From the NCBI GenBank assembly GCA_030651765.1, contig JAUSBY010000012.1:62001-126000 (forward strand): DNA of 64,000 nucleotides. Reading direction: 5' to 3'. Origin of the DNA: Coriobacteriia bacterium. Lineage in GTDB: Bacteria > Actinomycetota > Coriobacteriia > Anaerosomatales > Anaerosomataceae. The notes beneath the pieces were generated by a model that worked only from the letters and a program-made list of their open reading frames with translations, was not told the origin of the DNA and did no database searches. Position numbers and translations under genes: made by a program. This document shows positions 1-64,000 of the stretch, in pieces; position 1 is the first letter of the stretch, and the number at the start of each line of letters is the position of its first letter.

Positions 1-941
1 TCGAACCGTCGCCGAACGCCGCTGAATCGCCCGAGCGCCTCCGCGCCGGCCTCCACGTCGAGTCCAAGCGCCCACAGGGAAGCGAGCACGCCGGTGGCGT
101 TCACCACGTTGTGCGTACCGGGCACCGCGATCCGTGCCATGAGCCTCGTGCCGCCAGGCAGTATGACGGCGAAACGATGTCCGAATCCTTCGCACTCGAG
201 CGCTTCACAGCGCACGTCAGCCTCCGCCTCAAGCCCGTACGTCACCACCCGCGCGGCAGCCACCTCGCGTGCAAGCGCCACGAGCCCGGCATCATCGGCA
301 CAGACGACCACCGCACCATCGGGCCGTGTCTTGCCGATGAACTCCCGAAACGTCTCGAGGATCGCACCGAACGAACCATAGTGGTCGAGGTGGTCAGCTT
401 CAATGTTCGTCACAAGACTCAAGGTCGGCTCGAGGTAGAGGAACGAGCCGTCACTCTCATCAGCCTCGACCACGTAGTAGCCCCCGCGACCGCACCGGGC
501 ATTTGCGCCCATGTCATTCAGCTCGCCGCCGATGAGGAACGTGGGGTCTGCTCCGATGACGTCCATCACCGTCGCCAGCATGGAGCTCGTCGTCGTCTTG
601 CCGTGGGTTCCGGCCACCGCTAGCGTCGCGTCGTCGCCAGCGAGGTGCGCGAGCATCTTCGCACGGGGCCACACCTCGAGACCTCTCTCCCGCGCGGCGA
701 CGAGTTCAGGATTGGAGTCCGGGATCGCCGACGACACGACCACGACCTCGGGATCACCGAGGTTCGCGGCGTCATGTCCGACGGACACGGGGACGCCGGC
801 TTCAGCAAGCGCCCGGGCATACCGGGAGGCCTTCAGATCCGACCCGGTGACCGTCACGCCACGATCATGAAGCACCTTGGCGATGCCACTCATCCCGGCT
901 CCGCCGATGCCGATGAAGTGCGCGTATGCGGCTGTGCTCAC
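1..941 (-). CDS. murC: UDP-N-acetylmuramate--L-alanine ligase MurC (C-terminus cut by window edge)
   Basis: Cytoplasmic ATP-dependent ligase adding L-Ala to UDP-MurNAc, the first step of stem-peptide synthesis. About 313 codons are visible. The N-terminus has the nucleotide-binding GIGGAGMSGIA stretch (residues 10-21) and the Mur-ligase P-loop GTHGKTTT (111-118), where the HGK form is typical of MurC. The central EADESDGSF and TNIEADHLDHYG motifs follow. The GTG start overlaps the murG stop as GTGA, so it is translationally coupled and last in the visible dcw order. The C-terminal domain lies beyond position 1. Confidence 0.96.
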   Translation of the reverse strand, partial: MSTAAYAHFIGIGGAGMSGIAKVLHDRGVTVTGSDLKASRYARALAEAGVPVSVGHDAANLGDPEVVVVSSAIPDSNPELVAARERGLEVWPRAKMLAHLAGDDATLAVAGTHGKTTTSSMLATVMDVIGADPTFLIGGELNDMGANARCGRGGYYVVEADESDGSFLYLEPTLSLVTNIEADHLDHYGSFGAILETFREFIGKTRPDGAVVVCADDAGLVALAREVAAARVVTYGLEAEADVRCEALECEGFGHRFAVILPGGTRLMARIAVPGTHNVVNATGVLASLWALGLDVEAGAEALGRFSGVRRRF

Positions 942-2053
942 CGCGTCTCCTTCCGAGTGCCGGCGGCACCGAGCGCAAGTGCGACGACCCGCTCCGTCGC
1001 GTCGCGCCGAGCGAGAGCCGCCGAAGCCTGAGCCATCTGCGCGCGCAGCGGGCCGTCGGCCACGAGTGCCATCACCACACCATCGAACGCCGGGCCGTCA
1101 AGGTCGGCGTCTGCCACGATCCGGGCGCCGCCTGCGGTAGCCACCGCGTGCGCGTTACCCGTCTGGTGATCGTCGGTCGCAAACGGGTACGGGACCAGGA
1201 TCGCCGCCCGACCCAGGGCGGTCAGCTCGGCGATCGACGTCGCGCCCGCCCGCGCCACTACCAAATCGGCAGCCGCGATCGCGTCGCCCATCTGGTCGAT
1301 GTAGTCCACGACGCGGTACCGATCACCCTGTTCGCCGAGGACCGCCGACACACGACGGGCCACCTCGGCGGCCTCAATCGTACCGGCCACGTGCACCACC
1401 TGCAACGACGGGATGGCAACGAGTGTCGGTGCGAGACGGACCATCGCCTCGTTCAGATGCTGCGCCCCCCTGCTGCCCCCGAAGACGAGCACGACCGTCG
1501 CATCCGGATCGAGTCCAAGCGACGCACGCCCGCGCTCGGACGACGCCTCCAGAACCGCGGAGCGCACGGGGTTGCCGGTGACGACGGCGCGTTCGGGATG
1601 CACCAGGGCGCCGAGCGAGCTCTCGTAGGTCACCCCGACGGCGCGGGCCCACCGCGAGAGCACCTTGTTGGCCAGCCCCGGTACCGAGTTCTGTTCGTGC
1701 AGCACGAGCGGCACCCGGGCGAGGACCGCGGCGAGACCCACCGGCAGCGACACGTACCCGCCGAAACCGATCACCACGTCGGGGCGCTCTCGTCTGAGCA
1801 GCGCCAGCGACGCGGTCACAGACGCGACCGTGACGCACGCGGAGGTCAGGAGCGTGAGCGGGTTGCCCCGGTCGAAGCCCCGGGAGCGCACGGCATGGAA
1901 GTCGATGCCCGCCTCTGACACAAGACGGGCCTCCAGTCCATCCGGCGTGCCGACGAAGGCTACATCATGCCCCTCGGCGAGTAGCCGATCGGCCACTGTC
2001 AGAGCCGGGTAGATGTGACCGGCTGTTCCTCCCCCGCTCACCAGAACTCGCAC
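938..2053 (-). CDS. murG: UDP-GlcNAc:lipid I N-acetylglucosaminyltransferase MurG
   Basis: Membrane-associated GT-B glycosyltransferase making lipid II from lipid I on the inner face of the membrane. It is 371 aa, normal for the family. The N-terminal GGGTAGH loop (residues 7-13) sets the start, a GTG preceded by AGGGGG at about 7 nt. Further family motifs are GFGGYVS, HEQNSVPGLANK and, in the C-terminal donor-binding half, GGSRGAQHLNE and ARAGATSIAEL. The first 89 bp overlap the 3' end of ftsW in another frame, unusually long for this operon. Confidence 0.97.
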   Translation of the reverse strand: MRVLVSGGGTAGHIYPALTVADRLLAEGHDVAFVGTPDGLEARLVSEAGIDFHAVRSRGFDRGNPLTLLTSACVTVASVTASLALLRRERPDVVIGFGGYVSLPVGLAAVLARVPLVLHEQNSVPGLANKVLSRWARAVGVTYESSLGALVHPERAVVTGNPVRSAVLEASSERGRASLGLDPDATVVLVFGGSRGAQHLNEAMVRLAPTLVAIPSLQVVHVAGTIEAAEVARRVSAVLGEQGDRYRVVDYIDQMGDAIAAADLVVARAGATSIAELTALGRAAILVPYPFATDDHQTGNAHAVATAGGARIVADADLDGPAFDGVVMALVADGPLRAQMAQASAALARRDATERVVALALGAAGTRKETR

Positions 2054-3230
2054 GCGCAGACCCCCTGGATGTCGTCTCTCGCACGAGCTTCACCCGCGCG
2101 CCGCCACTGTGCCGGGATACCGCAAGAATCAGGCCGACGCTCGCAAGCGTGAGTACCAGCGACGATCCGCCAGCGCTCACGAACGGGAGCGGGATGCCGG
2201 TGATGGGCATCAGGCGGGTGACGGCGGCCATGTTCATGAGTGCCTGGATAACGATCATCGAGGTGAGGCCACCGGCCATGAGCCTGCCGAAGGGATCCTT
2301 GCACTCGATGGCGATACGCATCCCGGCGTAGGTGAACGCGGCGAACGCGGCCACGACACACAGGGTACCGACTAGGCCGGTCTCCTCACCGATGATCGCG
2401 AAGATGAAGTCGTTGTGCGCTGCAGGGAGATAGAAGAACTTCTGCCGCGACAGGCCGAGTCCCACCCCGAACAGTCCACCCGAGCCGAACGCGTACAGCG
2501 ACTGGATGATCTGATACCCGCTGTCGGCAGGGTCGGCCCACGGGTCGAGGAATCCGGTGATCCGCTCCATTCGGTAGCCAGCCTTCCAGATCAGAAGGGC
2601 TACCGTGGGCAAGCCGGCAGCGAGCATGGCGGCGAACCAGCGCGCGCGAAGGCCGCCGAGCCACAGCATGACAGCCGTCACCGCAACGATGGACATCGTC
2701 GTGCCCATGTCGGGCTGCAGCATGATCAGCACGACGACGGGCAGAAGCACTGCCGAGACCCTGAAGGCGAACTGGCCTCCGCTGATGGCCCCGCGCCGCC
2801 ACTGCACGATGAGGACGGCAACGACCATCAGACAGCCGACTTTGGCGAACTCGGAAGGCTGGATGAAGACCGGGCCAAGGTCGATCGACCGCGTCGCGCC
2901 CCACTTGCCCACACCGGCGAGGTCGACCGCGATCAGTCCCGCCAGCGACGCGCCCCACACGGCCCACGCAACGACGGCCGGACGCATCATCGGCGCGACT
3001 TTGCGCCGCGTCCGGAAATCCCAGCGCGAGGCCACGACGAGTGCGACGATGCCACCGAGCGCGTAGATCGCCTGGCGCTTCGCGTGGTAGGCGCTATCGC
3101 CGAACTTGACGTAGTCGGAGACCGCAGACGCCGAGTAGACCATCACCACGCCACCCGCGACCAGCAGAGCAACGGCGATCAGCATGATGTAGGCCGGAGA
3201 GGTCAGCGACTGTCTGCGCGAAGCGGTCAT
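1965..3230 (-). CDS. ftsW: Septal SEDS peptidoglycan glycosyltransferase FtsW
   Basis: Polytopic SEDS-family protein that polymerises lipid II at the septum with the FtsI transpeptidase. It is 421 aa with about ten hydrophobic segments. It shows the SEDS signatures GGLFGVGLGLSRQKFFYLP, AIIGEETGLVG and TRLMPITGIPLPFVSAGGSS. Its position between murD and murG fits FtsW rather than RodA. ATG overlaps the murD stop (ATGA). The hydrophobic core ends about 40 residues before the stop. The remaining Arg/Ser/Gly-rich tail is encoded over the murG 5' end and may be a disordered cytoplasmic extension. Confidence 0.95.
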   Translation of the reverse strand: MTASRRQSLTSPAYIMLIAVALLVAGGVVMVYSASAVSDYVKFGDSAYHAKRQAIYALGGIVALVVASRWDFRTRRKVAPMMRPAVVAWAVWGASLAGLIAVDLAGVGKWGATRSIDLGPVFIQPSEFAKVGCLMVVAVLIVQWRRGAISGGQFAFRVSAVLLPVVVLIMLQPDMGTTMSIVAVTAVMLWLGGLRARWFAAMLAAGLPTVALLIWKAGYRMERITGFLDPWADPADSGYQIIQSLYAFGSGGLFGVGLGLSRQKFFYLPAAHNDFIFAIIGEETGLVGTLCVVAAFAAFTYAGMRIAIECKDPFGRLMAGGLTSMIVIQALMNMAAVTRLMPITGIPLPFVSAGGSSLVLTLASVGLILAVSRHSGGARVKLVRETTSRGSARASSGERGRNSRSHLPGSDSGRSATRRGA

Positions 3231-4612
3231 GACGGATCACGTCCCGCTAGCCCGGCCACGATCGCCTTGAACCTGCGACCTCGCTCCGCGTAGCTCGTGA
3301 ACTCGTCGAACGAGGTGCATCCGGGGGAGAGCACCACCACGTCGCCGGGAGACGCTAGCTCGCTGGCGGCCCGCACGGCGGATTCGACGTCGGATACCTG
3401 CCGACGCTCCACCTCGTAGTGCGCGAGCGCCTCGGCAAACTCAGACGCCGACTCTCCGAACAGTACGACGGCCTTGCATCGCCCGGCGACCAGCGCCGCC
3501 AGCGGAGTGAGGTCGACACCCTTGTTGCGCCCGCCGAGCAGAAGCACGACCGGACGGTCCTGGAAGGCGGTAAGCGCCTTGGCCACCGCATCCGGGTTCG
3601 TCGCCTTGGAGTCGTTGAAGAACTCGACACCGTCAACGACTCCGGCAGGCTCCAGCCGGTGCTCGAGCGGCGCGAAGGAGCCGAGTCCCCGGCGGAGCGA
3701 GGCGACATCCGCACCCATGGCCGAGACAGCCGCGGCGGCGGCGAGCGCGTTGCTGATGTTGTGGTCGCCCTTGATCGCGAGTTCCGCTACTGGCAGCACG
3801 CCGGTCACCGACGTGCCGTCATCGAGCACGAGCATCCCCTCCCGCACGTATGCGCCGGGAGAGGGCGAGGACGTCCGGCTCACGCGCAGGACCGACACGC
3901 CCTTCGCCTCGGCGATGGGGACCATCGCGGCCGCTCCGGGGTCGTCGACGTCGATGACCGCGACATCCCCCGTAAGCTGGTTGGCGAAGATCCGCGCCTT
4001 GTCGGCCGCGTACGCCTCCATGCTGCCGTGGTAGTCCAGGTGATCGGGCGTCACGTTCAGCATGACCGACACCGCCGGATGGAACGACTCGATCGCGCCG
4101 AGTTGGAAGCTCGACACCTCGGCGACGATGATCGCCGCGGCGCCCGCCTCCTCGGCCACCCGCACTGCGGGAGGACCGATGTTGCCGGCAGGTTCTGCTA
4201 CGAAGCCTGCTTCCCGAAGCAGGTGCACGACAAGAGCTGTCGTCGTCGTCTTGCCGTTGGTGCCGGTGACCGCGACCCACGGGGCGCGGGATATGCGGTA
4301 TGCGAGCTCGATCTCGGAGATGATCGGGGCGCCGTGGGCACGCGCGGAGCGCATGAGCGGACTGTGCGGCGGGATCCCCGGCGACGCCACGATGAGATCG
4401 GCGTCGGGCAGTTCATCGCTCCCGAGCAGCACCCGCGCGCCGCGTGCACGCAGGCGTCCGGCACGCTCGGCGAGCTGATCGGCCGTGCCCGAGTCGACCA
4501 CGGTCACGCGAACAGACGCTCCGGACTCGGCTTGCCCGAGCGCCCACTCGGCGGCGGCCTCTCCCGAAGCACCGAGTCCCAGCACCAGGATGTGTCCGGC
4601 CCAGTCGCGCAT
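3227..4612 (-). CDS. murD: UDP-N-acetylmuramoylalanine--D-glutamate ligase MurD
   Basis: Cytoplasmic Mur ligase adding D-Glu to UDP-MurNAc-L-Ala; 461 aa, typical. An N-terminal Rossmann segment (LVLGLGASGEAA, from residue 9) is followed by the P-loop TGTNGKTTT (116-124), NVTPDHLDYHGS, and the C-terminal FNDSKATNPDA and LLGGRNKG motifs. The frame stays open far upstream, but that sequence lies inside mraY. The real start is the ATG 2 bp after the mraY stop, where the homologous N-terminus begins. Confidence 0.97.
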   Translation of the reverse strand: MRDWAGHILVLGLGASGEAAAEWALGQAESGASVRVTVVDSGTADQLAERAGRLRARGARVLLGSDELPDADLIVASPGIPPHSPLMRSARAHGAPIISEIELAYRISRAPWVAVTGTNGKTTTTALVVHLLREAGFVAEPAGNIGPPAVRVAEEAGAAAIIVAEVSSFQLGAIESFHPAVSVMLNVTPDHLDYHGSMEAYAADKARIFANQLTGDVAVIDVDDPGAAAMVPIAEAKGVSVLRVSRTSSPSPGAYVREGMLVLDDGTSVTGVLPVAELAIKGDHNISNALAAAAAVSAMGADVASLRRGLGSFAPLEHRLEPAGVVDGVEFFNDSKATNPDAVAKALTAFQDRPVVLLLGGRNKGVDLTPLAALVAGRCKAVVLFGESASEFAEALAHYEVERRQVSDVESAVRAASELASPGDVVVLSPGCTSFDEFTSYAERGRRFKAIVAGLAGRDPS

Positions 4613-4614
4613 CG

Positions 4615-5667
4615 TCAGCGTCCCGGTGATGTGACGAACCACAGGGCGAAGCCGGCGCCGGCCATGATCCCGGTCACGATCCAGAACCGGACCATGACCT
4701 TGGTCTCGCTCCAGCCCTTCATCTCGAAGTGGTGGTGCAGCGGCGCCATCCTGAAGATGCGCTTCCCGGTGAGCTTGAACGACGCCACCTGGAGGATCAC
4801 CGAGAGCCCCTCGGCCACGTAGATGCCTCCGATGAGCGGTGCAAGGAGCTCGGTCTTCGTGACGACGGCCATGGTTGCGATGGCCGCACCGAGACCGAGC
4901 GAACCGGTGTCGCCCATGAAGATATCTGCCGGGTGGCTGTTGTACCAGAGGAACCCCAGACATGCACCCGCTACCGACGAAGCAAGGAGTGCGAGCTCGA
5001 GATTGTCCTGCATGAACGCGATCGCGGCGAACGCCAGCATGACGATCATGACGGTACCGGCCGCCAGACCGTCGAGCCCGTCGGTCAGGTTCACCGTGTT
5101 CGAGAACGAGATGACCATGAAGAACACGAGCGCTATGTACAGCCACGGAAGCGTGATCGTGAAACTGCCGACCACGAGGGTCGACGAGAGCGCGCCCAGA
5201 TCGAGCATGCCGCCCCACGGAACCACGACCTCCGGACTCACGTGCGCCCAATTGACCGCGAGCACACCGATAGCGAATGCGATGAGCGCCTGACCGGCGA
5301 TCTTCGCCTTCGGCTTGAGCCCGAGCGAGCGCTCATGGACGACCTTGGCGTAGTCGTCGATGAAGCCGAGCAGCCCGCAGCCGAGTAGCCCCACGAGCGC
5401 GATGATCCCCGGTCGTCCGACCTCACCGAGTGAGAGGTAGACGGTGGCCACTACGAGCAGGATGAGCACCCCGCCCATCGTCGGAGTCCCCTGCTTGACG
5501 AGATGACCATGTGGGCCGTCCGCACGAACCTGCTGGCCTATGTTGCGGAACCGCAGCACGCGGATCCACAGCGGGAACAGCGCACCCGCCAGCACGAGCG
5601 CGAGCACTGCGGCGACGAACACCTGGTAGGTGGGGTACCGCCCTATGTCAGGCAGAAGGTTGAACAC
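4615..5667 (-). CDS. mraY: Phospho-N-acetylmuramoyl-pentapeptide transferase MraY
   Basis: Polytopic transferase moving phospho-MurNAc-pentapeptide to undecaprenyl phosphate to give lipid I. It is 350 aa with about ten hydrophobic helices. Diagnostic motifs are QGTPTMGG near the N-terminus, FIDDYAK followed by LGLKPKAKI, NLTDGLDGLA, FMGDTGSLGLG and HHHFEMKGWSE near the C-terminus. The GTG start lies 20 bp inside murF, so the two are coupled. Confidence 0.97.
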   Translation of the reverse strand: MFNLLPDIGRYPTYQVFVAAVLALVLAGALFPLWIRVLRFRNIGQQVRADGPHGHLVKQGTPTMGGVLILLVVATVYLSLGEVGRPGIIALVGLLGCGLLGFIDDYAKVVHERSLGLKPKAKIAGQALIAFAIGVLAVNWAHVSPEVVVPWGGMLDLGALSSTLVVGSFTITLPWLYIALVFFMVISFSNTVNLTDGLDGLAAGTVMIVMLAFAAIAFMQDNLELALLASSVAGACLGFLWYNSHPADIFMGDTGSLGLGAAIATMAVVTKTELLAPLIGGIYVAEGLSVILQVASFKLTGKRIFRMAPLHHHFEMKGWSETKVMVRFWIVTGIMAGAGFALWFVTSPGR

Positions 5668-7072
5668 GCGGATCCATGATCCCTTCGACTACGGTTTCCA
5701 GCTCCATCACTCGCGACGCCTTCACGAGCACCGTGTCACCCGGCTCGAGCAGGTCGTCAAGCACCTCCGAGGCCTCCTCGGCACTCGCACACGGCCGTAT
5801 CGCCACGTCATCGAAGCCCGCGGCCCGCGCACCGTCACCGATGTGCCGCGCGCGCTCACCGACGACGATCAGCACGTCGACCGCCGACTCCACGATCCTC
5901 GAACCGAGTTCGAAGTGCGCAAGCTCGGCGAGCGAGCCCAGTTCCGCCATGTCGCCGAGCACCGCGATCCGCCGACCGGCGGTCGGCACATCGCCGAGTG
6001 CGGAAAGCGCAGCGGCCATCGAGACCGGGTTCGCGTTGTACGCATCGTTTATCACGATGATGCCCGACGCGCTCTCGAAGGTCTCCATCCGCCACTTGGA
6101 GAAGGTGGCGCCCTCGAGGCCCGCGACCACGTCTTCGAGCGCCATCTCGAGGTACAGACCCACCGACGCGGCAGCCACGGCATTGTACACGTTGTGGCGA
6201 CCCGGCAGCGGCAGGGAAACGTCACTCACGCCCTGCTCGCAGTGCATCACGAAGCGCGGACGACCGTCTGCGCCCACGGTCACGTCGGTCGCTCTCACCT
6301 GGGCGGTCGGGCCGAACCCGTAGCGCGTCACCCCTGCCGATGCCATCGACTCGAGCGCATCGCTCCAGCCGTCGTCGCCGTTCAGGAACACGCGCCCGGT
6401 CTCGGGAATGGCACGGACGAGCTCGCCTTTAGCCGAGGCGATAGCCTCCTCCGAACCGAGAACCTCAACGTGGCTGATGCCGACATTGGTCACGAGCCCG
6501 GCCGTAGGCCGCGCGATCCGGCACAGATGGTCGATCTGCCCGAGACCGCGCATCGCCATCTCGACGACGAGCGCATCGGTCTCGGTACCGGCGTCCATCA
6601 CCGTGAGCGGCACGCCGAGTTCATTGTTGCGGTTGCCGCTCGTGGCGACGACACGCATACGCGTCGCGAGGACGCTGCGCATGAAGTCCTTGGTGGTCGT
6701 CTTTCCGGTCGATCCGGTGATCCCGATGACGGGACACATCAATCGGCCCCGGTGCCACGAACCGAGAGCCTCGACCGCCGCGCGGGCATCGTCGACGAGC
6801 ACGAGCGCCACCTCGGCCCGACCGGCCTCCTCGATCGCCGCGCGGATGGCGACATCATCACGTGTCATCAGGACCGCCCGGGCGCCGGAGGCCAGCGCCT
6901 CGCCGACAAACGCATGCCCGTCGGTATGCTCCCCGACAAACGCCACGAATGCGGCACCCGGCTGCACGTCGCGCGAGTCGATCGCAAGCCCGTTGACCAT
7001 GGTGACCGTCGGCCCCACGAGCAACTCACCGCCCGTGATCTCGACAAGCGTCCCGACCGACAGTGTCAGCAC
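5648..7072 (-). CDS. murF: UDP-MurNAc-tripeptide--D-Ala-D-Ala ligase MurF
   Basis: Cytoplasmic ligase completing the UDP-MurNAc-pentapeptide; 474 aa. P-loop TGSTGKTTTK at 119-128, with the S-T-GKT form typical of MurF. NVGISHVEVLGS and NDAYNANPVSM follow centrally and LGDMAELG near the C-terminal domain. The GTG start overlaps the murE stop by 7 bp. It lies in the usual murE-murF-mraY order. Confidence 0.96.
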   Translation of the reverse strand: MLTLSVGTLVEITGGELLVGPTVTMVNGLAIDSRDVQPGAAFVAFVGEHTDGHAFVGEALASGARAVLMTRDDVAIRAAIEEAGRAEVALVLVDDARAAVEALGSWHRGRLMCPVIGITGSTGKTTTKDFMRSVLATRMRVVATSGNRNNELGVPLTVMDAGTETDALVVEMAMRGLGQIDHLCRIARPTAGLVTNVGISHVEVLGSEEAIASAKGELVRAIPETGRVFLNGDDGWSDALESMASAGVTRYGFGPTAQVRATDVTVGADGRPRFVMHCEQGVSDVSLPLPGRHNVYNAVAAASVGLYLEMALEDVVAGLEGATFSKWRMETFESASGIIVINDAYNANPVSMAAALSALGDVPTAGRRIAVLGDMAELGSLAELAHFELGSRIVESAVDVLIVVGERARHIGDGARAAGFDDVAIRPCASAEEASEVLDDLLEPGDTVLVKASRVMELETVVEGIMDPRVQPSA

Positions 7073-8517
7073 AGCTTCATCAACTCCTCGCGCGCGACCT
7101 CGCGATCGTCAAAATGGATCGTGTGATCCGAGAAGATCTGATAGTCCTCGTGCCCTTTGCCCGCGATCAGCACCGCATCTCCCTCAGCGGCCATGCCGAG
7201 TGCCCGGGCTATCGCTGCGCGCCGATCGATCTCAACTGCATGGGAGGCCCCTGTCGGCCTCAAGCCGTCCTCGATCTGCAGCACGATCCCCACGGGATCC
7301 TCGCTCCGCGGATTGTCGCTGGTGACCACGACCTCATCGGAACCCTCGCCCGCTGCCCGACCCATCAACGGCCGCTTCTCCGGATCGCGATCGCCACCGC
7401 ATCCAAACACGGTGATGACCCGTCCGGGGGTCACAGCGCGGACTGCGGCCACCGCCTTCGTCAGACTGTCGGGCGTGTGCGCGTAGTCCACGAACACCGC
7501 GAACCACTGACCCTCGTCGATCCGCTCGAGACGCCCGGGCACCTGAGGCGCATGCTCCAGGCCCGCGGCGACATCCTCCAGCCGGATGCCGAGCGCGAGG
7601 GCCGCGCCCGCGGCAACGAGCGCATTGCTGACGTTGTAGGCCCCCGGCAGCGGCAGCTCGACCCGTACGTCCCCCCCGGGTGTCACGAGCGTGAACCGCG
7701 TCGAGAGCGGGCCCGGTGACTCGTGTTCCGCACGCACGGCGGCGGCCGCATCTCTGCCGACCGTCCAACGCGCACCGGTCTCGGCGGCCAACTCCTTACC
7801 ACGCGGATCGTCGATGTTGACCACGCGTTCGGCCACGTCCAGCTCGGTGAACAGCCGGCGCTTCACCGACCAGTACTCTTCGAGCGTATGGTGGTAGTCA
7901 AGGTGGTCCTGCGTGAGGTTGGTGAACGCCGCGACCGCGAAGTGGACGCCATCGGCGCGTCCAAGGTCGATCGCGTGCGACGACACCTCCATCGACACGC
8001 CGGATACGCCCGCACCGAGCATACGCGCGAACAGCTGCTGCAGATCGGCCGACTCCGGCGTCGTGCGCGACGACGGCAGCCGCTCCTCCCCGACGCGCGT
8101 CTCGACCGTCCCGATGAGCCCGGTCCTGCGCCCCGCCGCACGGAGAATGCTGTCGGTGAGGTAGGCCGTCGTGGTCTTGCCATTGGTGCCGGTGATACCC
8201 ACGACATCGAGCTGCGAGGTCGGATCGCCCCAGAAGCGGGCCGAGGCAAGCGCCAGCGCCCGTCGTGTGTCGGTCACCTTCATCTCAGGAACCCCGAGGG
8301 AAAGTGCGTGCTCGCACACGAGCGCCACTGCGCCGCGGGCCACTGCGTCGGCCGCAAAGTCGTGACCGTCGTGACGAAACCCGGGGATGCAGAAGAAGAC
8401 GTCGCCGGGCCGCACGCGATCCGAGCGATAGGCGACCCCCGAGACGGGGACATCGGCGCCGGTGAGGACCGCGCTGGTGTCATTGCTCAGTACGCTGCTC
8501 AGTGTGTTCGTCTCCAC
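7066..8517 (-). CDS. murE: UDP-MurNAc-dipeptide--meso-diaminopimelate ligase MurE
   Basis: Cytoplasmic ligase adding the third stem-peptide residue; 483 aa. P-loop TGTNGKTTT begins at residue 109. NLTQDHLDYHHTLEEYW and the C-terminal DNPRSEDP follow. DNPR is the known signature for meso-diaminopimelate specificity (lysine enzymes carry a different tetrad), so a DAP-type wall is inferred. The start is GTG. A 55-bp gap separates it from ftsI. A TAGACT hexamer there could be a -10 element, but no good -35 accompanies it. Confidence 0.96.
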   Translation of the reverse strand: METNTLSSVLSNDTSAVLTGADVPVSGVAYRSDRVRPGDVFFCIPGFRHDGHDFAADAVARGAVALVCEHALSLGVPEMKVTDTRRALALASARFWGDPTSQLDVVGITGTNGKTTTAYLTDSILRAAGRRTGLIGTVETRVGEERLPSSRTTPESADLQQLFARMLGAGVSGVSMEVSSHAIDLGRADGVHFAVAAFTNLTQDHLDYHHTLEEYWSVKRRLFTELDVAERVVNIDDPRGKELAAETGARWTVGRDAAAAVRAEHESPGPLSTRFTLVTPGGDVRVELPLPGAYNVSNALVAAGAALALGIRLEDVAAGLEHAPQVPGRLERIDEGQWFAVFVDYAHTPDSLTKAVAAVRAVTPGRVITVFGCGGDRDPEKRPLMGRAAGEGSDEVVVTSDNPRSEDPVGIVLQIEDGLRPTGASHAVEIDRRAAIARALGMAAEGDAVLIAGKGHEDYQIFSDHTIHFDDREVAREELMKLC

Positions 8518-8572
8518 CCGGTCCCTACCGCCTCAGAGCTGCAATAGTCTAGCATCCACACATCTGCGGGAC

Positions 8573-10333
8573 TCAGCCGTCATCCGACTGTGACCCTTCC
8601 GTGACCGGCCGTCCGGGCGGCACCTTCAGGTGCTCCACCGCAAATGCCGCCACCCGGCTGAAGACCGGCGCCGCCACCGTACCGCCGTAGATCGAGCCCG
8701 ACGGCTCATCGATGTTCACGATGATCAGAACCCTCGGGTCATCGGCCGGCAGGAACCCCGAGAATGACGCCACGTACTTGCCTTGGGCGTAGCCGGGGCG
8801 CCCATCGGTCCTGGCCTTCTGCGCGGTGCCGGTCTTGCCCGCCACGCTGTAGCCGGCCACCGCGGCAGCCGAGCCGGTCCCGTCGGCGACCACGTCCGCC
8901 AGGACGCTCCGCATCTGAGCCGCGGTGCCTTCGGCGATGGCCCGCTCCTTAGGCCACGACAGCGCCAGCTCCGGCGTATCGGGAACGTCTCTGAGAAAGT
9001 GCGGCGTCACGAGTTCGCCCCCGTTGGCGATCGCGGCGAGTGCACGCGCAAGCTGTAGCGGCGTGACCGAGATGCCCTGTCCGAACGGGATCGTGGCGAC
9101 CGATGAGGCGGACCAGGTCTCGACGGGCGGAAGCGCCCCGCGCACCTCTCCGGGATAGTCCACCCCGGTCTTCTCGGTAAGCCCGAAGCGCGAGAAGTAG
9201 TCGTAGAGCCCCTGCTCGCCGAGGGCCTGACCCAGCTTGACCGAACCGACGTTGGAGGACTTGGTGACGATCTCGGTGAGCGACCAGTTCGCGGTCGGCC
9301 GCGGGTGCGCCTCGCCGATCGTGCGGCCGCCGACTCTGATGGAAGGCGGCAACTCGAACATGCTATCCGGCGTGAAGAGTCCGGCATCGATAACCGCAGC
9401 CGCGGTGAGCGACTTGATCGTCGACCCCGGCTCGTAGGTGTCCACGATGGGCCGGTTCCGGTACGACGCCGAGTCGGCCTCCCCGAACCGGTTGGGATTG
9501 TACTGCGGCACCGACGCCATAGCGAGGATCTCACCGTTGGTGGGGTCCATGACGACGATGGAGCCTGCCGCGGCTCCCCACGTCTCGACCGCCTCGGCGA
9601 GCGCCACCTGCGCCTGATACTGGATGTCCTTATCGATGGTCAGGACCACGTCCTTGCCATCGATAGCCTCCTCCTCGAACGCTACGCCTCCGGGGATGGG
9701 TCTCCCCTGACGGTCGCGCTCGCCGATGAGGGCACCGGGCTCGCCTGCCAACAGGTCGTCGTAGTAGAGCTCCAGGCCCGAGAGGCCCTGATCGTCGATG
9801 CCCACGAACCCGAGCACCTGACACCCGAGCTCGTTGCTCGGGTAGACGCGCCTGGAGTCATCATGGAAGCCGAGGCCCGTCAAGCCGAGCGCCTCAAGCT
9901 CGGCGGCACGCGCAGGGTCGGCCTTGCGAGCCACGTACGTGTAGGTACCCTCGCCGCTGATTCGCTCGAGATAGTCGGCGTAGTCGCCGCCGAGTGTGTC
10001 GGCGATCGCGCGCGCGGTCGCTTCCTTGTCCGTGATCACCGCTGGCACCGCATACACGGTGCGCGCAGGGATGGTCTCGGCCATGACCTCGCCCTCGCGA
10101 TCGAGGATGAAGCCGCGCTCGGGGTTGAGGGTGACCTCGCGGGTCCGCTGCTCGGCTGCGGCCTCGGCATACTGCGGACCTTCGATGACCTGTATGCGCA
10201 CGAGCTGACCGGTCACGGCCAGCAGGCCCACGGCCAGCACGACCAGCAACAATGAGAAACGCCCGGTCGGGGCCGAGCGCCTGGGTGCGGCCGGGTCGGA
10301 GCTTCCACTCCGATCTCGCCGGGAACCGCTCAT
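8573..10333 (-). CDS. ftsI: Division-specific D,D-transpeptidase FtsI (class B PBP)
   Basis: Septal peptidoglycan transpeptidase working with FtsW. It is 586 aa: cytoplasmic tail, one membrane anchor (about residues 26-46), PBP dimerisation domain containing the RGFILDREG stretch (73-81), then the transpeptidase domain. Catalytic motifs are STIK (304-307, acyl-enzyme Ser304), the SSN in TKSSNVGSVK, and KTGTAQK. No PASTA repeats follow the catalytic domain. ATG overlaps the stop of the upstream FtsL-like gene (ATGA). Confidence 0.96.
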   Translation of the reverse strand: MSGSRRDRSGSSDPAAPRRSAPTGRFSLLLVVLAVGLLAVTGQLVRIQVIEGPQYAEAAAEQRTREVTLNPERGFILDREGEVMAETIPARTVYAVPAVITDKEATARAIADTLGGDYADYLERISGEGTYTYVARKADPARAAELEALGLTGLGFHDDSRRVYPSNELGCQVLGFVGIDDQGLSGLELYYDDLLAGEPGALIGERDRQGRPIPGGVAFEEEAIDGKDVVLTIDKDIQYQAQVALAEAVETWGAAAGSIVVMDPTNGEILAMASVPQYNPNRFGEADSASYRNRPIVDTYEPGSTIKSLTAAAVIDAGLFTPDSMFELPPSIRVGGRTIGEAHPRPTANWSLTEIVTKSSNVGSVKLGQALGEQGLYDYFSRFGLTEKTGVDYPGEVRGALPPVETWSASSVATIPFGQGISVTPLQLARALAAIANGGELVTPHFLRDVPDTPELALSWPKERAIAEGTAAQMRSVLADVVADGTGSAAAVAGYSVAGKTGTAQKARTDGRPGYAQGKYVASFSGFLPADDPRVLIIVNIDEPSGSIYGGTVAAPVFSRVAAFAVEHLKVPPGRPVTEGSQSDDG

Positions 10334-10884
10334 CGTCCGAGACCAAGACCCATGTCGCCGACGAGCAGGACCTGCGCCTCACCAGCGGCCAAGTCGACCA
10401 GGGTGGCAAGCACGCGCGAGACGGCCCCGCCCCCTGACTCGTCGGCACTGTCCGCGAGCAGCGCCCCGGACGCGGGCGCCGTGTCGTCGTCATCGCCCAC
10501 TCCGCTCGTGGAATCGGGCAGTTCGAGGTAGCAGACCTCGGCCGGACGGTTCATGTTCAGCGTCTCGCACGCGAGAACCTCGATGCGCGAAGGTGCCGCA
10601 AGCGAGCCACGATCGGCCTCCAGACCACGCGTCTGCAGGCGCGCGGTCTTCAGCTCGCTCCTGAGTTCCCACGCGTCCACGGAAGCCTCTGCTGCCTGGG
10701 CGGCGAGCGCGACGCGGGCGACACCCGCACTCGCGAGGATCAGGAAGCACACGATGGCGATGCGGAAGGCGCTCGCTGCGGTCGCCGAGCGCGCGCGCGT
10801 GCGCCGACCACCCGCCGGGACGAGCCACAGCGAGGGCCGCACCGGTGCGGCTGTATGCGCGAGTCTGCGTGCCGCTGCGCCCAC
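10330..10884 (-). CDS. ftsL: FtsL-like bitopic division protein
   Basis: Probable FtsL: a small bitopic protein of the FtsQBL complex that activates FtsWI. It is 184 aa: a basic cytoplasmic N-terminus, one transmembrane helix (about 40-62), then a short extracytoplasmic heptad-like stretch (ELRSELKTARLQTRGLEADR) and a Pro/Asp/Ser-rich tail. Sequence is poorly conserved in this family, so the call rests on topology and on its place between rsmH and ftsI. The GTG start has AAGGAGG 9 nt upstream. The tail is longer than in most FtsL and ends with a second hydrophobic patch. Confidence 0.75.
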   Translation of the reverse strand: MGAAARRLAHTAAPVRPSLWLVPAGGRRTRARSATAASAFRIAIVCFLILASAGVARVALAAQAAEASVDAWELRSELKTARLQTRGLEADRGSLAAPSRIEVLACETLNMNRPAEVCYLELPDSTSGVGDDDDTAPASGALLADSADESGGGAVSRVLATLVDLAAGEAQVLLVGDMGLGLGR

Positions 10885-10941
10885 TGGCGTGGGCCTCCTT
10901 CCGCTCCTTCCCCGCCACGATCCGGCGGGGCCCCTTGGCGT

Positions 10942-11889
10942 CTATCGCTTCTCCGCGACCCGCAGCCGTGCGCTTCGGGCCCGCGGGTTACGCTCGATCT
11001 CCTCATCCGTCGGCACGACGGGTTTCTTCGTGATGATGCGGACTACCGGCTCCTTCTCGCACCTGCACACGGGCAGGTCGGGAGGGCACACACACCCCGT
11101 GGAGAGTTCGCTGAACACGTCGCGGACGATCCGGTCCTCGAGCGAGTGGTAGCTGATGACCGCTACGCGCCCGCCTGGCGCAAGCCACGCGATCGCGCTT
11201 CGCAGCCCGCTCTCAAGCACCTCGAGCTCACGGTTGACCTCGATGCGCAGCGCCTGGAACGTGCGTCGCGCGGGGTGCCCGCCCTTCCGTCGCGCAGCGG
11301 CCGGTATGGCCGCCTTGATGATCTCGACGAGTTCCCCGGTGGTAGTGAGCGGGTGGTGACCTCGCGCGGCTACGACGAATGCTGCGATACGCGAGGCCCA
11401 CCGCTCTTCGCCGTACGCGCGAATGACGCGCGCGAGATCGGCTTCGGCGTACGTATTGACGATGTCAGCCGCGGTAGGCTGCGTCGACGAGGCGTCCATG
11501 CGCATATCGAGCGGGACGTCCTCCTGGTAGGTGAAACCGCGGCCGACATGGTCGAGCTGGGGAGATGAGACGCCAAGATCGAACAGGATCGCGTCCGCGT
11601 AGGGGATCCGCGCCTCGAGCAGCACCTCGTCGAGGTCGCCGAAGTTCCCCTTGAGAAACACGATAGTGGCAAGTTCCTGCTGGCCGAGGCGTAGTGTGTC
11701 TGCTGCTGCGGCAAGTGCGGCGTCATCTTGATCGATGCCCACCACGATTCCGGTGGGACCTACAAGCTGTGCTATCAGCTTCGTGTGTCCTGCCCCGCCT
11801 AAGGTACAGTCAACGAAGATCGCGCCATGGTGTAAGGTCAGCTGCTGCGTGACCTCGGCCAGCAAAACTGGGGTGTGCCGGTATTCCAT
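10942..11889 (-). CDS. rsmH: 16S rRNA (cytosine1402-N4)-methyltransferase RsmH
   Basis: SAM-dependent methyltransferase (MraW) modifying C1402 of 16S rRNA; 315 aa. The N-terminal HTPVLLAEV and SAM-binding DCTLGGAGHT motifs are followed by DAILFDLGVSSPQLD, FQALRIEVNRE and VISYHSLEDRIVR. The chosen ATG has AGGA about 8 nt upstream inside the end of mraZ. A TTG two codons earlier is also possible. CxCxxxxPxCxC-like cysteines occur near the C-terminus, as in many homologues. Confidence 0.96.
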   Translation of the reverse strand: MEYRHTPVLLAEVTQQLTLHHGAIFVDCTLGGAGHTKLIAQLVGPTGIVVGIDQDDAALAAAADTLRLGQQELATIVFLKGNFGDLDEVLLEARIPYADAILFDLGVSSPQLDHVGRGFTYQEDVPLDMRMDASSTQPTAADIVNTYAEADLARVIRAYGEERWASRIAAFVVAARGHHPLTTTGELVEIIKAAIPAAARRKGGHPARRTFQALRIEVNRELEVLESGLRSAIAWLAPGGRVAVISYHSLEDRIVRDVFSELSTGCVCPPDLPVCRCEKEPVVRIITKKPVVPTDEEIERNPRARSARLRVAEKR

Positions 11890-11899
11890 TCTCAAGGTC

Positions 11900-12334
11900 C
11901 TAGAGGATGCCGAGTTCGGCGAGCTCGCTCGTCACTTCCTCGATCCGGGCTTCGGTCTCACCGTTGTACGCAGCCCACGTGGCCGCATCCCAGAGTTCGA
12001 TGCGATCCCCGTTGCCGATGACGGCGACATCGCGGTCAAGCTTCGCGTACTCCCGCAAGACCACCGGGATACCCATACGCCCCGCCGTGTCGAGCTGATC
12101 CTCTTTGGCCCCTGCGGTGAAGAAGCGGCGAACCTGGCGGAACTTCGGATCGAAGTCGCCCTTCTCGGTAAGTTGCTTCAGGAACCGCGCGTAGTCCTCT
12201 GACGAGAAGACGTACAGACACCCCTCGAGACCCTTCGCCACGACGAGGCTGCCCGTCATTTCGCTGCGGAACTTGGCAGGCAGCGATAGGCGCCCCTTGG
12301 CATCCAGCGTGTGCTGGTACTCGCCGAGAAACAT
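11900..12334 (-). CDS. mraZ: Transcriptional regulator / cell-division protein MraZ
   Basis: First gene of the dcw cluster. MraZ is a DNA-binding protein with two AbrB-like SpoVT domains that represses its own operon in several bacteria. It is 144 aa, typical. MFLGEYQHTLDAKGRLSLP at the N-terminus and the second repeat around DTAGRMGIPVVLREY are the two DXXGR-type motifs. The start is fixed by homology and by GGGAGGGGATGGG directly before the ATG; the frame is open for 17 more codons without homology. Direct repeats and a promoter lie about 60-110 bp upstream. Confidence 0.95.
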   Translation of the reverse strand: MFLGEYQHTLDAKGRLSLPAKFRSEMTGSLVVAKGLEGCLYVFSSEDYARFLKQLTEKGDFDPKFRQVRRFFTAGAKEDQLDTAGRMGIPVVLREYAKLDRDVAVIGNGDRIELWDAATWAAYNGETEARIEEVTSELAELGIL

Positions 12335-12391
12335 CCCATCCCCTCCCACTCTCGCTCCTCGGGGCGACCCCACGGGCCCCCGCATGTCACA

Positions 12392-12420
12392 ACTCTATGA
12401 CACACTATCCCACTTTGCAA
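12392..12420 (-). promoter_or_regulatory. Promoter of the mraZ/dcw operon
   Basis: Read on the minus strand: -35 TTGCAA (12415-12420), an exact 17-bp spacer, and -10 TAGAGT (12392-12397). Each hexamer matches 4 of 6 consensus positions. The predicted transcript starts near 12385, about 50 nt before the mraZ ATG. The region is noticeably more AT-rich than its surroundings. Confidence 0.55.
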
Positions 12421-12446
12421 CACTTTTTGGGCTGTTGCCCCACTTC
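12411..12446 (-). promoter_or_regulatory. MraZ-box-like direct repeats (autoregulatory operator)
   Basis: Three copies of AAAGTG/GAAGTG on the minus strand: GCAAAGTGGGA (CACTTT at 12411), AAAAAGTG (CACTTT at 12421) and GAAGTGGGG (CACTTC at 12441). Offsets are 10 and 20 bp, so all lie on one helix face. MraZ is known to bind runs of short GTGG-type direct repeats with 10-bp periodicity upstream of its own gene. The repeat set overlaps the -35 hexamer, which fits repression. Binding is inferred. Confidence 0.6.
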
Positions 12447-12647
12447 TGCAGCACCCGGTGCCACACGCTCCCCCGGGTGGGGACACATCGCGGCGCCGGG
12501 CAGAGGCCATCCCGGGGGTCGGCGAGGTCCGCCGCACCAGCGGAACCGCGTCTGAACCCGGCGCGGCCGGGTCCCGTCATAGGGACGACAGGCAGGAATC
12601 GGACCCTGACAGTGGAAGAACGCTCATGACGGCCTCAACCGGTGTGG

Positions 12648-12676
12648 TTGCCCGCCCGGCATGGCCACGGTAGAAT
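12648..12676 (+). promoter_or_regulatory. Promoter for the plus-strand 52-aa membrane protein
   Basis: -35 TTGCCC (12648-12653), 17-bp spacer, -10 TAGAAT (12671-12676; 5 of 6 to consensus). Transcription would begin near 12683, leaving a leader of about 35 nt with GGAGG at 12700-12704 before the ATG at 12717. Confidence 0.6.
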
Positions 12677-12716
12677 CGTCACCAGTGCGTGGCTACAGTG
12701 GAGGTGAGCAGCCCCT

Positions 12717-12875
12717 ATGTACGGATGGTTCCTTCTCGGAAACAACGTCGCCGGCATCATGTTCAACATGCTCGTGGTCGTCTTCTTCGCCGTCATCGCG
12801 ATCTCGATCGGATTCCTCGTCTACGCTGCCAAGCAGCTGAAGAAGGCCGAGGAGACGATGAAGAAGGCGGAGTAG
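12717..12875 (+). CDS. Small single-pass membrane protein, 52 aa, function unknown
   Basis: The product is 52 aa. A short N-terminal stretch (MYGWFLLGNNVAG) is followed by one long hydrophobic helix (about residues 14-37) and a charged, probably helical C-terminus rich in Lys/Glu (KQLKKAEETMKKAE). It has its own promoter and a GGAGG sequence 12 nt upstream. The coding frame has the strong G/C third-position bias of its neighbours, so I consider it real. No family is recognised. The charged amphipathic tail would be cytoplasmic by the positive-inside rule. It is divergent from mraZ and upstream of a DUF4349 lipoprotein. Confidence 0.75.
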   Translation: MYGWFLLGNNVAGIMFNMLVVVFFAVIAISIGFLVYAAKQLKKAEETMKKAE

Positions 12876-12911
12876 CCGCCCCCGAGAGTCTTAACCGCTG
12901 TCACGACCGAG

Positions 12912-12945
12912 CGTCCCGAGCCTGTCACGTCAGGCATGCGGGGCG
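12912..12945 (+). terminator. Hairpin downstream of the 52-aa gene
   Basis: Imperfect stem-loop: outer arms CGTCCCG/CGGGGCG (one G-U pair), an internal loop, then GCCTG/CAGGC around TCACGT. It lies 37 bp after the small gene's stop and 44 bp before the next start. There is no T-run, so it may be a weak terminator or an RNA-processing structure. Confidence 0.35.
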
Positions 12946-12988
12946 TTCGTGCTTACCAGGGCATGTGCGCCGGAAGGAGGGCACGGAG

Positions 12989-14002
12989 ATGAGCACCCAC
13001 CGCCGCGCTACGGGAGTCACGATCGTCGCTGTCGCTGTGGCACTCGCGCTCGCAGGCCTCACGGCTGGCTGCGGGGTCGTCGGCACTGCCACCGACGAGT
13101 ACCGGGGAGGGAGCGAGCCCGGTTACGCTCCGGTCGCCGCGCCCGAAGAGAGCGTCTCCTCCGACGGAGAGTTGGCCTATGACGAGAGTACGGGCGTCAA
13201 GGGCGACGTTGCCACAGGCGTGGCCGAGACGGACCGGCTGATCATCCGATCGAAGACCGTTCGCCTCGAGGTCGAGAGTACGACCGATGCGGTGGACGAG
13301 ATCCGGGTCCTGGCGCGGGCGAACGACGCGATCATCACCGGCCTCCAGGTAGCCACTGACACCGAGGGGCCGATCTACCGCTACGACGCGCAGGGTTACT
13401 CGGTCGGCGATGGCATTGGCCTTCGCGGCTGGGTGACCGTCCGCGTTCCGGCAGCGAGCTTCGAGGCGTTCGTCGAGAAGGTGGCAGAACTCGGCACCGT
13501 CAAGTATCAGGCCGAGGATGCCGAGGACGTCACGCAGCAGCATGTCGACCTCTCGGCACGGCTCGAGAACCTGCGCGCCGAGGAGGCGCGGTTGCGCGAG
13601 TTCTTCGATGCGGCGACCAAGGTCGAGGAGATGCTCTCCATCGAGCGCGAGCTCGCCCGGGTACGAGGGGACATCGAGAGCCTCGACGCCCAGGTCACCT
13701 ACCTCGAGCGACAGGCCGCCATGGCGACCGTCACGATCGAGCTGACCGAACCGCAGCCGATCGTCCGGCCCGACGGTGACACCTGGGGCTTCAGCGAGGC
13801 GATCACCTCCGGCATCAGGGGTGCAGCCAACGTGGTCACGTTCGGCATCGCGCTGCTGATCGCCACCGCGCCCCTGTGGCTCATCGCCCTGATCGCGTTC
13901 TTCATCATCCGCGCCATCATCCGGCGCAGGCACCGCGTGCAGACGCCGCCATCCGAGACCGGGAGCGCGGCCGACGACGTCACACGCGATTCCGGAGCCT
14001 GA
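12989..14002 (+). CDS. DUF4349 domain lipoprotein with C-terminal membrane helix
   Basis: Envelope lipoprotein of unknown function, 337 aa. A signal peptide ends in a lipobox (LTAG-C, Cys28). An Asp/Glu-rich linker leads to the DUF4349 core (about 75-280): two beta-rich halves (RSKTVRLEVES, GWVTVRVPAASFEAF) flank a coiled coil (residues about 180-240, DLSARLENLRAEEARLREF and LSIERELARVRGDIESLD). A C-terminal membrane helix (about 283-311) and a basic tail follow. The ATG is set by AAGGAGGG and the lipoprotein signal; the frame continues upstream without homology. DUF4349 proteins are widespread but uncharacterised. Confidence 0.88.
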   Translation: MSTHRRATGVTIVAVAVALALAGLTAGCGVVGTATDEYRGGSEPGYAPVAAPEESVSSDGELAYDESTGVKGDVATGVAETDRLIIRSKTVRLEVESTTDAVDEIRVLARANDAIITGLQVATDTEGPIYRYDAQGYSVGDGIGLRGWVTVRVPAASFEAFVEKVAELGTVKYQAEDAEDVTQQHVDLSARLENLRAEEARLREFFDAATKVEEMLSIERELARVRGDIESLDAQVTYLERQAAMATVTIELTEPQPIVRPDGDTWGFSEAITSGIRGAANVVTFGIALLIATAPLWLIALIAFFIIRAIIRRRHRVQTPPSETGSAADDVTRDSGA

Positions 14003-14005
14003 GGG

Positions 14006-14266
14006 GTGCTGCGCCCCCGAATCCGCCTACCACTCGTCGCGGCGGCCGGGATTCCGGCCGCCGCGTACGCACTCCGCAGTCTGATTCGCGGCAGTCTCGC
14101 CCCGGACATGCCGGGCGATGCCGTCGTCTTCGGCCTGGTGGCCGTCGCGCTACTCCTGGGCGCTCGCTACGGTTCGGCCGCGCAACGCCGCCGCGACGAG
14201 CTGTCCGCTCAGATGGCCGACCGCCACGCCGACACCGGCGAGGACCGGAAACACGACGAGGTCTGA
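14006..14266 (+). CDS. Small putative membrane protein, 86 aa
   Basis: GTG start 3 bp after the DUF4349 stop. Two short hydrophobic segments (about residues 8-22 and 38-52) precede a strongly charged tail (QRRRDELSAQMADRHADTGE). It may be the third gene of the plus-strand unit, although I see no strong ribosome-binding site. Its last 117 bp overlap a minus-strand ORF that also looks coding, so one of the two may be spurious. No family recognised. Confidence 0.45.
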   Translation: MLRPRIRLPLVAAAGIPAAAYALRSLIRGSLAPDMPGDAVVFGLVAVALLLGARYGSAAQRRRDELSAQMADRHADTGEDRKHDEV

Positions 14267-14425
14267 GACCGGATCGAGCCCCTCGATCCCCGGCGCACCG
14301 CTTCCGCCGACGAGCGTCAGCCAGCCGCCGAGCGCCACACCGATCATGACACCGACGCCCCACGTGAGCGACCAGAAGAGCGCCTGCCCCGCACGTAGAC
14401 GCCCTCCTTCAGGAGCGATGAGCAC
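14150..14425 (-). CDS. Small putative membrane protein, 91 aa, downstream of ABC permease
   Basis: GTG start 4 bp after the stop of the upstream permease. Two hydrophobic helices are visible (about residues 15-38, with WSLTWGVGVMIGVALGGW, and 55-82). It could be an accessory membrane protein terminating the BMP transporter operon, but no family is recognised. It overlaps the convergent 86-aa frame by 117 bp. An ATG further upstream in the same frame lies inside the permease gene. Confidence 0.45.
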   Translation of the reverse strand: MLIAPEGGRLRAGQALFWSLTWGVGVMIGVALGGWLTLVGGSGAPGIEGLDPVSDLVVFPVLAGVGVAVGHLSGQLVAAALRGRTVASAQE

Positions 14426-14429
14426 GGTC

Positions 14430-15383
14430 CTAGCCCTTCTTATAGGGTTCGCCAACTGCGGCAGGTGCGACCGCGCGGCCGATGACGCCAGCAAGCACGA
14501 CGACAGTGAGCACGTAGGGAAGCATGAGGAAGAACTGTGGCGGCACCGTGATCACGTCGCGAAGGATCTGCAACTTGATCTGGAGCGCATCGGCAAAGCC
14601 GAAGAGCAGCGACGCCAGGTACGAGCCTACCGGCGTCCAGCGGCCGAAGATGTTGGCCGCCAGAGCGATGAATCCCCGCCCGTTCGTCATGTTCTCGGTG
14701 AACGAACCGACCTGCTCGATCGTCAGGTTGGCCCCTGCCAGGCCGGCAAGCGCACCACTCATCAGCACGGCGACCCATCGGCCCCGATAGACGCTGACGC
14801 CGACGGTGTCAACCGCGCGAGGATGCTCGCCGAGTGCCCTCAGGTGCAGTCCCCACTTGGTGCGGTACATCGCCCACTGCGCGACCACGGCGATGATGAT
14901 CGTGATGTACACGATCGGCGTGTGCGAGAACACGATCCCGTTGACCCAGCGCCACGCCTCGGCAAGGAAGCCCCCCCCTGGCGAACTGAAGGAGAAGATC
15001 GGCCGGAGTACCTGGATCGAAGCCGTCGTTCCCGGGTGTCCGTACCACAGCTCCATCAGGAAGCCGGTCACGCCAAGCGCGAGCAGGTTGATCGCGGTGC
15101 CGGAGACCACCTGGTCGGCACGCAGGTTCACGGAGGCGAATGCGTGGATGGCCGAGATGGCGACACCCGCGAGCATCGCCGCTCCGACACCGATCCAGGG
15201 GTTACCGGTCGCGAGCACGGCCGCCGTGCCAAAGAAGGCGCCGGTGAGCATGATTCCCTCGAGGGCGATGTTGACAACGCCCGAGCGCTCGCACAGTGTC
15301 CCACCGATCGCCGCAAGCGCAAGCGGCGTGGCCATCCTGAGGGCGGATGCGAAGAGATCAGGCGTGATGATGTCACCCAGCAT
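14430..15383 (-). CDS. BMP-family ABC transporter permease (NupQ/YufQ type)
   Basis: Second permease of the importer, 317 aa, BPD_transp_2 family. The N-terminus carries LAAIGGTLCERSGVVNIALEG, the conserved motif of this permease class, followed by about eight hydrophobic helices. It pairs with the adjacent larger permease, the ATPase and the BMP lipoprotein; relatives transport nucleosides. The start overlaps the preceding gene by 11 bp. Confidence 0.9.
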   Translation of the reverse strand: MLGDIITPDLFASALRMATPLALAAIGGTLCERSGVVNIALEGIMLTGAFFGTAAVLATGNPWIGVGAAMLAGVAISAIHAFASVNLRADQVVSGTAINLLALGVTGFLMELWYGHPGTTASIQVLRPIFSFSSPGGGFLAEAWRWVNGIVFSHTPIVYITIIIAVVAQWAMYRTKWGLHLRALGEHPRAVDTVGVSVYRGRWVAVLMSGALAGLAGANLTIEQVGSFTENMTNGRGFIALAANIFGRWTPVGSYLASLLFGFADALQIKLQILRDVITVPPQFFLMLPYVLTVVVLAGVIGRAVAPAAVGEPYKKG

Positions 15384-16500
15384 GGCTCATCGCCTCCTTC
15401 TGACGCCGACGGACGAACCACAAGATGATCTCCTCGGCAGCCACAAAGAAGATGACGAGCGCCTGGATGATGAGGATGATCTTCTGAGGCACGTGGGCCT
15501 CGAGCTGCATCGTACCCGCGCCGGCCGACAGTGCCCCGAACAGCAGAGCCGCAGGAATCACACCGAGCGGATGGTTCTTGGCAAGCAGCGCAACGGCGAT
15601 GCCGGTGAAGCCGAACCCCGATGAGAACTGATCGAAGATCCGGTGGTGGACGCCCATGACCTCGACCGAACCCGCGAGACCCGCCAGAGCGCCGGAGATA
15701 CACAGCGCCTTGACGGTGGTCCACTGTACCGAGATGCCAGCGGTCTCGGAGGCGAACGCGTTGAAGCCGACCGCACGGTTCTCGTAGCCGAGCGTCGTGT
15801 ACTTGAGGATGAGCCACACGATGACCGCGACGATGATCGCCACCACGATGCCGAGGTGAGCGCGCCCCAGATTGAGGAACGGGAACGCTTCCAGAGCCCC
15901 TTCCGAGAAGAGGCCCTGTATCCGCGGCAACTGAGCCTCGGGCATGAGTGCCTCGGTCTGCGGTATCTGCCCCTCGGCCTTGAGAGGCCCGACCACCAGC
16001 CACGAGACAAGGTAGCGGGCGATATAGGTGAACATCATCGTCGTGATGACCTCGTGAGCGCCGATCCGCGCCTTCAGCAGCGCCGGAATGAACGCCCAGG
16101 CAGCACCCGCCAACGCCGACGCGATCAGGAGCGCGGGGACTACGAGGATCCACGGCTGGCCCACGAGGAACACGCCGAGTGCGGCGGCGGCGAGACCGCC
16201 CATGAACAGCTGACCCTCGGCACCGATGTTGAACAGGCCGGCACGGAAGCCGTAGGCGACCGCAAGGCCCGTGAAGATGAGCGGCGTCGCCCGCAGGATC
16301 GTGTCACCGATCTGCTTGGGACCGCCAAGCGCGCCTTTGAACAGAGCACTATAGGCGGCCAGCGCGTCGTAGCCCGAGATCCACATGATGAACGAGCCGA
16401 TTGCTATGGCGAGCGCAGCAGACAGGATAGGCGTGCCTACCTTCTGCGCGATCGCCATCCACGGACGCTGAACGGGGATCTCCTCCCTGGACTCGCTCAC
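15373..16500 (-). CDS. BMP-family ABC transporter permease (NupP/YufP type)
   Basis: First permease of the importer, 375 aa, with a hydrophilic N-terminal leader and about ten membrane helices. The family motif IFTGLAVAYGFRAGLFNIGAEGQ (from about residue 75, in two parts) identifies it as BPD_transp_2. The GTG start overlaps the ATPase stop (GTGA). A conserved GFGFTGIAVALLAKNHP stretch lies in the C-terminal third. Confidence 0.9.
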   Translation of the reverse strand: MSESREEIPVQRPWMAIAQKVGTPILSAALAIAIGSFIMWISGYDALAAYSALFKGALGGPKQIGDTILRATPLIFTGLAVAYGFRAGLFNIGAEGQLFMGGLAAAALGVFLVGQPWILVVPALLIASALAGAAWAFIPALLKARIGAHEVITTMMFTYIARYLVSWLVVGPLKAEGQIPQTEALMPEAQLPRIQGLFSEGALEAFPFLNLGRAHLGIVVAIIVAVIVWLILKYTTLGYENRAVGFNAFASETAGISVQWTTVKALCISGALAGLAGSVEVMGVHHRIFDQFSSGFGFTGIAVALLAKNHPLGVIPAALLFGALSAGAGTMQLEAHVPQKIILIIQALVIFFVAAEEIILWFVRRRQKEAMSHAG

Positions 16501-18071
16501 CGGACCACCTCGCCTTCGGACGGCGCCGACCCGGCCGGCTCGGTCTGAGCACCCTCGTCGAGCTTGCTGCCGCCACCGCCGGTCATGTGGTAGCCCAGCG
16601 TCTCGGCGTCAGCCTCGCCGCCCGCGAACTCACGCACGATGCGGCCTTCGTACATGACGAGGATGCGATCCGCAAGCGAGAGAATCTCTTCAAGCTCGAG
16701 GCGGATCAAGAGGACCCCTTTGCCCGCCTCGCGCGCGGCGAGGATCTGCTTGTGCACGAACTCGATGGCGCCAACGTCGAGACCTCGCGTGGGCTGCGCC
16801 GCCACGAGCAGCTCGGGATCCCGACCGATCTCGCGCGCGACGACGACCTTCTGCTGGTTGCCGCCGGACATACTCGAGGCGAGCACCTTCTCGGACGGCG
16901 TACGAATGTCGTAGTCCGCGATTCGCGTGCGCGCCATCTCGGCGACGACCCGTGGCTTCATGAACCCGTGTGACGCGTAGGGCGCTGACCGGTGGTCACC
17001 GAGAACCAGGTTCTCAGCGAGGTCGAACTCGAGAACGAGACCCCGGCGGTGACGATCCTCCGGGATGTGGGAGACGCCCGCCTCGATCGACGCGCGGGCG
17101 CTCGCGTGTGTGATGTCCACTCCTTTGAGCGCTATGCTCCCGGCCGATGGAGTCCGCAGACCGACGATCGCATCGATCAGCTCCGACTGGCCGTTCCCGC
17201 TCACGCCGGCGATGGCCACGATCTCACCGCCGCAGACGTTGAACGTGACGCCGGCCACGGCGTCGAGCCCGCGATCGTCCTTCACCTGGAGCTCGACCAC
17301 GTCGAGCACCGTGTCGCCGCACGTCGCCGCGCCCTTCTCGATACTGAGCACGACGTCGCGGCCGACCATCATGCGGGCCAGCCCGATGGCGTCGGTCTCC
17401 GAGGGGCGTGTCTCCCCCACAACGGCGCCACCGCGCATGACGATGATCCGGTCGGCGACGGCCATGACCTCCTCAAGCTTGTGGGTGATGAAGACCACCG
17501 AGAGACCCTCGGCCACGAGCGACTGGACGACCGCGAACAGTTCACGTACTTCCTGGGGCGTGAGCACGGCGGTCGGCTCGTCGAGGATCAGCACGCCCGC
17601 ACCCTGGTAGAGCGCCTTGAGTATCTCGACGCGCTGCTGCATCCCGACAGAGAGATCCATGATGCGAGCGTCGGGGTCGATCTTGAGCCCGTAGCGCTTG
17701 GAGAGCGCAGCGACTTTGGCGCGCGCGTCCGAAAAGTCGATGATCCCGAACCGACCCGGCTCGCGACCGAGGACGATGTTCTCGGTCACGGTGAGTGGCT
17801 CGACGAGCATGAAGTGCTGGTGCACCATGCCGATACCGTGATCGATCGCCTGTCGTGGCGAGCGGATCTTGGTCGGCTTCCCATCGAGGAGGATCTCGCC
17901 GTGGTCGGGGGACAGCAGACCGTAGACCACGTTCATCAGCGTGGACTTACCGGCACCGTTCTCGCCGAGCAGTGCGACGATCTCTCCACGCTCGAGCGTC
18001 ATCGACACCCGATCGTTGGCGATGACACCCGGGAACACCTTCGTGACCTCGCGCAACTCGAGCACGGGCAT
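16497..18071 (-). CDS. BMP-family ABC transporter ATP-binding protein (NupO/YufO type)
   Basis: Tandem ATPase driving the importer, 524 aa, two ABC domains. Domain 1 has Walker A GENGAGKST, signature LSVGMQQRVEI and Walker B LILDEPTA. Domain 2 is degenerate (GVSGNGQSE; signature SGGNQQK; AAQPTRGLDVGA), as usual in sugar/nucleoside ABC ATPases of this class. The ATG is set by GGGGAG 7 nt upstream; the 22 extra upstream codons overlap a hairpin and lack homology. Confidence 0.93.
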   Translation of the reverse strand: MPVLELREVTKVFPGVIANDRVSMTLERGEIVALLGENGAGKSTLMNVVYGLLSPDHGEILLDGKPTKIRSPRQAIDHGIGMVHQHFMLVEPLTVTENIVLGREPGRFGIIDFSDARAKVAALSKRYGLKIDPDARIMDLSVGMQQRVEILKALYQGAGVLILDEPTAVLTPQEVRELFAVVQSLVAEGLSVVFITHKLEEVMAVADRIIVMRGGAVVGETRPSETDAIGLARMMVGRDVVLSIEKGAATCGDTVLDVVELQVKDDRGLDAVAGVTFNVCGGEIVAIAGVSGNGQSELIDAIVGLRTPSAGSIALKGVDITHASARASIEAGVSHIPEDRHRRGLVLEFDLAENLVLGDHRSAPYASHGFMKPRVVAEMARTRIADYDIRTPSEKVLASSMSGGNQQKVVVAREIGRDPELLVAAQPTRGLDVGAIEFVHKQILAAREAGKGVLLIRLELEEILSLADRILVMYEGRIVREFAGGEADAETLGYHMTGGGGSKLDEGAQTEPAGSAPSEGEVVR

Positions 18072-18114
18072 CGGCGTCTCCCCTTCCCGAACGAGCGCTG
18101 CCATGAACAACCAG

Positions 18115-18151
18115 GAGAGGGACGGTCGGCTGCTCACCGGCCGTCCCTCTC
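18115..18151 (-). terminator. Strong hairpin between the BMP lipoprotein gene and its transporter genes
   Basis: Arms of 15 bp (18115-18129 and 18137-18151; GAGAGGGACGG core) with one mismatch and a 7-nt loop, 44 bp upstream of the ATPase start. No T-run follows. Such intercistronic stem-loops commonly cause partial termination or protect the upstream message, so the binding protein is made in excess over the membrane parts. That role is inferred. Confidence 0.6.
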
Positions 18152-18202
18152 AGTCTAGCGCACGAATGGGTCTCTATGCGCCACCTGGCGAACCGTGTGT
18201 CC

Positions 18203-19279
18203 TTAGGACTCGGGGACCACGATGGTGCCGGCGATGATGTCGGCGCGTGCCTTCTCGACCGCGTCCTTGATCGCCTGCGGAACTTTGTCCTCGAAGTCGT
18301 GGTACGGCGCAAGATCGACGCCACCCTCGGCAAGACCGAAGACCTGGAGCTCACCACCGGGGAACGAGCCGTCGATAACGGCCTTGATGGTGTCGTAGAC
18401 CGCGACATCGACGCGCTTCATCATCGAAGTCAGCATGACGTCGCCCGAACCGGGAACCGTCAGATACTGGTCGGCGTCGACGCCGATGAACAGCGCACCG
18501 CGCTCCTGGCATGCCTGGATGGTGCCGGAGCCCACGGCGCCGGCCGCCGCGTAGATGACGTCAGCCTTCTGCTCGATGAGCGACAGGCCGAGCTCCTTGC
18601 CCTTTGCCTGGTCCGTGAAGTTACCGGCATACAGCGCGATGACCTTGACGTCCGGGTTCACGGCCTTCGCACCGGCCGTGAAGCCAACTTCGAACTTCTT
18701 GATGAGCGGGATGTCCATACCTCCGACGAAGCCGATGACGTTGTCACCGTTGAGCTTGTCGTCAAAGGTGTCGAGCGTGGCGAGACCGGCAACGACACCG
18801 GCGAGGTAGCTGCCCTCCTGCTCCTTGAACAGCAGGCCGACCACGTTGGGCGGTACTTCCTCGAAGAACTCGTCAACGCCACCGAACTGTGTGTCCGGAT
18901 ACTCGGGAGCCATCTTGGCCACGGCGTCAGTCATCAGGAATCCAACGGCGAAGATGGGGCTGTACCCAGCACTCGCCAGCTGATCGATGTTGCTCTCGTA
19001 GTCAGTGATCTCCTTGGACTCCAACACCTGGATCTCGACGTTCAGATCCGCCTCGGCCTTCTTGAGTCCCTCATACGCCAGGTCGTTGAACGACTTGTCT
19101 CCGAGCCCACCGACATCGGTGACCATGGCGGTCTTGAGCACGGGCTCGACCGGCTCCTCGGTTACGGGCTCCTCGGCCGGCTCCTCGGCCGGCTCCTCCT
19201 GCGCGCATGCGGGCAGGAACGCCACCACAAGCATCAGTGCCAGCAGTACAGCCACTAACTTGCTCATCTTACTGTTCAC
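18203..19279 (-). CDS. BMP family (PnrA/Med-like) substrate-binding lipoprotein
   Basis: Membrane-anchored receptor for the ABC importer, 358 aa. A signal peptide with lipobox LPAC (Cys25) precedes a Glu/Pro repeat linker (EEPAEEPAEEPV) and the BMP domain with VTDVGGLGDKSFNDLAYEGL and FVGGMDIPLIKKFEVGF. Relatives bind purine nucleosides. The GTG start is chosen because GAGGAGG lies 11 nt upstream; the ATG four codons later would be too far. I find no convincing promoter in the 148-bp gap behind it, only an isolated TAAGAT at 19324-19329. Confidence 0.93.
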   Translation of the reverse strand: MNSKMSKLVAVLLALMLVVAFLPACAQEEPAEEPAEEPVTEEPVEPVLKTAMVTDVGGLGDKSFNDLAYEGLKKAEADLNVEIQVLESKEITDYESNIDQLASAGYSPIFAVGFLMTDAVAKMAPEYPDTQFGGVDEFFEEVPPNVVGLLFKEQEGSYLAGVVAGLATLDTFDDKLNGDNVIGFVGGMDIPLIKKFEVGFTAGAKAVNPDVKVIALYAGNFTDQAKGKELGLSLIEQKADVIYAAAGAVGSGTIQACQERGALFIGVDADQYLTVPGSGDVMLTSMMKRVDVAVYDTIKAVIDGSFPGGELQVFGLAEGGVDLAPYHDFEDKVPQAIKDAVEKARADIIAGTIVVPES

Positions 19280-19427
19280 GCTGCGATCCGCCTCCTCATA
19301 CAGAAACTGGGTACACCGTATTCATCTTACCCCCGCAGACGCCGGTCTACCACGTTAACGCGCGGTGAACTGAAGAGCGTGCGAGCGCGATCGTGCCGAC
19401 GCGAACTACACGCGCGAGCCGAGCCAC

Positions 19428-20333
19428 CTAGCGCAGACGGGCCCGCGGATGCGTGGTCATGTACTCTTCGCGCACGTGGGTGCGGTCCACGTGCGTATAC
19501 ACCTGCGTCGTGGAGATGTCGGCATGGCCGAGCATCTCCTGCAAGGCGCGCAACTCGGCTCCGCCCTGCAGCATATGTGTGGCGAACGAGTGCCGAAGCG
19601 TGTGCGGATGAAGATCGAGACCGACGCGGCCTCCGTACGTGCGGACGATCGCGAAGACGGCCTGACGCGTGAGGCGTCCGCCCCGCACGTTCACGAACGT
19701 CGCCGACGGATCCTGGCGCGCGCTCGACTTCTTCGCTCTGAGGAACGGTCGTCCGTGCTCGAGATAACCGCGCAACGCCTCGGCGGCCACAGTGCCCACC
19801 GGCACCAGCCGCTCCTTGTCACCCTTGCCGCGTACACGTACGTAGCCGGCGTCAAGGTCGGCGTCAAGCATGTCGAGTGCCGTCAGTTCGCTCACGCGTA
19901 GACCGCAGCCGTACAGCACCTCAAGCGCGGCGCGGTCCCGGTAGCCCACCGGGCCTTCGGGGAACGGCTGGGAGAGTAGGCGCTCCGCGTCTTCGATGGA
20001 GATGACCTCCGGAAGACGCTCGGGAACCTTCGGCAGCGCGAGATCGAGCGTAGGGTGGTTTCCGGTCAGACCCTCGCGAACAAGAAAGGCGTGGAAACTC
20101 TTGACGGCCGCGACCTTGCGCTCGACCGTACTCGGAGCCATGCCCTGTTCCTGAAGACCGCGGACGAACGCGATGACGTCATCCCGGCTGGCGTCGAGCG
20201 GTTTCGCGTGCCTGGCCGACAGATGCCTGAGGTACGCGCGAAGGTCGCCACCGTACGCGCTGATGGTGTGTACCGACGCCCCGCGCTCCACGGCGAGATA
20301 GCCCAAGAAGTCCTCTACGAGTTGTTCACCCAT
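19428..20333 (-). CDS. xerD: Site-specific tyrosine recombinase XerD
   Basis: Tyrosine recombinase resolving chromosome dimers at dif; 301 aa. An N-terminal SAM-like core-binding domain (about 1-90) precedes the catalytic domain with GCGLRVSELTALD (first Arg), KGDKERLVPVG, HTLRHSFATHML (His-x-x-Arg) and LGHADISTTQVYTHVD (His and nucleophilic Tyr). Chromosomal context without phage genes supports a housekeeping role. XerD versus XerC is judged from the close-to-XerD motifs and the pyrG neighbourhood. Confidence 0.93.
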   Translation of the reverse strand: MGEQLVEDFLGYLAVERGASVHTISAYGGDLRAYLRHLSARHAKPLDASRDDVIAFVRGLQEQGMAPSTVERKVAAVKSFHAFLVREGLTGNHPTLDLALPKVPERLPEVISIEDAERLLSQPFPEGPVGYRDRAALEVLYGCGLRVSELTALDMLDADLDAGYVRVRGKGDKERLVPVGTVAAEALRGYLEHGRPFLRAKKSSARQDPSATFVNVRGGRLTRQAVFAIVRTYGGRVGLDLHPHTLRHSFATHMLQGGAELRALQEMLGHADISTTQVYTHVDRTHVREEYMTTHPRARLR

Positions 20334-20424
20334 ACGCGCGATGGTAGCAAGGTTGGGAGTGAACGGCAGGTATGTTCCGACGGACGGTCAAATGGTGCAC
20401 CCGTCACGATGACGGGACACGATC

Positions 20425-21507
20425 TCATGTCCGTCGCGCACGCACCTCGTCGGCGGCTACCCGGCCTGCCGCAGCCGCGGCCTGGAAGAAGGCCGGGTCG
20501 TCTTCCGGAGAGCGTCCCATCGTGCGGATTGCCACGCCTCGCATGTCCGGCAGCGACACATCCTCCACGAGTCGTCGCAGGTGAAGGCTCCATACGCCTG
20601 CGCTCTCGAGAGCAGTCTCCACCGCGAGAGCGCGGGCTGGGTCAAGCGCGGGCACCGCGACGAGTGCAGGCGCCAGCGCGACGCCGGCGAGCGCCGAGAG
20701 CGTCTGATGGCTCACCGGTACGTGACGCGGACGCTCATCGGCGAACGAGAGCCTGAGCGCGGCGATCGGGACGCCATCAAGGACCGCCGCCGCGTTGACC
20801 GCCTCCCCCTGTGCCACGCCACCGTGGCCGAACGCCGTCGCCGTCCCGACGATGCCCGGGCCGAGGGAGATGATCGCGACATCGGCATCCGCGACATGCC
20901 GGGCGGCCAGGAGCGCCGAGTGTCGGCTGACGGCCTCGAGACCGCCGCCAAAGGCCTGTCCGCACGTGATCGTCTCGTCCAGAAGCCCTGCCGCCACAAG
21001 CTCGGCCACGAGGCGCGAGACGGCGATCGGCAACGCTCCTTCATCTGTCATGACGTACGCGATCGTGAGCGACGGGTCGCGTTCCTTTATCGCGGCGGCC
21101 ACGAGCGCGATCTGAGAGTGCAGACCGCAGCAGACCACCGGCATCCGGTCGAGCGATCGCGCCTCGGCCATCTGCGCGTGCGTCCCACCGGCAGCCTCCT
21201 CGACCACGGTGACATCGCGCTGCAGCGGTGTGTAACGCAGCTTCATCACATGACCGGGCACGGGCTCGTCAAGCGCGACGCCCTCCCCCGCCCGCGCCAC
21301 TACGAAGTGCTCGCCTCCCGTGCCGAGATCGAGGTCGACCGCAGTCGTGTTGCACAACACACGTTCACCGACCGCGCAGCGGCCGGCGAGCTCAGGATAC
21401 GAGACCACCGCGTCGGGCACGTCATCCCCGTCGAGGAGCACCGTGAGGCGCTGGATCGCCGGAGCGTCCTGCCGGATTGCTGCGACCGTGCCCCAGACGA
21501 GACGCAT
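20425..21507 (-). CDS. DUF3866 family protein
   Basis: Uncharacterised actinobacterial/firmicute family, 360 aa. The N-terminal beta-rich part (about 1-90; LDGDDVPDAVVSYPEL, GERVLCNTTAVDLDLGTGG) is followed by an alpha/beta region with a Rossmann-like pattern (VVCCGLHSQIALVAAAIKERDP, ISLGPGIVGTATAFGHGG). The motif VPGHVMKLRYTPLQ is typical. It lies between xerD and an M20 peptidase, probably one operon. No enzymatic activity is known. Confidence 0.85.
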   Translation of the reverse strand: MRLVWGTVAAIRQDAPAIQRLTVLLDGDDVPDAVVSYPELAGRCAVGERVLCNTTAVDLDLGTGGEHFVVARAGEGVALDEPVPGHVMKLRYTPLQRDVTVVEEAAGGTHAQMAEARSLDRMPVVCCGLHSQIALVAAAIKERDPSLTIAYVMTDEGALPIAVSRLVAELVAAGLLDETITCGQAFGGGLEAVSRHSALLAARHVADADVAIISLGPGIVGTATAFGHGGVAQGEAVNAAAVLDGVPIAALRLSFADERPRHVPVSHQTLSALAGVALAPALVAVPALDPARALAVETALESAGVWSLHLRRLVEDVSLPDMRGVAIRTMGRSPEDDPAFFQAAAAAGRVAADEVRARRT

Positions 21508-21511
21508 CGCA

Positions 21512-22618
21512 CTAGCCGCCAGCGCGGCGAGCGACCGCGACGAGCAGGTCCGCGAGCCAGCCGAGTTGTGCGATCTCGACCTCCTCGTCGGTCGAGTGCA
21601 CCTTGCTCATGCCCGAGGACAGCACGAGCGTCGGCACTCCGTGCGCCGCGAACACGTTGCCGTCGCTCCCGCCACCGGTGGCAAAGCATCGCGGCTCGAT
21701 GCCGATGTCCGCGCACGCCCCTTCCACAAGTGAGAGCGCGGCGCTGCCGAGCTCGAAGGAGAACCCCTCGTACTCGAGGTTCCACGAGACGTCGACCTCG
21801 CCGCCGTGTTTCGCGGCGGCGTCTCTGAGCGCGCGGTCCATGTCGGCACGAGCCTGCTCCACCCGGTCCCGATCGAGCGAGCGGCACTCGCCCGTGACGT
21901 CGCAGCGCGGTGGCACGACGTTGGTGGCGCTTCCGCCGACGATCGCACCGATGTTGGCGGTGGTCCGCTCATCGAGCCGCCCGAGCGCCATGGCGCCGAT
22001 CGCCGCCGAGGCCATCCGGATGGCCGAGATGCCCTTCTCCGGCTCTACGCCGGCGTGTGCCGCCCGGCCGGAGAACGTCGCCTTGAACGTGTAGTGCGTG
22101 GGAGCCGCCGTGACGATACCGCCGACCTCGCCGTCGGCGTCGAGCACGAGGCAGACCTCGGCGGTGCACTCGTCGCGCGCGAGCGCCTTGGCGCCTAGCA
22201 GTCCGCACTCCTCGGCCACCGTGAGCACGGCCCGGATCTCGGGATGCGGGGCGCCGCTCTCGCGCAGGCGCCGCATCGTCTCGACGATGACGGCGAGTCC
22301 GATCTTGTCATCGCCGCCGAGAACGGTCGCACCCGCCGCGCGCACGACGCCATCGGCGATCACCGGCTCCACGCCCTCGCACGGCTGAACGCAGTCCATG
22401 TGAGCCGAAAGTGCGATTACCGGCCCCGCCACCGTACCGGGAAGACGCGCGAGCAGGTTTCCTGTGTCGGAGCCGGTGACGGCCTGCGACTCGTCGAAGC
22501 GGACCTCGCACCCGGCGCCCTCGAGCGCAGCGGCCATGTACTCGGCTACCCCGCGCTCATGTCCCGTTGGACTGTCGATCCGGACGAGGTCGAGGAACGT
22601 CTCGAGCAGACGGCTCAC
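21512..22618 (-). CDS. M20 family metallopeptidase (peptidase T-like)
   Basis: Probable cytoplasmic zinc aminopeptidase, 368 aa. Metal-site motifs in order are LSAHMDCVQP (His, Asp), VLGGDDKIG (bridging Asp), LTVAEECGLLGA (Glu-Glu), LVLDADG and GGGSDGNVF. A dimerisation/lid insertion lies in the middle (YTFKATFSGRAAHAGVEPEKG). The start is the GTG 5 bp after the pyrG stop, with GGAAGG upstream; the frame's longer N-terminus lies inside pyrG. The substrate is unknown, and PepT/YqjE-type peptidases are closest by motif. Confidence 0.88.
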   Translation of the reverse strand: MSRLLETFLDLVRIDSPTGHERGVAEYMAAALEGAGCEVRFDESQAVTGSDTGNLLARLPGTVAGPVIALSAHMDCVQPCEGVEPVIADGVVRAAGATVLGGDDKIGLAVIVETMRRLRESGAPHPEIRAVLTVAEECGLLGAKALARDECTAEVCLVLDADGEVGGIVTAAPTHYTFKATFSGRAAHAGVEPEKGISAIRMASAAIGAMALGRLDERTTANIGAIVGGSATNVVPPRCDVTGECRSLDRDRVEQARADMDRALRDAAAKHGGEVDVSWNLEYEGFSFELGSAALSLVEGACADIGIEPRCFATGGGSDGNVFAAHGVPTLVLSSGMSKVHSTDEEVEIAQLGWLADLLVAVARRAGG

Positions 22619-22623
22619 GCCGC

Positions 22624-24237
22624 TCAGTCCTTCCGTGCCGCGCGACAGGCGACGGCGGCCCCGATGAAATCGCGGAACAGCGGCGCCGGGCGGGTGGGAC
22701 GGCTCTTGAACTCGGGGTGACCTTGGTTGCCGACGAACCATGGATGGTCCGGGATCTCGATCATCTCGACGAGCCGCTCATCCGGCGACACGCCGGAGAT
22801 CACGAGGCCGTTGTCGATGAGCTGCTGGCGGTAGGCGTTGTTGACCTCGAAGCGGTGGCGGTGACGCTCGTAGACCACCTCGGCACCGTACGCGGCATAA
22901 CCCTTCGTCCCGGGTACGACCTTGCACGGATACGACCCGAGACGCATCGTGCCTCCGATATCGTCCACATCGTGCTGCTCAAGCATGAGATCGATCACCG
23001 GGTGCGGGCTGACCGGGTCGAACTCGGCCGAGTTGGCATCCTCGAGTCCGGCTACGTGCCTGGCGTACTCGACGACGGCGACCTGCATGCCGAGACAGAT
23101 GCCGAGGTACGGGATCTTCTTCTCACGCGCCCATCTAGCTGCGCGCACCTTGCCCTCGATGCCGCGAATGCCGAACCCGCCCGGAACGAGGATGCCGTCG
23201 AAGTCGGCGAGCCGGCTCTCGACCTCCTCGGGAGAGAGGCTCTCGGCGTCGAGCCAGGCCACGTTCACCTTGTGGTCGTGGAAGATGCCCGCGTGATCGA
23301 GCGCCTCGGTGACCGAAAGGTAGGCGTCCGGGAGCGCGACGTACTTGCCCACAAGCGCGATATCCACGGTCTGCGCGAGCGAGCGGCTGTGGCGCACGAA
23401 CGCCTGCCACTCGCTGATATCGAGGTCCCCGCACTCGAGCTGGAGCCGGTCGATCACCATCGCGTCAAGCCCCTGCTCGTGAAGCGTCAACGGCACCTCG
23501 TAGATCGAGGCGGCATCCTGGGCCGAGACGACCGCCTTGGCGTCCACATCGCAAAACAGCCCGATCTTGCGGCGGATGCCCGCGTCGATCGGTCGCTCGG
23601 AGCGGCAGACGATGAAGTCCGGCTGGATACCGATGGAGCGCAGTTCCTTGACCGAGTGCTGCGTGGGCTTCGTCTTGAGCTCGGCCGACGCTGCGATGTA
23701 CGGCACGAGGGTGACGTGGATATAGCAGACGTTGCGATAGCCGACGTCCTTGCGCAGCTGGCGGATCGCTTCGATGAACGGGAGCGACTCGATGTCGCCG
23801 ACCGTGCCGCCCACCTCGGTGATGATCACGTCGGGCTTGGTCTGCTCGGCCAACCGCGTGATGCGGTCCTTGATCTCGTTAGTGACGTGTGGAATGACCT
23901 GAACGGTGCCGCCAAGGAAGTCGCCCTTGCGCTCCTTGTTGATCACGGACTGGTAGATCGAGCCGGCCGTGACGCTGCAGTCCCGCGTGAGCGACTCGTC
24001 GATGAACCGCTCGTAGTGCCCGAGATCGAGATCGGTCTCTCCCCCGTCGTCGGTCACAAAGACCTCACCGTGCTGGAACGGGCTCATCGTGCCGGGATCG
24101 ACGTTGAGATAGGGGTCAAGCTTCTGGATGGTCACTTTGAGTCCACGGCTCTTGAGAAGCCTGCCGAGTGATGCGGCGGTGATCCCCTTTCCAAGGCCTG
24201 AGACGACTCCCCCGGTAACGAAGATGTGCTTTGTCAT
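22624..24237 (-). CDS. pyrG: CTP synthase
   Basis: Glutamine-dependent amination of UTP to CTP; 537 aa, typical. The N-terminal synthase domain starts with [20 protein letters not shown] and contains [20 protein letters not shown] and [16 protein letters not shown]. The C-terminal class I glutamine amidotransferase domain has the nucleophile motif [10 protein letters not shown] and the catalytic His/Glu region HPEFKSRP. It is next to the PNPT transferase gene upstream and the M20 peptidase downstream. Confidence 0.98.
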
Positions 24238-24246
24238 ACGCGCGTC

Positions 24247-25389
24247 TCAGTCCTCTCGTCTCGCCGCGTCCTCGTCCGAATGGTACCTCACGGACGGCGC
24301 CCGTGCCTCGCCGCCCGGCGACTCCGGGGTCGTTTCCTGCTCGCCATGGTGACGTCCGAGCCGATCGAGCCATGCGAGCGGCGGAGTGGCCTCGATGACG
24401 CGCGTGAACGACACCCGCTCGGAGGTCACATTGAGCGCAAGGAGCACGGCGGCGACTGCGGCAAGCCAGCCGAACGGCAGAACGGCGGTCAGCAGATACC
24501 CGACGATCGCACCCATCGTGTTGGCCCCGGCATCTCCGAGCATGCCTCGCTCGGAGACATCGTAGCGCCACACGGCGAACACCGGGCCGAGAAGCACCAG
24601 GACCACCGCGATCGCGGTCGCAACCTCCTCGGAAGGTGTGAGTGCGAGCCCGCCGATCTCGCCAGCGAACGGCTCGACTTGCAGCGCGTAGGACTCGATC
24701 GCCTTGACGGAGAACGCGATCGCCGGGACGACAACTGCGGCGCCATACACCTTGAGAGCGCGCCCCGGACGCAGATCGAGCAGGTTCATGAGGTTGGCCG
24801 AGAGCGCGATGACGCTGGCGGCCGTGAGCCACGTCCCGATGAAGCGCCAGCCGGAGTACGCGGCCTGCCCGGAGACGCCGGAGCGCTCGAGTATCCCGCT
24901 GGCCGCCGTGGCTCCGTAGAACAGCGCCAGACCGCAGATACCGAGAAGCTTGACGAGCCCGGTGGTGAGCTCTCCGCGCCGCAGCCTGCCGAGATGCCCC
25001 CTGAAGCCCTTCGGACCGCCCGCGCCGAAAGCGTCGTCAGCAAGTCCGAGTGCGAAGACGCCTGCCACCAGCAAGAACGGCATGCCGAACAGCGGCAGCG
25101 CGAGCGGCGTTGACGCAACGCGCTCGAGAGCCTCGGCGACCGGGCCGCTGGCGGTCACCGACCGCGATGCCACCTCCAGGAGCACCTGCCCGACGAGAAG
25201 CGCGACTGCCCACACGATCCAGACAAGGCCGAGGGTGGGAGCCACGTCCACGCCTCGGTAGTTGGCCACCCGCATCCGCGTGCCACTGAGACCGCGCGCC
25301 AGGAGCCGCATCGCAAGCCAGGGAACGATCACCCCGAATGTGACTGCGAACGACAGTGATACGGCGATGGCAGCCACCTCAGTACTCAT
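24247..25389 (-). CDS. MraY/WecA-like polyprenyl-phosphate sugar-1-phosphate transferase
   Basis: Polytopic PNPT-superfamily protein, 380 aa with about ten hydrophobic segments. It carries the family's catalytic signatures: GLADDAFG (Asp-Asp pair), NLMNLLDLRPGRALK and MLGDAGANTMGA. The usual cytoplasmic HHH loop is not evident, so its substrate cannot be told from sequence and may be diverged. The last about 30 residues are charged and probably cytoplasmic. It overlaps the upstream membrane-protein gene by 11 bp, so the two likely work in the same envelope pathway. Confidence 0.82.
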   Translation of the reverse strand: MSTEVAAIAVSLSFAVTFGVIVPWLAMRLLARGLSGTRMRVANYRGVDVAPTLGLVWIVWAVALLVGQVLLEVASRSVTASGPVAEALERVASTPLALPLFGMPFLLVAGVFALGLADDAFGAGGPKGFRGHLGRLRRGELTTGLVKLLGICGLALFYGATAASGILERSGVSGQAAYSGWRFIGTWLTAASVIALSANLMNLLDLRPGRALKVYGAAVVVPAIAFSVKAIESYALQVEPFAGEIGGLALTPSEEVATAIAVVLVLLGPVFAVWRYDVSERGMLGDAGANTMGAIVGYLLTAVLPFGWLAAVAAVLLALNVTSERVSFTRVIEATPPLAWLDRLGRHHGEQETTPESPGGEARAPSVRYHSDEDAARRED

Positions 25390-27463
25390 CAGCGCCTCCC
25401 TCCCGTTCGAAGAACGCCGATGCGAGCGCCGCCGCCGGGAAGAGCATGACGAGCGCCGAGAGCGCCACGCCCGAGTCCTCGGTCAGCAGGCCCACGACCG
25501 CCGCGGTCACCGCCCCGACGAGCGCTGCGGCGACGCCCCGCCGCCGTCCGACGATCTCGCCGAGCGGACCGACCCGCTTGACGAGCACGTACACGATCGC
25601 ACCGATGCCGAGCGGCAGCAGCACGACCGCCGGCGTCGCCGTCAAGATCCTGAGGCTGAGCTCGGCCTTGCGCGCCAGCATCGGCCCGAGTCCTCCCGAC
25701 CCGCCGAGCACCCGGCCAAGATGCGAGCTGCCCGCGGCCATGCGGTCGATGAGCGCCGCCACGCCGAGGACCGCTGCGGCCCCGATGACTGACGCGAGAC
25801 CGACCTTCCAGTCAAGGCGGCGACCCGCGCCCGCTAGGTAGGCCGCAACGAAGCCTGCCGTCCCCCACGCAGCCACGCCGATGTTCGCACCGAGAACCGG
25901 CAGGACCGCGACCACGACGATGAGGCCGCCGAGCCACAGGTACTCGCGCACACGCGACACACCGAACGTGTCGATCCGGCTCCCGACGGCGGCGAGCGCC
26001 GCGCCGGCGAGCACGGCCGCACCCTCATTGCCGAGGCCGTAGAACCGAGTCCCGAACAGTGCCGAGTAGCTGAACGCGCTGCCCTGTGCCGCCGGTCCGC
26101 CGAGCGCCTGGTCAATGAGAACGACGGCCACGGTGAGCAGCGACACACGCCCAAGCGCATGGCCCGGACCGCGCGACTTCCAAACGCTGGCGGCGATGAC
26201 GACCCCGATGCCGAGCCCGAGACGGATCCACGCGGCGGAGGCCGTCACGGGATAGCCGACCGCCTGCGCGACGAGCGTACCCGCCGGCACCGAACACGCT
26301 ACGACAAGCGCATACGCGGCAGCCAGACGCACCGAGCGCGATGGCCGCGCTCCGGGCCTGAGGACCGCCACGAGCACGAGTGCGAGCAGGACGATCGATA
26401 TGCCGATCACCCCCGTCCACACCGGGGCCCTCGTCGACTCCAGCGCACGGGCCGCCGCGTCGGTACGCGTCATCCCGGCCAGGCGTTCGGCCCGTTCCTG
26501 GTCCTCGGCTACGATGAGCAGCGGCTCCCCGGTCACCGACGATGGCACGTCCAGAGCGAGCGCATGCAGCACGGTCGCCGTGACGTCCGGGAGCGTGACG
26601 ATCCCGTCGCGGTGCGTGCCGGGCGAGCGCAGTACACCCGGACCGGCCCCGTACAGCAGCACGGGGCCGAACCCTGCCGGTCCCGCCGTCGAGTACTGGC
26701 CGGTGGACACGACGATGAGCGCGCCGTCGGAGGGCAGCGAACGAAGCGCGATGCGGACCGTGTCGTCGATCGCCCCTATGGCCGTGATGCGCGAAGACTC
26801 CCACGCGACGTCGGACCTGAGCGCTGAGCGCGCACGCTCCGCATCACCCGGATCGAGAACGATGAGGAGCGGACCCGCGCCCCCGGGCTCGCCGCCCGCC
26901 AGAGCGCTCCGATACGCGACCTCGAGGACGTCGAGATCGGTGACGATTCCCGTCGGCACCAGCGGGTCCCTCCGCACGATGCGTGCGGACGTTTCGGCGA
27001 AGTCGACCGTGCCGGTGGCATCCCGTGCGACGACCCACGCAGCGGCTGACGATGGAGACAGCGCCTCGGATGGCGTCGCCGCCGACGTGCCGATGGCCGC
27101 AGTCCGGCCGCCGGCCTGACGTACCGCGGTCCCGAGAAGCCCTACGGTCGAACCAGATGCGTCCGCGCGCGCCTCGACCGCACTCACGGGCTGCCCGGCC
27201 GCCAGGACCGCCGCACCCCGGAACGCGTCCGGAGCCGGCGCCACGGACCCGGCGATGACGCTCGCGTTTCCCAGTGCCGCGTCCTCGGCCAGATGCCACA
27301 GCGCCGGCGTACGCGTCGCATCGATGTCATGCCACGTAAGGTAGGGCGCCAGGACGACGATGACCGTCGAGAACGTCGGGGTCGTACTGACCGCCGATGC
27401 GGGGAGTACCGTGAGCGCGGCGATGGCGAGCGCCGTGAGTATGGCACGGACGACGCGTCTCAT
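25379..27463 (-). CDS. Large membrane protein with alkaline-phosphatase-like extracytoplasmic domain
   Basis: 694 aa. A signal peptide (about 1-24) precedes an extracytoplasmic alpha/beta domain (about 30-345), a central helix followed by a cluster of about eleven hydrophobic segments (about 355-680), and a short acidic end. The pattern TVIVVLAPYLTW ... TPALWHLAEDAALGN ... GIVTLPDVTATVLHAL resembles the alkaline-phosphatase/phosphoglycerate-mutase superfamily, but the canonical metal ligands are not clearly present. It could be a diverged or inactive phosphotransferase acting on lipid-linked intermediates. ATG with GGGGAGGGG upstream and a good promoter (27573-27601). Confidence 0.75.
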   Translation of the reverse strand: MRRVVRAILTALAIAALTVLPASAVSTTPTFSTVIVVLAPYLTWHDIDATRTPALWHLAEDAALGNASVIAGSVAPAPDAFRGAAVLAAGQPVSAVEARADASGSTVGLLGTAVRQAGGRTAAIGTSAATPSEALSPSSAAAWVVARDATGTVDFAETSARIVRRDPLVPTGIVTDLDVLEVAYRSALAGGEPGGAGPLLIVLDPGDAERARSALRSDVAWESSRITAIGAIDDTVRIALRSLPSDGALIVVSTGQYSTAGPAGFGPVLLYGAGPGVLRSPGTHRDGIVTLPDVTATVLHALALDVPSSVTGEPLLIVAEDQERAERLAGMTRTDAAARALESTRAPVWTGVIGISIVLLALVLVAVLRPGARPSRSVRLAAAYALVVACSVPAGTLVAQAVGYPVTASAAWIRLGLGIGVVIAASVWKSRGPGHALGRVSLLTVAVVLIDQALGGPAAQGSAFSYSALFGTRFYGLGNEGAAVLAGAALAAVGSRIDTFGVSRVREYLWLGGLIVVVAVLPVLGANIGVAAWGTAGFVAAYLAGAGRRLDWKVGLASVIGAAAVLGVAALIDRMAAGSSHLGRVLGGSGGLGPMLARKAELSLRILTATPAVVLLPLGIGAIVYVLVKRVGPLGEIVGRRRGVAAALVGAVTAAVVGLLTEDSGVALSALVMLFPAAALASAFFEREGGADEY

Positions 27464-27518
27464 GGGCCCCTCCCCGTCCGGGTGCGGACGTGCGTCATCA
27501 GACGGACACGATCAGGGG

Positions 27519-27537
27519 GCCGGTCGCAGCGACCGGC
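27519..27537. repeat. Palindrome in the leader of the AlkP-like membrane protein gene
   Basis: Perfect 9-bp arms (GCCGGTCGC / GCGACCGGC) around one central base. On the minus strand it falls about 30 bp after the predicted transcription start and 56 bp before the ATG. It could be an operator or a small leader hairpin. Confidence 0.45.
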
Positions 27538-27572
27538 GCGGCGCGCTATCGCGTACGCGGTGCCCGCGTCGG

Positions 27573-27601
27573 AGTATACCAAGCGGTGACTGATGTGCCA
27601 G
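27573..27601 (-). promoter_or_regulatory. Promoter of the AlkP-like membrane protein operon
   Basis: Minus strand: -35 CTGGCA (27596-27601, 4 of 6), 17-bp spacer, -10 TATACT (27573-27578, 5 of 6). It would drive the AlkP-like gene, the PNPT transferase and possibly pyrG onward. The spacing is ideal. Confidence 0.6.
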
Positions 27602-27637
27602 GCGATCCGGTACCGCAGTGCGTGGTCGGCTACACTG

Positions 27638-29266
27638 ATGCGGTCACCTCACACTCGGGAGTGCGCCATAGTCAGACCATCTATAGCCCGCTCGACCGCA
27701 TCCATGTCCGCGTCCACCCTCATCTCGAGGATCACGGGCTTCATCCGAACGTGGGCGATGGCGTACGCGCTCGGCGTGACGGCGATCGCGGACTCGTACG
27801 ACATCGCCAACAACCTGCCGAACATGGTCTTCGAGCTTCTCGTCGGCGGCGTCTTGTCGAGCGTCTTCATCCCGCTGTTTCTCGAGCGCAAGCAGCACGC
27901 AGGCGAAGAGGACGCGTGGCGCTTTGCGAGCTACGTGCTCAACATCATCGTGCTCGTCCTAGGCGCGGTCGCACTCATCGCCACGTTGTGGCCGGATCCG
28001 TTCGTGCGCTCCCAGACCCTGACGGTCCCCGCCCAGCAGGCCACGCTTGCCATATGGCTCTTCAGGTTCTTCGCCGTGCAGATCGTCTTCTACGGCATGT
28101 CGATCGTCTTCACCGGCGTGCTCAACTCGTACCGCAAGTTCACCGCGCCGTTCATCGCCCCCGTGTTCAACAACCTGGTCGTCACGGCCACCCTGCTCGG
28201 CTTCTACGTGCCGTTCCGCGATCGCGACCCGCAACTCGCACTCACGGGACTCGCGGTCGGCACCACACTCGGCGTGCTCGTGATGGTCATCGTCCAGGTC
28301 CCGAGCCTCATCAAGCTCGGAGTCCGCTATACGCCGAGGATCGACTGGCACCATCCGGCGCTGCGCAAGGTGGCAACGAAGATGGCGCCCACGCTCGTGT
28401 ACGTCGTGACCAACCTCATCGCCGTGACGGTTCGCACGAACTTCGCGGTTGCCACCGGCGAAGGCGGCCAGGCCGCGCTGCGGTATGCGTGGCAGTTCTA
28501 CCAGCTGCCGTACGGGATCTTCGCAGTCGCAGTTGCGACGGCGATCTTCCCAGAGCTCGCGGAGCGAGCGAACTCGGGAGACATGCCCGGGTTCGGCGCC
28601 ATGTTCGGCCGCGGTCTCAGGGCCACCATGGTGCTCGTCCTCCCGCTTGCGGCACTCCTGGCAGCACTGGCCACGCCGGTCGTGACGCTGTACCGCGCCG
28701 GAGGGTTCACCTCAAACGACGTACCGGTCGTCGCCAGCGTCCTCATGTGGTGGGCGCTCGGACTCTTCTTCTTCGCCTCGTACATGTTCGTACTCAAGAG
28801 CTTCTACTCGCTCCAGGACACGAAGACGCCGATGTACACTAACATCATCGCGACGGCTGTCCATATCGCCCTCTATGCGGTGCTCACCACCGGTTTCGCC
28901 GACTGGAACGGTCTGGGCATCATCGGCATACCCATCTCCGACGGCATCTTCTTCTTCGGTCACGTCCTCGTTCTGCTCCTCATCCTGCACCGCAGGGTCC
29001 GCACCATCGACGGTCGCGCGCTGGCCTTCACGCTCGGCAAGGTCGCGGTCGCCTCGGCAGCAGGCGCAGGAGTCGCGACCCTGGTCATGCGCAGCACCGG
29101 ATCGCTTGCCAGCCTCCCGGGCGGCTTCCTTATCCAGCTGCTCGGCGCGGGCCTCGCCGGAGTCATCACGGCCTACGGCCTCATGACCGCACTCAGGGTG
29201 CCCGAACTTGCCGAGTCGACCGGTAGGGTGCTCGGCCGATTCGGGCTGAACCGCCCCCGCCGGTGA
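27638..29266 (+). CDS. murJ: Lipid II flippase MurJ (MviN family)
   Basis: Polytopic MOP-superfamily transporter moving lipid II across the membrane; 542 aa from the chosen start, about 14 hydrophobic helices. The N-terminal stretch STLISRITGFIRTWAMAYALG contains the conserved Arg residues of the substrate cavity. NNLPNMVFELLVGGVLSSVFIPLF and YALPYGIF-like WQFYQLPYGIF are also typical. The start is uncertain: ATG codons at 27593, 27638 and 27704 are in frame and none has a good ribosome-binding site. Homology seems to need the IARSTAS residues before 27704. It is divergent from the AlkP-like gene. Confidence 0.93.
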   Translation: MRSPHTRECAIVRPSIARSTASMSASTLISRITGFIRTWAMAYALGVTAIADSYDIANNLPNMVFELLVGGVLSSVFIPLFLERKQHAGEEDAWRFASYVLNIIVLVLGAVALIATLWPDPFVRSQTLTVPAQQATLAIWLFRFFAVQIVFYGMSIVFTGVLNSYRKFTAPFIAPVFNNLVVTATLLGFYVPFRDRDPQLALTGLAVGTTLGVLVMVIVQVPSLIKLGVRYTPRIDWHHPALRKVATKMAPTLVYVVTNLIAVTVRTNFAVATGEGGQAALRYAWQFYQLPYGIFAVAVATAIFPELAERANSGDMPGFGAMFGRGLRATMVLVLPLAALLAALATPVVTLYRAGGFTSNDVPVVASVLMWWALGLFFFASYMFVLKSFYSLQDTKTPMYTNIIATAVHIALYAVLTTGFADWNGLGIIGIPISDGIFFFGHVLVLLLILHRRVRTIDGRALAFTLGKVAVASAAGAGVATLVMRSTGSLASLPGGFLIQLLGAGLAGVITAYGLMTALRVPELAESTGRVLGRFGLNRPRR

Positions 29267-29961
29267 ACGTCGTCGCGCTCATACCCGCCCATGACGAAGC
29301 GGATCGCATAACCGCGACGGTCACGGCTGTGCTTTCTGTGCCCGGGATCGATCACGTCGTGGTCATCGATGACGCGTCCGACGACGACACGGCGGCACAC
29401 GCCGCCGAGGCAGGAGCCGACGTCGTCAGACTGTCCCGGAACCGGGGCAAGGGCGGGGCACTGCAGGCGGGACTCGAGCACATCGCCGGGACCGCGGACG
29501 TCCTCGTCCTGCTCGACGCGGACCTGGGGGAGACGGCGGCCGAGGCTGGCGCGCTTATCGCGCCGATCGTCGGTGACCGCGCCGATATGACCGTCGCGGC
29601 CTTCCCCCGGCCCGACCGCCGGGGCGGTTTCGGACTCGTGAAGGGTCTCGCCCGCGTCGGGATCAGGGCCCTGTCAGGCTACAAGGCCGACGCGCCACTC
29701 TCGGGCCAGAGAGCACTGACGCGAAGCGCTTGGACGGTCGCCACGCCCTTTGCCGACGGCTACGGCGTCGAGGTCGCGCTCACCGTGCGGGTCAGCCGCG
29801 CGGGCGGTCGCGTCCTCGAGGTACCCACGACGATGCGGCACGCCGCCACCGGGCGCGACCTGGCGGGCTTCCTCCACCGGGGCAGGCAGTTCGTGGCCGT
29901 AGCCGTCAGCCTCGCACGACTAGCCCTCGAGCGTCAGTCGCCGGGCACCAACGAAGGATAG
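29263..29961 (+). CDS. Family 2 glycosyltransferase (GT-A fold)
   Basis: Nucleotide-sugar-dependent glycosyltransferase, 232 aa. The N-terminus ALIPAHDEADRITATV and VVIDDASDDDT is followed by a DxD-type metal motif (LLDADLG) and GYGVEVALTVRVSRAG. It resembles glucosyl-3-phosphoglycerate or dolichol-phosphate-mannose-type synthases, but the acceptor cannot be told. GTG overlaps the murJ stop (GTGA), so the two are co-translated and may act in the same envelope pathway. The 3' end overlaps convergent steB by 28 bp. Confidence 0.85.
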   Translation: MNVVALIPAHDEADRITATVTAVLSVPGIDHVVVIDDASDDDTAAHAAEAGADVVRLSRNRGKGGALQAGLEHIAGTADVLVLLDADLGETAAEAGALIAPIVGDRADMTVAAFPRPDRRGGFGLVKGLARVGIRALSGYKADAPLSGQRALTRSAWTVATPFADGYGVEVALTVRVSRAGGRVLEVPTTMRHAATGRDLAGFLHRGRQFVAVAVSLARLALERQSPGTNEG

Positions 29962-30803
29962 AATCCGTCGGCTCCGTCTCCGGCACCGAAGTACCCGTCG
30001 GCGAGGCCGCCAAGTATCCACACGAGCGACAGTCGGCCCTGAGCGGTCGTCACGTGAGCGACGGCCGACAGGCCCGCATCCGCACACGCCTCGGCCAGAG
30101 CACCCGTAGCTGTCGCCGCTTCGGCGCCCACGCTGGCGCCACCGGCGTCAGCCATCGCCCGACCGACCGCAAGGGCGAACGGATCACATCCGTCGGCAGT
30201 CGCCGACATCAGGACCACCGCATCGACGGTGTCCGTGCCGTCCGCGCTCTCAACTGGACCGAGAAGGCCCGCTTCGGTAAGCAGATCGGACAGCGGTCGT
30301 TCTCCACCGGAGCGTAGCTCCTCCACGAGCGAGACTGCGACCTGTCGCTCCAGCTCTTCGCCGGGCGTGGCCATTTCGATGTCCCGGCCGTGGAAGTACC
30401 CCGCCAGGCCCTCAGGCTCGGTGGTGTCCAGGCCGAGCCCCTCGACCGAGATCGGCACGATGACCGTTGTTCCACCGGCCGCGGCCACCGCCTCCTCGAC
30501 AGCCCCGCGCCCGTCGGAGCGGCCGGTGCCCACGAGAACCGCGACCCGCATGCCTTCGAGCCGTCCCGCGACCAGCGCATCGGCCGCGTCCTCGGCAAAC
30601 GCACGGTCACGCGCAAGACCGTCTCGCAGCTCAGCGTTTGCGACGTCGATCTCGTTGAACCGTGTCTGGAGATCGGCGACCAGCGCGCTCGACTGATCCG
30701 TGATCATCCCACGCTCGGCGACAACGGTGCCGAGCAGCAGGCCGACCGCCAACGACAGAAACACGGCCACGAGCGATGCGACGTGATAGCGGAGGTTGTA
30801 CAT
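29934..30803 (-). CDS. steB: SteB / MctB-type copper transporter family protein
   Basis: Bitopic envelope protein, 289 aa. It begins with the family hallmark MYNLRYHVASLVAVFLSLAVG (anchor helix about 8-28). A short coiled coil (residues about 35-65, LVADLQTRFNEIDVANAELRDGLARD) and an extracytoplasmic domain follow. In mycobacteria this family is MctB/Rv1698, linked to copper resistance; in corynebacteria SteB works with SteA at the division site. It directly follows steA, which supports the division role. ATG with TAGGAGG upstream. Confidence 0.87.
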   Translation of the reverse strand: MYNLRYHVASLVAVFLSLAVGLLLGTVVAERGMITDQSSALVADLQTRFNEIDVANAELRDGLARDRAFAEDAADALVAGRLEGMRVAVLVGTGRSDGRGAVEEAVAAAGGTTVIVPISVEGLGLDTTEPEGLAGYFHGRDIEMATPGEELERQVAVSLVEELRSGGERPLSDLLTEAGLLGPVESADGTDTVDAVVLMSATADGCDPFALAVGRAMADAGGASVGAEAATATGALAEACADAGLSAVAHVTTAQGRLSLVWILGGLADGYFGAGDGADGFYPSLVPGD

Positions 30804-30815
30804 GTGGTTTGCCTC

Positions 30816-31937
30816 CTAGAGTCCGACTGCGGCACGCACGCCGAGCAGCAGCAGTGCGAGGAACGACCTGACCGGCGGCGATATCGAGATCACGACCGTG
30901 ATGACGGCGAGCGCCGCCCCTACGAGCACGAGAAGCTGGCTCGGCTTGACCGACGCCCGGTACAGCCGACTCACACCCTTGGCGTCCACGAGGCGCGGAC
31001 CCAGGCGAAGCCGCACGAGGAAGGTCGACGCCATGCCTTTGCGGCCCTTATCGAGCTGCTCGAGCAGATTCCAGTGCGTGCCGACGGCGACTATGAGATC
31101 CGCACCCGACTCGCTTGCCAGCAGCAGCGCCAGGTCCTCGCTCGTCCCCGGCGCGCGCCACTCGGTCGCGCTCACGCCGAGCGTCGCCAGCCGCTCGCGA
31201 CCGGGACACGTACCGTCCGGATAGGCGTGGACCACGAGTTCCGCGCCGCTTCCGAGCGCAGCATCGCTCACGGAGTCCATGTCGCCGACGATGAGGTCGG
31301 GGCGCAACCGGTACTCAAGGAGGGCGTCCGCGCCGCCGTCGACCCCGATGAGCACCGGTCGTGTCTCCTTGATGTACGGCAGCAGTGTCCGGAGATCATC
31401 CTTGTAATCGTAGCCGCGCACCACGACGAGCACGTGGCGGCCGTCGATGCGGGTCCTCAGGTGGGGCACGGCGACAGCACCCGTCAGCAGCGCCCGCTCC
31501 TTCTCCACGAACTCCATCGTGTTGCGGACGAACGCGTCGAGTTGGTCGTCGAGCGAACGAGTTGCCTTCTCGAGGGCCTCTTCGACCGCGTCGACCGTCA
31601 GACGGACGCCGGAAGCCACGACCGCTCCTCCGACCAGGACGTCTCCGCCGAAGATCTCGATCTCGTCGCCCTCGGCGATTCGCTCGAACACCTGCTGACC
31701 GACGTTGTCGATGACGCGAACGCCACCCCGAAGCAGGATCAGCGGGCCGAGGTTGGGATAGGCGCCGGAGATCGAAGGGGCGGCATTGATGACCACCTCG
31801 ACGCCGGTGTCGAGCAGCGACTCCGCGCTGACGCGATCGATGTCGACGTGATCGATGATGGCGATGTCGTCGCGGCTCAGCCGCTTGACGAGATCCTTCG
31901 TCTTCCTGCCGAGGCGTGCACGTCCCGTGGTCTGCAC
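30816..31937 (-). CDS. steA: Putative cytokinetic ring protein SteA
   Basis: Thiamine-pyrophosphokinase-like protein linked to division and cell-wall enzymes in corynebacteria; 373 aa. The N-terminal domain has AAPSISGAYPNLGPLILLRGG, the central DUF115-like Rossmann part has VLIGVDGGADALLEYRLRPDLIVGDMDSVSD, and a C-terminal hydrophobic hairpin lies at about 325-370. GTG start. Gene order recN-steA-steB matches mycobacteria and corynebacteria. Confidence 0.9.
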   Translation of the reverse strand: MQTTGRARLGRKTKDLVKRLSRDDIAIIDHVDIDRVSAESLLDTGVEVVINAAPSISGAYPNLGPLILLRGGVRVIDNVGQQVFERIAEGDEIEIFGGDVLVGGAVVASGVRLTVDAVEEALEKATRSLDDQLDAFVRNTMEFVEKERALLTGAVAVPHLRTRIDGRHVLVVVRGYDYKDDLRTLLPYIKETRPVLIGVDGGADALLEYRLRPDLIVGDMDSVSDAALGSGAELVVHAYPDGTCPGRERLATLGVSATEWRAPGTSEDLALLLASESGADLIVAVGTHWNLLEQLDKGRKGMASTFLVRLRLGPRLVDAKGVSRLYRASVKPSQLLVLVGAALAVITVVISISPPVRSFLALLLLGVRAAVGL

Positions 31938-31940
31938 CGG

Positions 31941-33581
31941 CTAACCCCCCGCTCTACGTTCCGAGGCGGCAGAGGTGAGGAGCTCGCGTGCGTGCGCGAG
32001 TCCTGCCTCGGATGCTCCGCCGGCAAGCATACGTGCGATCTCGGCCTCGCGCTCGTCCTCGCCGATGGTGCCGGCGCTCGTCACGGTCCGTCCGGACTCC
32101 TCGGACTTGGAGACGACCACCTGCGAGTCAGCATATGCCGCAACCTGCGGTAAATGGGTGACGACCAGGACCTGATGGCTCTCGGCCAGCCTGGCCAGAC
32201 GCTTGCCGACCGCGAGCGCGGTCGCTCCGCCGATGCCGGCGTCGACCTCGTCGAAGGCGAGGACCGGGACCGCGTCTGCCGCGCCGAGCACGCTCTTGAG
32301 CGCCAACATGACGCGCGAGATCTCTCCACCAGACGCGACCCGTGCGAGGGGACGCGGCTCCTCACCGGTACCGGACGCGAAGAGGAACTCGACGCGCTCG
32401 GGGCCGTCTGCGGTCCAGGCAGTCTCGGGAAGCGGGGTGCGGGCCACAGCGAAGGAGGCAGTCGGCAGCGCCAGATCGGCAGCAGCGCCGCGCAGCCCAT
32501 CCACGAACGCGGCTACAGCCCCGTCCCGAAGGCCGACGATCGCCTCACCGGCCGTCACGAGGCGCTCACGTGCCTGCGCTACCGCCGCCCGCGCCTGCTC
32601 GATGCCGGCCTCTCCCGAGTCCAGGAGCTCGATCTCTTTGGCGGCTTCCTCGCGTGTTCGCAGCACGTCATCGAGAGCCGGGCCGTACTTGCGCATCAAG
32701 TCGCCGAGCTCGTGTAGGCGGTGCTCAGTCCCGTCGAGTGCCGCCGGATCGTGTTCGACACTCTCCGCGTACGTGCGAAGCGAAGCCGCTACCTCTTGTG
32801 CTTCGATGTCGAGCCTGCCGACCGCGTCCGCAAGCTCGTCGAGCGCAGGGTCGAGCCCGCCTGCCGCCGCCAGTGCGCTCGTTGCGGCGGTGAGCCCCTC
32901 GGAGACACCGCCCTCGCCCTGGATCGCCGCGTGCGCGGACGCCGCGGCAGCAGTGAGACGCTGCCCGTGCCGCAAGCGCGGAAGCAACGCGGTGAGTTCC
33001 GCATCCTCCCCCGCCTGCGGGGCTGCGGCGTCGATGTCCGCCACCTGAAAGCGCAGATAGTCCTCTCGCCTACCGCGGTCGGCGAGAGCGTCCTCGAGCG
33101 CCTGGAGCGCGCGAGCAGCCTCTCCGGCCGCTGTATGCGCGTCCCGATACCGATCGAGTGCCACAAGCGCCTCTGCGCCGATGAACCGATCGAGATAGCC
33201 GGCGTGACGCGCGGGTGAGAGCAACGCCTGATGCTCATGCTGACCGTGCAGATCAACCTGACCGCCGAGCAGCTCGGCAAGCATGCCGACGGTCGCCATC
33301 TCGCCGTCGACGGTGCACCTCGACCGGCCCTCGGCGCTCACACGACGTCGCACGAGTACCTCACGTCCGTCGATGACGAACCGCCCCTCGACGAGCGCCT
33401 CCTCGGCGCCCTGCCGCACCATAGCGGAGTCCGCACGCTCACCGAGGAGCAGTTTGAGAGCCTCGACGAGCACGGTCTTGCCGGCGCCGGTCTCACCGGT
33501 AAGCACGGTCAACCCCGGCCCGAACTCGAGCCAGACGTCCTCGACGAGGGCAAGGTCGCGTACGTGGAGCTCGGAGAGCAC
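31941..33581 (-). CDS. recN: DNA repair protein RecN
   Basis: SMC-like ATPase in double-strand break repair; 546 aa. The N-terminal head has Walker A TVLTGETGAGKT, preceded by LSELHVRDLALVE. The central coiled-coil arms are interrupted by an Ala/Glu-rich hinge. The C-terminal head has the signature VASGGEISRVMLALK and Walker B VLAFDEVDAGIGG. GTG start, 1 bp after the nadK stop. Confidence 0.96.
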   Translation of the reverse strand: MLSELHVRDLALVEDVWLEFGPGLTVLTGETGAGKTVLVEALKLLLGERADSAMVRQGAEEALVEGRFVIDGREVLVRRRVSAEGRSRCTVDGEMATVGMLAELLGGQVDLHGQHEHQALLSPARHAGYLDRFIGAEALVALDRYRDAHTAAGEAARALQALEDALADRGRREDYLRFQVADIDAAAPQAGEDAELTALLPRLRHGQRLTAAAASAHAAIQGEGGVSEGLTAATSALAAAGGLDPALDELADAVGRLDIEAQEVAASLRTYAESVEHDPAALDGTEHRLHELGDLMRKYGPALDDVLRTREEAAKEIELLDSGEAGIEQARAAVAQARERLVTAGEAIVGLRDGAVAAFVDGLRGAAADLALPTASFAVARTPLPETAWTADGPERVEFLFASGTGEEPRPLARVASGGEISRVMLALKSVLGAADAVPVLAFDEVDAGIGGATALAVGKRLARLAESHQVLVVTHLPQVAAYADSQVVVSKSEESGRTVTSAGTIGEDEREAEIARMLAGGASEAGLAHARELLTSAASERRAGG

Positions 33582-33582
33582 G

Positions 33583-34431
33583 TCATGCCCCCAGGAACGT
33601 CTGCGCTAGAACGTCATAGAAGTCACGCCCGTCGAGTTTCATGAGCCGCACGTCGTGATCGCCGACGCTCACCTCGACACTGCCGAGCACCGCGCGGCAC
33701 GGCAGCTGATCCCCGTCAACCGACACGCACGCCTCGGCGCGGGCCGGATTGGGGCACGTGACACGCACGACATCGCCCGGCCCGAGCACCATCGGCCGCA
33801 CCCCCAGCGCGTGAGGGGCCACGGGCACGAGCACCATGCCGCGGACGTCGGGAGACACGAGCGGCCCGCCGGCGGAGAGCGCGTATGCCGTGGACCCGGT
33901 CGGGGTCGCCACGATCACGCCGTCACACACGTACTTGCCGACGGTGACGCCGTTCACGGCCACCTCCAGCTCGACCCCGCGGGCACCTCCGCCGCGGCCG
34001 ATGAAGACCTCGTTGAGCGCCCGATAGTTGCCGACCGCCCTGCCGCCTATCTCCAATGCCGCCTCGATCGTCTGTCGGCGCTCGACGCGTGCCTCCCCCG
34101 CCAGCGCGGCATCGAGCGCGGAATCGAGAGCATCGCCGTCGGCTCCGGACAGGAACCCCAGCCTTCCGAGATTGATGCCGAGCACCGGCACCTCGGAGAC
34201 GCCGAGCATGTGGACGGTCTTGAGCATGGTGCCGTCCCCGCCGAGCGCGACGGCCATCTCCGGTTCGCCGATCTCGGAGCGCGGCACGCCAAGCTCGGGC
34301 AGGCCGCATGCCTCGGCATCCGTGGAGACGAGTATCGGCTCGTATCCCAGCGCGATCAGCCGCGCGGAAACGACCGCGACCGATTCAACGGATCGGCGGT
34401 TCGCCGGGTTAGGTACCAGCAATATGCGCAA
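33583..34431 (-). CDS. nadK: NAD kinase
   Basis: ATP/polyphosphate-dependent NAD phosphorylation giving NADP; 282 aa. Signature GGDGTMLKTVH is followed by LGINLGRLGFLS and the C-terminal TPTGSTAYALSAGGP beta-sandwich motif. The start codon is TTG, chosen because the N-terminal strand RILLVPNP begins right there and the gene lies 1 bp after tlyA. No argR intervenes between tlyA and recN, as in mycobacteria and unlike Bacillus. Confidence 0.95.
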   Translation of the reverse strand: MRILLVPNPANRRSVESVAVVSARLIALGYEPILVSTDAEACGLPELGVPRSEIGEPEMAVALGGDGTMLKTVHMLGVSEVPVLGINLGRLGFLSGADGDALDSALDAALAGEARVERRQTIEAALEIGGRAVGNYRALNEVFIGRGGGARGVELEVAVNGVTVGKYVCDGVIVATPTGSTAYALSAGGPLVSPDVRGMVLVPVAPHALGVRPMVLGPGDVVRVTCPNPARAEACVSVDGDQLPCRAVLGSVEVSVGDHDVRLMKLDGRDFYDVLAQTFLGA

Positions 34432-34432
34432 C

Positions 34433-35227
34433 TCAGCCTCCCAGCGCCTCGTGCGCGGCGGCGACCACCGCGCCGGGCTCCTCGTCAGTCGGCTCCCCTG
34501 TCGGCGCCATCCACATCCAGAACTCGATATTACCCTCGGGACCCGTGATGGGCGACCATCCCAGCCCCCGGACCACCCAGCCAGCCGTACGCACGACAGA
34601 CATAACCGACGTCAGCACGTCTGCGTGCACCGCCGGATCCCGCACCACACCCTTCTTACCGACCCGACCCTTACCAGCCTCGAACTGCGGCTTAACGAGC
34701 GCCAAACACCCTCCGCCGGCGGCGATGAGCGGCAACACCGTGGGCAGCACCTTGCCGAGGCTGATGAACGAGACATCGATCACGGCCAGGCCAAACGGTC
34801 CGCCGAGCGTGGACGGATCGACGCTCCGGATGTTCGTCCGCTCGAGCACCCGCACGCGAGGGTCGGTACGCAGCGACCACGCGAGTTGCCCGTAGCCCAC
34901 ATCCAGCGCGGTCACATGGGAGACGCCGTGCTGCAGCAGGCAGTCGGTGAACCCACCCGTCGACGCGCCGACGTCGAGCGCGGATAGTCCCGACGGGTCG
35001 ATACCGAACCGTTGGAGCGCGCCCTCGAGCTTGTCGCCGCCTCGTGACACGTACCGACGCCCGCCGGCGACCTCGATGACCGCGTCCGGTCGTACCGGAG
35101 CTCCGGCCTTGGTCACCACGACACCGTCCACCGTCACGTGTCCGGCGAGCACGGCAGCGCGGGCGGCCTCCCGGGAGACCGCAAGGCCGCGGCTAGCGAT
35201 CTCGACGTCTATCCGGCGTCCGGCCAT
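34433..35227 (-). CDS. tlyA: TlyA family rRNA (cytidine-2'-O)-methyltransferase
   Basis: Methyltransferase of the haemolysin-A/TlyA family, known to modify 16S and 23S rRNA riboses and affect capreomycin sensitivity in mycobacteria; 264 aa. The N-terminal S4 RNA-binding domain (about 1-60; IDVEIASRGLAVSREAARAAV) precedes the FtsJ-like SAM domain with ALDVGASTGGFTDCLLQHG and a Lys in ALVKPQFEAGK. The ATG at MAGRRID is chosen by homology; an in-frame GTG 8 codons upstream has no better signal. The 5' end overlaps dxs by 35 bp. Confidence 0.94.
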   Translation of the reverse strand: MAGRRIDVEIASRGLAVSREAARAAVLAGHVTVDGVVVTKAGAPVRPDAVIEVAGGRRYVSRGGDKLEGALQRFGIDPSGLSALDVGASTGGFTDCLLQHGVSHVTALDVGYGQLAWSLRTDPRVRVLERTNIRSVDPSTLGGPFGLAVIDVSFISLGKVLPTVLPLIAAGGGCLALVKPQFEAGKGRVGKKGVVRDPAVHADVLTSVMSVVRTAGWVVRGLGWSPITGPEGNIEFWMWMAPTGEPTDEEPGAVVAAAHEALGG

Positions 35228-37133
35228 GGCTCCGCATGTCGTCGGTATCACGGATGTCGAGCATGCGGCCGAGTACGGCGGACCGTACGGTGTCGGGCGT
35301 CAGCCCCGCCTCGGCAAGCAGCTGATCGGTGCTCCCGTGCGTGATGAAGCAGTCAGGTATCGCCAGTCGCAGGACCGGCACCGTTGCGCCGAGATCGGCG
35401 AGTGCCTCGAGGACGCCCGCGCCGAAGCCCCCGACGCCGCTGTTCTCTTCGATCGTGACGACGAGCCGGCGCTCGGCCGCAAGGCTCACCGCCTCGAGAT
35501 CCATCGGCTTGACCCAGCGCATGTTCACCACGCCGGCGTCCACGCCGTCGGCGGCGAGCAGCGCAGCGGCATCCTCGGCAACGCCCACCATACGGCCCAC
35601 CGCAAGGATCGAGACATCCGAACCATGGCGCCGGACCTCGGCGCGACCGGCCTCGAGGATCTCGGGCTCGGCCGGGAGCGCGACACCGCGACCCGTGCCG
35701 CGCGGGTAACGGATAGCCACGGGGCCATCGGCGTGCAGCGCGGTGTGGAGCATGTTCACGAGTTCGGCCTCGTCGGCGGGCGCCATGATCATCAGGTTCG
35801 GCACCGCGCGCAGGAACGACAGGTCGAACACCCCGTGGTGCGTCGGGCCGTCCTCTCCCACAAGACCGGCGCGGTCGATGCAGAAGACTATGTGGAGGTT
35901 CTGGAGTGCCGCGTCCATGATGACCTGGTCGTACGCACGCTGCATGAACGTCGAGTAGATCGCGACGACGGGGAGGCGTCCCCCGTGGGCGAGACCCGCC
36001 GCCAGTCCGACGGCGTGCTGTTCGGCGATACCGACATCGTAGAACCGGTCGCCGAAGCGCTCCGCGAAGTACGAGAGTCCGGTACCCGCCGGCATGGCCG
36101 CCGTGATGGCCACGATGCGCTCGTCCGTCTCGGCTTCGGCCACGAGCGCCCGGCCGAACGTCTCGGTGTAGCTGAGTGTCCCTTCGGCCGAGCCGTTCAC
36201 CTTCCCGGTCTCGACCGAGAAGGGGCTGATGCCGTGAAACGCGTCTGGCCGGCTCTCGGCGTAGCTGTATCCCATACCCTTACGGGTCACCGCGTGGATG
36301 ATCACCGGCCCGTCGGCGCTCGCGGCCCACGTGACCGCGTTCTGCACCTGCGCGACATCGTGACCGTCGATAGGACCGACATACTGGATGCCGAGTTCCT
36401 CGAACAGCATGCCCGGCACGAGCAGCTGCTTGACCGACTCCTTTGCCGCCTCACCCGCCGCGACCATCGCCGCACCGATCTTCGTCCGCGCGAGCACGGA
36501 CTCCACGTCGTCGCGAAGCCGACGGTACCGCCGGTCGAGTCGAACGCGCGCCAGATAGCTCGAGAGCGCGCCCACGTTGGGCGCGATGGACATCTCGTTG
36601 TCGTTGAGCACGATGATCAACCGGGTGCCGAGATGACCCGCATGGTTGAGCGCCTCGAAGGCCATCCCTCCCGTCAGCGACCCGTCACCGATGACCGCCA
36701 CGACGTTCTCGTCACCACCGCGAAGGTCCCTCGCCACGGCGAGACCAAGCGCGACGGAGATCGAGTTGCTCGCATGGCCAGCATCGTGGACATCGTAGGG
36801 GCTCTCGGAACGCTTCGGGAAGCCGCAAACACCGCCATACGTGCGCAACGTACCAAACCGCTCGCGACGACCGGTGACCAGCTTGTGAACGTACGCCTGG
36901 TGGCCGACATCCCACACGATACTGTCCGTCGGACAGTCGAGGGCACGATGCAGGCCGAGTGTGAGTTCGACGACCCCGAGGTTGGGAGCGAGATGGCCTC
37001 CGGTCTGGGCCACGGTGGCGACGAGCGTCTCGCGGATCTCCGCCGCAAGCTGCGCGAGTTCGGCGGCGTCGAGCGCTTTGAGGTCGCCCGGCGCGGCTAT
37101 CGAATCGAGGATGCGTATCTCACTCAACGGCAA
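35193..37133 (-). CDS. dxs: 1-deoxy-D-xylulose-5-phosphate synthase
   Basis: First enzyme of the MEP isoprenoid pathway, thiamine-diphosphate dependent; about 646 aa. Motifs: GGHLAPNLGVVELTLGLH, GDGSLTGGMAFEALNHAG with ND nearby (ThDP/Mg site), YVGPIDGHD, IAEQHAVGLAAGLA, and a C-terminal transketolase domain. The start is a TTG with AGGGAG about 7 nt upstream. A TTG two codons later would also work, and the open frame further upstream lacks homology. No ispA or folD lies beside it. Confidence 0.95.
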   Translation of the reverse strand: MPLSEIRILDSIAAPGDLKALDAAELAQLAAEIRETLVATVAQTGGHLAPNLGVVELTLGLHRALDCPTDSIVWDVGHQAYVHKLVTGRRERFGTLRTYGGVCGFPKRSESPYDVHDAGHASNSISVALGLAVARDLRGGDENVVAVIGDGSLTGGMAFEALNHAGHLGTRLIIVLNDNEMSIAPNVGALSSYLARVRLDRRYRRLRDDVESVLARTKIGAAMVAAGEAAKESVKQLLVPGMLFEELGIQYVGPIDGHDVAQVQNAVTWAASADGPVIIHAVTRKGMGYSYAESRPDAFHGISPFSVETGKVNGSAEGTLSYTETFGRALVAEAETDERIVAITAAMPAGTGLSYFAERFGDRFYDVGIAEQHAVGLAAGLAHGGRLPVVAIYSTFMQRAYDQVIMDAALQNLHIVFCIDRAGLVGEDGPTHHGVFDLSFLRAVPNLMIMAPADEAELVNMLHTALHADGPVAIRYPRGTGRGVALPAEPEILEAGRAEVRRHGSDVSILAVGRMVGVAEDAAALLAADGVDAGVVNMRWVKPMDLEAVSLAAERRLVVTIEENSGVGGFGAGVLEALADLGATVPVLRLAIPDCFITHGSTDQLLAEAGLTPDTVRSAVLGRMLDIRDTDDMRSHGRTPDRRRDR

Positions 37134-37244
37134 CGGCACACTCCCTGGCGCAACGCCGCATGCTCGTGCGGCTCCGAGTCTGAATCGTATCACGCAGCCC
37201 CGGGCGGGCGCGGCGCACGGTAACCTGGCCGTTACAACGCCCGA

Positions 37245-37622
37245 TCAGTCCTCGTCGCGCCCGACAGACGGCTCGTCGATCTCCACGTCGTCTGCATCCG
37301 AGCCATCCTCATCGACGCGATCATCGAGATCGACGCCGGGGGCGTCAGGCTCCTCGCCCGCACCGTTCTCGGCGATCTGCTCCCCGGCAGCGTCCGTCTT
37401 CCCTACCGTGTCTGCTCCCTGCGGAGCATCGGACACTGAGACCGTGACCCGCGCATCGAGATCGGTATGGTCCACGAGCTCCGTGCAGATGTTGGCAAGC
37501 CGCACGCCCTCCTCAAGCAGGTCAAGACTCCGCTCGAGGGATGTGTCCTTCTTCCGGACCTCGGACGCTATCTCCTCGAGCCGGACCTTCGCCTGCTCGA
37601 ACGTGAACTTCTCGTCGGCCAT
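37245..37622 (-). CDS. xseB: Exodeoxyribonuclease VII small subunit with acidic C-terminal extension
   Basis: 125 aa. Residues 1-60 (KFTFEQAKVRLEEIASEVRK, SLERSLDLLEEGVRLANIC) match the XseB helical hairpin, which in the known enzyme associates with the XseA catalytic subunit. The remaining half is a strongly acidic, probably disordered tail (Asp/Glu-rich, EDGSDADDVEIDE), not part of the family. No xseA lies alongside, although it normally sits immediately upstream. Confidence 0.85.
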   Translation of the reverse strand: MADEKFTFEQAKVRLEEIASEVRKKDTSLERSLDLLEEGVRLANICTELVDHTDLDARVTVSVSDAPQGADTVGKTDAAGEQIAENGAGEEPDAPGVDLDDRVDEDGSDADDVEIDEPSVGRDED

Positions 37623-37628
37623 CGCTCG

Positions 37629-38108
37629 TCAGGCCCCTTCCTTCTCGTCTGCGGCCGGGTCGACCGGATCCGCCGCGTCTTCCGGCGCAACGGGGGCATC
37701 CTCCTGCGCGGCGTGCACCTCGGCTATCTTGCCGAGCACGCCGTTCACGAACTTCGAGGAGTCATCGCCCCCGTAGACCTTGGCCATCTCGACCGCTTCG
37801 TTGATCGCGACCGACGCGGGCACATCGTCCTCGAAGAGGATCTCGTAGACAGCCAGACGCAGGATATTGCGGTCCACGAACGGCATGCGCATGAGCGACC
37901 AGTGCTGCGAGGTCGCCTCTATCTCGGCATCCACCGCCGCCTGATGGGCCTCCGTGCCGAGCGCGAGTGCGCGACAGTACTCGGACGGCTCGCCATCCTC
38001 GGCACTGTATGTGCCCGCTCCGAGGATCTCAGCGACCGTCTCCTCGGTGATCTCACGCTGGTAGAGGATCTGAAGGGCCTGTCTCCGGGCCCGTGTGCGC
38101 TCAAGCAT
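37629..38108 (-). CDS. nusB: Transcription antitermination factor NusB
   Basis: All-helical RNA-binding protein of the NusB-S10 rRNA antitermination complex; 159 aa. RTRARRQALQILYQREIT at the N-terminus, then MPFVDRNILRLAVYEILF and VAINEAVEMAKVYGGDDSSKFVNGVLGKI. A short Asp/Ala-rich tail follows. It is in the Bacillus-like asp23-nusB-xseB order. Confidence 0.95.
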   Translation of the reverse strand: MLERTRARRQALQILYQREITEETVAEILGAGTYSAEDGEPSEYCRALALGTEAHQAAVDAEIEATSQHWSLMRMPFVDRNILRLAVYEILFEDDVPASVAINEAVEMAKVYGGDDSSKFVNGVLGKIAEVHAAQEDAPVAPEDAADPVDPAADEKEGA

Positions 38109-38135
38109 CGCCGTGTGCGCCGATCGCCGAGTCCA

Positions 38136-38483
38136 TCACTGTTCGGGGAATACCACGCCGTCGACGAAGACGTCGACAGATGCGATGGACTGGCCGGTGT
38201 GGGTCAGCAGCGCGTCGATCACGGCACGCTGGACGTCACGGGCGACCTCGCGAAGCGGGCGACCGTAGGAAGCCTGGATACGCACCGTCGCCACGAGCGA
38301 GCCTTCTCCGCCGACCTCCACGCACACGCCGCGCGTCGAGCCCTTCTGTACGAGTCCGGCAAGCCCCCCAGGACCGCACGAGACCTCAGCCACGCCATCG
38401 ACTCCCTGGGCCGCAACGGTCGCAATGGTCTCGAGAACGCCCGGGGCGATCCCTATGCCATCAAGTGTGATCTCCTCAGACAT
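38136..38483 (-). CDS. Asp23/Gls24 family envelope stress protein
   Basis: 115 aa, family homologous to Bacillus YqhY. Seen: ITLDGIGIAPGVLETIATVAAQGVDGVAEVSC and the C-terminal VATVRIQASYGRPLREVARDVQRAV. YqhY is linked to acetyl-CoA carboxylase control in Bacillus, and this gene likewise directly follows accC. The ATG with GAGGAGG upstream overlaps the accC stop by 8 bp. The frame is open far upstream, but that is inside accC. Confidence 0.9.
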   Translation of the reverse strand: MSEEITLDGIGIAPGVLETIATVAAQGVDGVAEVSCGPGGLAGLVQKGSTRGVCVEVGGEGSLVATVRIQASYGRPLREVARDVQRAVIDALLTHTGQSIASVDVFVDGVVFPEQ

Positions 38484-39885
38484 CCGGTTCCTCCTCACCC
38501 ACGCGCCCTCCGCTGTGGAACGCAGCGAAATCGCCGGGGTCGACATGGCACTCGACGTAGTCAGTATAGACCTCGCCGCGCGCGAAGTGCTCCTCCTCCA
38601 CCACGAACTGGTGGAATGGGATGGTGGTCGGGACACCGAGGATGATGAACTCGTCGAGTGCGCGACGCGCCCTGGCGACCGCCTCGGCACGGGTTTCGCC
38701 CCAGACGATGAGCTTCGCGAGCAATGAGTCGTAGTGCTGGGGGACCACGTACCCGCTGTACAGGTGGCTGTCCACACGGACGCCAAACCCGCCGGGCGGG
38801 TTGAACACCTCGATGCGGCCGGGATGCGGCCTGAACCCATGGAACGGATCCTCCGCGTTGATACGGAACTCGATCGCATGACCGCGGAGTTCCACCATAT
38901 CCTGGCTCGCATGCTTCATCGGCATGCCGCCGGCTATCCGGATCTGCTCCTTGATGATGTCCACACCGGTGATCTGCTCGGTCACCGGATGCTCCACCTG
39001 CACGCGCGTGTTCATCTCCATGAAGTAGAAGCGGCCATCCGTGTCGAGCAGGAACTCGACGGTTCCGGCGTTGACGTAGTCCACCGCCCTCACGGCCGTG
39101 AGCGCTGCGACGCCGATCGCCTCCCGCAGCTCGGGCGTGAGCGCGGGGCTCGGCGCCTCCTCGATCAGCTTCTGATGGCGGCGCTGGACCGAACAGTCGC
39201 GCTCGAACAGATGGACGGCATTGCCGTGGGTGTCTGCGAGCACCTGGATCTCGATGTGGCGTGGCCGGGCCAGGTACTTCTCGATGTAGACGGTATCGTT
39301 GCCGAAGGCGGCGGCCGCCTCGGTCTTGGCGGCCGTGAAGTTGCGGCCCAGCTCGCTCTCGTCGGCCGCGACCCGCATGCCCTTGCCGCCGCCACCGGCC
39401 GCTGCCTTGATGAGCACCGGAAAGCCGACCTCCCGGGCGAACAAGAGTGCCTCCGCCTCGTCGGCTACAGGACCGTCGCTGCCCGGCACGCACGGCACAC
39501 CGGCCGCTATCATCGTGGTGCGCGCGACCGCCTTGTCCCCCATGCGCTCGATGGCGTCCGCCGAGGGACCGATGAAGACGAGGCCGGAGTCCACACACGC
39601 GCGGGCGAACGCCGCATTCTCGGCAAGGAAACCGTAACCGGGGTGGATCGCGTCGGCGCCGCTCACCAGCGCGGCGGAGATGACGTTGGGCATATTGAGG
39701 TAGCTCGCGGCCGAGGACGCCGGGCCGACGCAGATGGCCTCGTCGGCCATTCGGGCGTGGAGCGAGTCGCGATCCGCTTCCGAGTAGATGGCGACCGAAG
39801 AGACGCCCATCTCCTTACAGGCACGAACGACTCTGAGCGCGATCTCTCCGCGGTTGGCGATCAGTACTTTGCGAAGCGGCGCCAC
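38476..39885 (-). CDS. accC: Biotin carboxylase AccC
   Basis: ATP-dependent carboxylation of the biotin carrier; 469 aa. N-terminal RKVLIANRGEIALRVVRACKE, GYGFLAENAAFARAC, the ATP-grasp glycine loop KAAAGGGGKGMRVA, and FMEMNTRVQVEHPVTEQITGVD with the catalytic Glu/Arg. The start is the GTG 1 bp after the upstream stop; no ATG lies near it. Its partner carrier is the C-terminal domain of the adjacent fusion gene. No accA/accD are in the window. Confidence 0.95.
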   Translation of the reverse strand: MAPLRKVLIANRGEIALRVVRACKEMGVSSVAIYSEADRDSLHARMADEAICVGPASSAASYLNMPNVISAALVSGADAIHPGYGFLAENAAFARACVDSGLVFIGPSADAIERMGDKAVARTTMIAAGVPCVPGSDGPVADEAEALLFAREVGFPVLIKAAAGGGGKGMRVAADESELGRNFTAAKTEAAAAFGNDTVYIEKYLARPRHIEIQVLADTHGNAVHLFERDCSVQRRHQKLIEEAPSPALTPELREAIGVAALTAVRAVDYVNAGTVEFLLDTDGRFYFMEMNTRVQVEHPVTEQITGVDIIKEQIRIAGGMPMKHASQDMVELRGHAIEFRINAEDPFHGFRPHPGRIEVFNPPGGFGVRVDSHLYSGYVVPQHYDSLLAKLIVWGETRAEAVARARRALDEFIILGVPTTIPFHQFVVEEEHFARGEVYTDYVECHVDPGDFAAFHSGGRVGEEEPDV

Positions 39886-39886
39886 C

Positions 39887-41758
39887 CTAGAGCACCGGTT
39901 CGTAGTAGAACAGCACCGTGCCGTACTCGACGGCGCTTGCATCGGTCACGGCGATCTCCTTGATCACGCCCGCCTCCTCGGCGGCGATCTCGTTCATGAG
40001 CTTCATCGCCTCGAGGATGCACAGCGTCTGACCCTCGGCCACCGTATCTCCGACCGCGACGAACGAATCGGCGCTCGGTGACGGAGCCGAGTAGAACGTG
40101 CCGACCATCGGAGCGACGACCGCCTTCCAGGTCGCCGGACGGCCCGGCGACGACGCGTCCGTCACCTGGGGCGACTCGGGCGACAGGGGCATCGCCGTGG
40201 GCTGAGCAGCCGGTGCGTGGCCGCCGTGGTGATGCTCGACGGCGCCTGACGCTCCGCCTCGACGAACGACGATACGCGTGTCGCCTTCCTCAACGATCAC
40301 CTCGGTCACATCCGAGTCCTCGACAAGCCTGACAAGCTCGGCTATCTGGTTGACGTTCACCTCGTCGCCCTCCCTCATCGTTTCGATCTCGGCGGCCATC
40401 ATGAAGACAGAGCCTTCGACGCCGGTGCGGTGCCGCTCAAGGTATTCACGTGCCTCGTTCGGGAACAGGGCGTACATGAGTACGTCTTCCTCGCTGTTGG
40501 CGAGATCACCGATCTCGGCAGCGACTTCGTCGTAGGTAGTCGTGATCAGCGATCCGGGGCGCACGTCTGCGGCCAGGGGGACCTCGCCGCCGAGGATCTT
40601 CTCGACGATATCCTCGTCGAGCGGACCAGGCGCCTTGCCGTACAGACCCCGCAGGTAGTCCTTCATCTCGGCGGGGACCATGGCCCATCGCTTTCCCGTA
40701 AGGACGTTGATGACGGCCTGCGTACCGACGATCTGCGACATCGGCGTGACGAGCGGCGGATAGCCGACCTCGGCGCGCACCTTGGGGATCTCGGCGAGCA
40801 CGTCAGGCAGCCGCGCGCTCGCGTTTTGCAGCTCCAGCTGGCTGATGAGGTTGCTCATCATACCGCCCGGCACCTGGTGGCTGAAGACCTCCATGTGCAG
40901 CAGCGACGTAACGCCACGCTTGAGCTGTTTGCTCTCGCGGATCTTCTCCCAGTACTCGGCGATCTCGAAGAGTTTATCGAGGTCCAGACCACTGTCGTAC
41001 GGCGACTCCTTGAGCGCCGCGACGATCATCTCGACGGCCGGTTGGCTGTTGCCGAATGCCAGAGCCACCACTGCGGTGTCGATGATCTCAGCGCCCGCCT
41101 CGGCGGCCTTGAGGTAGTTCATCGGCGCCATACCGCCGATGTAGTGACAGTGCACGTGGACCGGCAGACCGATCTCATCGACGAGCGCGGCCACCATCTT
41201 CTCGGTACGGAACGGCGTGAGCATACCCGCCATATCCTTGATGCAGATCGTGTCCGCGCCGAGTTCTTTGAGCTGCTGCGCGTAGGACAGGTAGCTGTCG
41301 AGCGTATGGACCGGGCTGACGGTGTAGGAGATGGCGCCTTCAAAATGGCCGCCACACTCCTTGACCGCACGGGCCGCCGGCTCGACGTTGCGGATGTCGT
41401 TCAGGGCGTCGAAGACACGGAAGACGTCGACGCCATTGCGGTGCGAGGCGTGGACGAACCGGCGCACGATGTCGTCACTGTAGTGCCGGTAGCCAACGAG
41501 GTTCTGACCCCGCAGGAGCATCTGCAGGGGAGTCTTAGGGCAGTGCTGCTTGATGATGCGAAGGCGGTCCCACGGGTTCTCGTCGAGGAACCGCAGCGCG
41601 GCATCGAACGTGGCGCCACCCCAGACCTCGAGCGACCAGTAACCCACCGAGTCCGTCAGCGGCAGGATCGGCAACATGTCCGCAAGCTGCATGCGGGTCG
41701 CCCACAGAGACTGGTGAGCGTCGCGCAGCGTCGTATCAGTAATCTTGACCGGTCGCAT
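39887..41758 (-). CDS. Carboxyltransferase (OadA/PycB-type) fused to AccB-type biotin carboxyl carrier
   Basis: 623 aa. The N-terminal TIM-barrel carboxyltransferase (about 1-290) has ITDTTLRDAHQSLWATRM and the metal site PVHVHCHYIGG. A conserved PYC/OADA domain (about 300-475) follows. The C-terminus (about 478-623) is a complete AccB-like carrier: QIAELVRLVEDSDVTEVIV, a His/Pro-rich linker, then the biotinyl domain with APMVGTFYSAPSP and EAMKLMNEI (biotin on Lys586). The thumb-bearing AccB form differs from the usual OadA/PycB tail. With AccC it would form a pyruvate-carboxylase-like enzyme or share the carrier with acetyl-CoA carboxylase. ATG set by AAGGA at 7 nt. Confidence 0.88.
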   Translation of the reverse strand: MRPVKITDTTLRDAHQSLWATRMQLADMLPILPLTDSVGYWSLEVWGGATFDAALRFLDENPWDRLRIIKQHCPKTPLQMLLRGQNLVGYRHYSDDIVRRFVHASHRNGVDVFRVFDALNDIRNVEPAARAVKECGGHFEGAISYTVSPVHTLDSYLSYAQQLKELGADTICIKDMAGMLTPFRTEKMVAALVDEIGLPVHVHCHYIGGMAPMNYLKAAEAGAEIIDTAVVALAFGNSQPAVEMIVAALKESPYDSGLDLDKLFEIAEYWEKIRESKQLKRGVTSLLHMEVFSHQVPGGMMSNLISQLELQNASARLPDVLAEIPKVRAEVGYPPLVTPMSQIVGTQAVINVLTGKRWAMVPAEMKDYLRGLYGKAPGPLDEDIVEKILGGEVPLAADVRPGSLITTTYDEVAAEIGDLANSEEDVLMYALFPNEAREYLERHRTGVEGSVFMMAAEIETMREGDEVNVNQIAELVRLVEDSDVTEVIVEEGDTRIVVRRGGASGAVEHHHGGHAPAAQPTAMPLSPESPQVTDASSPGRPATWKAVVAPMVGTFYSAPSPSADSFVAVGDTVAEGQTLCILEAMKLMNEIAAEEAGVIKEIAVTDASAVEYGTVLFYYEPVL

Positions 41759-41841
41759 CGCACCATCCTTGCGTACGGGTAGCCGTGAACCCTCCGGCCG
41801 AGCGTTCACCCAGGGAGGCGGTCGCAACAGTATAGCGGAGG

Positions 41842-42402
41842 CTAGACGCGGGTGATATAGGAGCCGTCACGCGTATCGATCTTCAGCGTGTCACCGGTCT
41901 CCACGAACATCGGTACCTGGACGATCGCGCCCGTCTCAAGCGTTGCCGGCTTGGTTCCGCCCTGGACCGTGTCGCCTTTGAAGCCCGGGTCGGTCTCGGT
42001 CACCGCGAGTTCGACGAACATCGGCGGCTCGACACCGATCATCTCTCCGGCGGCGTAGACCACCTGCACCTCATCGGTCTCCTTGAGCCACTTGGCGCCG
42101 TCTCCCATGAAGTCGGCGCTGATCTCGGACTGCTCGTAGCTCCCGGTGTCCATGAAGTAAAACGCCGAGCTGTCCGAGTAGAGGAACTGCAGACGCTTGG
42201 TCTCCACGCGGACATCCTCGACCTTCTCGCCGGCACGGAACGTGATGTCGACGACCCGCCCCGTCTTGAGCTCCTTGAGCTTGGTGCGCACGAACGCGCC
42301 GCCCTTACCCGGCTTGACGTGCTGGAAATCGACGATCAGCCACAGCTTGTCGTTGTAGCTGATGCACATGCCGGTCTTGAACTGGTTGGTGGAGACAGCC
42401 AT
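41842..42402 (-). CDS. efp: Elongation factor P
   Basis: Relieves ribosome stalling at polyproline; 186 aa. Three beta-barrel domains; the tip loop reads HVKPGKGGAF, carrying the lysine that is modified in several bacteria. DGSYITRV ends the protein as in homologues. An EF-P is relevant here because several window proteins are Pro-rich (the DUF4388, Roadblock and membrane proteins of the pilus locus). No epmA/epmB or ymfI-type modification gene is seen here. Confidence 0.96.
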   Translation of the reverse strand: MAVSTNQFKTGMCISYNDKLWLIVDFQHVKPGKGGAFVRTKLKELKTGRVVDITFRAGEKVEDVRVETKRLQFLYSDSSAFYFMDTGSYEQSEISADFMGDGAKWLKETDEVQVVYAAGEMIGVEPPMFVELAVTETDPGFKGDTVQGGTKPATLETGAIVQVPMFVETGDTLKIDTRDGSYITRV

Positions 42403-42414
42403 CGGTCGACCTTC

Positions 42415-43503
42415 CTAGATCAGGGTGAGTTCCTTTGGCGCGGTGGTCAGGATCCGACACCCGGCCTGCTCGACCACCACAAGGTCTTCGATTCTAACAC
42501 CCGCGAAGCCGGGCACGTAGACCCCGGGCTCGACCGTGATGACGTTGCCCGGCCTGAGCGACTGCGTACTGCGCGGCCCGACGGTGGGCAGTTCGTGGAC
42601 GTCGAGTCCGACGCCGTGACCCAGGCCGTGCGTGAACAGTTCGCCGAGATCATGCGCGGCCAGCACGTCGCGGGCTGCCCGATCGACGTCGACACACGGC
42701 ATCCCCGCTCGCACGGCGGTAAGCCCCGCCTCGTTGGCCGCGAGAACCGCCGCGTAGAGGCGCTGCTGCTCCCCGGAGACGCGCCCCACCCCCACGGTAC
42801 GCGTCATGTCCGAACAGTACCCGCCGACACGTGCGCCGAAGTCGAGCACCACGAGATCACCCGACTCGATCTGCCGCGCGCCCGGGATCGAGTGCGGGCG
42901 GGCGCCATTGGGCCCGGACGCGACGATGGGCTCGAACGGCATCCCTTCCGAGCCGCTCCGGCGCATGAAGAACTCGAGTTCGAGGGCGACCTCGGCCTCG
43001 GTCACGCCGGGTGCGATCGTGCCGCAGATGTGCTCGAAGGCGCGATCAGCGATCGCCGCTGCCGCCGCGATGCGCTCGATCTCCTCCGGCTCTTTCATGT
43101 GCCGTAGATCCTCTATGTGGTGATCGACGACGCGCACGGCGCCGCTGAACTGCTCGGACAGGAACGTGAACCTCCCGTAGGGCACCGACGACTCGAGCAT
43201 GAACGACTCGACCCCGTCGGCCTGCAGATCCTCACACAACTCCACGTAGAGGTTCTCGCGCTGGACCCGGACCTCCCACGACGTGCCCTCGGCTGCGGCA
43301 CTAGCAGCCTCGGCGTATCTGTTGTCCGTGTAGAAGCGCGCGTAGTCGTCGGTGACCACGCACGCGGCATTGATGCCGCTATCTATCACGCCGTCGAACC
43401 CGGTGAGGTACAGCACGTTCGATCTGACCGCGACGACGATGGCCGACTCACTATCGAGCGCAAGCTGCTTTCTCAGGGCGAACAGGCGGGCGGCGGTGTT
43501 CAT
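42415..43503 (-). CDS. Xaa-Pro aminopeptidase/dipeptidase (M24B family)
   Basis: Cytoplasmic metallopeptidase removing N-terminal residues before proline; 362 aa. An N-terminal creatinase-like domain (about 1-125) precedes the pita-bread catalytic domain with metal ligands in LDFGARVGGYCSDMTRT (two Asp), THGLGHGVGLDVHELP (His), ITVEPGVYVPG (Glu) and GVRIED (Glu). It is coupled to aroQ (ATGA) and followed by efp, the same order as Bacillus aroQ-yqhT-efp. Confidence 0.92.
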   Translation of the reverse strand: MNTAARLFALRKQLALDSESAIVVAVRSNVLYLTGFDGVIDSGINAACVVTDDYARFYTDNRYAEAASAAAEGTSWEVRVQRENLYVELCEDLQADGVESFMLESSVPYGRFTFLSEQFSGAVRVVDHHIEDLRHMKEPEEIERIAAAAAIADRAFEHICGTIAPGVTEAEVALELEFFMRRSGSEGMPFEPIVASGPNGARPHSIPGARQIESGDLVVLDFGARVGGYCSDMTRTVGVGRVSGEQQRLYAAVLAANEAGLTAVRAGMPCVDVDRAARDVLAAHDLGELFTHGLGHGVGLDVHELPTVGPRSTQSLRPGNVITVEPGVYVPGFAGVRIEDLVVVEQAGCRILTTAPKELTLI

Positions 43504-43946
43504 CGCTCCTCCTCACGCAGGTAGGACACGAGCCTCTCGAGGCCGACGAGGTACGACTCGGCGCCGAGTCCGGCGATCTGACCAAGACAGACGGGAGCGG
43601 TCACGCTGATCGCCCGGAAGTCCTCGCGAGCGGCGATGTCGCTCAAGTGCACCTCGACGGTCGGGAGCGACGTGGCGACGATCGCATCCCTGAGCGCATA
43701 GGAGTAGTGCGTGTACGCGCCGGGATTCAGCACGACCCCGTCGTACGAACCCATCGCCTCGTGGTACCGATCTATGAGGCCGCCTTCATGGTTCGATTGG
43801 AAGAAGCTCACATCAACCCCGACTTCAGCGGCCCGCTCGGCGATCATCGCCTCGATCTGTCCGAGCGTCAGCGTGCCGTACACATCGGTCTCGCGCGTAC
43901 CGAGCAAGTTGAGGTTGGGCCCGTTCATCACCAGCACCCTCAGCAT
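43500..43946 (-). CDS. aroQ: Type II 3-dehydroquinate dehydratase
   Basis: Third shikimate pathway step; 148 aa. Motifs: NGPNLNLLGTRETDVYG (with the catalytic Tyr), SNHEGGLID, LNPGAYTHYSYALRDAI and VEVHLSDIAAREDFR. It lies 1 bp after aroKB, so it is co-translated with the other shikimate genes. Confidence 0.95.
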   Translation of the reverse strand: MLRVLVMNGPNLNLLGTRETDVYGTLTLGQIEAMIAERAAEVGVDVSFFQSNHEGGLIDRYHEAMGSYDGVVLNPGAYTHYSYALRDAIVATSLPTVEVHLSDIAAREDFRAISVTAPVCLGQIAGLGAESYLVGLERLVSYLREEER

Positions 43947-43947
43947 C

Positions 43948-45585
43948 TCACGCCTCCCCTAGCTCTCCGGCCCACCACGCCAGAGCGTCCAGTAGTGCCG
44001 CGTCATCTACAGCAGCCGCGCGCCAGACACCGGGCCGCTCCAGCATCACAAAGCGGACCTCGCCCGCGCGCGACTTCTTGTCCGCCTTCATGGCGGCAAG
44101 TACCGCATCGGGCGTAAGCGCCGAGGCCACCGGCCGCAGCCGGTGAGCTGCCACGGCAGCGCCGGCGCCGATGCGCTCGAGCAACGCAACCGTCCGCTCC
44201 GTCAGTCCGGGCCCGGCGCCTACCTCGGACTCCGCAAGCCGGGCGGCGAACCGCATGCCCTCGGCCACCGCGATCCCATGCGGTATGGCACCGTAGCCGA
44301 CGAGAGTCTCGAGCGCATGACCGAGCGTGTGACCGAGGTTGAGACACTCACGCCGGTCCGCTTCACGCACGTCGGCCGAGACGACCGCCGCCTTGAACGA
44401 CGCTGCGTCGCGCACCATCACCGCGACAGCACGCGAGTCGCGCGCCATCAGGTCGTCGAGACCGCCCTCAAAGCGCTCCAGGATGGCGCCGCCCGCGAGC
44501 AACGCCGTCTTCGCCGCCTCGACCAGGCCGTTCGTCCACTCGGCATCCGGCAGCCCCGCGAGAGTGCGGGTGTCCGAGAGCACGAGCCGCGGCGGCCAGA
44601 ACGCGCCGGCGAGGTTCTTGCCCGCACGCAAGTCGATCGCGGTCTTCCCGCCGATCGCGCTGTCCACCTGCGCGAGCAGTGTCGTCGGCACGTGAACGAG
44701 CGCGATCCCCCGCATGTACGTCGCCGCGCACAGGCCCGCGAGGTCACCGACCACGCCGCCACCGAGCGCCACCACGACCGAGGCGCGGTCGAGACCTGCC
44801 GCGGCGAACTGCTCGAGCAGATCGCCCGCCCGCTCCCACGACTTCGACTCCTCGCCCGCCGGTACGACGTGCTCGCTCACACGGATGCCGGCGCCCTCGA
44901 GCGACGCCTTGACGCCGGGACCGAACAGGCTCCACACGGTCTCATCGGTCACCAGCGCGGCGGACGTGGCAGCGACCGTCTCGGCCACCCGCGCGCCAAC
45001 GTCGGCGAGAAGCCCCGCGCCGATGAGGATGTCGTACCCGCCGCCGCCGGGCTCCGTCACACGCACGAGATCGGGCGTCGCACGCTCGTCCAGCGCCACA
45101 CGCACGGCGTCGGCTACCTCCTCCGCGGTCCGCCCGCCGGTGTCAACCACGTGGTCCGCGGTGGCAGCGTACAGTGCCAGGCGCGCGCCAAGGATGGCGT
45201 GGGCGGCCGCAAGACCGCCATCAGCGAGCAGCGGCCGATCGCCCGCATCGCCGAGGCGGGCCATGGCCTCCTCCGGCGTGACCGCGAGGTAGACGACCGG
45301 GCCGAGGCGCTTGAGAAGAACCTGGTTGTCCTCTCGCAGGACGACACCGCCCCCCGTGGCGATGACCGAGGGTGCCGAATCCGCCAGCGCCTCGAGTGCG
45401 GCGTGCTCGGCGTCACGGAAGCCCGGCTCCCCGCGCTCGGCGAACAGCGCTGCCACGCGCATGCCCTCGCGACGCTCGATCTCCGCATCAAGGTCGACGA
45501 ACGGATACCCGAGCGCGGCCCCGAGCAGCTGCCCGACGGTGGTCTTGCCGGCGCCCATGAAGCCTGTCAGCACGACGTGGTTCAC
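43948..45585 (-). CDS. aroKB: Fused shikimate kinase / 3-dehydroquinate synthase (AroKB)
   Basis: Bifunctional shikimate enzyme, 545 aa. Residues about 1-165 are shikimate kinase: P-loop VLTGFMGAGKTTVG, DAEIERREG, GEPGFRDAE, ATGGGVVL and GDRPLLA. Residues about 175-545 are NAD-dependent DHQ synthase: ALGGGVVGDLAGLCAATYMRG, TTLLAQVDSAIGGKTAID, the zinc-ligand regions EAAKTALL and NLGHTLGHALE. The GTG start overlaps the aroC stop (GTGA) with GAGGAT upstream. A similar fusion is known in Thermotoga. Confidence 0.95.
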   Translation of the reverse strand: MNHVVLTGFMGAGKTTVGQLLGAALGYPFVDLDAEIERREGMRVAALFAERGEPGFRDAEHAALEALADSAPSVIATGGGVVLREDNQVLLKRLGPVVYLAVTPEEAMARLGDAGDRPLLADGGLAAAHAILGARLALYAATADHVVDTGGRTAEEVADAVRVALDERATPDLVRVTEPGGGGYDILIGAGLLADVGARVAETVAATSAALVTDETVWSLFGPGVKASLEGAGIRVSEHVVPAGEESKSWERAGDLLEQFAAAGLDRASVVVALGGGVVGDLAGLCAATYMRGIALVHVPTTLLAQVDSAIGGKTAIDLRAGKNLAGAFWPPRLVLSDTRTLAGLPDAEWTNGLVEAAKTALLAGGAILERFEGGLDDLMARDSRAVAVMVRDAASFKAAVVSADVREADRRECLNLGHTLGHALETLVGYGAIPHGIAVAEGMRFAARLAESEVGAGPGLTERTVALLERIGAGAAVAAHRLRPVASALTPDAVLAAMKADKKSRAGEVRFVMLERPGVWRAAAVDDAALLDALAWWAGELGEA

Positions 45586-46730
45586 CAGGCGATCCTCGCC
45601 GTGTAGGCCGTGTACGCCACGCGCATGTCCTCGACGCACCCGCCGCCGAACAGATCCTGATAGGCATCGGCGAGCACGAGCGCCACCTCGGCCTCGGCGA
45701 CGACGGCCGCAGCCGGCACCGCGCAGACATCCGAGCGCTCGCGTGCGGCATCGGCGACCTCGCCGGTGGCAAGGTCGATCGTCGAGAGGGGACGCATCAG
45801 CGTCGGGATGGGCTTCATCGCGGCGCGAAGGAGCATCGGTTCGCCGTTGCTCATCCCCCCCTCGAGACCCCCCGCGCGGTTCGTAGCCCGTCGCAGGACA
45901 CCAGTGCCATCCAGCACTATCTCGTCATGGACCTCCGAGCCCGGCCGCGTGGCGCATGCGAACCCATCGCCGAACTCGACGCCTTTGATCGCGGGGATCG
46001 ACACGACTGCCGCGGCAAGTCGCGCATCGAGACGCTCATGCGCCTGTGCGTAACCGCCGAGTCCGGGGACGAGTCCTTCGGCGAGGACGACGAACACGCC
46101 GCCCAGACTCTCCCCTACATCTCGTGCGGCGTCGATGGCCGAGCGCATGTCCTGCGACACGGCCGCATCCGGGCACCTGACATCGCTCGCCTCGACCACA
46201 TCGGGCACGACCGAAGCGGGGACGAGCGGACCGGCGGATGCAGGGCCGATGGCCTCCACCCACGACCGCACGACGACACCGAACTCGGCGAGGAGCGCCT
46301 TAGCGATCGCACCGGCAGCCACCCGGGCGGCCGTCTCGCGCGCGCTGGCGCGCTCGAGGATGTCGCGGATGTCACGCGCTCCCGTGCGCTGGCACCCCGG
46401 CAGATCGGCATGACCCGGCCGCGGCGCCGTGACGGGCTCCACTCCCTCGTCACTGCCCCACGGGTCCATGGTCGCCGACCAGTTGGCCGCGTCCTTGTTC
46501 TCGATGAGCAGCGTCACGGGGCTTCCGATCGTACGGCCGAAGCGCGCACCGGACAGTACGGTGACCGAGTCGGTCTCGATGGCCATGCGTCCACCCCGAC
46601 CGTAGCCGCGCTGTCGCCTGGCGAGATCGAGATCGATGGCGGTCTTGTCGAGTTCGAGGCCGTGAGGCACATCGGACACCACGGCGATGAGCGCCGGGCC
46701 GTGCGACTCGCCTGCTGTGGTGTACCGCAC
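45582..46730 (-). CDS. aroC: Chorismate synthase
   Basis: Final shikimate pathway step, FMN-dependent; 382 aa. GESHGPALIAVV at the N-terminus, RRQRGYGRGGRMAIETD, GARFGRTIGSPV, RPGHADLPGCQ, ASARETAARVAAGA, and the C-terminal GGLEGGMSNGEP. The GTG start has GGAGGGC about 9 nt upstream; the longer frame has no homology. First gene of the long leftward aro-to-steB run. Confidence 0.97.
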   Translation of the reverse strand: MRYTTAGESHGPALIAVVSDVPHGLELDKTAIDLDLARRQRGYGRGGRMAIETDSVTVLSGARFGRTIGSPVTLLIENKDAANWSATMDPWGSDEGVEPVTAPRPGHADLPGCQRTGARDIRDILERASARETAARVAAGAIAKALLAEFGVVVRSWVEAIGPASAGPLVPASVVPDVVEASDVRCPDAAVSQDMRSAIDAARDVGESLGGVFVVLAEGLVPGLGGYAQAHERLDARLAAAVVSIPAIKGVEFGDGFACATRPGSEVHDEIVLDGTGVLRRATNRAGGLEGGMSNGEPMLLRAAMKPIPTLMRPLSTIDLATGEVADAARERSDVCAVPAAAVVAEAEVALVLADAYQDLFGGGCVEDMRVAYTAYTARIAW

Positions 46731-46792
46731 CGAAAGCCCTCCGTTCCTTGGCTGTTCTCTCGATTCTAGCGCACGCACTCGACCCAGACGCG

Positions 46793-46818
46793 ACGGGCGC
46801 CGCATCCGCGGCGCCCGT
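46793..46818 (-). terminator. Hairpin terminator between the pilus operon and aroC
   Basis: Perfect 11-bp stem (ACGGGCGCCGC / GCGGCGCCCGT) with a 4-nt loop, 26 bp after the end of the PilP-like gene and 63 bp before aroC. It probably marks the end of pilus transcription. There is no T-run, as is common in high-GC genomes. Confidence 0.6.
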
Positions 46819-46843
46819 TGACTCACTCACGTAGACTGCACCA

Positions 46844-47464
46844 CTACTTGAGGATGCCCTGCCCGATGCCGAGAGTCACCTGGACATCGCCGTAGAGCAT
46901 GGTGACCTGTGTGCTCGAGATTCTGAGCACCTCCCACGGCGTACCGGAGATTCCCTCCCCGACCGCAAGCGTGTAGGTGGAGTCGCCAAGGGCCAGCACA
47001 GCCTTCAGCACGCCATCCTCGGTCACGATGTCGTTCAGGTAGAGGGTACCGTCGGTCGTGGGCGTAACGGTGTCCGGGTCGGTCGGCGGCGGCGTGCCGT
47101 CGTCGGTTGAGGTCGCCGGGGGCGGCTTCAAGAGAGGATCGAAGATGTCCCGGAACGTGAAGACCGCCGAGTTCGGCAACGGAGCTGCAGGAGCCTCGGC
47201 AGTGGGGGCCGTCTCGGTCGTCCCGGCTGACGCCGACGTGGTCGGCTCCCCCAGGGGCTGGACCAGGAGATCATCGGCCGCGTCCCCCGCTAACACGAAG
47301 ACAACAATAGCTACAGCGATCCCGGCAACGAGAAGGAGAACGCCCAACCCGATCACGATACCCACGATCCTGCCGGTGGGCGTGGCGAAGTAGCCCTGCT
47401 TCGGGGTCTCAGGACCGGGCACGGACTCCGGCGCGGTGCCGGTCATTCCCAGGTCGTCGGACAT
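46844..47464 (-). CDS. PilP/GspC-like bitopic pilus assembly protein
   Basis: 206 aa. Cytoplasmic N-terminus, one membrane helix (about 31-59), a Thr/Pro/Ala-rich spacer, then a C-terminal beta domain (about 140-206: GTLYLNDIVTEDGVLKAVLA, YTLAVGEGISGTPWEVLRIS, VTMLYGDVQVTLGIGQGI). The FRDIFDPLLK stretch before it and the small beta domain resemble PilP/GspC homology-region proteins. It follows pilM-pilN-pilO, where pilP normally sits. It is membrane-anchored by a helix, not by a lipid, and no secretin gene is seen. Confidence 0.72.
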   Translation of the reverse strand: MSDDLGMTGTAPESVPGPETPKQGYFATPTGRIVGIVIGLGVLLLVAGIAVAIVVFVLAGDAADDLLVQPLGEPTTSASAGTTETAPTAEAPAAPLPNSAVFTFRDIFDPLLKPPPATSTDDGTPPPTDPDTVTPTTDGTLYLNDIVTEDGVLKAVLALGDSTYTLAVGEGISGTPWEVLRISSTQVTMLYGDVQVTLGIGQGILK

Positions 47465-47492
47465 GCTCTTCGCCTCCTTCGGATGATCGCAG

Positions 47493-48110
47493 CTAGTTGG
47501 ACGTAGCGTCTGCCGGGGCTGTCGGCGTGGTACCGGTCGCGGGCGCCATCATATACACCTCAAGAACGATCGTCCCCTGGACCATAGCGGAGGTGGTCTC
47601 GGTACCGGGCACGTATGCGAAGGTCGAGCTGGTCACCCGCACACCGCGCTCGAGCTTGGTGATGCGATGCTGATACTCGACGAGGTCCGACCAGTCGCCT
47701 CTCAGCGAGATCGTGATCGGCAGCACGTGATACTCTGCGGGCGTCCCGTCCGGCGCCGCGGGTCCCGGGCCCACCGCACCCACATTGATCTGCGGGAACT
47801 CGAGCCCGGATGCGTTGGCGACATCCTGCAGCTCGATGATGACCGAGGGGAGCTGTGGCGAGTCCGGAACACGGTTGGCGATCCGCATGAGCTCGACCTC
47901 GTTGGCCGCCGACTGAGCCTTGGCGCTCTGGCGACGCGCCACAAGTGCCTGGGCCGTCGCGAGGTTCGACTGCTCGACCGCGATCTGCGCGTCGATCTCG
48001 GATGCCTCGCTGAACAGCGGCATGATGCCGAGGACTACCGCGACGGCCGCCAACACGACGAGGACGGCGATTGCGATGATCATCTGGTTCTGCGCTGACA
48101 GTCGGCCCAT
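47493..48110 (-). CDS. pilO: Type IV pilus assembly protein PilO
   Basis: 205 aa bitopic protein of the inner-membrane alignment platform. One N-terminal helix (about 9-31), a coiled coil (about 35-75, EIDAQIAVEQSNLATAQALV), then a ferredoxin-like beta domain (YHVLPITISLRGDWSDLVEY). The ATG is preferred over a GTG three codons upstream because GGAGG would touch the GTG but is 9 nt from the ATG. It follows pilN. Confidence 0.87.
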   Translation of the reverse strand: MGRLSAQNQMIIAIAVLVVLAAVAVVLGIMPLFSEASEIDAQIAVEQSNLATAQALVARRQSAKAQSAANEVELMRIANRVPDSPQLPSVIIELQDVANASGLEFPQINVGAVGPGPAAPDGTPAEYHVLPITISLRGDWSDLVEYQHRITKLERGVRVTSSTFAYVPGTETTSAMVQGTIVLEVYMMAPATGTTPTAPADATSN

Positions 48111-48192
48111 GGCTAGCACCCTCCGCTACGGGGCAGGCGTACTCGGCGGGGCAGGCTCACCCTCCGCGGATGGTCGATGATGACTGATCGGC

Positions 48193-48783
48193 TCACGGCG
48201 TCTCCCCCCCGGCTGCGGGGCTTCCCACCGAAGCGGTGATGGTGAACTGGATCGCGGGCTGCTCGGCGAACGCCTGCTTGGTCGAGGCGGTCAACCAGAT
48301 GTCGTAAAGGTCCTTGAGATCGGCGAGCCTCACGAGCGTCTTTGCAATCGACTTGTGCCCGGCATCCGGGGAGTCGTCACGCACGTCAACGGCATAGCCG
48401 CTGATGGACAGGCCGTTGGACTCGCTGGCGACCATGGTTTGCAGCCAGACGTCGGATGGGAGAACGAGTGAGATCTCGTCAAACAGCTTGCCCCAGTTAC
48501 GCCTCGAGCCGAGGGCCAGGTCGGCGGTGACCTTCCGCGCCTCGAGTTCGGTCGCGCGCTGCTCGAACACCGCGAGCTGCTCGGCCTGCGCCTGGCTCGC
48601 CTGCACGAGCTGTTGGACCTGGGCCAGTTCGTCCTTCTTGTCCTGGAGACGGAAGTAGCCAAAGGTCCACACGCCCGCAAGGATGATCGCTACGCCGAGC
48701 GCCGCGACGACGACCCACCCGATCCGTCGTTCGGCCCGGCGGCGCTCAAGTATCTCGGGAGGCAGGAGGTTGATGCGCATCAT
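48193..48783 (-). CDS. pilN: Type IV pilus assembly protein PilN
   Basis: 196 aa. The N-terminal cytoplasmic INLLPPEI motif is the site by which PilN binds PilM. One membrane helix (about 23-45), a coiled coil (residues about 50-87) and an extracytoplasmic beta domain (SLVLPSDVWLQTMVASESNG) follow. The first ATG overlaps the pilM stop by 4 bp. Confidence 0.9.
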   Translation of the reverse strand: MMRINLLPPEILERRRAERRIGWVVVAALGVAIILAGVWTFGYFRLQDKKDELAQVQQLVQASQAQAEQLAVFEQRATELEARKVTADLALGSRRNWGKLFDEISLVLPSDVWLQTMVASESNGLSISGYAVDVRDDSPDAGHKSIAKTLVRLADLKDLYDIWLTASTKQAFAEQPAIQFTITASVGSPAAGGETP

Positions 48784-49904
48784 GACTGCAGCCCTCCGAG
48801 TGCGAGACCTATCGCCGTGACACAGCCCATCCGGTCGTCGTGCACGGCCTGCAGGATGCTCGATGCCACCTGGACCCGGGCAAGCGGATCGCCGAGTGTG
48901 ACCTGCTGCGCCTGCAGCCCCTTCTCCAGATAGTGATCGAAGTTGCGCAGCTGAGCCCCACTACCGGTGAGCAGGATCTTGGTGATCGTACGCACCTGTG
49001 ACGTCTGCGTCAGGTAGTAGTCTAGAGAGCGCCGCACTTCAGCGATGAACTTGTTGACCTCACGCTCGATCGACTGGTGCACCACCTGGACGTACTCGGG
49101 ATCCACACCCGAGACATCGCCGCTCGCGCCGGTGTCGATGTCGGGAAGTCCGACGCGGATCTTCAAGTCCTCCGCTTCGTCGAACGTGACGTTCAGGACG
49201 TTTGCGATCGCCTGGGTGAACGTGCTCCCGGCGAGCGACGAGATGCGGTTGAATCGTGGGATGCCCCGCTCGACGACGGCGATGTTGGTTATGCCCGACG
49301 AGACGTGGACGATGGCCGTGGCCTCGCCCTCGCTCTCGGGCAGGACTTCGAGACTGTCGCCCATGAGAGCCCGCACGATGGCGAACGACGATACGTCGAC
49401 CCGGGCGAGCTTGAGGCCCGCTCCCTCGACCGCGCTCACGGTGTTGGCGATCATCTCCCGATGGGCGGCGACCAGGAGCACTTCCATCATGTGCTCGTCG
49501 CTCGGCGTCATGTAGTCACCGATGATCTGGAAGTCGAGTATCGACTCCTCAACGGCCATCGGAATATAGTCCTGCGCCTGATACTGGATGGCGTTTTGCA
49601 GCTCGCCGCGCTCCATGAACGGTAAATCGATCAGACGAACGATGACACGCTGGTTTGACACGCCGGTGGAGACTTCCTTGCCACGGACGTTCGATGCGCG
49701 CCAGAGTTCCTTGATCGCCGCCGAGACTGCGGCGCTGTCCACGATCTCGCCGTCAGCAACAGCCCCCATCGGCACGGGGACACGACCGTAGCCGGTCAGC
49801 ACAAAACCGGAACCGGTCTGCTTGACCTGCGCTACGCGAACGTGCTCGGTGCCGATGTCCAGACCGATGCCGGTCTGGCTCGAACCGAAGGAGAGGGAAC
49901 CCAA
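48780..49904 (-). CDS. pilM: Type IV pilus assembly ATPase-like protein PilM
   Basis: Actin-like cytoplasmic platform protein, 374 aa. FtsA-like motifs: IGLDIGTEHVRVAQVK, STGVSNQRVIVRLIDLP, IQYQAQDYIPMAVEE, SSGITNIAVVERG and KILLTGSGAQLRNFDHYL. The start is a TTG with a strong AAGGAGG 6-7 nt upstream. It leads the pilMNO-PilP unit, which has a possible promoter of its own. Confidence 0.94.
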   Translation of the reverse strand: MGSLSFGSSQTGIGLDIGTEHVRVAQVKQTGSGFVLTGYGRVPVPMGAVADGEIVDSAAVSAAIKELWRASNVRGKEVSTGVSNQRVIVRLIDLPFMERGELQNAIQYQAQDYIPMAVEESILDFQIIGDYMTPSDEHMMEVLLVAAHREMIANTVSAVEGAGLKLARVDVSSFAIVRALMGDSLEVLPESEGEATAIVHVSSGITNIAVVERGIPRFNRISSLAGSTFTQAIANVLNVTFDEAEDLKIRVGLPDIDTGASGDVSGVDPEYVQVVHQSIEREVNKFIAEVRRSLDYYLTQTSQVRTITKILLTGSGAQLRNFDHYLEKGLQAQQVTLGDPLARVQVASSILQAVHDDRMGCVTAIGLALGGLQS

Positions 49905-50032
49905 CGGTGTCCTCCTTCTTCTGCTGCTACGACAAGGCTACGACTGCTGGTGCGATTGCGACGTTCCCCCGGGCTGAAGTGCATGTTCCAGGCACTGACA
50001 ATGGACGCGCGAGCACATGCTCCGAATCATCG

Positions 50033-50058
50033 AACCGCAGATGGCGTGCGGTTGTCAA
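50033..50058 (-). promoter_or_regulatory. Possible pilM promoter with inverted repeat in its spacer
   Basis: Minus strand: a perfect TTGACA (50053-50058) starts 149 bp upstream of pilM. A TTCGAT 18 bp further on is only a weak -10. Between them lies a perfect inverted repeat, AACCGCA/TGCGGTT, separated by 7 bp (50033-50053), positioned where a repressor or activator could act. The rest of the 183-bp gap (49905-50087) shows nothing else. Confidence 0.35.
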
Positions 50059-50087
50059 TAGCGGGGCACACTCACCACCAGCCTGTG

Positions 50088-51701
50088 TCACCCCCGGCTC
50101 CACAGACCAGGCGTCAGGAGACCGGTGCCGGCACCGGGAAGCGAGTCCGGCAGATAGGTCGGAAGCAGCGGGTTGGTGATCAGCAGGTTGTTGTTCTTGT
50201 CGAACTTCATCTGGCTCGACAGGACGGTCCCGCGGATGAGCATGTTGTCGTTGTTGAAGTAGGCGGTACCTCCAACGTAGAAGGCTCCAGCGTAGTCAGC
50301 CGCCAGCTCACGGAGTGATTCGCGATCCGACGCGCTCGTGCCCGCCATCGGATTGTTGCCACCGGCGTTGAAGTTCGTGTCCCCGGGCGTCACGATGCCG
50401 AGCGCCCACCTGTTGTTCTCGCCCTGGATATTCTTGTTGGCGATGGCGTCTGTGTAGTACGGCACGATCGATCCGTTGAGATTCACATCGCCATTGGTGA
50501 TGATGGTCCCGTTCCCGACGTACTTGATGTTCTGCGCGATTGTGAGCGGACCGTCAACGAACACAGTCCCGTGGATGTAGAGGATCTTGGCGGTATCGTC
50601 ATACGCGAAGTCATCGCGCTGACCGGCCGGATAGCCTGTCGACCCGGGAGGTCCTGCCGTCAGGCTCACGCCGTCGGTGGTCGTCGTCGAACCCCATGCG
50701 CCAAAACTCCCCGTCCCGCCGATCGTGAGCGGCGTAGCGCCATCGCCGATGTTCTCGATCACCCCGGAAGGATCACCGATGAACTTGTACGGCAACGACG
50801 CCGCAGCCGCGTCCGTCTGCGCTTTGCGACGGGTCCAGGTCATCGTGCCCGGCGGCTGCATCGTCACGTACGAGGTCGCGTGTCCGTCGCTCGACTCGAG
50901 GTTGGCTACCGCGGTCCTTCCCATGATGTTGTCGATCGACTCGTTCTTGGCCGTCGTCGCCCACTCTTCCAACATCTCCTGCGTGATCGCCGGCAGCGTG
51001 ATGTCCGGGACCGACCTGATCCTGTGGCTGACGTAGACCCCCGTGCCCTTGCCCGAACCGTTCCCGTCGTTCTCGGGTATGTCCCCATCGCAGTAGACTT
51101 TGATGGGCTGCCCGTAGAGTCCCAGCCACATGTTGGGGTTCTTGATGCTGATATCGCCGCTCTTGACGAACAGGGGACCCTCGATCACGGCCATGTTCGC
51201 CTGGATGTTCAGGTCACCCTTCATGTAGAACGGCCCGACGATGCTCGACGTCCCGTTCAGAGCCGAGGAACCACTCATCAGCGACGACGAACCGGCCGAG
51301 AAGTTCATCTTCCACAGATCGATGAAGTAGAACTGCTGGCGAACCGTCTCGGTAGCGCCGTCGGTCTGCGTTCCGACAGACGTGAGACGCCACTCGCTGT
51401 TCCCGAGGTCCTCGGCTGTGACCACATACGTGCCGTCAGGCGTTGAGCCTGTCTCCGGCCCGCTTTCCATCATCGCCTGCGCCCCGGATTCGCTGAACGT
51501 CGAGAGCACGAGTTCGAGGCCGCTCGAAGCGGCACGGAACGCCTGGGTCTCGTTCTCCACACGCACCGACTCGTGCAACGCCTGAGTCGCAAGCGCGTAC
51601 GAACCGATCGCCAGTACGGTTATCACGAGCATGACACCGAGCACCGTCAGCAACGCAACGCCCGAGTCATCCCGATGCAGCCGCTCAAGCTTCGTGAACA
51701 T
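50088..51701 (-). CDS. PilX/GspK-like large minor pilin
   Basis: 537 aa. A prepilin-like N-terminus (DDSGVALLTVLGVMLVITVL, residues about 11-30) lacks the Glu at mature position 5, as in PilX/GspK tip subunits. The large ectodomain has repeated short beta-strand units (KGDLNIQANMAVIEGPLFVK, GTVFVDGPLTIAQNIKYVG, IITNGDVNLNGSIVP), suggesting a parallel beta-helix like DUF7305-type pilus-associated proteins. It probably sits at the pilus tip and could bind surfaces. It lies 15 bp after the pilW-like gene. Confidence 0.75.
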   Translation of the reverse strand: MFTKLERLHRDDSGVALLTVLGVMLVITVLAIGSYALATQALHESVRVENETQAFRAASSGLELVLSTFSESGAQAMMESGPETGSTPDGTYVVTAEDLGNSEWRLTSVGTQTDGATETVRQQFYFIDLWKMNFSAGSSSLMSGSSALNGTSSIVGPFYMKGDLNIQANMAVIEGPLFVKSGDISIKNPNMWLGLYGQPIKVYCDGDIPENDGNGSGKGTGVYVSHRIRSVPDITLPAITQEMLEEWATTAKNESIDNIMGRTAVANLESSDGHATSYVTMQPPGTMTWTRRKAQTDAAAASLPYKFIGDPSGVIENIGDGATPLTIGGTGSFGAWGSTTTTDGVSLTAGPPGSTGYPAGQRDDFAYDDTAKILYIHGTVFVDGPLTIAQNIKYVGNGTIITNGDVNLNGSIVPYYTDAIANKNIQGENNRWALGIVTPGDTNFNAGGNNPMAGTSASDRESLRELAADYAGAFYVGGTAYFNNDNMLIRGTVLSSQMKFDKNNNLLITNPLLPTYLPDSLPGAGTGLLTPGLWSRG

Positions 51702-51716
51702 CGCGCTCTCCTTCGT

Positions 51717-52280
51717 CTACCGGTTCCGCAGGAACATCTCGCGGGCATCTTTCAGGCGCGTGCCGTCATGCTCGGTCACGATCGTCATCACGATCCGCTT
51801 CGCGCTGCCAGGCACGTTAGCCATCGCGGTGATCTGAGTGCCGCTCGTATTGTAGTAGCGGAACAACGGCTCTCCGGCAGCGAGGTTGGCATTGTGCTCG
51901 GACCAGGCGACCTGCCGCCGTGGCCGTCCGCCGCCTTCCTCTTCGGACGTCACCAGCAGTCGCGTCCCGACGACCTCGATCACGTAACGCTCGCGGTTAC
52001 CATCGTTATCCTGGTCGGTGTAGAACGCGAAGCGGTTGGGGCTGAGTCCGGGGTAGCTCGTGTCGAAGTCGAACGCCTGCGTGATCACCCGATCGGCGAA
52101 CTCGAGCGGTGCGCCGACCTCACGGCTGAGGTATGCCTGGCGGTCACTCATCCTGCTGCCGCTCGCGGCGACACTGAAGCCGGCGTACGCGATCCCGAGG
52201 ACCATGCCCAGGAGTCCCACCACGACGATGAGTTCGGACAGGGTGAACCCGGCATCTTCGCGGGTGTGGGCCATCGTCAC
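51717..52280 (-). CDS. PilW-like minor prepilin
   Basis: 187 aa. Type III signal sequence: a short charged leader with cleavage at G|FTLSE, keeping Glu5, then a hydrophobic helix to about residue 40 and an ectodomain (YIVQ-free; DFDTSYPGLSPNRFAFYTDQ, RYVIEVVGTRLLVTS). The GTG overlapping the preceding stop (GTGA) with GGAGGGG 7 nt upstream is chosen; the ATG two codons later is possible. The frame runs open upstream within the PilV-like gene but without homology. Confidence 0.8.
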   Translation of the reverse strand: MTMAHTREDAGFTLSELIVVVGLLGMVLGIAYAGFSVAASGSRMSDRQAYLSREVGAPLEFADRVITQAFDFDTSYPGLSPNRFAFYTDQDNDGNRERYVIEVVGTRLLVTSEEEGGGRPRRQVAWSEHNANLAAGEPLFRYYNTSGTQITAMANVPGSAKRIVMTIVTEHDGTRLKDAREMFLRNR

Positions 52281-53827
52281 CACGTCCCCTCCGCGAAGGT
52301 ATAGGTGCCGTCGTTGGCCTGATAGACCGTGCTCACGGTGTTCGAAGCGGACGTCATCTGGGTGCCGCCCCCGATGCCCGCAGGCGTATGCGTCACCACT
52401 ACCCGGTAGGAGCGCACCGGGAAGTTCGATTGACTCGGGCTGACGTTGACCTGAACGATATCGGTACACGTCGGCGAGGTTCCCTGCTGGATCGGCGTCG
52501 GCTCGGTGCCCCGGTAGAACGAGTACGTCGTCGTCCCGGTCGTCGGAAACGCCGGCGGCGTGACGGTCAGGTTCGCGGTGACCTTCCAGTACTTCGGGTT
52601 GCCTGACGACTTCTCCACGACCGCGTATGTGCCACTCACAAGCGGCCGCGACATGAACGTAGCCTCCAGCCAGTCGGAAGCGAGACCCCGGGGAGAGACC
52701 GCGCGGACGCGAGCGGCGTAGCGGCTGAACGGCACCGTAGCGGCCTCGTACGTCAGCGTGGAGTCGGGGTGCTCCGCGGCGTTCGCCCAGCTGTACGTTC
52801 CAGCCGGGTTCCAGTATCCGAACGCCGGATCGCTCACCGAGGTCTGCGTCATACCCTGGCGGACCCACTCCAGATCGTACGAGTCGGCGCCGAGGTTGCC
52901 GTCGGCAGCCCTGGCCCAGACGACGGGTACGGCGTACGCCTTTGCCACGCCTGCGGCAAGCGAGCCGGGCGTCGCGGGTGCGAAGTTGTCGAGCAGCAGG
53001 AATCGCTCGTCGGTTTCATCGATGCCCGCGTCGTCCACGACCCAGACCTTCAGCGTCCCCATCCCGTCGCCGAACAGCCGCGTGTCGACGAAGACGCCCT
53101 CCTCCACTTCGATCGGCTCGAACTGGTTCGTGTTCCAGGCGAACAGCGCGCTGGTGGATGTGAAAGTCTCGGTCCGCGGCTCCCAGAGAGCCGACAGCGG
53201 CGGCAGACTCGCGTCCTCGCACAGGATCGAGTTGAACGAGACTCGGACGATCTCGATCACGCGGCCCTCGGACGCCTCGGCACTCACATCGAGGTAGAGG
53301 GGGCCGCCAGACCACTCCGAGTTCCAGACGACCGCACCGCTGGGAGGCGTGAGGCCGATGAACGTCGCTTTCGGATCCGTCAGGGGATCGCGCTTGCCCT
53401 GAGTCATGAAGTTGCTGCGATCACGCACGACGACCCGGGTCGAGTGCGTGGAGCTGACCCCTCGCGCATCCGTGACGGCGATGTCGACCCGCAGGTTCTT
53501 GATTGAAGAGTTACCGGTGACCGGGGTTACCGTCGGACGGATGACCACGGTGTAGCCGCCTACAGTCTCCGTGCTCGCCTCCGAGAGGATGCCTCCGTCG
53601 TCGACCAGATCCACCTGCGCGAACGGGAGCGAGTGCACCCACTCGATGTACGCGTTGAGGGAGTTGGTCATGACGTTCTTCTCTTTGGCCTGCACGCTCA
53701 TCATCGTCGTCTGGACGACGAGGCTCAGAACGCCCGTCAAGATGATGAACATGATGGCCGCCGAGACCATGATCTCGACCAGGGTCATGCCCTCGTCGCA
53801 CGACAGCCGCTTCAGTATGCCCCTCAT
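52277..53827 (-). CDS. PilV-like minor prepilin with large fibronectin-like ectodomain
   Basis: 516 aa, several times the size of a normal minor pilin. Cleavage is expected at G13|MTLVE; Glu5 is present. A hydrophobic helix runs to about residue 40. The ectodomain includes an early beta region and a fibronectin-III-like part around residues 310-400 (VVWARAADGNLGADSYDLEW, RYAARVRAVSPRGLASDW). A second beta region follows. Two Cys near SILCEDAS and SPTCTD could pair. It is probably an adhesive tip or priming subunit working with the PilW- and PilX-like proteins. Confidence 0.78.
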   Translation of the reverse strand: MRGILKRLSCDEGMTLVEIMVSAAIMFIILTGVLSLVVQTTMMSVQAKEKNVMTNSLNAYIEWVHSLPFAQVDLVDDGGILSEASTETVGGYTVVIRPTVTPVTGNSSIKNLRVDIAVTDARGVSSTHSTRVVVRDRSNFMTQGKRDPLTDPKATFIGLTPPSGAVVWNSEWSGGPLYLDVSAEASEGRVIEIVRVSFNSILCEDASLPPLSALWEPRTETFTSTSALFAWNTNQFEPIEVEEGVFVDTRLFGDGMGTLKVWVVDDAGIDETDERFLLLDNFAPATPGSLAAGVAKAYAVPVVWARAADGNLGADSYDLEWVRQGMTQTSVSDPAFGYWNPAGTYSWANAAEHPDSTLTYEAATVPFSRYAARVRAVSPRGLASDWLEATFMSRPLVSGTYAVVEKSSGNPKYWKVTANLTVTPPAFPTTGTTTYSFYRGTEPTPIQQGTSPTCTDIVQVNVSPSQSNFPVRSYRVVVTHTPAGIGGGTQMTSASNTVSTVYQANDGTYTFAEGTW

Positions 53828-53955
53828 GCTTCCAACTCCCTAGCCATGCCGAACAGGCGCAGCGCACGCGATTCGCGCTACTGGTATCCGTATCGGCACA
53901 TCCGCCAGATTACTTGAAGCCCATAGGCCCTGCTCAATGGCATCTTAACACCAGC

Positions 53956-54786
53956 TCAGGCGAGCCCTACGAGACGCAGATACCACGCCCACATGGCCGG
54001 GCCGTGAAGTGCCGTGATCACCGCTCCCGCAGCAAGCCACGGACCGAACGGGATCCGCTTCTCCGAAAGTCTCATGCCCCTGCTGCCGCTCAGCCCGACG
54101 ACCATGCCGATCACGCTGCCGAGGAAGATGCTCATGAGCACGTACGGGCCGAGGACAAGGCCGAGTGCTCCGAGGAACTTCACGTCGCCCATGCCGAGCC
54201 CGCGTCTCTTACGGACGACGCCATACAGCAGCGCCGTCCCGGCCGATACGCCGGCACCGAGGACGGCGCCGGTGAGCGCGTTGGCCAGTGGTCCCGTGAG
54301 AGATCCGGACGCCTGGGTGTGATACGTCAGCGGGCCGACGAGCAGCTGGCCGTACTCGGAGGCGAGTGCGGCCAGCAGACCAAGTACGGCAAGCATCGCG
54401 ACGAGCAGGTTGGGCAGCCGCAGGTGGTCGAGGTCGATCACCGAAAGCACGAGCAGCAGCCAGAAGACCGCAGCCGCAACGACCGCTCGCACGCCCACTC
54501 CGTAGGCCAGTGCGGCGAGAACGAACAGCTCGCCCGAAGCGAGCTCCACGACCGGATAGCGTACACGGATACCCGCGCCGCACGACCGGCACCGTGCCCT
54601 GAGCACGAGCCATGAGAGGACCGGGATGTTGTCGTACCAGGCGATCCCGGTACCGCACGCCGGACAGTGCGACCCGGGATGCGCGATCGACTCACCCCTC
54701 GGGACCCGCCAGATCACGACGTTGGCGAAGCTGCCGAACAGGAGTCCGAAGAGCCCCATCGACATGGTGAAGAACCATGACGGCAT
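53956..54786 (-). CDS. pilD: Prepilin peptidase PilD
   Basis: Bifunctional prepilin leader peptidase/N-methyltransferase, 276 aa. FGSFANVVIWRVPRGES, a zinc-binding Cys tetrad (CPACGTG and CRSCGAG), catalytic aspartates in VIDLDHLRLPN and in GMGDVKFLGALG (GxGD protease motif). About eight hydrophobic helices. ATG with GGAAGG upstream. It processes the five prepilins encoded around it. The gap to the PilV-like gene (53828-53955) shows nothing notable. Confidence 0.95.
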   Translation of the reverse strand: MPSWFFTMSMGLFGLLFGSFANVVIWRVPRGESIAHPGSHCPACGTGIAWYDNIPVLSWLVLRARCRSCGAGIRVRYPVVELASGELFVLAALAYGVGVRAVVAAAVFWLLLVLSVIDLDHLRLPNLLVAMLAVLGLLAALASEYGQLLVGPLTYHTQASGSLTGPLANALTGAVLGAGVSAGTALLYGVVRKRRGLGMGDVKFLGALGLVLGPYVLMSIFLGSVIGMVVGLSGSRGMRLSEKRIPFGPWLAAGAVITALHGPAMWAWYLRLVGLA

Positions 54787-54864
54787 TCGCTGCGCCTTCC
54801 ATCATCGGAAACATCCACTGACACGCAGTTCTCGAGGGAGAGCATGAACGAATCGCCGTGATAT

Positions 54865-54900
54865 GAGAAGCCCGGCAGCCTCATGACTGCCGGGCTTCTC
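54865..54900 (-). terminator. Terminator downstream of the second pilin gene
   Basis: Perfect 14-bp stem (GAGAAGCCCGGCAG / CTGCCGGGCTTCTC) with an 8-nt loop, starting 18 bp after the pilin stop. It is the strongest hairpin in the window. It probably separates abundant pilin mRNA from the pilD-minor pilin part. Confidence 0.75.
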
Positions 54901-54917
54901 CGCGAGTCGTGCTAGAG

Positions 54918-55316
54918 CTAGTAGTGCTCGTGCCCGGTAGCCGAGGTCCAGAGCGGAGGGACCGAATCCCCGGCCGCCAGATCGTCGGCCGTGACCGTTC
55001 CGCTCGCGTCGACACCATAGAAGAGCGTCTCCGCATTCGGACACCGGGGCGGCGCGAGGACATAGGGCTCGGCGGGGTTGCTCAGGTCATCGGCAGCGCC
55101 GTCGATCACCTGGGCACTCCACCACCGTGCCGGATCACCCGCGATCCACTGTTGGACCGCACCTTCGATCATCCGCTGGTTGGTCTGGCACGTACGCTCC
55201 GCTGCGGTGCGCGAGACCGCAACGAACACAGGGATCGCTATCGCGACCAGGATGCCGATGATGAGGACCACCACCATGAGCTCGACCAGCGTGAAGCCAT
55301 CATCCTTGGCGAACAT
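54918..55316 (-). CDS. Type IV pilin, paralogue 2
   Basis: 132 aa. Leader MFAKDDG, cleavage at G7|FTLVE with Glu5, then the conserved LMVVVLIIGILVAIAIPVF helix. Short pilin head with Cys pair (RTCQTNQ and PPRCPNA), likely a disulfide. 45% or more of the first 60 residues match the neighbouring pilin, while the C-terminal half differs. It is between two hairpins, so expression can differ from the other pilin. Confidence 0.9.
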   Translation of the reverse strand: MFAKDDGFTLVELMVVVLIIGILVAIAIPVFVAVSRTAAERTCQTNQRMIEGAVQQWIAGDPARWWSAQVIDGAADDLSNPAEPYVLAPPRCPNAETLFYGVDASGTVTADDLAAGDSVPPLWTSATGHEHY

Positions 55317-55373
55317 GGCTGTCGCTCACTTCCTTCACCGAGGGCCGACACCCTCCGCTGCGGGCCGGGTGCC

Positions 55374-55404
55374 CGAAGGCCGGAGGCTATGCCCCCGGCC
55401 TTCG
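55374..55404 (-). terminator. Hairpin between the two pilin genes
   Basis: 10-bp perfect stem (CGAAGGCCGG / CCGGCCTTCG), 11-nt loop, 39 bp after the first pilin's stop. It may terminate part of the transcripts or stabilise the first pilin's mRNA. Confidence 0.55.
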
Positions 55405-55443
55405 ATCGCAGACTCGGACTCAAGTCCTGCAGCCGACCGCTAA

Positions 55444-55836
55444 CTACTGGCTGAAGTGACCGTGCTGGAGAGTACCGTCCATCAACCATGCGGTGCTGCC
55501 ATCGAACAGGATGGTGCCGCTCGTGTTGGTCGAGTAGTACTGGGTGCCGGTCGCGATCGGGCACTGCGGAACGTCCTTGATGTAGGCACCATTCAAGGTC
55601 AGCTCGTCTGCGCCGTTGATCAGCTTGGGCGTCCACACGTTCGTGGGGCTAGCGGCCAGCCACTGCTGGATCGCGCCTTCGATCGTGCGCTGGTTGGAGT
55701 GGCAGGTGCGCTGACGCGCCGTGCGGGACGCTGCGTTGAAGACCGGAATCGCGATTGCAACAAGGATACCGATAATAAGAACGACGACCATGAGTTCGAC
55801 AAGGGTGAAGCCCTCGTCCTTCCTGAACATCCGCAT
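55444..55836 (-). CDS. pilA: Type IV pilin, paralogue 1 (probable major pilin)
   Basis: 130 aa. Cleavage at G9|FTLVE, Glu5, canonical hydrophobic N-terminal helix, then RTCHSNQRTIEGAIQQWL and a second Cys in VPQCPIA. It has the best ribosome-binding site of the locus (AAGGGAAAGGGAGGTG), which together with being the first pilin gene after pilC suggests it is the main subunit. A hairpin pair precedes it and another follows. Confidence 0.92.
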   Translation of the reverse strand: MRMFRKDEGFTLVELMVVVLIIGILVAIAIPVFNAASRTARQRTCHSNQRTIEGAIQQWLAASPTNVWTPKLINGADELTLNGAYIKDVPQCPIATGTQYYSTNTSGTILFDGSTAWLMDGTLQHGHFSQ

Positions 55837-55870
55837 CGATGTTCACCTCCCTTTCCCTTGCGGACAGTAC

Positions 55871-55916
55871 GCGGGCATCCGCCCGCTCACTACGTGTTAT
55901 CGGCCTCTGCGGGCCG
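55871..55916 (-). repeat. Two small hairpins between pilC and the first pilin gene
   Basis: GCGGGC/GCCCGC with a 4-nt loop (55871-55886) and CGGCC/GGCCG with a 6-nt loop (55901-55916), in the 100-bp gap upstream of the pilin's ribosome-binding site. They may be processing sites or attenuators. I could not identify a convincing promoter beside them. Confidence 0.35.
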
Positions 55917-55936
55917 TACTTTACATGCAGTTTCGA

Positions 55937-57151
55937 CTAGTTCACGAGTGTGATGACCTGGAACATCGGCATGTAGAGCGCGATGATGATGCCGCCGACG
56001 ATGACGCCGAGCGACGCCATCATGATCGGCTCGATTATCGAGGTGAGACTGTCGACCGCCACGCGGACCTCTTCGTCGTAGAAGTCCGCGATCTTGTTGA
56101 GCATCTGATCGAGCGCACCGGTCTCCTCGCCCACGGCGATCATCTGCACGACCATCGACGGGAACACCGGTGACTCGCCCAGCGGCTTGGCGATCGTCTC
56201 GCCCTCCTTGATGGCCGCCCGCACCTTCTTGATCGCTCGCGAGACGACCTCGTTTCCGGCGGTGTCGGCAACGATGTCGAGCGCCGAGAGGATGGGGACA
56301 CCGGCCGATACGAGCGTGCCGAACGTCCGCGTGAAACGCGCGAGTGCCGTCTTTCGGTTCAACTCCCCGGCGATCGGCATCCGCAGCTTCACACCGTCCC
56401 ATATGAAACGCCCCGACTCGGTCCCTACCCATGCCTTGAACGCAACGACTGACGCGATCACACCGCCCACAACGACGAGCCCGGGCCAGCTGCGTGCCCC
56501 TTCGGAGATCGCCACGAGGATCTGTGTTGGCAGCGGCAGCTCGCCGCCCATGTCCGAGAACATCTTCTGGAACGTCGGGACGACGAAGACCATCATCGCG
56601 ACGAGCACGATCATGACGAGCGCGCCCATGGCGATCGGATACGTCATGGCCGACTTGATCCTGGCCTTGAGGGCGGCGTCGGCCTCGAACAGGTCCGCCA
56701 CACGCAGGAGCACCTCGTCGAGCACACCGCCGGTCTCGCCGGCACGGACCATGTTGTAGAAGATCGGCGGGAAGACCTTGGTATGCTTGACCATCGCCTC
56801 GGACAGCGACTGCCCGGCCTCCACGTCCTTGCCAAGCTGGCTGATGATCTCGCGGAGCTCCTTGCTATCCGACTGCGCGCCGAGGATGCTCAGGCACTTC
56901 GTGAGCGAGAGACCGGCGTTGATCATGGTCGCAAACTGGCGCGCGAAGATCGTGACGTCCTTGGTCTTGACGCTCGTGCCGAAGGTGATCTTGTTCAGTC
57001 TGGCCAGGCGGTCCTCGTCGAGGTCGAGGATGATGTAGCCCATCTGGCGGAGTTTGGTGGCGACCGCTTCGCGGTTCTCCCCCTCGAGCTTGCCGCTGAC
57101 GACCTTACCGGTCTTGTCGCGGACGTTGTACTTGAAGGTGATCGTCGCCAT
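55937..57151 (-). CDS. pilC: Type IV pilus platform protein PilC
   Basis: Inner-membrane platform for pilus assembly, 404 aa (family norm). Two GspF domains: the N-terminal half has IFARQFATMINAGLSLTKCL, the C-terminal half has RFTRTFGTLVSAGVPILSAL. Three hydrophobic segments are visible (about 168-190, 220-240, 370-395). ATG with AGAGG about 7 nt upstream; a start five codons earlier is less well placed. It is next to pilB, its ATPase partner. Confidence 0.96.
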   Translation of the reverse strand: MATITFKYNVRDKTGKVVSGKLEGENREAVATKLRQMGYIILDLDEDRLARLNKITFGTSVKTKDVTIFARQFATMINAGLSLTKCLSILGAQSDSKELREIISQLGKDVEAGQSLSEAMVKHTKVFPPIFYNMVRAGETGGVLDEVLLRVADLFEADAALKARIKSAMTYPIAMGALVMIVLVAMMVFVVPTFQKMFSDMGGELPLPTQILVAISEGARSWPGLVVVGGVIASVVAFKAWVGTESGRFIWDGVKLRMPIAGELNRKTALARFTRTFGTLVSAGVPILSALDIVADTAGNEVVSRAIKKVRAAIKEGETIAKPLGESPVFPSMVVQMIAVGEETGALDQMLNKIADFYDEEVRVAVDSLTSIIEPIMMASLGVIVGGIIIALYMPMFQVITLVN

Positions 57152-57233
57152 CTGCGCACCTCTCATACGGTCGTGTCCTGGTGAACATACTACAGGGTCG
57201 GCATCGAGCGCCACGGACTGTAGTGCACGCGGC

Positions 57234-58904
57234 CTAGACGATGACCCGCGCGATCTCCTCGATGGATGTCCGGCCCATGCGGACCTTCTCGAGACCATCC
57301 TGCTTCAAGGTGAGCATGCCCTGCTCACACGCCACGTCACGGATCGCCTCGGCGGTCGCCTCCCTGACCGTCAGGTCGCCGATCTCCTCGGTGATCAGCA
57401 TGACCTCGTGAACGCCAAGCCGCCCCCGGTACCCGGTCCCACCGCACTTCTTGCACCCCTTCGAACGCCACAAGGACTGGGGCAGAGCGTCTTCGGCGAA
57501 TCCCGCATCCAGCAGGACCTGCTTCGGCGGCTTGTACTCGTCTTTGCAGTCGGGGCAGAGGCGCCGCGCGAGGCGCTGGGCCAGGACACAGTCCACCGCG
57601 GATGCGACCAGGAACGGCTCGACGCCCATCTCGGTGAGCCGGGTCACAGCGCCGGCCGCGTCGTTGGTGTGAAGGGTCGAAAGCACGAGGTGTCCGGTGA
57701 GCGCCGACTCGATGGCGATCTTGGCGGTCTCCTGATCGCGGATCTCACCGACGAGGATGATGTCCGGCGAGCAGCGCAGGAACGAGCGTAGCGCACGAGC
57801 GAAGGTGAGGCCGGCTTTCACGTTGGTCTGTATCTGATTGACTCCCGGAAGGCGGTATTCGACGGGATCCTCGGCAGTGAGGATGTGCTTGCCGGGATCG
57901 TTGAGCACGTTGATCGCGGCGTAGAGCGAGGTCGACTTGCCCGAACCCGTGGGCCCGGTGACCAGAATGGCGCCGTAGGGTTTGCGAAACGACGACTCGA
58001 AACGCTCGAGCGTGCCCGGAAGGAAGCCGAGGTCTTCGAGCCGCAACATGATGCTGTCCTTGCGAAGGATGCGGAGCACCACTCGCTCGCCGTAGACGGT
58101 CGGTAACGTCGAGACGCGGAAGTCCAACTGGTGTCCGCCGATGGTGAGCGCGGTGTGCCCATCTTGCGGCTTGCGGGTCTCGGCGATGTCCATGTCGGCC
58201 ATGATCTTGAACCGCGACAGGATCGCCTGTTGCGTGCTCTTGGGGCTGCGCATCATCTCGTGGAGCACGCCGTCCACACGGTAGCGGACGCGAAGGTCCT
58301 TCTCCTGCGGCTCAACGTGGATGTCGCTTGCCCGATCGGTGACCGCCTTGTTGATGATGTAGTTCACGAGTTTGACGATCGGCGCCTCGTCAGTGACCTC
58401 GGTCATGTCCGCCAGGGACAAGACCTCGAGCTCCTCCGGGCCCCCGAGATCGTCTTGGTCCATGGTCGTCGCGACCTTATAGAACTCCTCCACCGCCGCG
58501 ACGATGCCGTCTTTGGTGGAAATGGCCGACTTGATCTCGTACCCCGTGATGATGCGGAGGTCGTCTAAGGCGAGCACGTTCTGCGGATCGGCCATCGCTA
58601 CGACGAGCTGATCATCGACGATCCTGACGGGCATCAGCGTGTAACGAACCGCGAGATCCCGTGGCACAACGGCTATGGCGTTGGCGTCGGGGTGCGTCTC
58701 GGCGAAGTCGACGTACTGGATGCCGATCTGCTTGGCCATGACCGAAAGGATGCCACCCTGCGTGGCATAGCCGAGATCCACCAGGACGCGCCCGAGCGGA
58801 CTGCCGGTGGCCTTGTGGACCTCCAGGGCGTCTGTGAGCTGACGCTCACTTATGATGCCGGCGCGCAGAAGCAGTACGCCGAGTCGTTCCCCCGCCTCCG
58901 CCAC
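57234..58904 (-). CDS. pilB: Type IV pilus extension ATPase PilB
   Basis: Hexameric assembly ATPase, 556 aa. N-terminal MshEN-like domain (about 1-150; LLLRAGIISERQLTDALEVH), then Walker A GPTGSGKST (317-325), Asp box, Walker B region DIILVGEIRD (381-390), His box THLVLSTLHT-type stretch near 405-412, and the zinc-binding Cys tetrad (Cys450, Cys453, Cys484, Cys487). MshEN domains in some PilB proteins bind cyclic di-GMP, but whether this one does cannot be told. Confidence 0.95.
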   Translation of the reverse strand: MAEAGERLGVLLLRAGIISERQLTDALEVHKATGSPLGRVLVDLGYATQGGILSVMAKQIGIQYVDFAETHPDANAIAVVPRDLAVRYTLMPVRIVDDQLVVAMADPQNVLALDDLRIITGYEIKSAISTKDGIVAAVEEFYKVATTMDQDDLGGPEELEVLSLADMTEVTDEAPIVKLVNYIINKAVTDRASDIHVEPQEKDLRVRYRVDGVLHEMMRSPKSTQQAILSRFKIMADMDIAETRKPQDGHTALTIGGHQLDFRVSTLPTVYGERVVLRILRKDSIMLRLEDLGFLPGTLERFESSFRKPYGAILVTGPTGSGKSTSLYAAINVLNDPGKHILTAEDPVEYRLPGVNQIQTNVKAGLTFARALRSFLRCSPDIILVGEIRDQETAKIAIESALTGHLVLSTLHTNDAAGAVTRLTEMGVEPFLVASAVDCVLAQRLARRLCPDCKDEYKPPKQVLLDAGFAEDALPQSLWRSKGCKKCGGTGYRGRLGVHEVMLITEEIGDLTVREATAEAIRDVACEQGMLTLKQDGLEKVRMGRTSIEEIARVIV

Positions 58905-58958
58905 TCACACATCACTCCATCGATAGTGCGGATGCGCGCTCGTCTGGCCCGCAGCACG

Positions 58959-58989
58959 ATAGTACGACACATGCACGCCCCGGTGTCAG
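58959..58989 (-). promoter_or_regulatory. Possible pilB promoter
   Basis: Minus strand: CTGACA (58984-58989, 5 of 6) and TACTAT (58959-58964, 4 of 6) with a 19-bp spacer, slightly long, about 55 bp upstream of pilB, in the 117-bp gap between the unknown membrane gene and pilB. It would allow pilus structural genes to be expressed separately from the GTPase module. Confidence 0.35.
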
Positions 58990-59021
58990 AATCGGACGCT
59001 GCCGGACCGGGTGTCTTAGCC

Positions 59022-59924
59022 CTACCAGCCGCGCGCCTTCCTCAAGTCGCCGAGGAGGATGGAGGCGAGCCTCTGGAACTCGTCGTACGTGCGCGTGCCC
59101 GCCCTGACTCCGACCCGCGCTCCCCCACCCGCGAAGTGGAGTTCGACCGGTGCGACGAGGGCGTACGCCACGTCACGGCCGGGTCCGGCAGCCGTTGACG
59201 TCTCCACAGCGCGCGACGAGACGGCGGGGTCGACAGCGGGCAGTCGCTCGGCTGCGGGCGGCACCGGTACACTCGACAGCGCCTGACCGAGAGATGGCCC
59301 CGGCGCGAGCGGCAGGAACGCCGAGACGTCCGGAATCGGGCCCCCCTCATCGACTGCGGGCGGGCCCAACAACGCGCGCTCATGCTCCTCGGGTGTCAGG
59401 AGTGTGGCTGGCTGCGCGGCGGCGGCCATGAGCCGCTCGAGATCCTCCGCAAGTGAGTAGACGTCCGAAGCCGGAGGGTCCGGGGGGGCGGCAAGCGGCG
59501 GCGCCAACGCTGGCTCCGGATCGGGCTCCGGCTCGGGCACGGGTTCGGGCTCCGGTTCGGGTACGGACGGCACGACCGGCTCAACCGGAACCGTGATCTC
59601 GACGACAGGCACATCCCGGTACACTGGCGGGATGTCGCGCTCGTCGAGGCGCGGCCTCACGATCTCAGGTTGCGATTCGGCTGCGACGTCCTCGCCCACT
59701 GCGCCGGAAGCATCGCTCGCGCCCACCCTGACCGCGAATACATCGTCGGCCTGCTCGGCCGCGTCTCCGAGGTACGCCTCGCGCGCACCGTCATCCACCG
59801 TGGGCGAGGTCTTGAGCGCCTGCCGTACGGCGCGACGATACCGCGAGAACGCGATGAGGACGTAGACTGCCAGCGCCAGCAGCACCAGGGCGATCGCGCC
59901 AAGCATGTACAGCCGTGCGTCCAC
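59022..59924 (-). CDS. Bitopic membrane protein with Pro/Glu linker, function unknown
   Basis: About 300 aa. A membrane helix (about 7-26, LGAIALVLLALAVYVLIAF) is followed by a basic stop (SRYRRAVRQ), an acidic region, a Pro/Glu repeat (PEPEPEPVPEPEPDPEP), and a C-terminal domain (about 225-300) with ALVAPVELHFAGGGARVGVR and TYDEFQRLASILLGDL. It starts 4 bp after the GTPase stop. GTG at 59924 is chosen for this coupling; an ATG 6 codons later is possible. By topology most of it is probably cytoplasmic, a candidate effector linking the GTPase to the pilus. No family recognised. Confidence 0.65.
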   Translation of the reverse strand: MDARLYMLGAIALVLLALAVYVLIAFSRYRRAVRQALKTSPTVDDGAREAYLGDAAEQADDVFAVRVGASDASGAVGEDVAAESQPEIVRPRLDERDIPPVYRDVPVVEITVPVEPVVPSVPEPEPEPVPEPEPDPEPALAPPLAAPPDPPASDVYSLAEDLERLMAAAAQPATLLTPEEHERALLGPPAVDEGGPIPDVSAFLPLAPGPSLGQALSSVPVPPAAERLPAVDPAVSSRAVETSTAAGPGRDVAYALVAPVELHFAGGGARVGVRAGTRTYDEFQRLASILLGDLRKARGW

Positions 59925-59928
59925 CCAC

Positions 59929-60456
59929 TCAGCCCATACTGTCGAGGATGCGATAGAGCAGGCCGAGGAGTACCGCTTTGACGCTCTCCTTGTCGCGCGC
60001 GTCGACCGGCAGGAGCGGCGTGTCGTCCGAGAGCCCGATCGCGGCACGCACGGAGCGCAGCGTCCGCACGTCGGTAGGCGGCACTTTGTTAGCCGCCACC
60101 ACGAACGGGACGTCGGACATGTTGCGGAAGAACTCGATCATCGACTTGGCGTCCTCGAACGACTCGGGATCCTCCGCGTCTACAAGGAGCACGAAGCCGA
60201 GCATACCCTCGGACAGCGTCTCCCACATGAACGAGAACCGTTCCTGGCCGGGCGTACCGAACAGGTAGAGGACCACGTCATCGGCGATGGTGATCCGGCC
60301 GAAGTCCATCGCCACGGTGGTCTCGCCGGAACCCTCACCGGAGGCATCGGAGACCTGACGCTCCGTCGACAGCACCGTGATCTCGCTGACCGCTTTGATG
60401 AAGGTCGTCTTGCCGGCGTTGAACGGTCCGGTCACCACGACTTTGACAGACTGCAT
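59929..60456 (-). CDS. Conservon (CvnD)-like small GTPase
   Basis: 175 aa Ras-like GTPase of the CvnD/MglA-related class. G1 P-loop GPFNAGKT (10-17), switch-I-side TTVAMDFGRITI (47-57), G3 FGTPGQ (66-71) in place of DxxG, and a G4 position reading NKVP (123-126), which lacks the usual specificity Asp. The sequence is closest in style to the GTPases of Streptomyces conservons, which pair with Roadblock proteins. Here the partners nearby are a Roadblock and a DUF4388 protein, and the setting is a pilus locus. ATG with AGGACGGAG upstream. Confidence 0.88.
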   Translation of the reverse strand: MQSVKVVVTGPFNAGKTTFIKAVSEITVLSTERQVSDASGEGSGETTVAMDFGRITIADDVVLYLFGTPGQERFSFMWETLSEGMLGFVLLVDAEDPESFEDAKSMIEFFRNMSDVPFVVAANKVPPTDVRTLRSVRAAIGLSDDTPLLPVDARDKESVKAVLLGLLYRILDSMG

Positions 60457-60469
60457 GCGCGCTCCGTCC

Positions 60470-62236
60470 TTACAGGTTCTCGATGCCCTCGATGATCTTC
60501 TCAATAAGCGAACGGTCCACCATCTGATCGCGGTGCAGCACGACACCCTCACCAGGCTCGGGGATCTTGCAGACCGTCGTTGTCGGCCGGGAACGTCCCG
60601 TACCCCCGCCGGTGAGCGCGGTCAGTTCGTCGCCGAGTCCGGACGACAGGTCCATGCCTGAGTCGAAATCCGCAAGGAACGCGTCGGTGGAGATCACACC
60701 CTCACCGGCCGGCTCCTCGGCTCCGTAGTCGGTGCCCGAGGAGATCACGCCGCCGGGCTCCTCTTCCGTGTCCAGCGAACGTATGAGTTCGTCCAGGTCG
60801 ACGCTCTCGTCAGGGATCGCGTCGGGCGACGGTGCGTCCTCGACGGCGGGATCGGACAGCGACATCGGTTCGTGGGGGGACTCTCGCGAAGGTGGCTCGG
60901 GGACTTCGTCGACCGGCTCCGGCTCCGGCTCGGGCTGCGCGAGCTCCGGCGGCAGTTCCCCAAGGCCGAGCGTACGCAGATCCGTCTCGAAGTCGCCCGT
61001 GGAGACGAAGCCCTCCGGCATCTGATAGGTCTCGGAGGCCTCGGCCACCGGCGGCGCGGGGATGCCTTCGAGGTCCGCCGTGGTGAGCGCACCGACGCCC
61101 GAGAGCGGGTCGAGCGGACCCTCTTCTTCGGCCTCCTCGTACGGCGTCGGTGCCACCGGAACGAACGGCGTCTCAAACTCATCCTCGACCGGCGCTCGTA
61201 AAGCGGGCGGCTCCGCGGTGGGGACGACGGGCGCATTCTCGTCGGAGGGCGGGGCGAGGACCGCGCCCATCATCTGCTCGAACATGGCCATGTCATCGGC
61301 CGACGGGGCGACGCCGGAGGCGGACAGGAACTCCGGCTCTTCACGAGGACTCTCGTCGGCGGGAGGCTCCGTGGGCTCGCCATCGGGCTCGGTCGGCTCT
61401 GCGGCGGGGACCTGTTCGGTAGTCGCCGGTGACTCCGCCGGGGCGATGGGTGCTGCGCCGAGCGCCGAGCGCCTCTCGTCCCGGCGCGCCCGCTCGGCAC
61501 GCAAACGCTCGACCTCCTCGTCGGAGGGCACTTCGAGCAGACCGGCCGAGAACAGTCCGTAGATGACCCGGGCCACCTCGAAGTCGGTGCGGTGCGTGGT
61601 GTGAGCGAGTTCGCTCACCGAGCGCGTCCCGTCGAGGAGCAGCAACAGATTCCACTCCACAGGCTTGAGGGAGATCTCGAACGTCCCTTCGCCCGGTGCC
61701 GTGGCCATCTTGAAGACCATCTCGGCGGAGGGCACCTTCTTCTTGATGCGATTCCACTCTTCGAGCCTGCGGCTACCCTCCATCACGATGTTCTCGACCG
61801 AGACCGACAGCCCGATGTCTTCGTGGACGACCTCGGGCAGCACCTCGAAGTCGAAGTCACCCGCATCCCAGCGCATCAGGTCGAATATGGTGTCCTGGAT
61901 CTGTTCCTGGACGAAACTCTCGAGGACCTGTTGTGTGATGTAGCCCTCGTCCACGAGGATCTGCCCGAGTCGGCGCCCGGCGTCGCCCTCGGAATCCCGG
62001 ATCTGAAGCGCGCGGGTGAGCGCTGGAGGCGTGATGCGCTGCGCGGTCACCAGACGCTCGCCGAGGAAGTCGCGCCGCCAGTTCGACTGCGCGAAGAACA
62101 CCTCTCCGTCGCGGAACCAGATGCTCCCCTCGGCGCCGTCGCCAACGATGCGCAGAACCCCCGTCTTCCCGCTCAGTTGTACGAGCTGGAAGACGTCGGG
62201 AAGGCTGAAGTCCTTGAGGTTACCGCGCAGTGCCAT
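60470..62236 (-). CDS. DUF4388 (PATAN) domain protein with long acidic Pro-rich tail
   Basis: 588 aa, soluble. The N-terminus (about 1-110) is a DUF4388/PATAN domain (MALRGNLKDFSLPDVFQLVQ, GVLRIVGDGAEGSIWFRDGE). A second helical section (about 90-245, with RLGQILVDEGYITQQVL resembling the MshEN-type helical repeat, and LLLDGTRSVSELA winged-helix-like) follows. Residues about 250-588 are acidic, Pro/Glu-rich and probably disordered. Such proteins occur with two-component or motility systems in deep-branching bacteria. It lies between the Roadblock gene and the GTPase gene. Confidence 0.82.
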   Translation of the reverse strand: MALRGNLKDFSLPDVFQLVQLSGKTGVLRIVGDGAEGSIWFRDGEVFFAQSNWRRDFLGERLVTAQRITPPALTRALQIRDSEGDAGRRLGQILVDEGYITQQVLESFVQEQIQDTIFDLMRWDAGDFDFEVLPEVVHEDIGLSVSVENIVMEGSRRLEEWNRIKKKVPSAEMVFKMATAPGEGTFEISLKPVEWNLLLLLDGTRSVSELAHTTHRTDFEVARVIYGLFSAGLLEVPSDEEVERLRAERARRDERRSALGAAPIAPAESPATTEQVPAAEPTEPDGEPTEPPADESPREEPEFLSASGVAPSADDMAMFEQMMGAVLAPPSDENAPVVPTAEPPALRAPVEDEFETPFVPVAPTPYEEAEEEGPLDPLSGVGALTTADLEGIPAPPVAEASETYQMPEGFVSTGDFETDLRTLGLGELPPELAQPEPEPEPVDEVPEPPSRESPHEPMSLSDPAVEDAPSPDAIPDESVDLDELIRSLDTEEEPGGVISSGTDYGAEEPAGEGVISTDAFLADFDSGMDLSSGLGDELTALTGGGTGRSRPTTTVCKIPEPGEGVVLHRDQMVDRSLIEKIIEGIENL

Positions 62237-62292
62237 CGGTTGGAACCGTCACCCCTCGGCGCGTCGTCGCGTCCGTTGCCGTGCAGAGGGCA

Positions 62293-62985
62293 TCAGCCGA
62301 GTATCTGGCCGATGCGGTCCGCCGTCGCCTTCATGTCGTAGATCACGAGCCCGAGCTTGGCGCTCGGCTCGGCCATCGCGGTAAGCACCGCGCGGTCGCC
62401 CGCGGCGATGAGCAACACGTAGCCGTTCTCCCCCTCGATGAACACCTGCGAGAGATGCCCCCTGCCCAGCTCGGCCGCGGCGCGCTCGCCGAGTCCGAGG
62501 ATCGCGGCCGACATCGCGCCGACGCGGTCGGCCTGCATCCCGGTAGGAAGCGCCGAGGCCATCGTGAAGCCGTCGAGACTCACGAGAGCGGCCGCCTGGA
62601 TGTCCGGGTCCTCACGCATCAGCTCATCGAGCGCGGCTGCGAGCTGCTCCTCGCGCGTCGCTTGCCGCATCGTCGCCTGAGGACGCGCGGGCTCGGCCAC
62701 AGAGACGACCTGAGCCGCTACCGCGGGCTGAGCACCGACATGCGCCGGGGCCTGGACCGAACCCGGGGCCTGGACCGGAGTCGGGGCCTGGACCGGAGCC
62801 GGGGCCTGAACCGGGGTCGGGGCCTGGACCGGAGCCTGAACGACCGAGGGGGGCGCTACCGGAGTCGGCTCGACACGGGGCTGGACCACAGGAACGACCA
62901 CGGGCGCCCCGAGGAGGTCGTCGTCCTCGAGCGACTCGTCGTCAGCGTCGCTGATGAAGTAGTCACCGATGCCCTTGTCCACCAT
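62293..62985 (-). CDS. Roadblock/LC7 domain protein (MglB-like)
   Basis: 230 aa. Acidic N-terminus (about 1-30), a Pro/Gln/Ala repeat spacer, and a C-terminal Roadblock/LC7 domain (about 110-230: AALDELMREDPDIQAAALVS, LDGFTMASALP, YVLLIAAGDRAVLTAMAEPS). Roadblock proteins such as MglB are GTPase activators or scaffolds for small GTPases. The GTPase two genes downstream is the obvious partner. Upstream is a second PilB-type ATPase gene. Confidence 0.88.
   Translation of the reverse strand: MVDKGIGDYFISDADDESLEDDDLLGAPVVVPVVQPRVEPTPVAPPSVVQAPVQAPTPVQAPAPVQAPTPVQAPGSVQAPAHVGAQPAVAAQVVSVAEPARPQATMRQATREEQLAAALDELMREDPDIQAAALVSLDGFTMASALPTGMQADRVGAMSAAILGLGERAAAELGRGHLSQVFIEGENGYVLLIAAGDRAVLTAMAEPSAKLGLVIYDMKATADRIGQILG
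62747..62836. repeat. 18-bp in-frame tandem repeat in the Roadblock gene
   Basis: Five units beginning GGGGCCTGGACCG at 62747, 62765, 62783, 62801 and 62819, followed by a partial unit. On the coding strand each unit gives a six-residue PVQAP-type repeat, forming the linker before the Roadblock domain. The near-identity at DNA level suggests recent slippage, so the copy number may vary between strains. Confidence 0.85.
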
Positions 62986-63127
62986 CGTCCATCCACCTCC
63001 GAGTGGTACGCACTGTCAAGCCGGGTCGGTCGAATGGCGCACGCCAACGACCCCGACCGGGGGTAAGCGATTTCAGTCTCTCACGTCGCAGAGGGCGAAA
63101 CAACCGCGAAAACGCAGGTCGCGAGCG

Positions 63128-64000
63128 TCAGATGACCACGCGCATGATCTCCTCGATAGAGGTCAGACCTGAACGGACTTTCTCGAACCCGTCGTCTCTG
63201 AGCGTCCTCATCCCCTGCTCGACGGCGATGCGTCCGATCTCATCACCGGAGGCATGCTCGACGCACGCCCGCTCGATCTCTTCGCTCATGGTCATCACCT
63301 CGTGGATGCCCATGCGGCCCTTGTAGCCGATGTTGTTGCACTTGGAACAGCCGACGGCCCGGAACAGCAGGGGCGGGTGCCCGGGTTCGAACGGGAAGCC
63401 GATGCGCGTGAGCGCGTCCTCTTCGGGGGTGTACTGCTCCCTGCACGCGGTGCACAGACGCCGGGCGAGCCGCTGAGCGAGCACGCAGTTGATGGCCGAC
63501 GCCGACAGGAAGGGCTCGACCCCCATCTCGGTCAGCCGGGTCAGAGCCGAGGGGGCATCGTTCGTGTGCAGGGTCGACAGCACAAGGTGACCGGTCAGGG
63601 CCGCCTCAATGGCGATGGTGGCGGTCTCCTTGTCACGGATCTCACCGATCATCACCACGTCAGGGTCCTGGCGCAGAATCGAACGCAGTGCCGACGCGAA
63701 GGTAAGGCCCGCCTTCTCGTGCACCTGGACCTGCGACAGTCCTTCGAGCCGGTACTCAACGGGATCCTCGACGGTGATCAGGTTGACCCGGGGGTTGGTG
63801 GTCTTGTTGATCGCCGCATAAAGCGTGGTCGACTTGCCCGAGCCGGTGGGGCCGGTGACGAGCAGCGCACCGTACGGCTTCATGATCGCTTCCATGACAC
63901 GCTCCATGGGCTGCTCCAGGAAGCCGAGGTCCTCGAGCGACATCATGATCGCGTCTTTACGCAGAAGTCGCATGACCGACATCTCACCCTGCACTGTCGG
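63128..64000 (-). CDS. Second PilB/GspE-type ATPase (N-terminus beyond window edge)
   Basis: At least 291 codons, 5' end cut. Walker A GPTGSGKST, Walker B region DVVMIGEIRD, TLHTNDAP, and the zinc Cys tetrad (CTAC and CSKC) of extension-type ATPases; retraction ATPases (PilT) lack these Cys. It ends ASIEE-like (TSIEEIMRVVI), closely parallel to the downstream pilB, so it is a paralogue. The visible part aligns with pilB from about residue 268 on. The 142-bp gap to the Roadblock gene (62986-63127) holds no recognised element. Confidence 0.9.
   Translation of the reverse strand, partial: PTVQGEMSVMRLLRKDAIMMSLEDLGFLEQPMERVMEAIMKPYGALLVTGPTGSGKSTTLYAAINKTTNPRVNLITVEDPVEYRLEGLSQVQVHEKAGLTFASALRSILRQDPDVVMIGEIRDKETATIAIEAALTGHLVLSTLHTNDAPSALTRLTEMGVEPFLSASAINCVLAQRLARRLCTACREQYTPEEDALTRIGFPFEPGHPPLLFRAVGCSKCNNIGYKGRMGIHEVMTMSEEIERACVEHASGDEIGRIAVEQGMRTLRDDGFEKVRSGLTSIEEIMRVVI

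Follow-up and report, generated by a model that had tools for sequence, protein, structure and literature searches.

A small single-pass membrane protein encoded beside mraZ in Anaerosomatales and related families of the Coriobacteriia

Introduction

Several described small membrane proteins invite comparison with the gene considered here. FtsL and DivIC have an N-in/C-out topology and carry an extracytoplasmic coiled coil, while TatA/TatE are small N-out proteins in which a single membrane helix and a charged cytoplasmic helix are separated by a hinge. In Streptomyces, SCO2097 is a membrane protein whose gene lies close to that end of the dcw cluster which carries mraZ. This protein, a member of family DUF3040, is listed as a small protein that is "part of spore wall-synthesising complex" (PMC4255298). 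SepG, also termed YlmG and belonging to the YggT family, is described as a small dcw-encoded membrane protein that coordinates division in Streptomyces, with two membrane segments and a gene situated between sepF and divIVA (PMC4852450).

The window studied here, a stretch of 64,000 nucleotides from an assembly of 2.26 Mb that represents a member of the Anaerosomatales (Coriobacteriia), contains a short open reading frame back-to-back with mraZ. For the protein that it specifies we use the name SMP. No description of the gene was found in the literature as far as titles and the opening parts of abstracts reveal, and the family has no name in Pfam or NCBIfam.

Results

Coding Capacity of the Small Open Reading Frame

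The SMP reading frame (12717-12875, forward strand) starts with ATG at 12717, ends with a TAG stop codon at 12873-12875 and yields a 52-residue protein, MYGWFLLGNNVAGIMFNMLVVVFFAVIAISIGFLVYAAKQLKKAEETMKKAE. The G/C bias in third codon positions pointed out in the initial annotation is pronounced, with GC3 at 0.90 vs. 0.50 for GC1 and 0.27 for GC2. When the 19-residue hydropathy maximum was determined for all frames in the 64-kb window that comprise 40-70 codons and have GGAGG 5-13 nt before the start, SMP alone exceeded 1.8 (2.82), the runner-up at position 4615 reaching 1.73.

The SMP frame is subject to purifying selection. Comparison of the window with locus L033 resulted in a pN/pS of 0.26 (pS 0.40, pN 0.10; Nei-Gojobori) as opposed to 0.88 and 5.67 in the remaining two frames, and the congeneric sequence L032 differs from the window by one synonymous and no non-synonymous change within the gene. 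Equally low ratios were obtained for other close pairs (L064/L067 0.10, L058/L059 0.11, L065/L066 0.13), while among the distant pairs listed the values mostly lie between 0.4 and 0.9 and in some cases exceed 1 (L035/L045 1.40), which we attribute to saturation. Conservation in relatives and absence of in-frame stop codons had been proposed beforehand as tests, and neither told against the gene: no stop occurs within the SMP frames of the relatives, a TAA flagged in G032 being the gene's own stop. The small single-pass protein postulated in the initial annotation is thus borne out by family-wide conservation, low pN/pS and one main predicted helix, and we regard SMP as a real, conserved protein-coding gene with near certainty.

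The reading frame of the downstream gene, which codes for a DUF4349 lipoprotein, is open from GTG 12689 through 14002 on the forward strand and spans all of SMP in another frame, such that an automatic caller could produce a false 437-residue protein from 12689-14002 (+). In six comparisons pN/pS ranged from 0.26 to 0.56 in the SMP frame and from 1.18 to 5.67 in the DUF4349 frame, and therefore the small frame rather than an extended DUF4349 frame is the selected reading in this region. The true DUF4349 start is likely ATG 12989, which is preceded by a AAGGAGGG site. The gene had been called easily missed by gene finders. This is plausible insofar as the overlapping open frame could mask it; on the other hand, a frame of 52 codons with a perfect Shine-Dalgarno sequence is within the reach of common gene finders. 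SMP illustrates that in a GC-rich genome a conserved small gene can be concealed by another open frame that overlaps it.

Promoter and Upstream Elements

A promoter with 17-bp spacing had been proposed for SMP and was located on the forward strand as TTGCCC (12648-12653), a 17-nt spacer and TAGAAT (12671-12676). It is the sole sigma-70-like site that a scan of 12300-14500 found, the mean for shuffled sequences being 0.2. The pattern TTG[CTA]-17/18-TA[GC]AAT is present upstream of SMP in 52 of the 53 relatives, the exception, L068, being without the first hexamer. The Shine-Dalgarno sequence, likewise noticed earlier, reads GGAGGTGA (12700-12707, +); GGAGG is found in 53/53 relatives, a count that is not independent because SMP starts were picked partly by that motif. 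Upstream of the promoter lies a further conserved block, (C)TTGACAGYGGAA (12606-12617, +), some form of which was recovered with a loose pattern in 41 of the 53 relatives, including at least one doubtful case (L051), at a variable distance of about 60-95 nt upstream of the -10 hexamer. A regulon defined by this block was considered and rejected, the pattern YTGACAGYGRAA having just two copies in the genome and none in a reversed control. The promoter string GTTGCCCG-N15-17-TAGAATC occurs once in the genome, upstream of SMP itself.

More than 200 nt separate the SMP promoter from the mraZ promoter region. On the reverse strand, at about 12405-12443, there are TGGG-type repeats with a resemblance to MraZ boxes, 71-109 nt ahead of the mraZ start. 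They overlap a promoter-like pair, TTGCAA-N17-TAGAGT, that was read by eye, and some 200 nt lie between them and the SMP promoter.

Gene Neighborhood

The divergent neighbor of SMP is mraZ (11900-12334, reverse strand; TIGR00242, PF02381), the first gene of the dcw cluster. In the typical locus, ftsI-ftsL-rsmH-mraZ on the reverse strand are followed on the forward strand by SMP, the DUF4349 gene and a gene for an 86-residue protein, and then by two permease genes (-, PF02653). MraZ is encoded in all 53 first-round loci, with L080 and L083 also retaining the typical order, and in six of seven further loci of the order, the exception (L157) beginning at a contig start. Synteny with mraZ, proposed in the initial annotation as a check, is supported by these loci.

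The DUF4349 protein (12989-14002, +; PF14257, E 1.1e-51) has a lipobox and a C-terminal membrane segment discernible by eye. In one published study a DUF4349 protein with a predicted lipobox figures among several candidates for tail-anchored Tat substrates. The third gene (14006-14266, +) encodes a predicted membrane protein of 86 residues without a Pfam match and was matched at this position in the majority of loci. On the forward strand, a scan of the 113-nt gap between SMP and the DUF4349 gene revealed neither promoter-like nor terminator-like sites. The DUF4349 gene is part of the SMP locus in 52 of the 53 relatives, L077, which is truncated by a contig end, being the exception. It was also found in 7/7 further loci of the order, and in L068 (genome G031) the order is swapped, with the DUF4349 gene between mraZ and SMP. 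In the Anaerosomatales, SMP probably heads an operon with the DUF4349 lipoprotein gene, of which the gene for the 86-residue protein is likely the third member.

Spearman coefficients for pairwise distances amounted to 0.45 for SMP and MraZ, 0.46 for MraZ and RsmH, 0.31 for SMP and RsmH and 0.26 for SMP and the DUF4349 protein. These values are compatible with vertical descent and give no sign of a special co-evolution of SMP with the DUF4349 protein.

Distribution of SMP

A search with the single sequence at E up to 10 gave SMP matches in 56 of 61 genomes. A homolog is present in 53 of the 54 non-self loci; the match in L085 sits inside a larger frame, is spurious and was excluded. Profile A1 consists of 49 rows, i.e., the window, which replaces L032, and 48 of the 53 relatives, L048, L052, L054 and L058 having been dropped as near-duplicates. 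Among 296 genomes of the class, it gave matches with E values no higher than 8.1e-15 in 61 of the 69 genomes belonging to the order. The eight genomes of the order without a profile match (G020, G022, G034, G036, G040, G041, G047 and G124) comprise one in which the contig is cut inside SMP (G036), six in which the region is cut or neither neighbor was found, and one possible absence (G040). MraZ was found in three of the eight (G020, G036, G040) and DUF4349 likewise in three (G020, G022, G040), in each case at or near a contig end, and both were undetected at E up to 0.001 in G034, G041, G047 and G124. The contig of G036 still includes the conserved promoter and GGAGGTGA and breaks off right behind ATGACTC, and therefore SMP begins there. 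In the 99%-complete genome G040 the profile detected no SMP, and the 418 nt beside mraZ are without the SMP promoter; instead, another frame, which includes a hydrophobic stretch, opens beside mraZ and runs off the contig (L163, positions 1-418). A real loss, a replacement or a relocation of SMP is possible in this case.

Outside the order, SMP was encountered in 12 genomes of families f17, f20 and f21 of the same class (profile E 2.8e-11 to 5.9e-6), while G079 (f20) and G081 (f21) were without a strong match among the rows listed. These 12 proteins are longer and have a K/A-rich cytoplasmic tail. Homology of the two subfamilies is supported by profile-profile comparison (hhalign 98.0%, E 1.8e-13); nine of the 12 outside members are included in alignment A2 and 11 in a second alignment of 64 rows that was reduced to 55 non-redundant sequences. 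In all 12 outside loci SMP is located upstream of mraZ at a distance of 182-509 nt, in five of them divergently (L144, L147, L148, L153, L154) and in seven co-directionally (L145, L146, L149, L150, L151, L152, L155), and in none is the DUF4349 gene beside SMP. DUF4349 was undetected at E up to 0.001 in ten of the 12 genomes and present in the other two. On the far side, as inspected in five outside loci, SMP is adjoined by a gene for a XerD-like recombinase (L147, L152, L153), an O-antigen-ligase-like gene (L145) or an ABC permease gene (L149). Since a tyrosine-recombinase gene is also present in the window (19428-20333), part of a wider gene order may be ancestral. The constant feature of SMP loci is adjacency to mraZ, under changing flanks and orientation. 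Such conserved adjacency, taken as the mark of a dcw- or division-linked protein, was found with G040 as the exception.

No SMP homolog was detected in 30 mraZ loci from families f18, f19 and f22-f25 and from other classes (best E 0.66), which were scanned whole and represent part of a set of 34 genomes with a detected MraZ; 29 of the 30 include no less than 600 nt on the upstream side of mraZ. Strong matches among 246 genomes sampled from the phylum were confined to the genome of the window and three others of its family. The best match outside the class (3.6e-4) lies inside a 426-codon frame and was judged a chance match. None of 47 pattern matches in viral contigs encodes an SMP relative. 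In these samples, the family is confined to part of one class. Because no homolog was detected in those 30 mraZ loci and no strong match was seen outside the class, SMP does not belong to the core division proteins.

A different small single-helix protein is encoded between mraZ and rsmH in two other actinobacterial families (L176, 842-1000, +; L191, 697-813, -). As judged by eye, these two proteins resemble each other.

Predicted Structure and Conserved Residues

The AF2 model of SMP features a helix comprising residues 11-51, with block-mean pLDDT values of 93-98 over residues 11-50, and a shorter, less certain helix at residues 3-9. With 52 residues, a hydropathy maximum of 2.82 and this model, SMP falls into the class of small bitopic membrane proteins (up to about 60-100 residues with one hydrophobic helix). 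For the longer protein of L145, helices were predicted at residues 2-20, 22-56 and 63-87 with lower confidence (mean 77.7). Across 55 non-redundant sequences, the most constant residues are N10 (54), Y/F36 (55), A37 (55), A38 (53), K42 (54) and E45 (51), the last five giving a conserved cytoplasmic-junction motif, Y/F-A-A-x3-K-x2-E, followed by a lysine-rich tail. Lysine and arginine are absent before the helix in 54 of the 55 sequences, and at least three such residues follow it in all 55, a charge distribution from which an N-out/C-in topology is predicted. The initial annotation had described a membrane helix with an amphipathic charged tail. Single-pass helix and charged tail agree with our results; with regard to amphipathicity, helical periodicity of conservation at 100 degrees over residues 13-35 was not significant, as 530 of 5000 shuffles were equal or better.

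Database Searches

Pfam, NCBIfam and PHROGs yielded just weak, scattered matches to SMP. Model NF042931 touches 25 of the 49 members with a best E of 4.1e-4 and was rejected: the window protein reaches 18.6 bits vs. a cut-off of 80, and the matches are taken for membrane-helix similarity. No PDB sequence matched at E up to 1, and Rfam gave a single match with E 0.98, far below the gathering score.

Discussion

Our preferred, albeit tentative, interpretation is that SMP acts in the division/peptidoglycan machinery as a lineage-specific accessory or assembly factor, the process being suggested by gene position. This interpretation draws on constant residues at both membrane faces, the deep co-location with mraZ and the gene's own promoter. 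In mechanistic terms, SMP would be expressed from this promoter as a small bitopic protein of the cytoplasmic membrane, with a short extracytoplasmic N-terminus that carries the conserved Asn10 and a single helix predicted to continue into the cytoplasm, where the conserved junction and the lysine-rich tail would follow. The helix may pack against a larger membrane protein, a partner that we infer, and the basic tail may contact a cytosolic partner or anionic lipid. A link to division or envelope biogenesis had been suggested in the initial annotation on account of the back-to-back arrangement with mraZ. The suggestion has gained strength inasmuch as the adjacency outlasts changes of the other neighbor and of orientation, and it continues to derive from position; gene neighborhoods can persist without functional linkage, which counts against it. 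Further points on the opposing side are the more than 200 nt between the SMP promoter and the mraZ promoter region, the 99%-complete genome G040 with another sequence beside mraZ, the restriction of detected homologs to part of the class, and conservation that marks no significant helical face.

Other explanations have to be weighed against this assignment. That SMP is a chance open reading frame in a promoter or leader region and not a protein is improbable in the extreme, since the protein is conserved across the family, its own frame shows the low pN/pS, the Shine-Dalgarno sequence is conserved and Rfam offers no match of weight, even if the frame is short and the DUF4349 frame stays open over it from GTG 12689. 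It is possible, if somewhat doubtful, that SMP and the DUF4349 lipoprotein are partners, perhaps together with the 86-residue protein, in an envelope complex unrelated to division, with SMP as the small membrane component and mraZ as no more than a stable neighbor. The presence of the lipoprotein gene in nearly all loci of the relatives and in every later locus of the order, the persistence of the gene pair in L068 despite the swapped order, and a gap in which no promoter-like or terminator-like sites were detected on the forward strand are in line with such a partnership, which is opposed by the 12 outside loci without an adjacent DUF4349 gene, ten of them in genomes in which none was found, and by SMP distances that track those of the DUF4349 protein less well than those of MraZ.

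A position of purely historical origin would apply if SMP regulated another membrane protein, i.e., a transporter, a sensor kinase or a protease substrate, in an MgrB-like manner. We consider this equally possible but doubtful: the place beside mraZ is deeply conserved despite changing orientation and flanks and no target is indicated, although several characterized small membrane proteins work in this way, the tail varies in length and sequence as in adaptors, and SMP has its own promoter. Still less credible is a role in which the basic tail is the working part and SMP serves as a membrane tether for the nucleoid, ribosomes or FtsZ, the short Anaerosomatales form being reduced. The K/A-rich tails of the outside families, the separate tail helix 63-87 predicted by AF2 with moderate confidence for L145 and the XerD-like recombinase gene next to SMP in L147, L152 and L153 would fit such a tether; however, members from the order of the window have only a short tail, the constant residues concentrate in and just after the helix and not in the tail, and basic K/A tails are common in proteins. 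Returning to a division factor specific for lineages of the Coriobacteriia, one may speculate that a minimal anchor beside mraZ is combined in some families with a cytoplasmic tail that forms a long, basic arm for binding the nucleoid or FtsZ, whereas in the Anaerosomatales, with their very thin cells, partnership with the DUF4349 lipoprotein takes the place of this arm, a scenario that we deem improbable. Cultured Anaerosomatales rods are only 0.12-0.2 µm wide (PMC9686372).

If the link to division holds true, the dcw neighborhood of an actinomycetotal order known mostly from MAGs conceals a division/envelope factor without a name in Pfam or NCBIfam, and SMP would constitute a defined deletion target in cultured Anaerosomatales strains.

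Comparison with Known Systems

SMP shares with FtsL and DivIC small size, a single membrane pass and linkage to dcw, whereas its topology, as predicted from lysine and arginine charges, is opposite. Each FtsL model matched at most one of the 49 SMP members (best E 0.041), and a separate FtsL-like protein is encoded in the window at 10330-10884, identified by weak matches that stay below the cut-off. TatA/TatE resemble SMP as small N-out proteins with a membrane helix and a charged cytoplasmic part but differ in that the predicted helix 11-51 of SMP is continuous and without a hinge; TatA/TatE are not among the 25 families listed, out of 48, in the family comparison of the 49 members at E up to 1. 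The same list contains neither DUF3040 nor YggT. SCO2097 is a small protein like SMP, yet with 135 residues belongs to a different family, and SepG/YlmG is distinguished by its two membrane segments from SMP with one main helix. SepG and SCO2097, neither of which showed homology to SMP in these comparisons, are precedents for small dcw-linked membrane proteins in the Actinomycetota.
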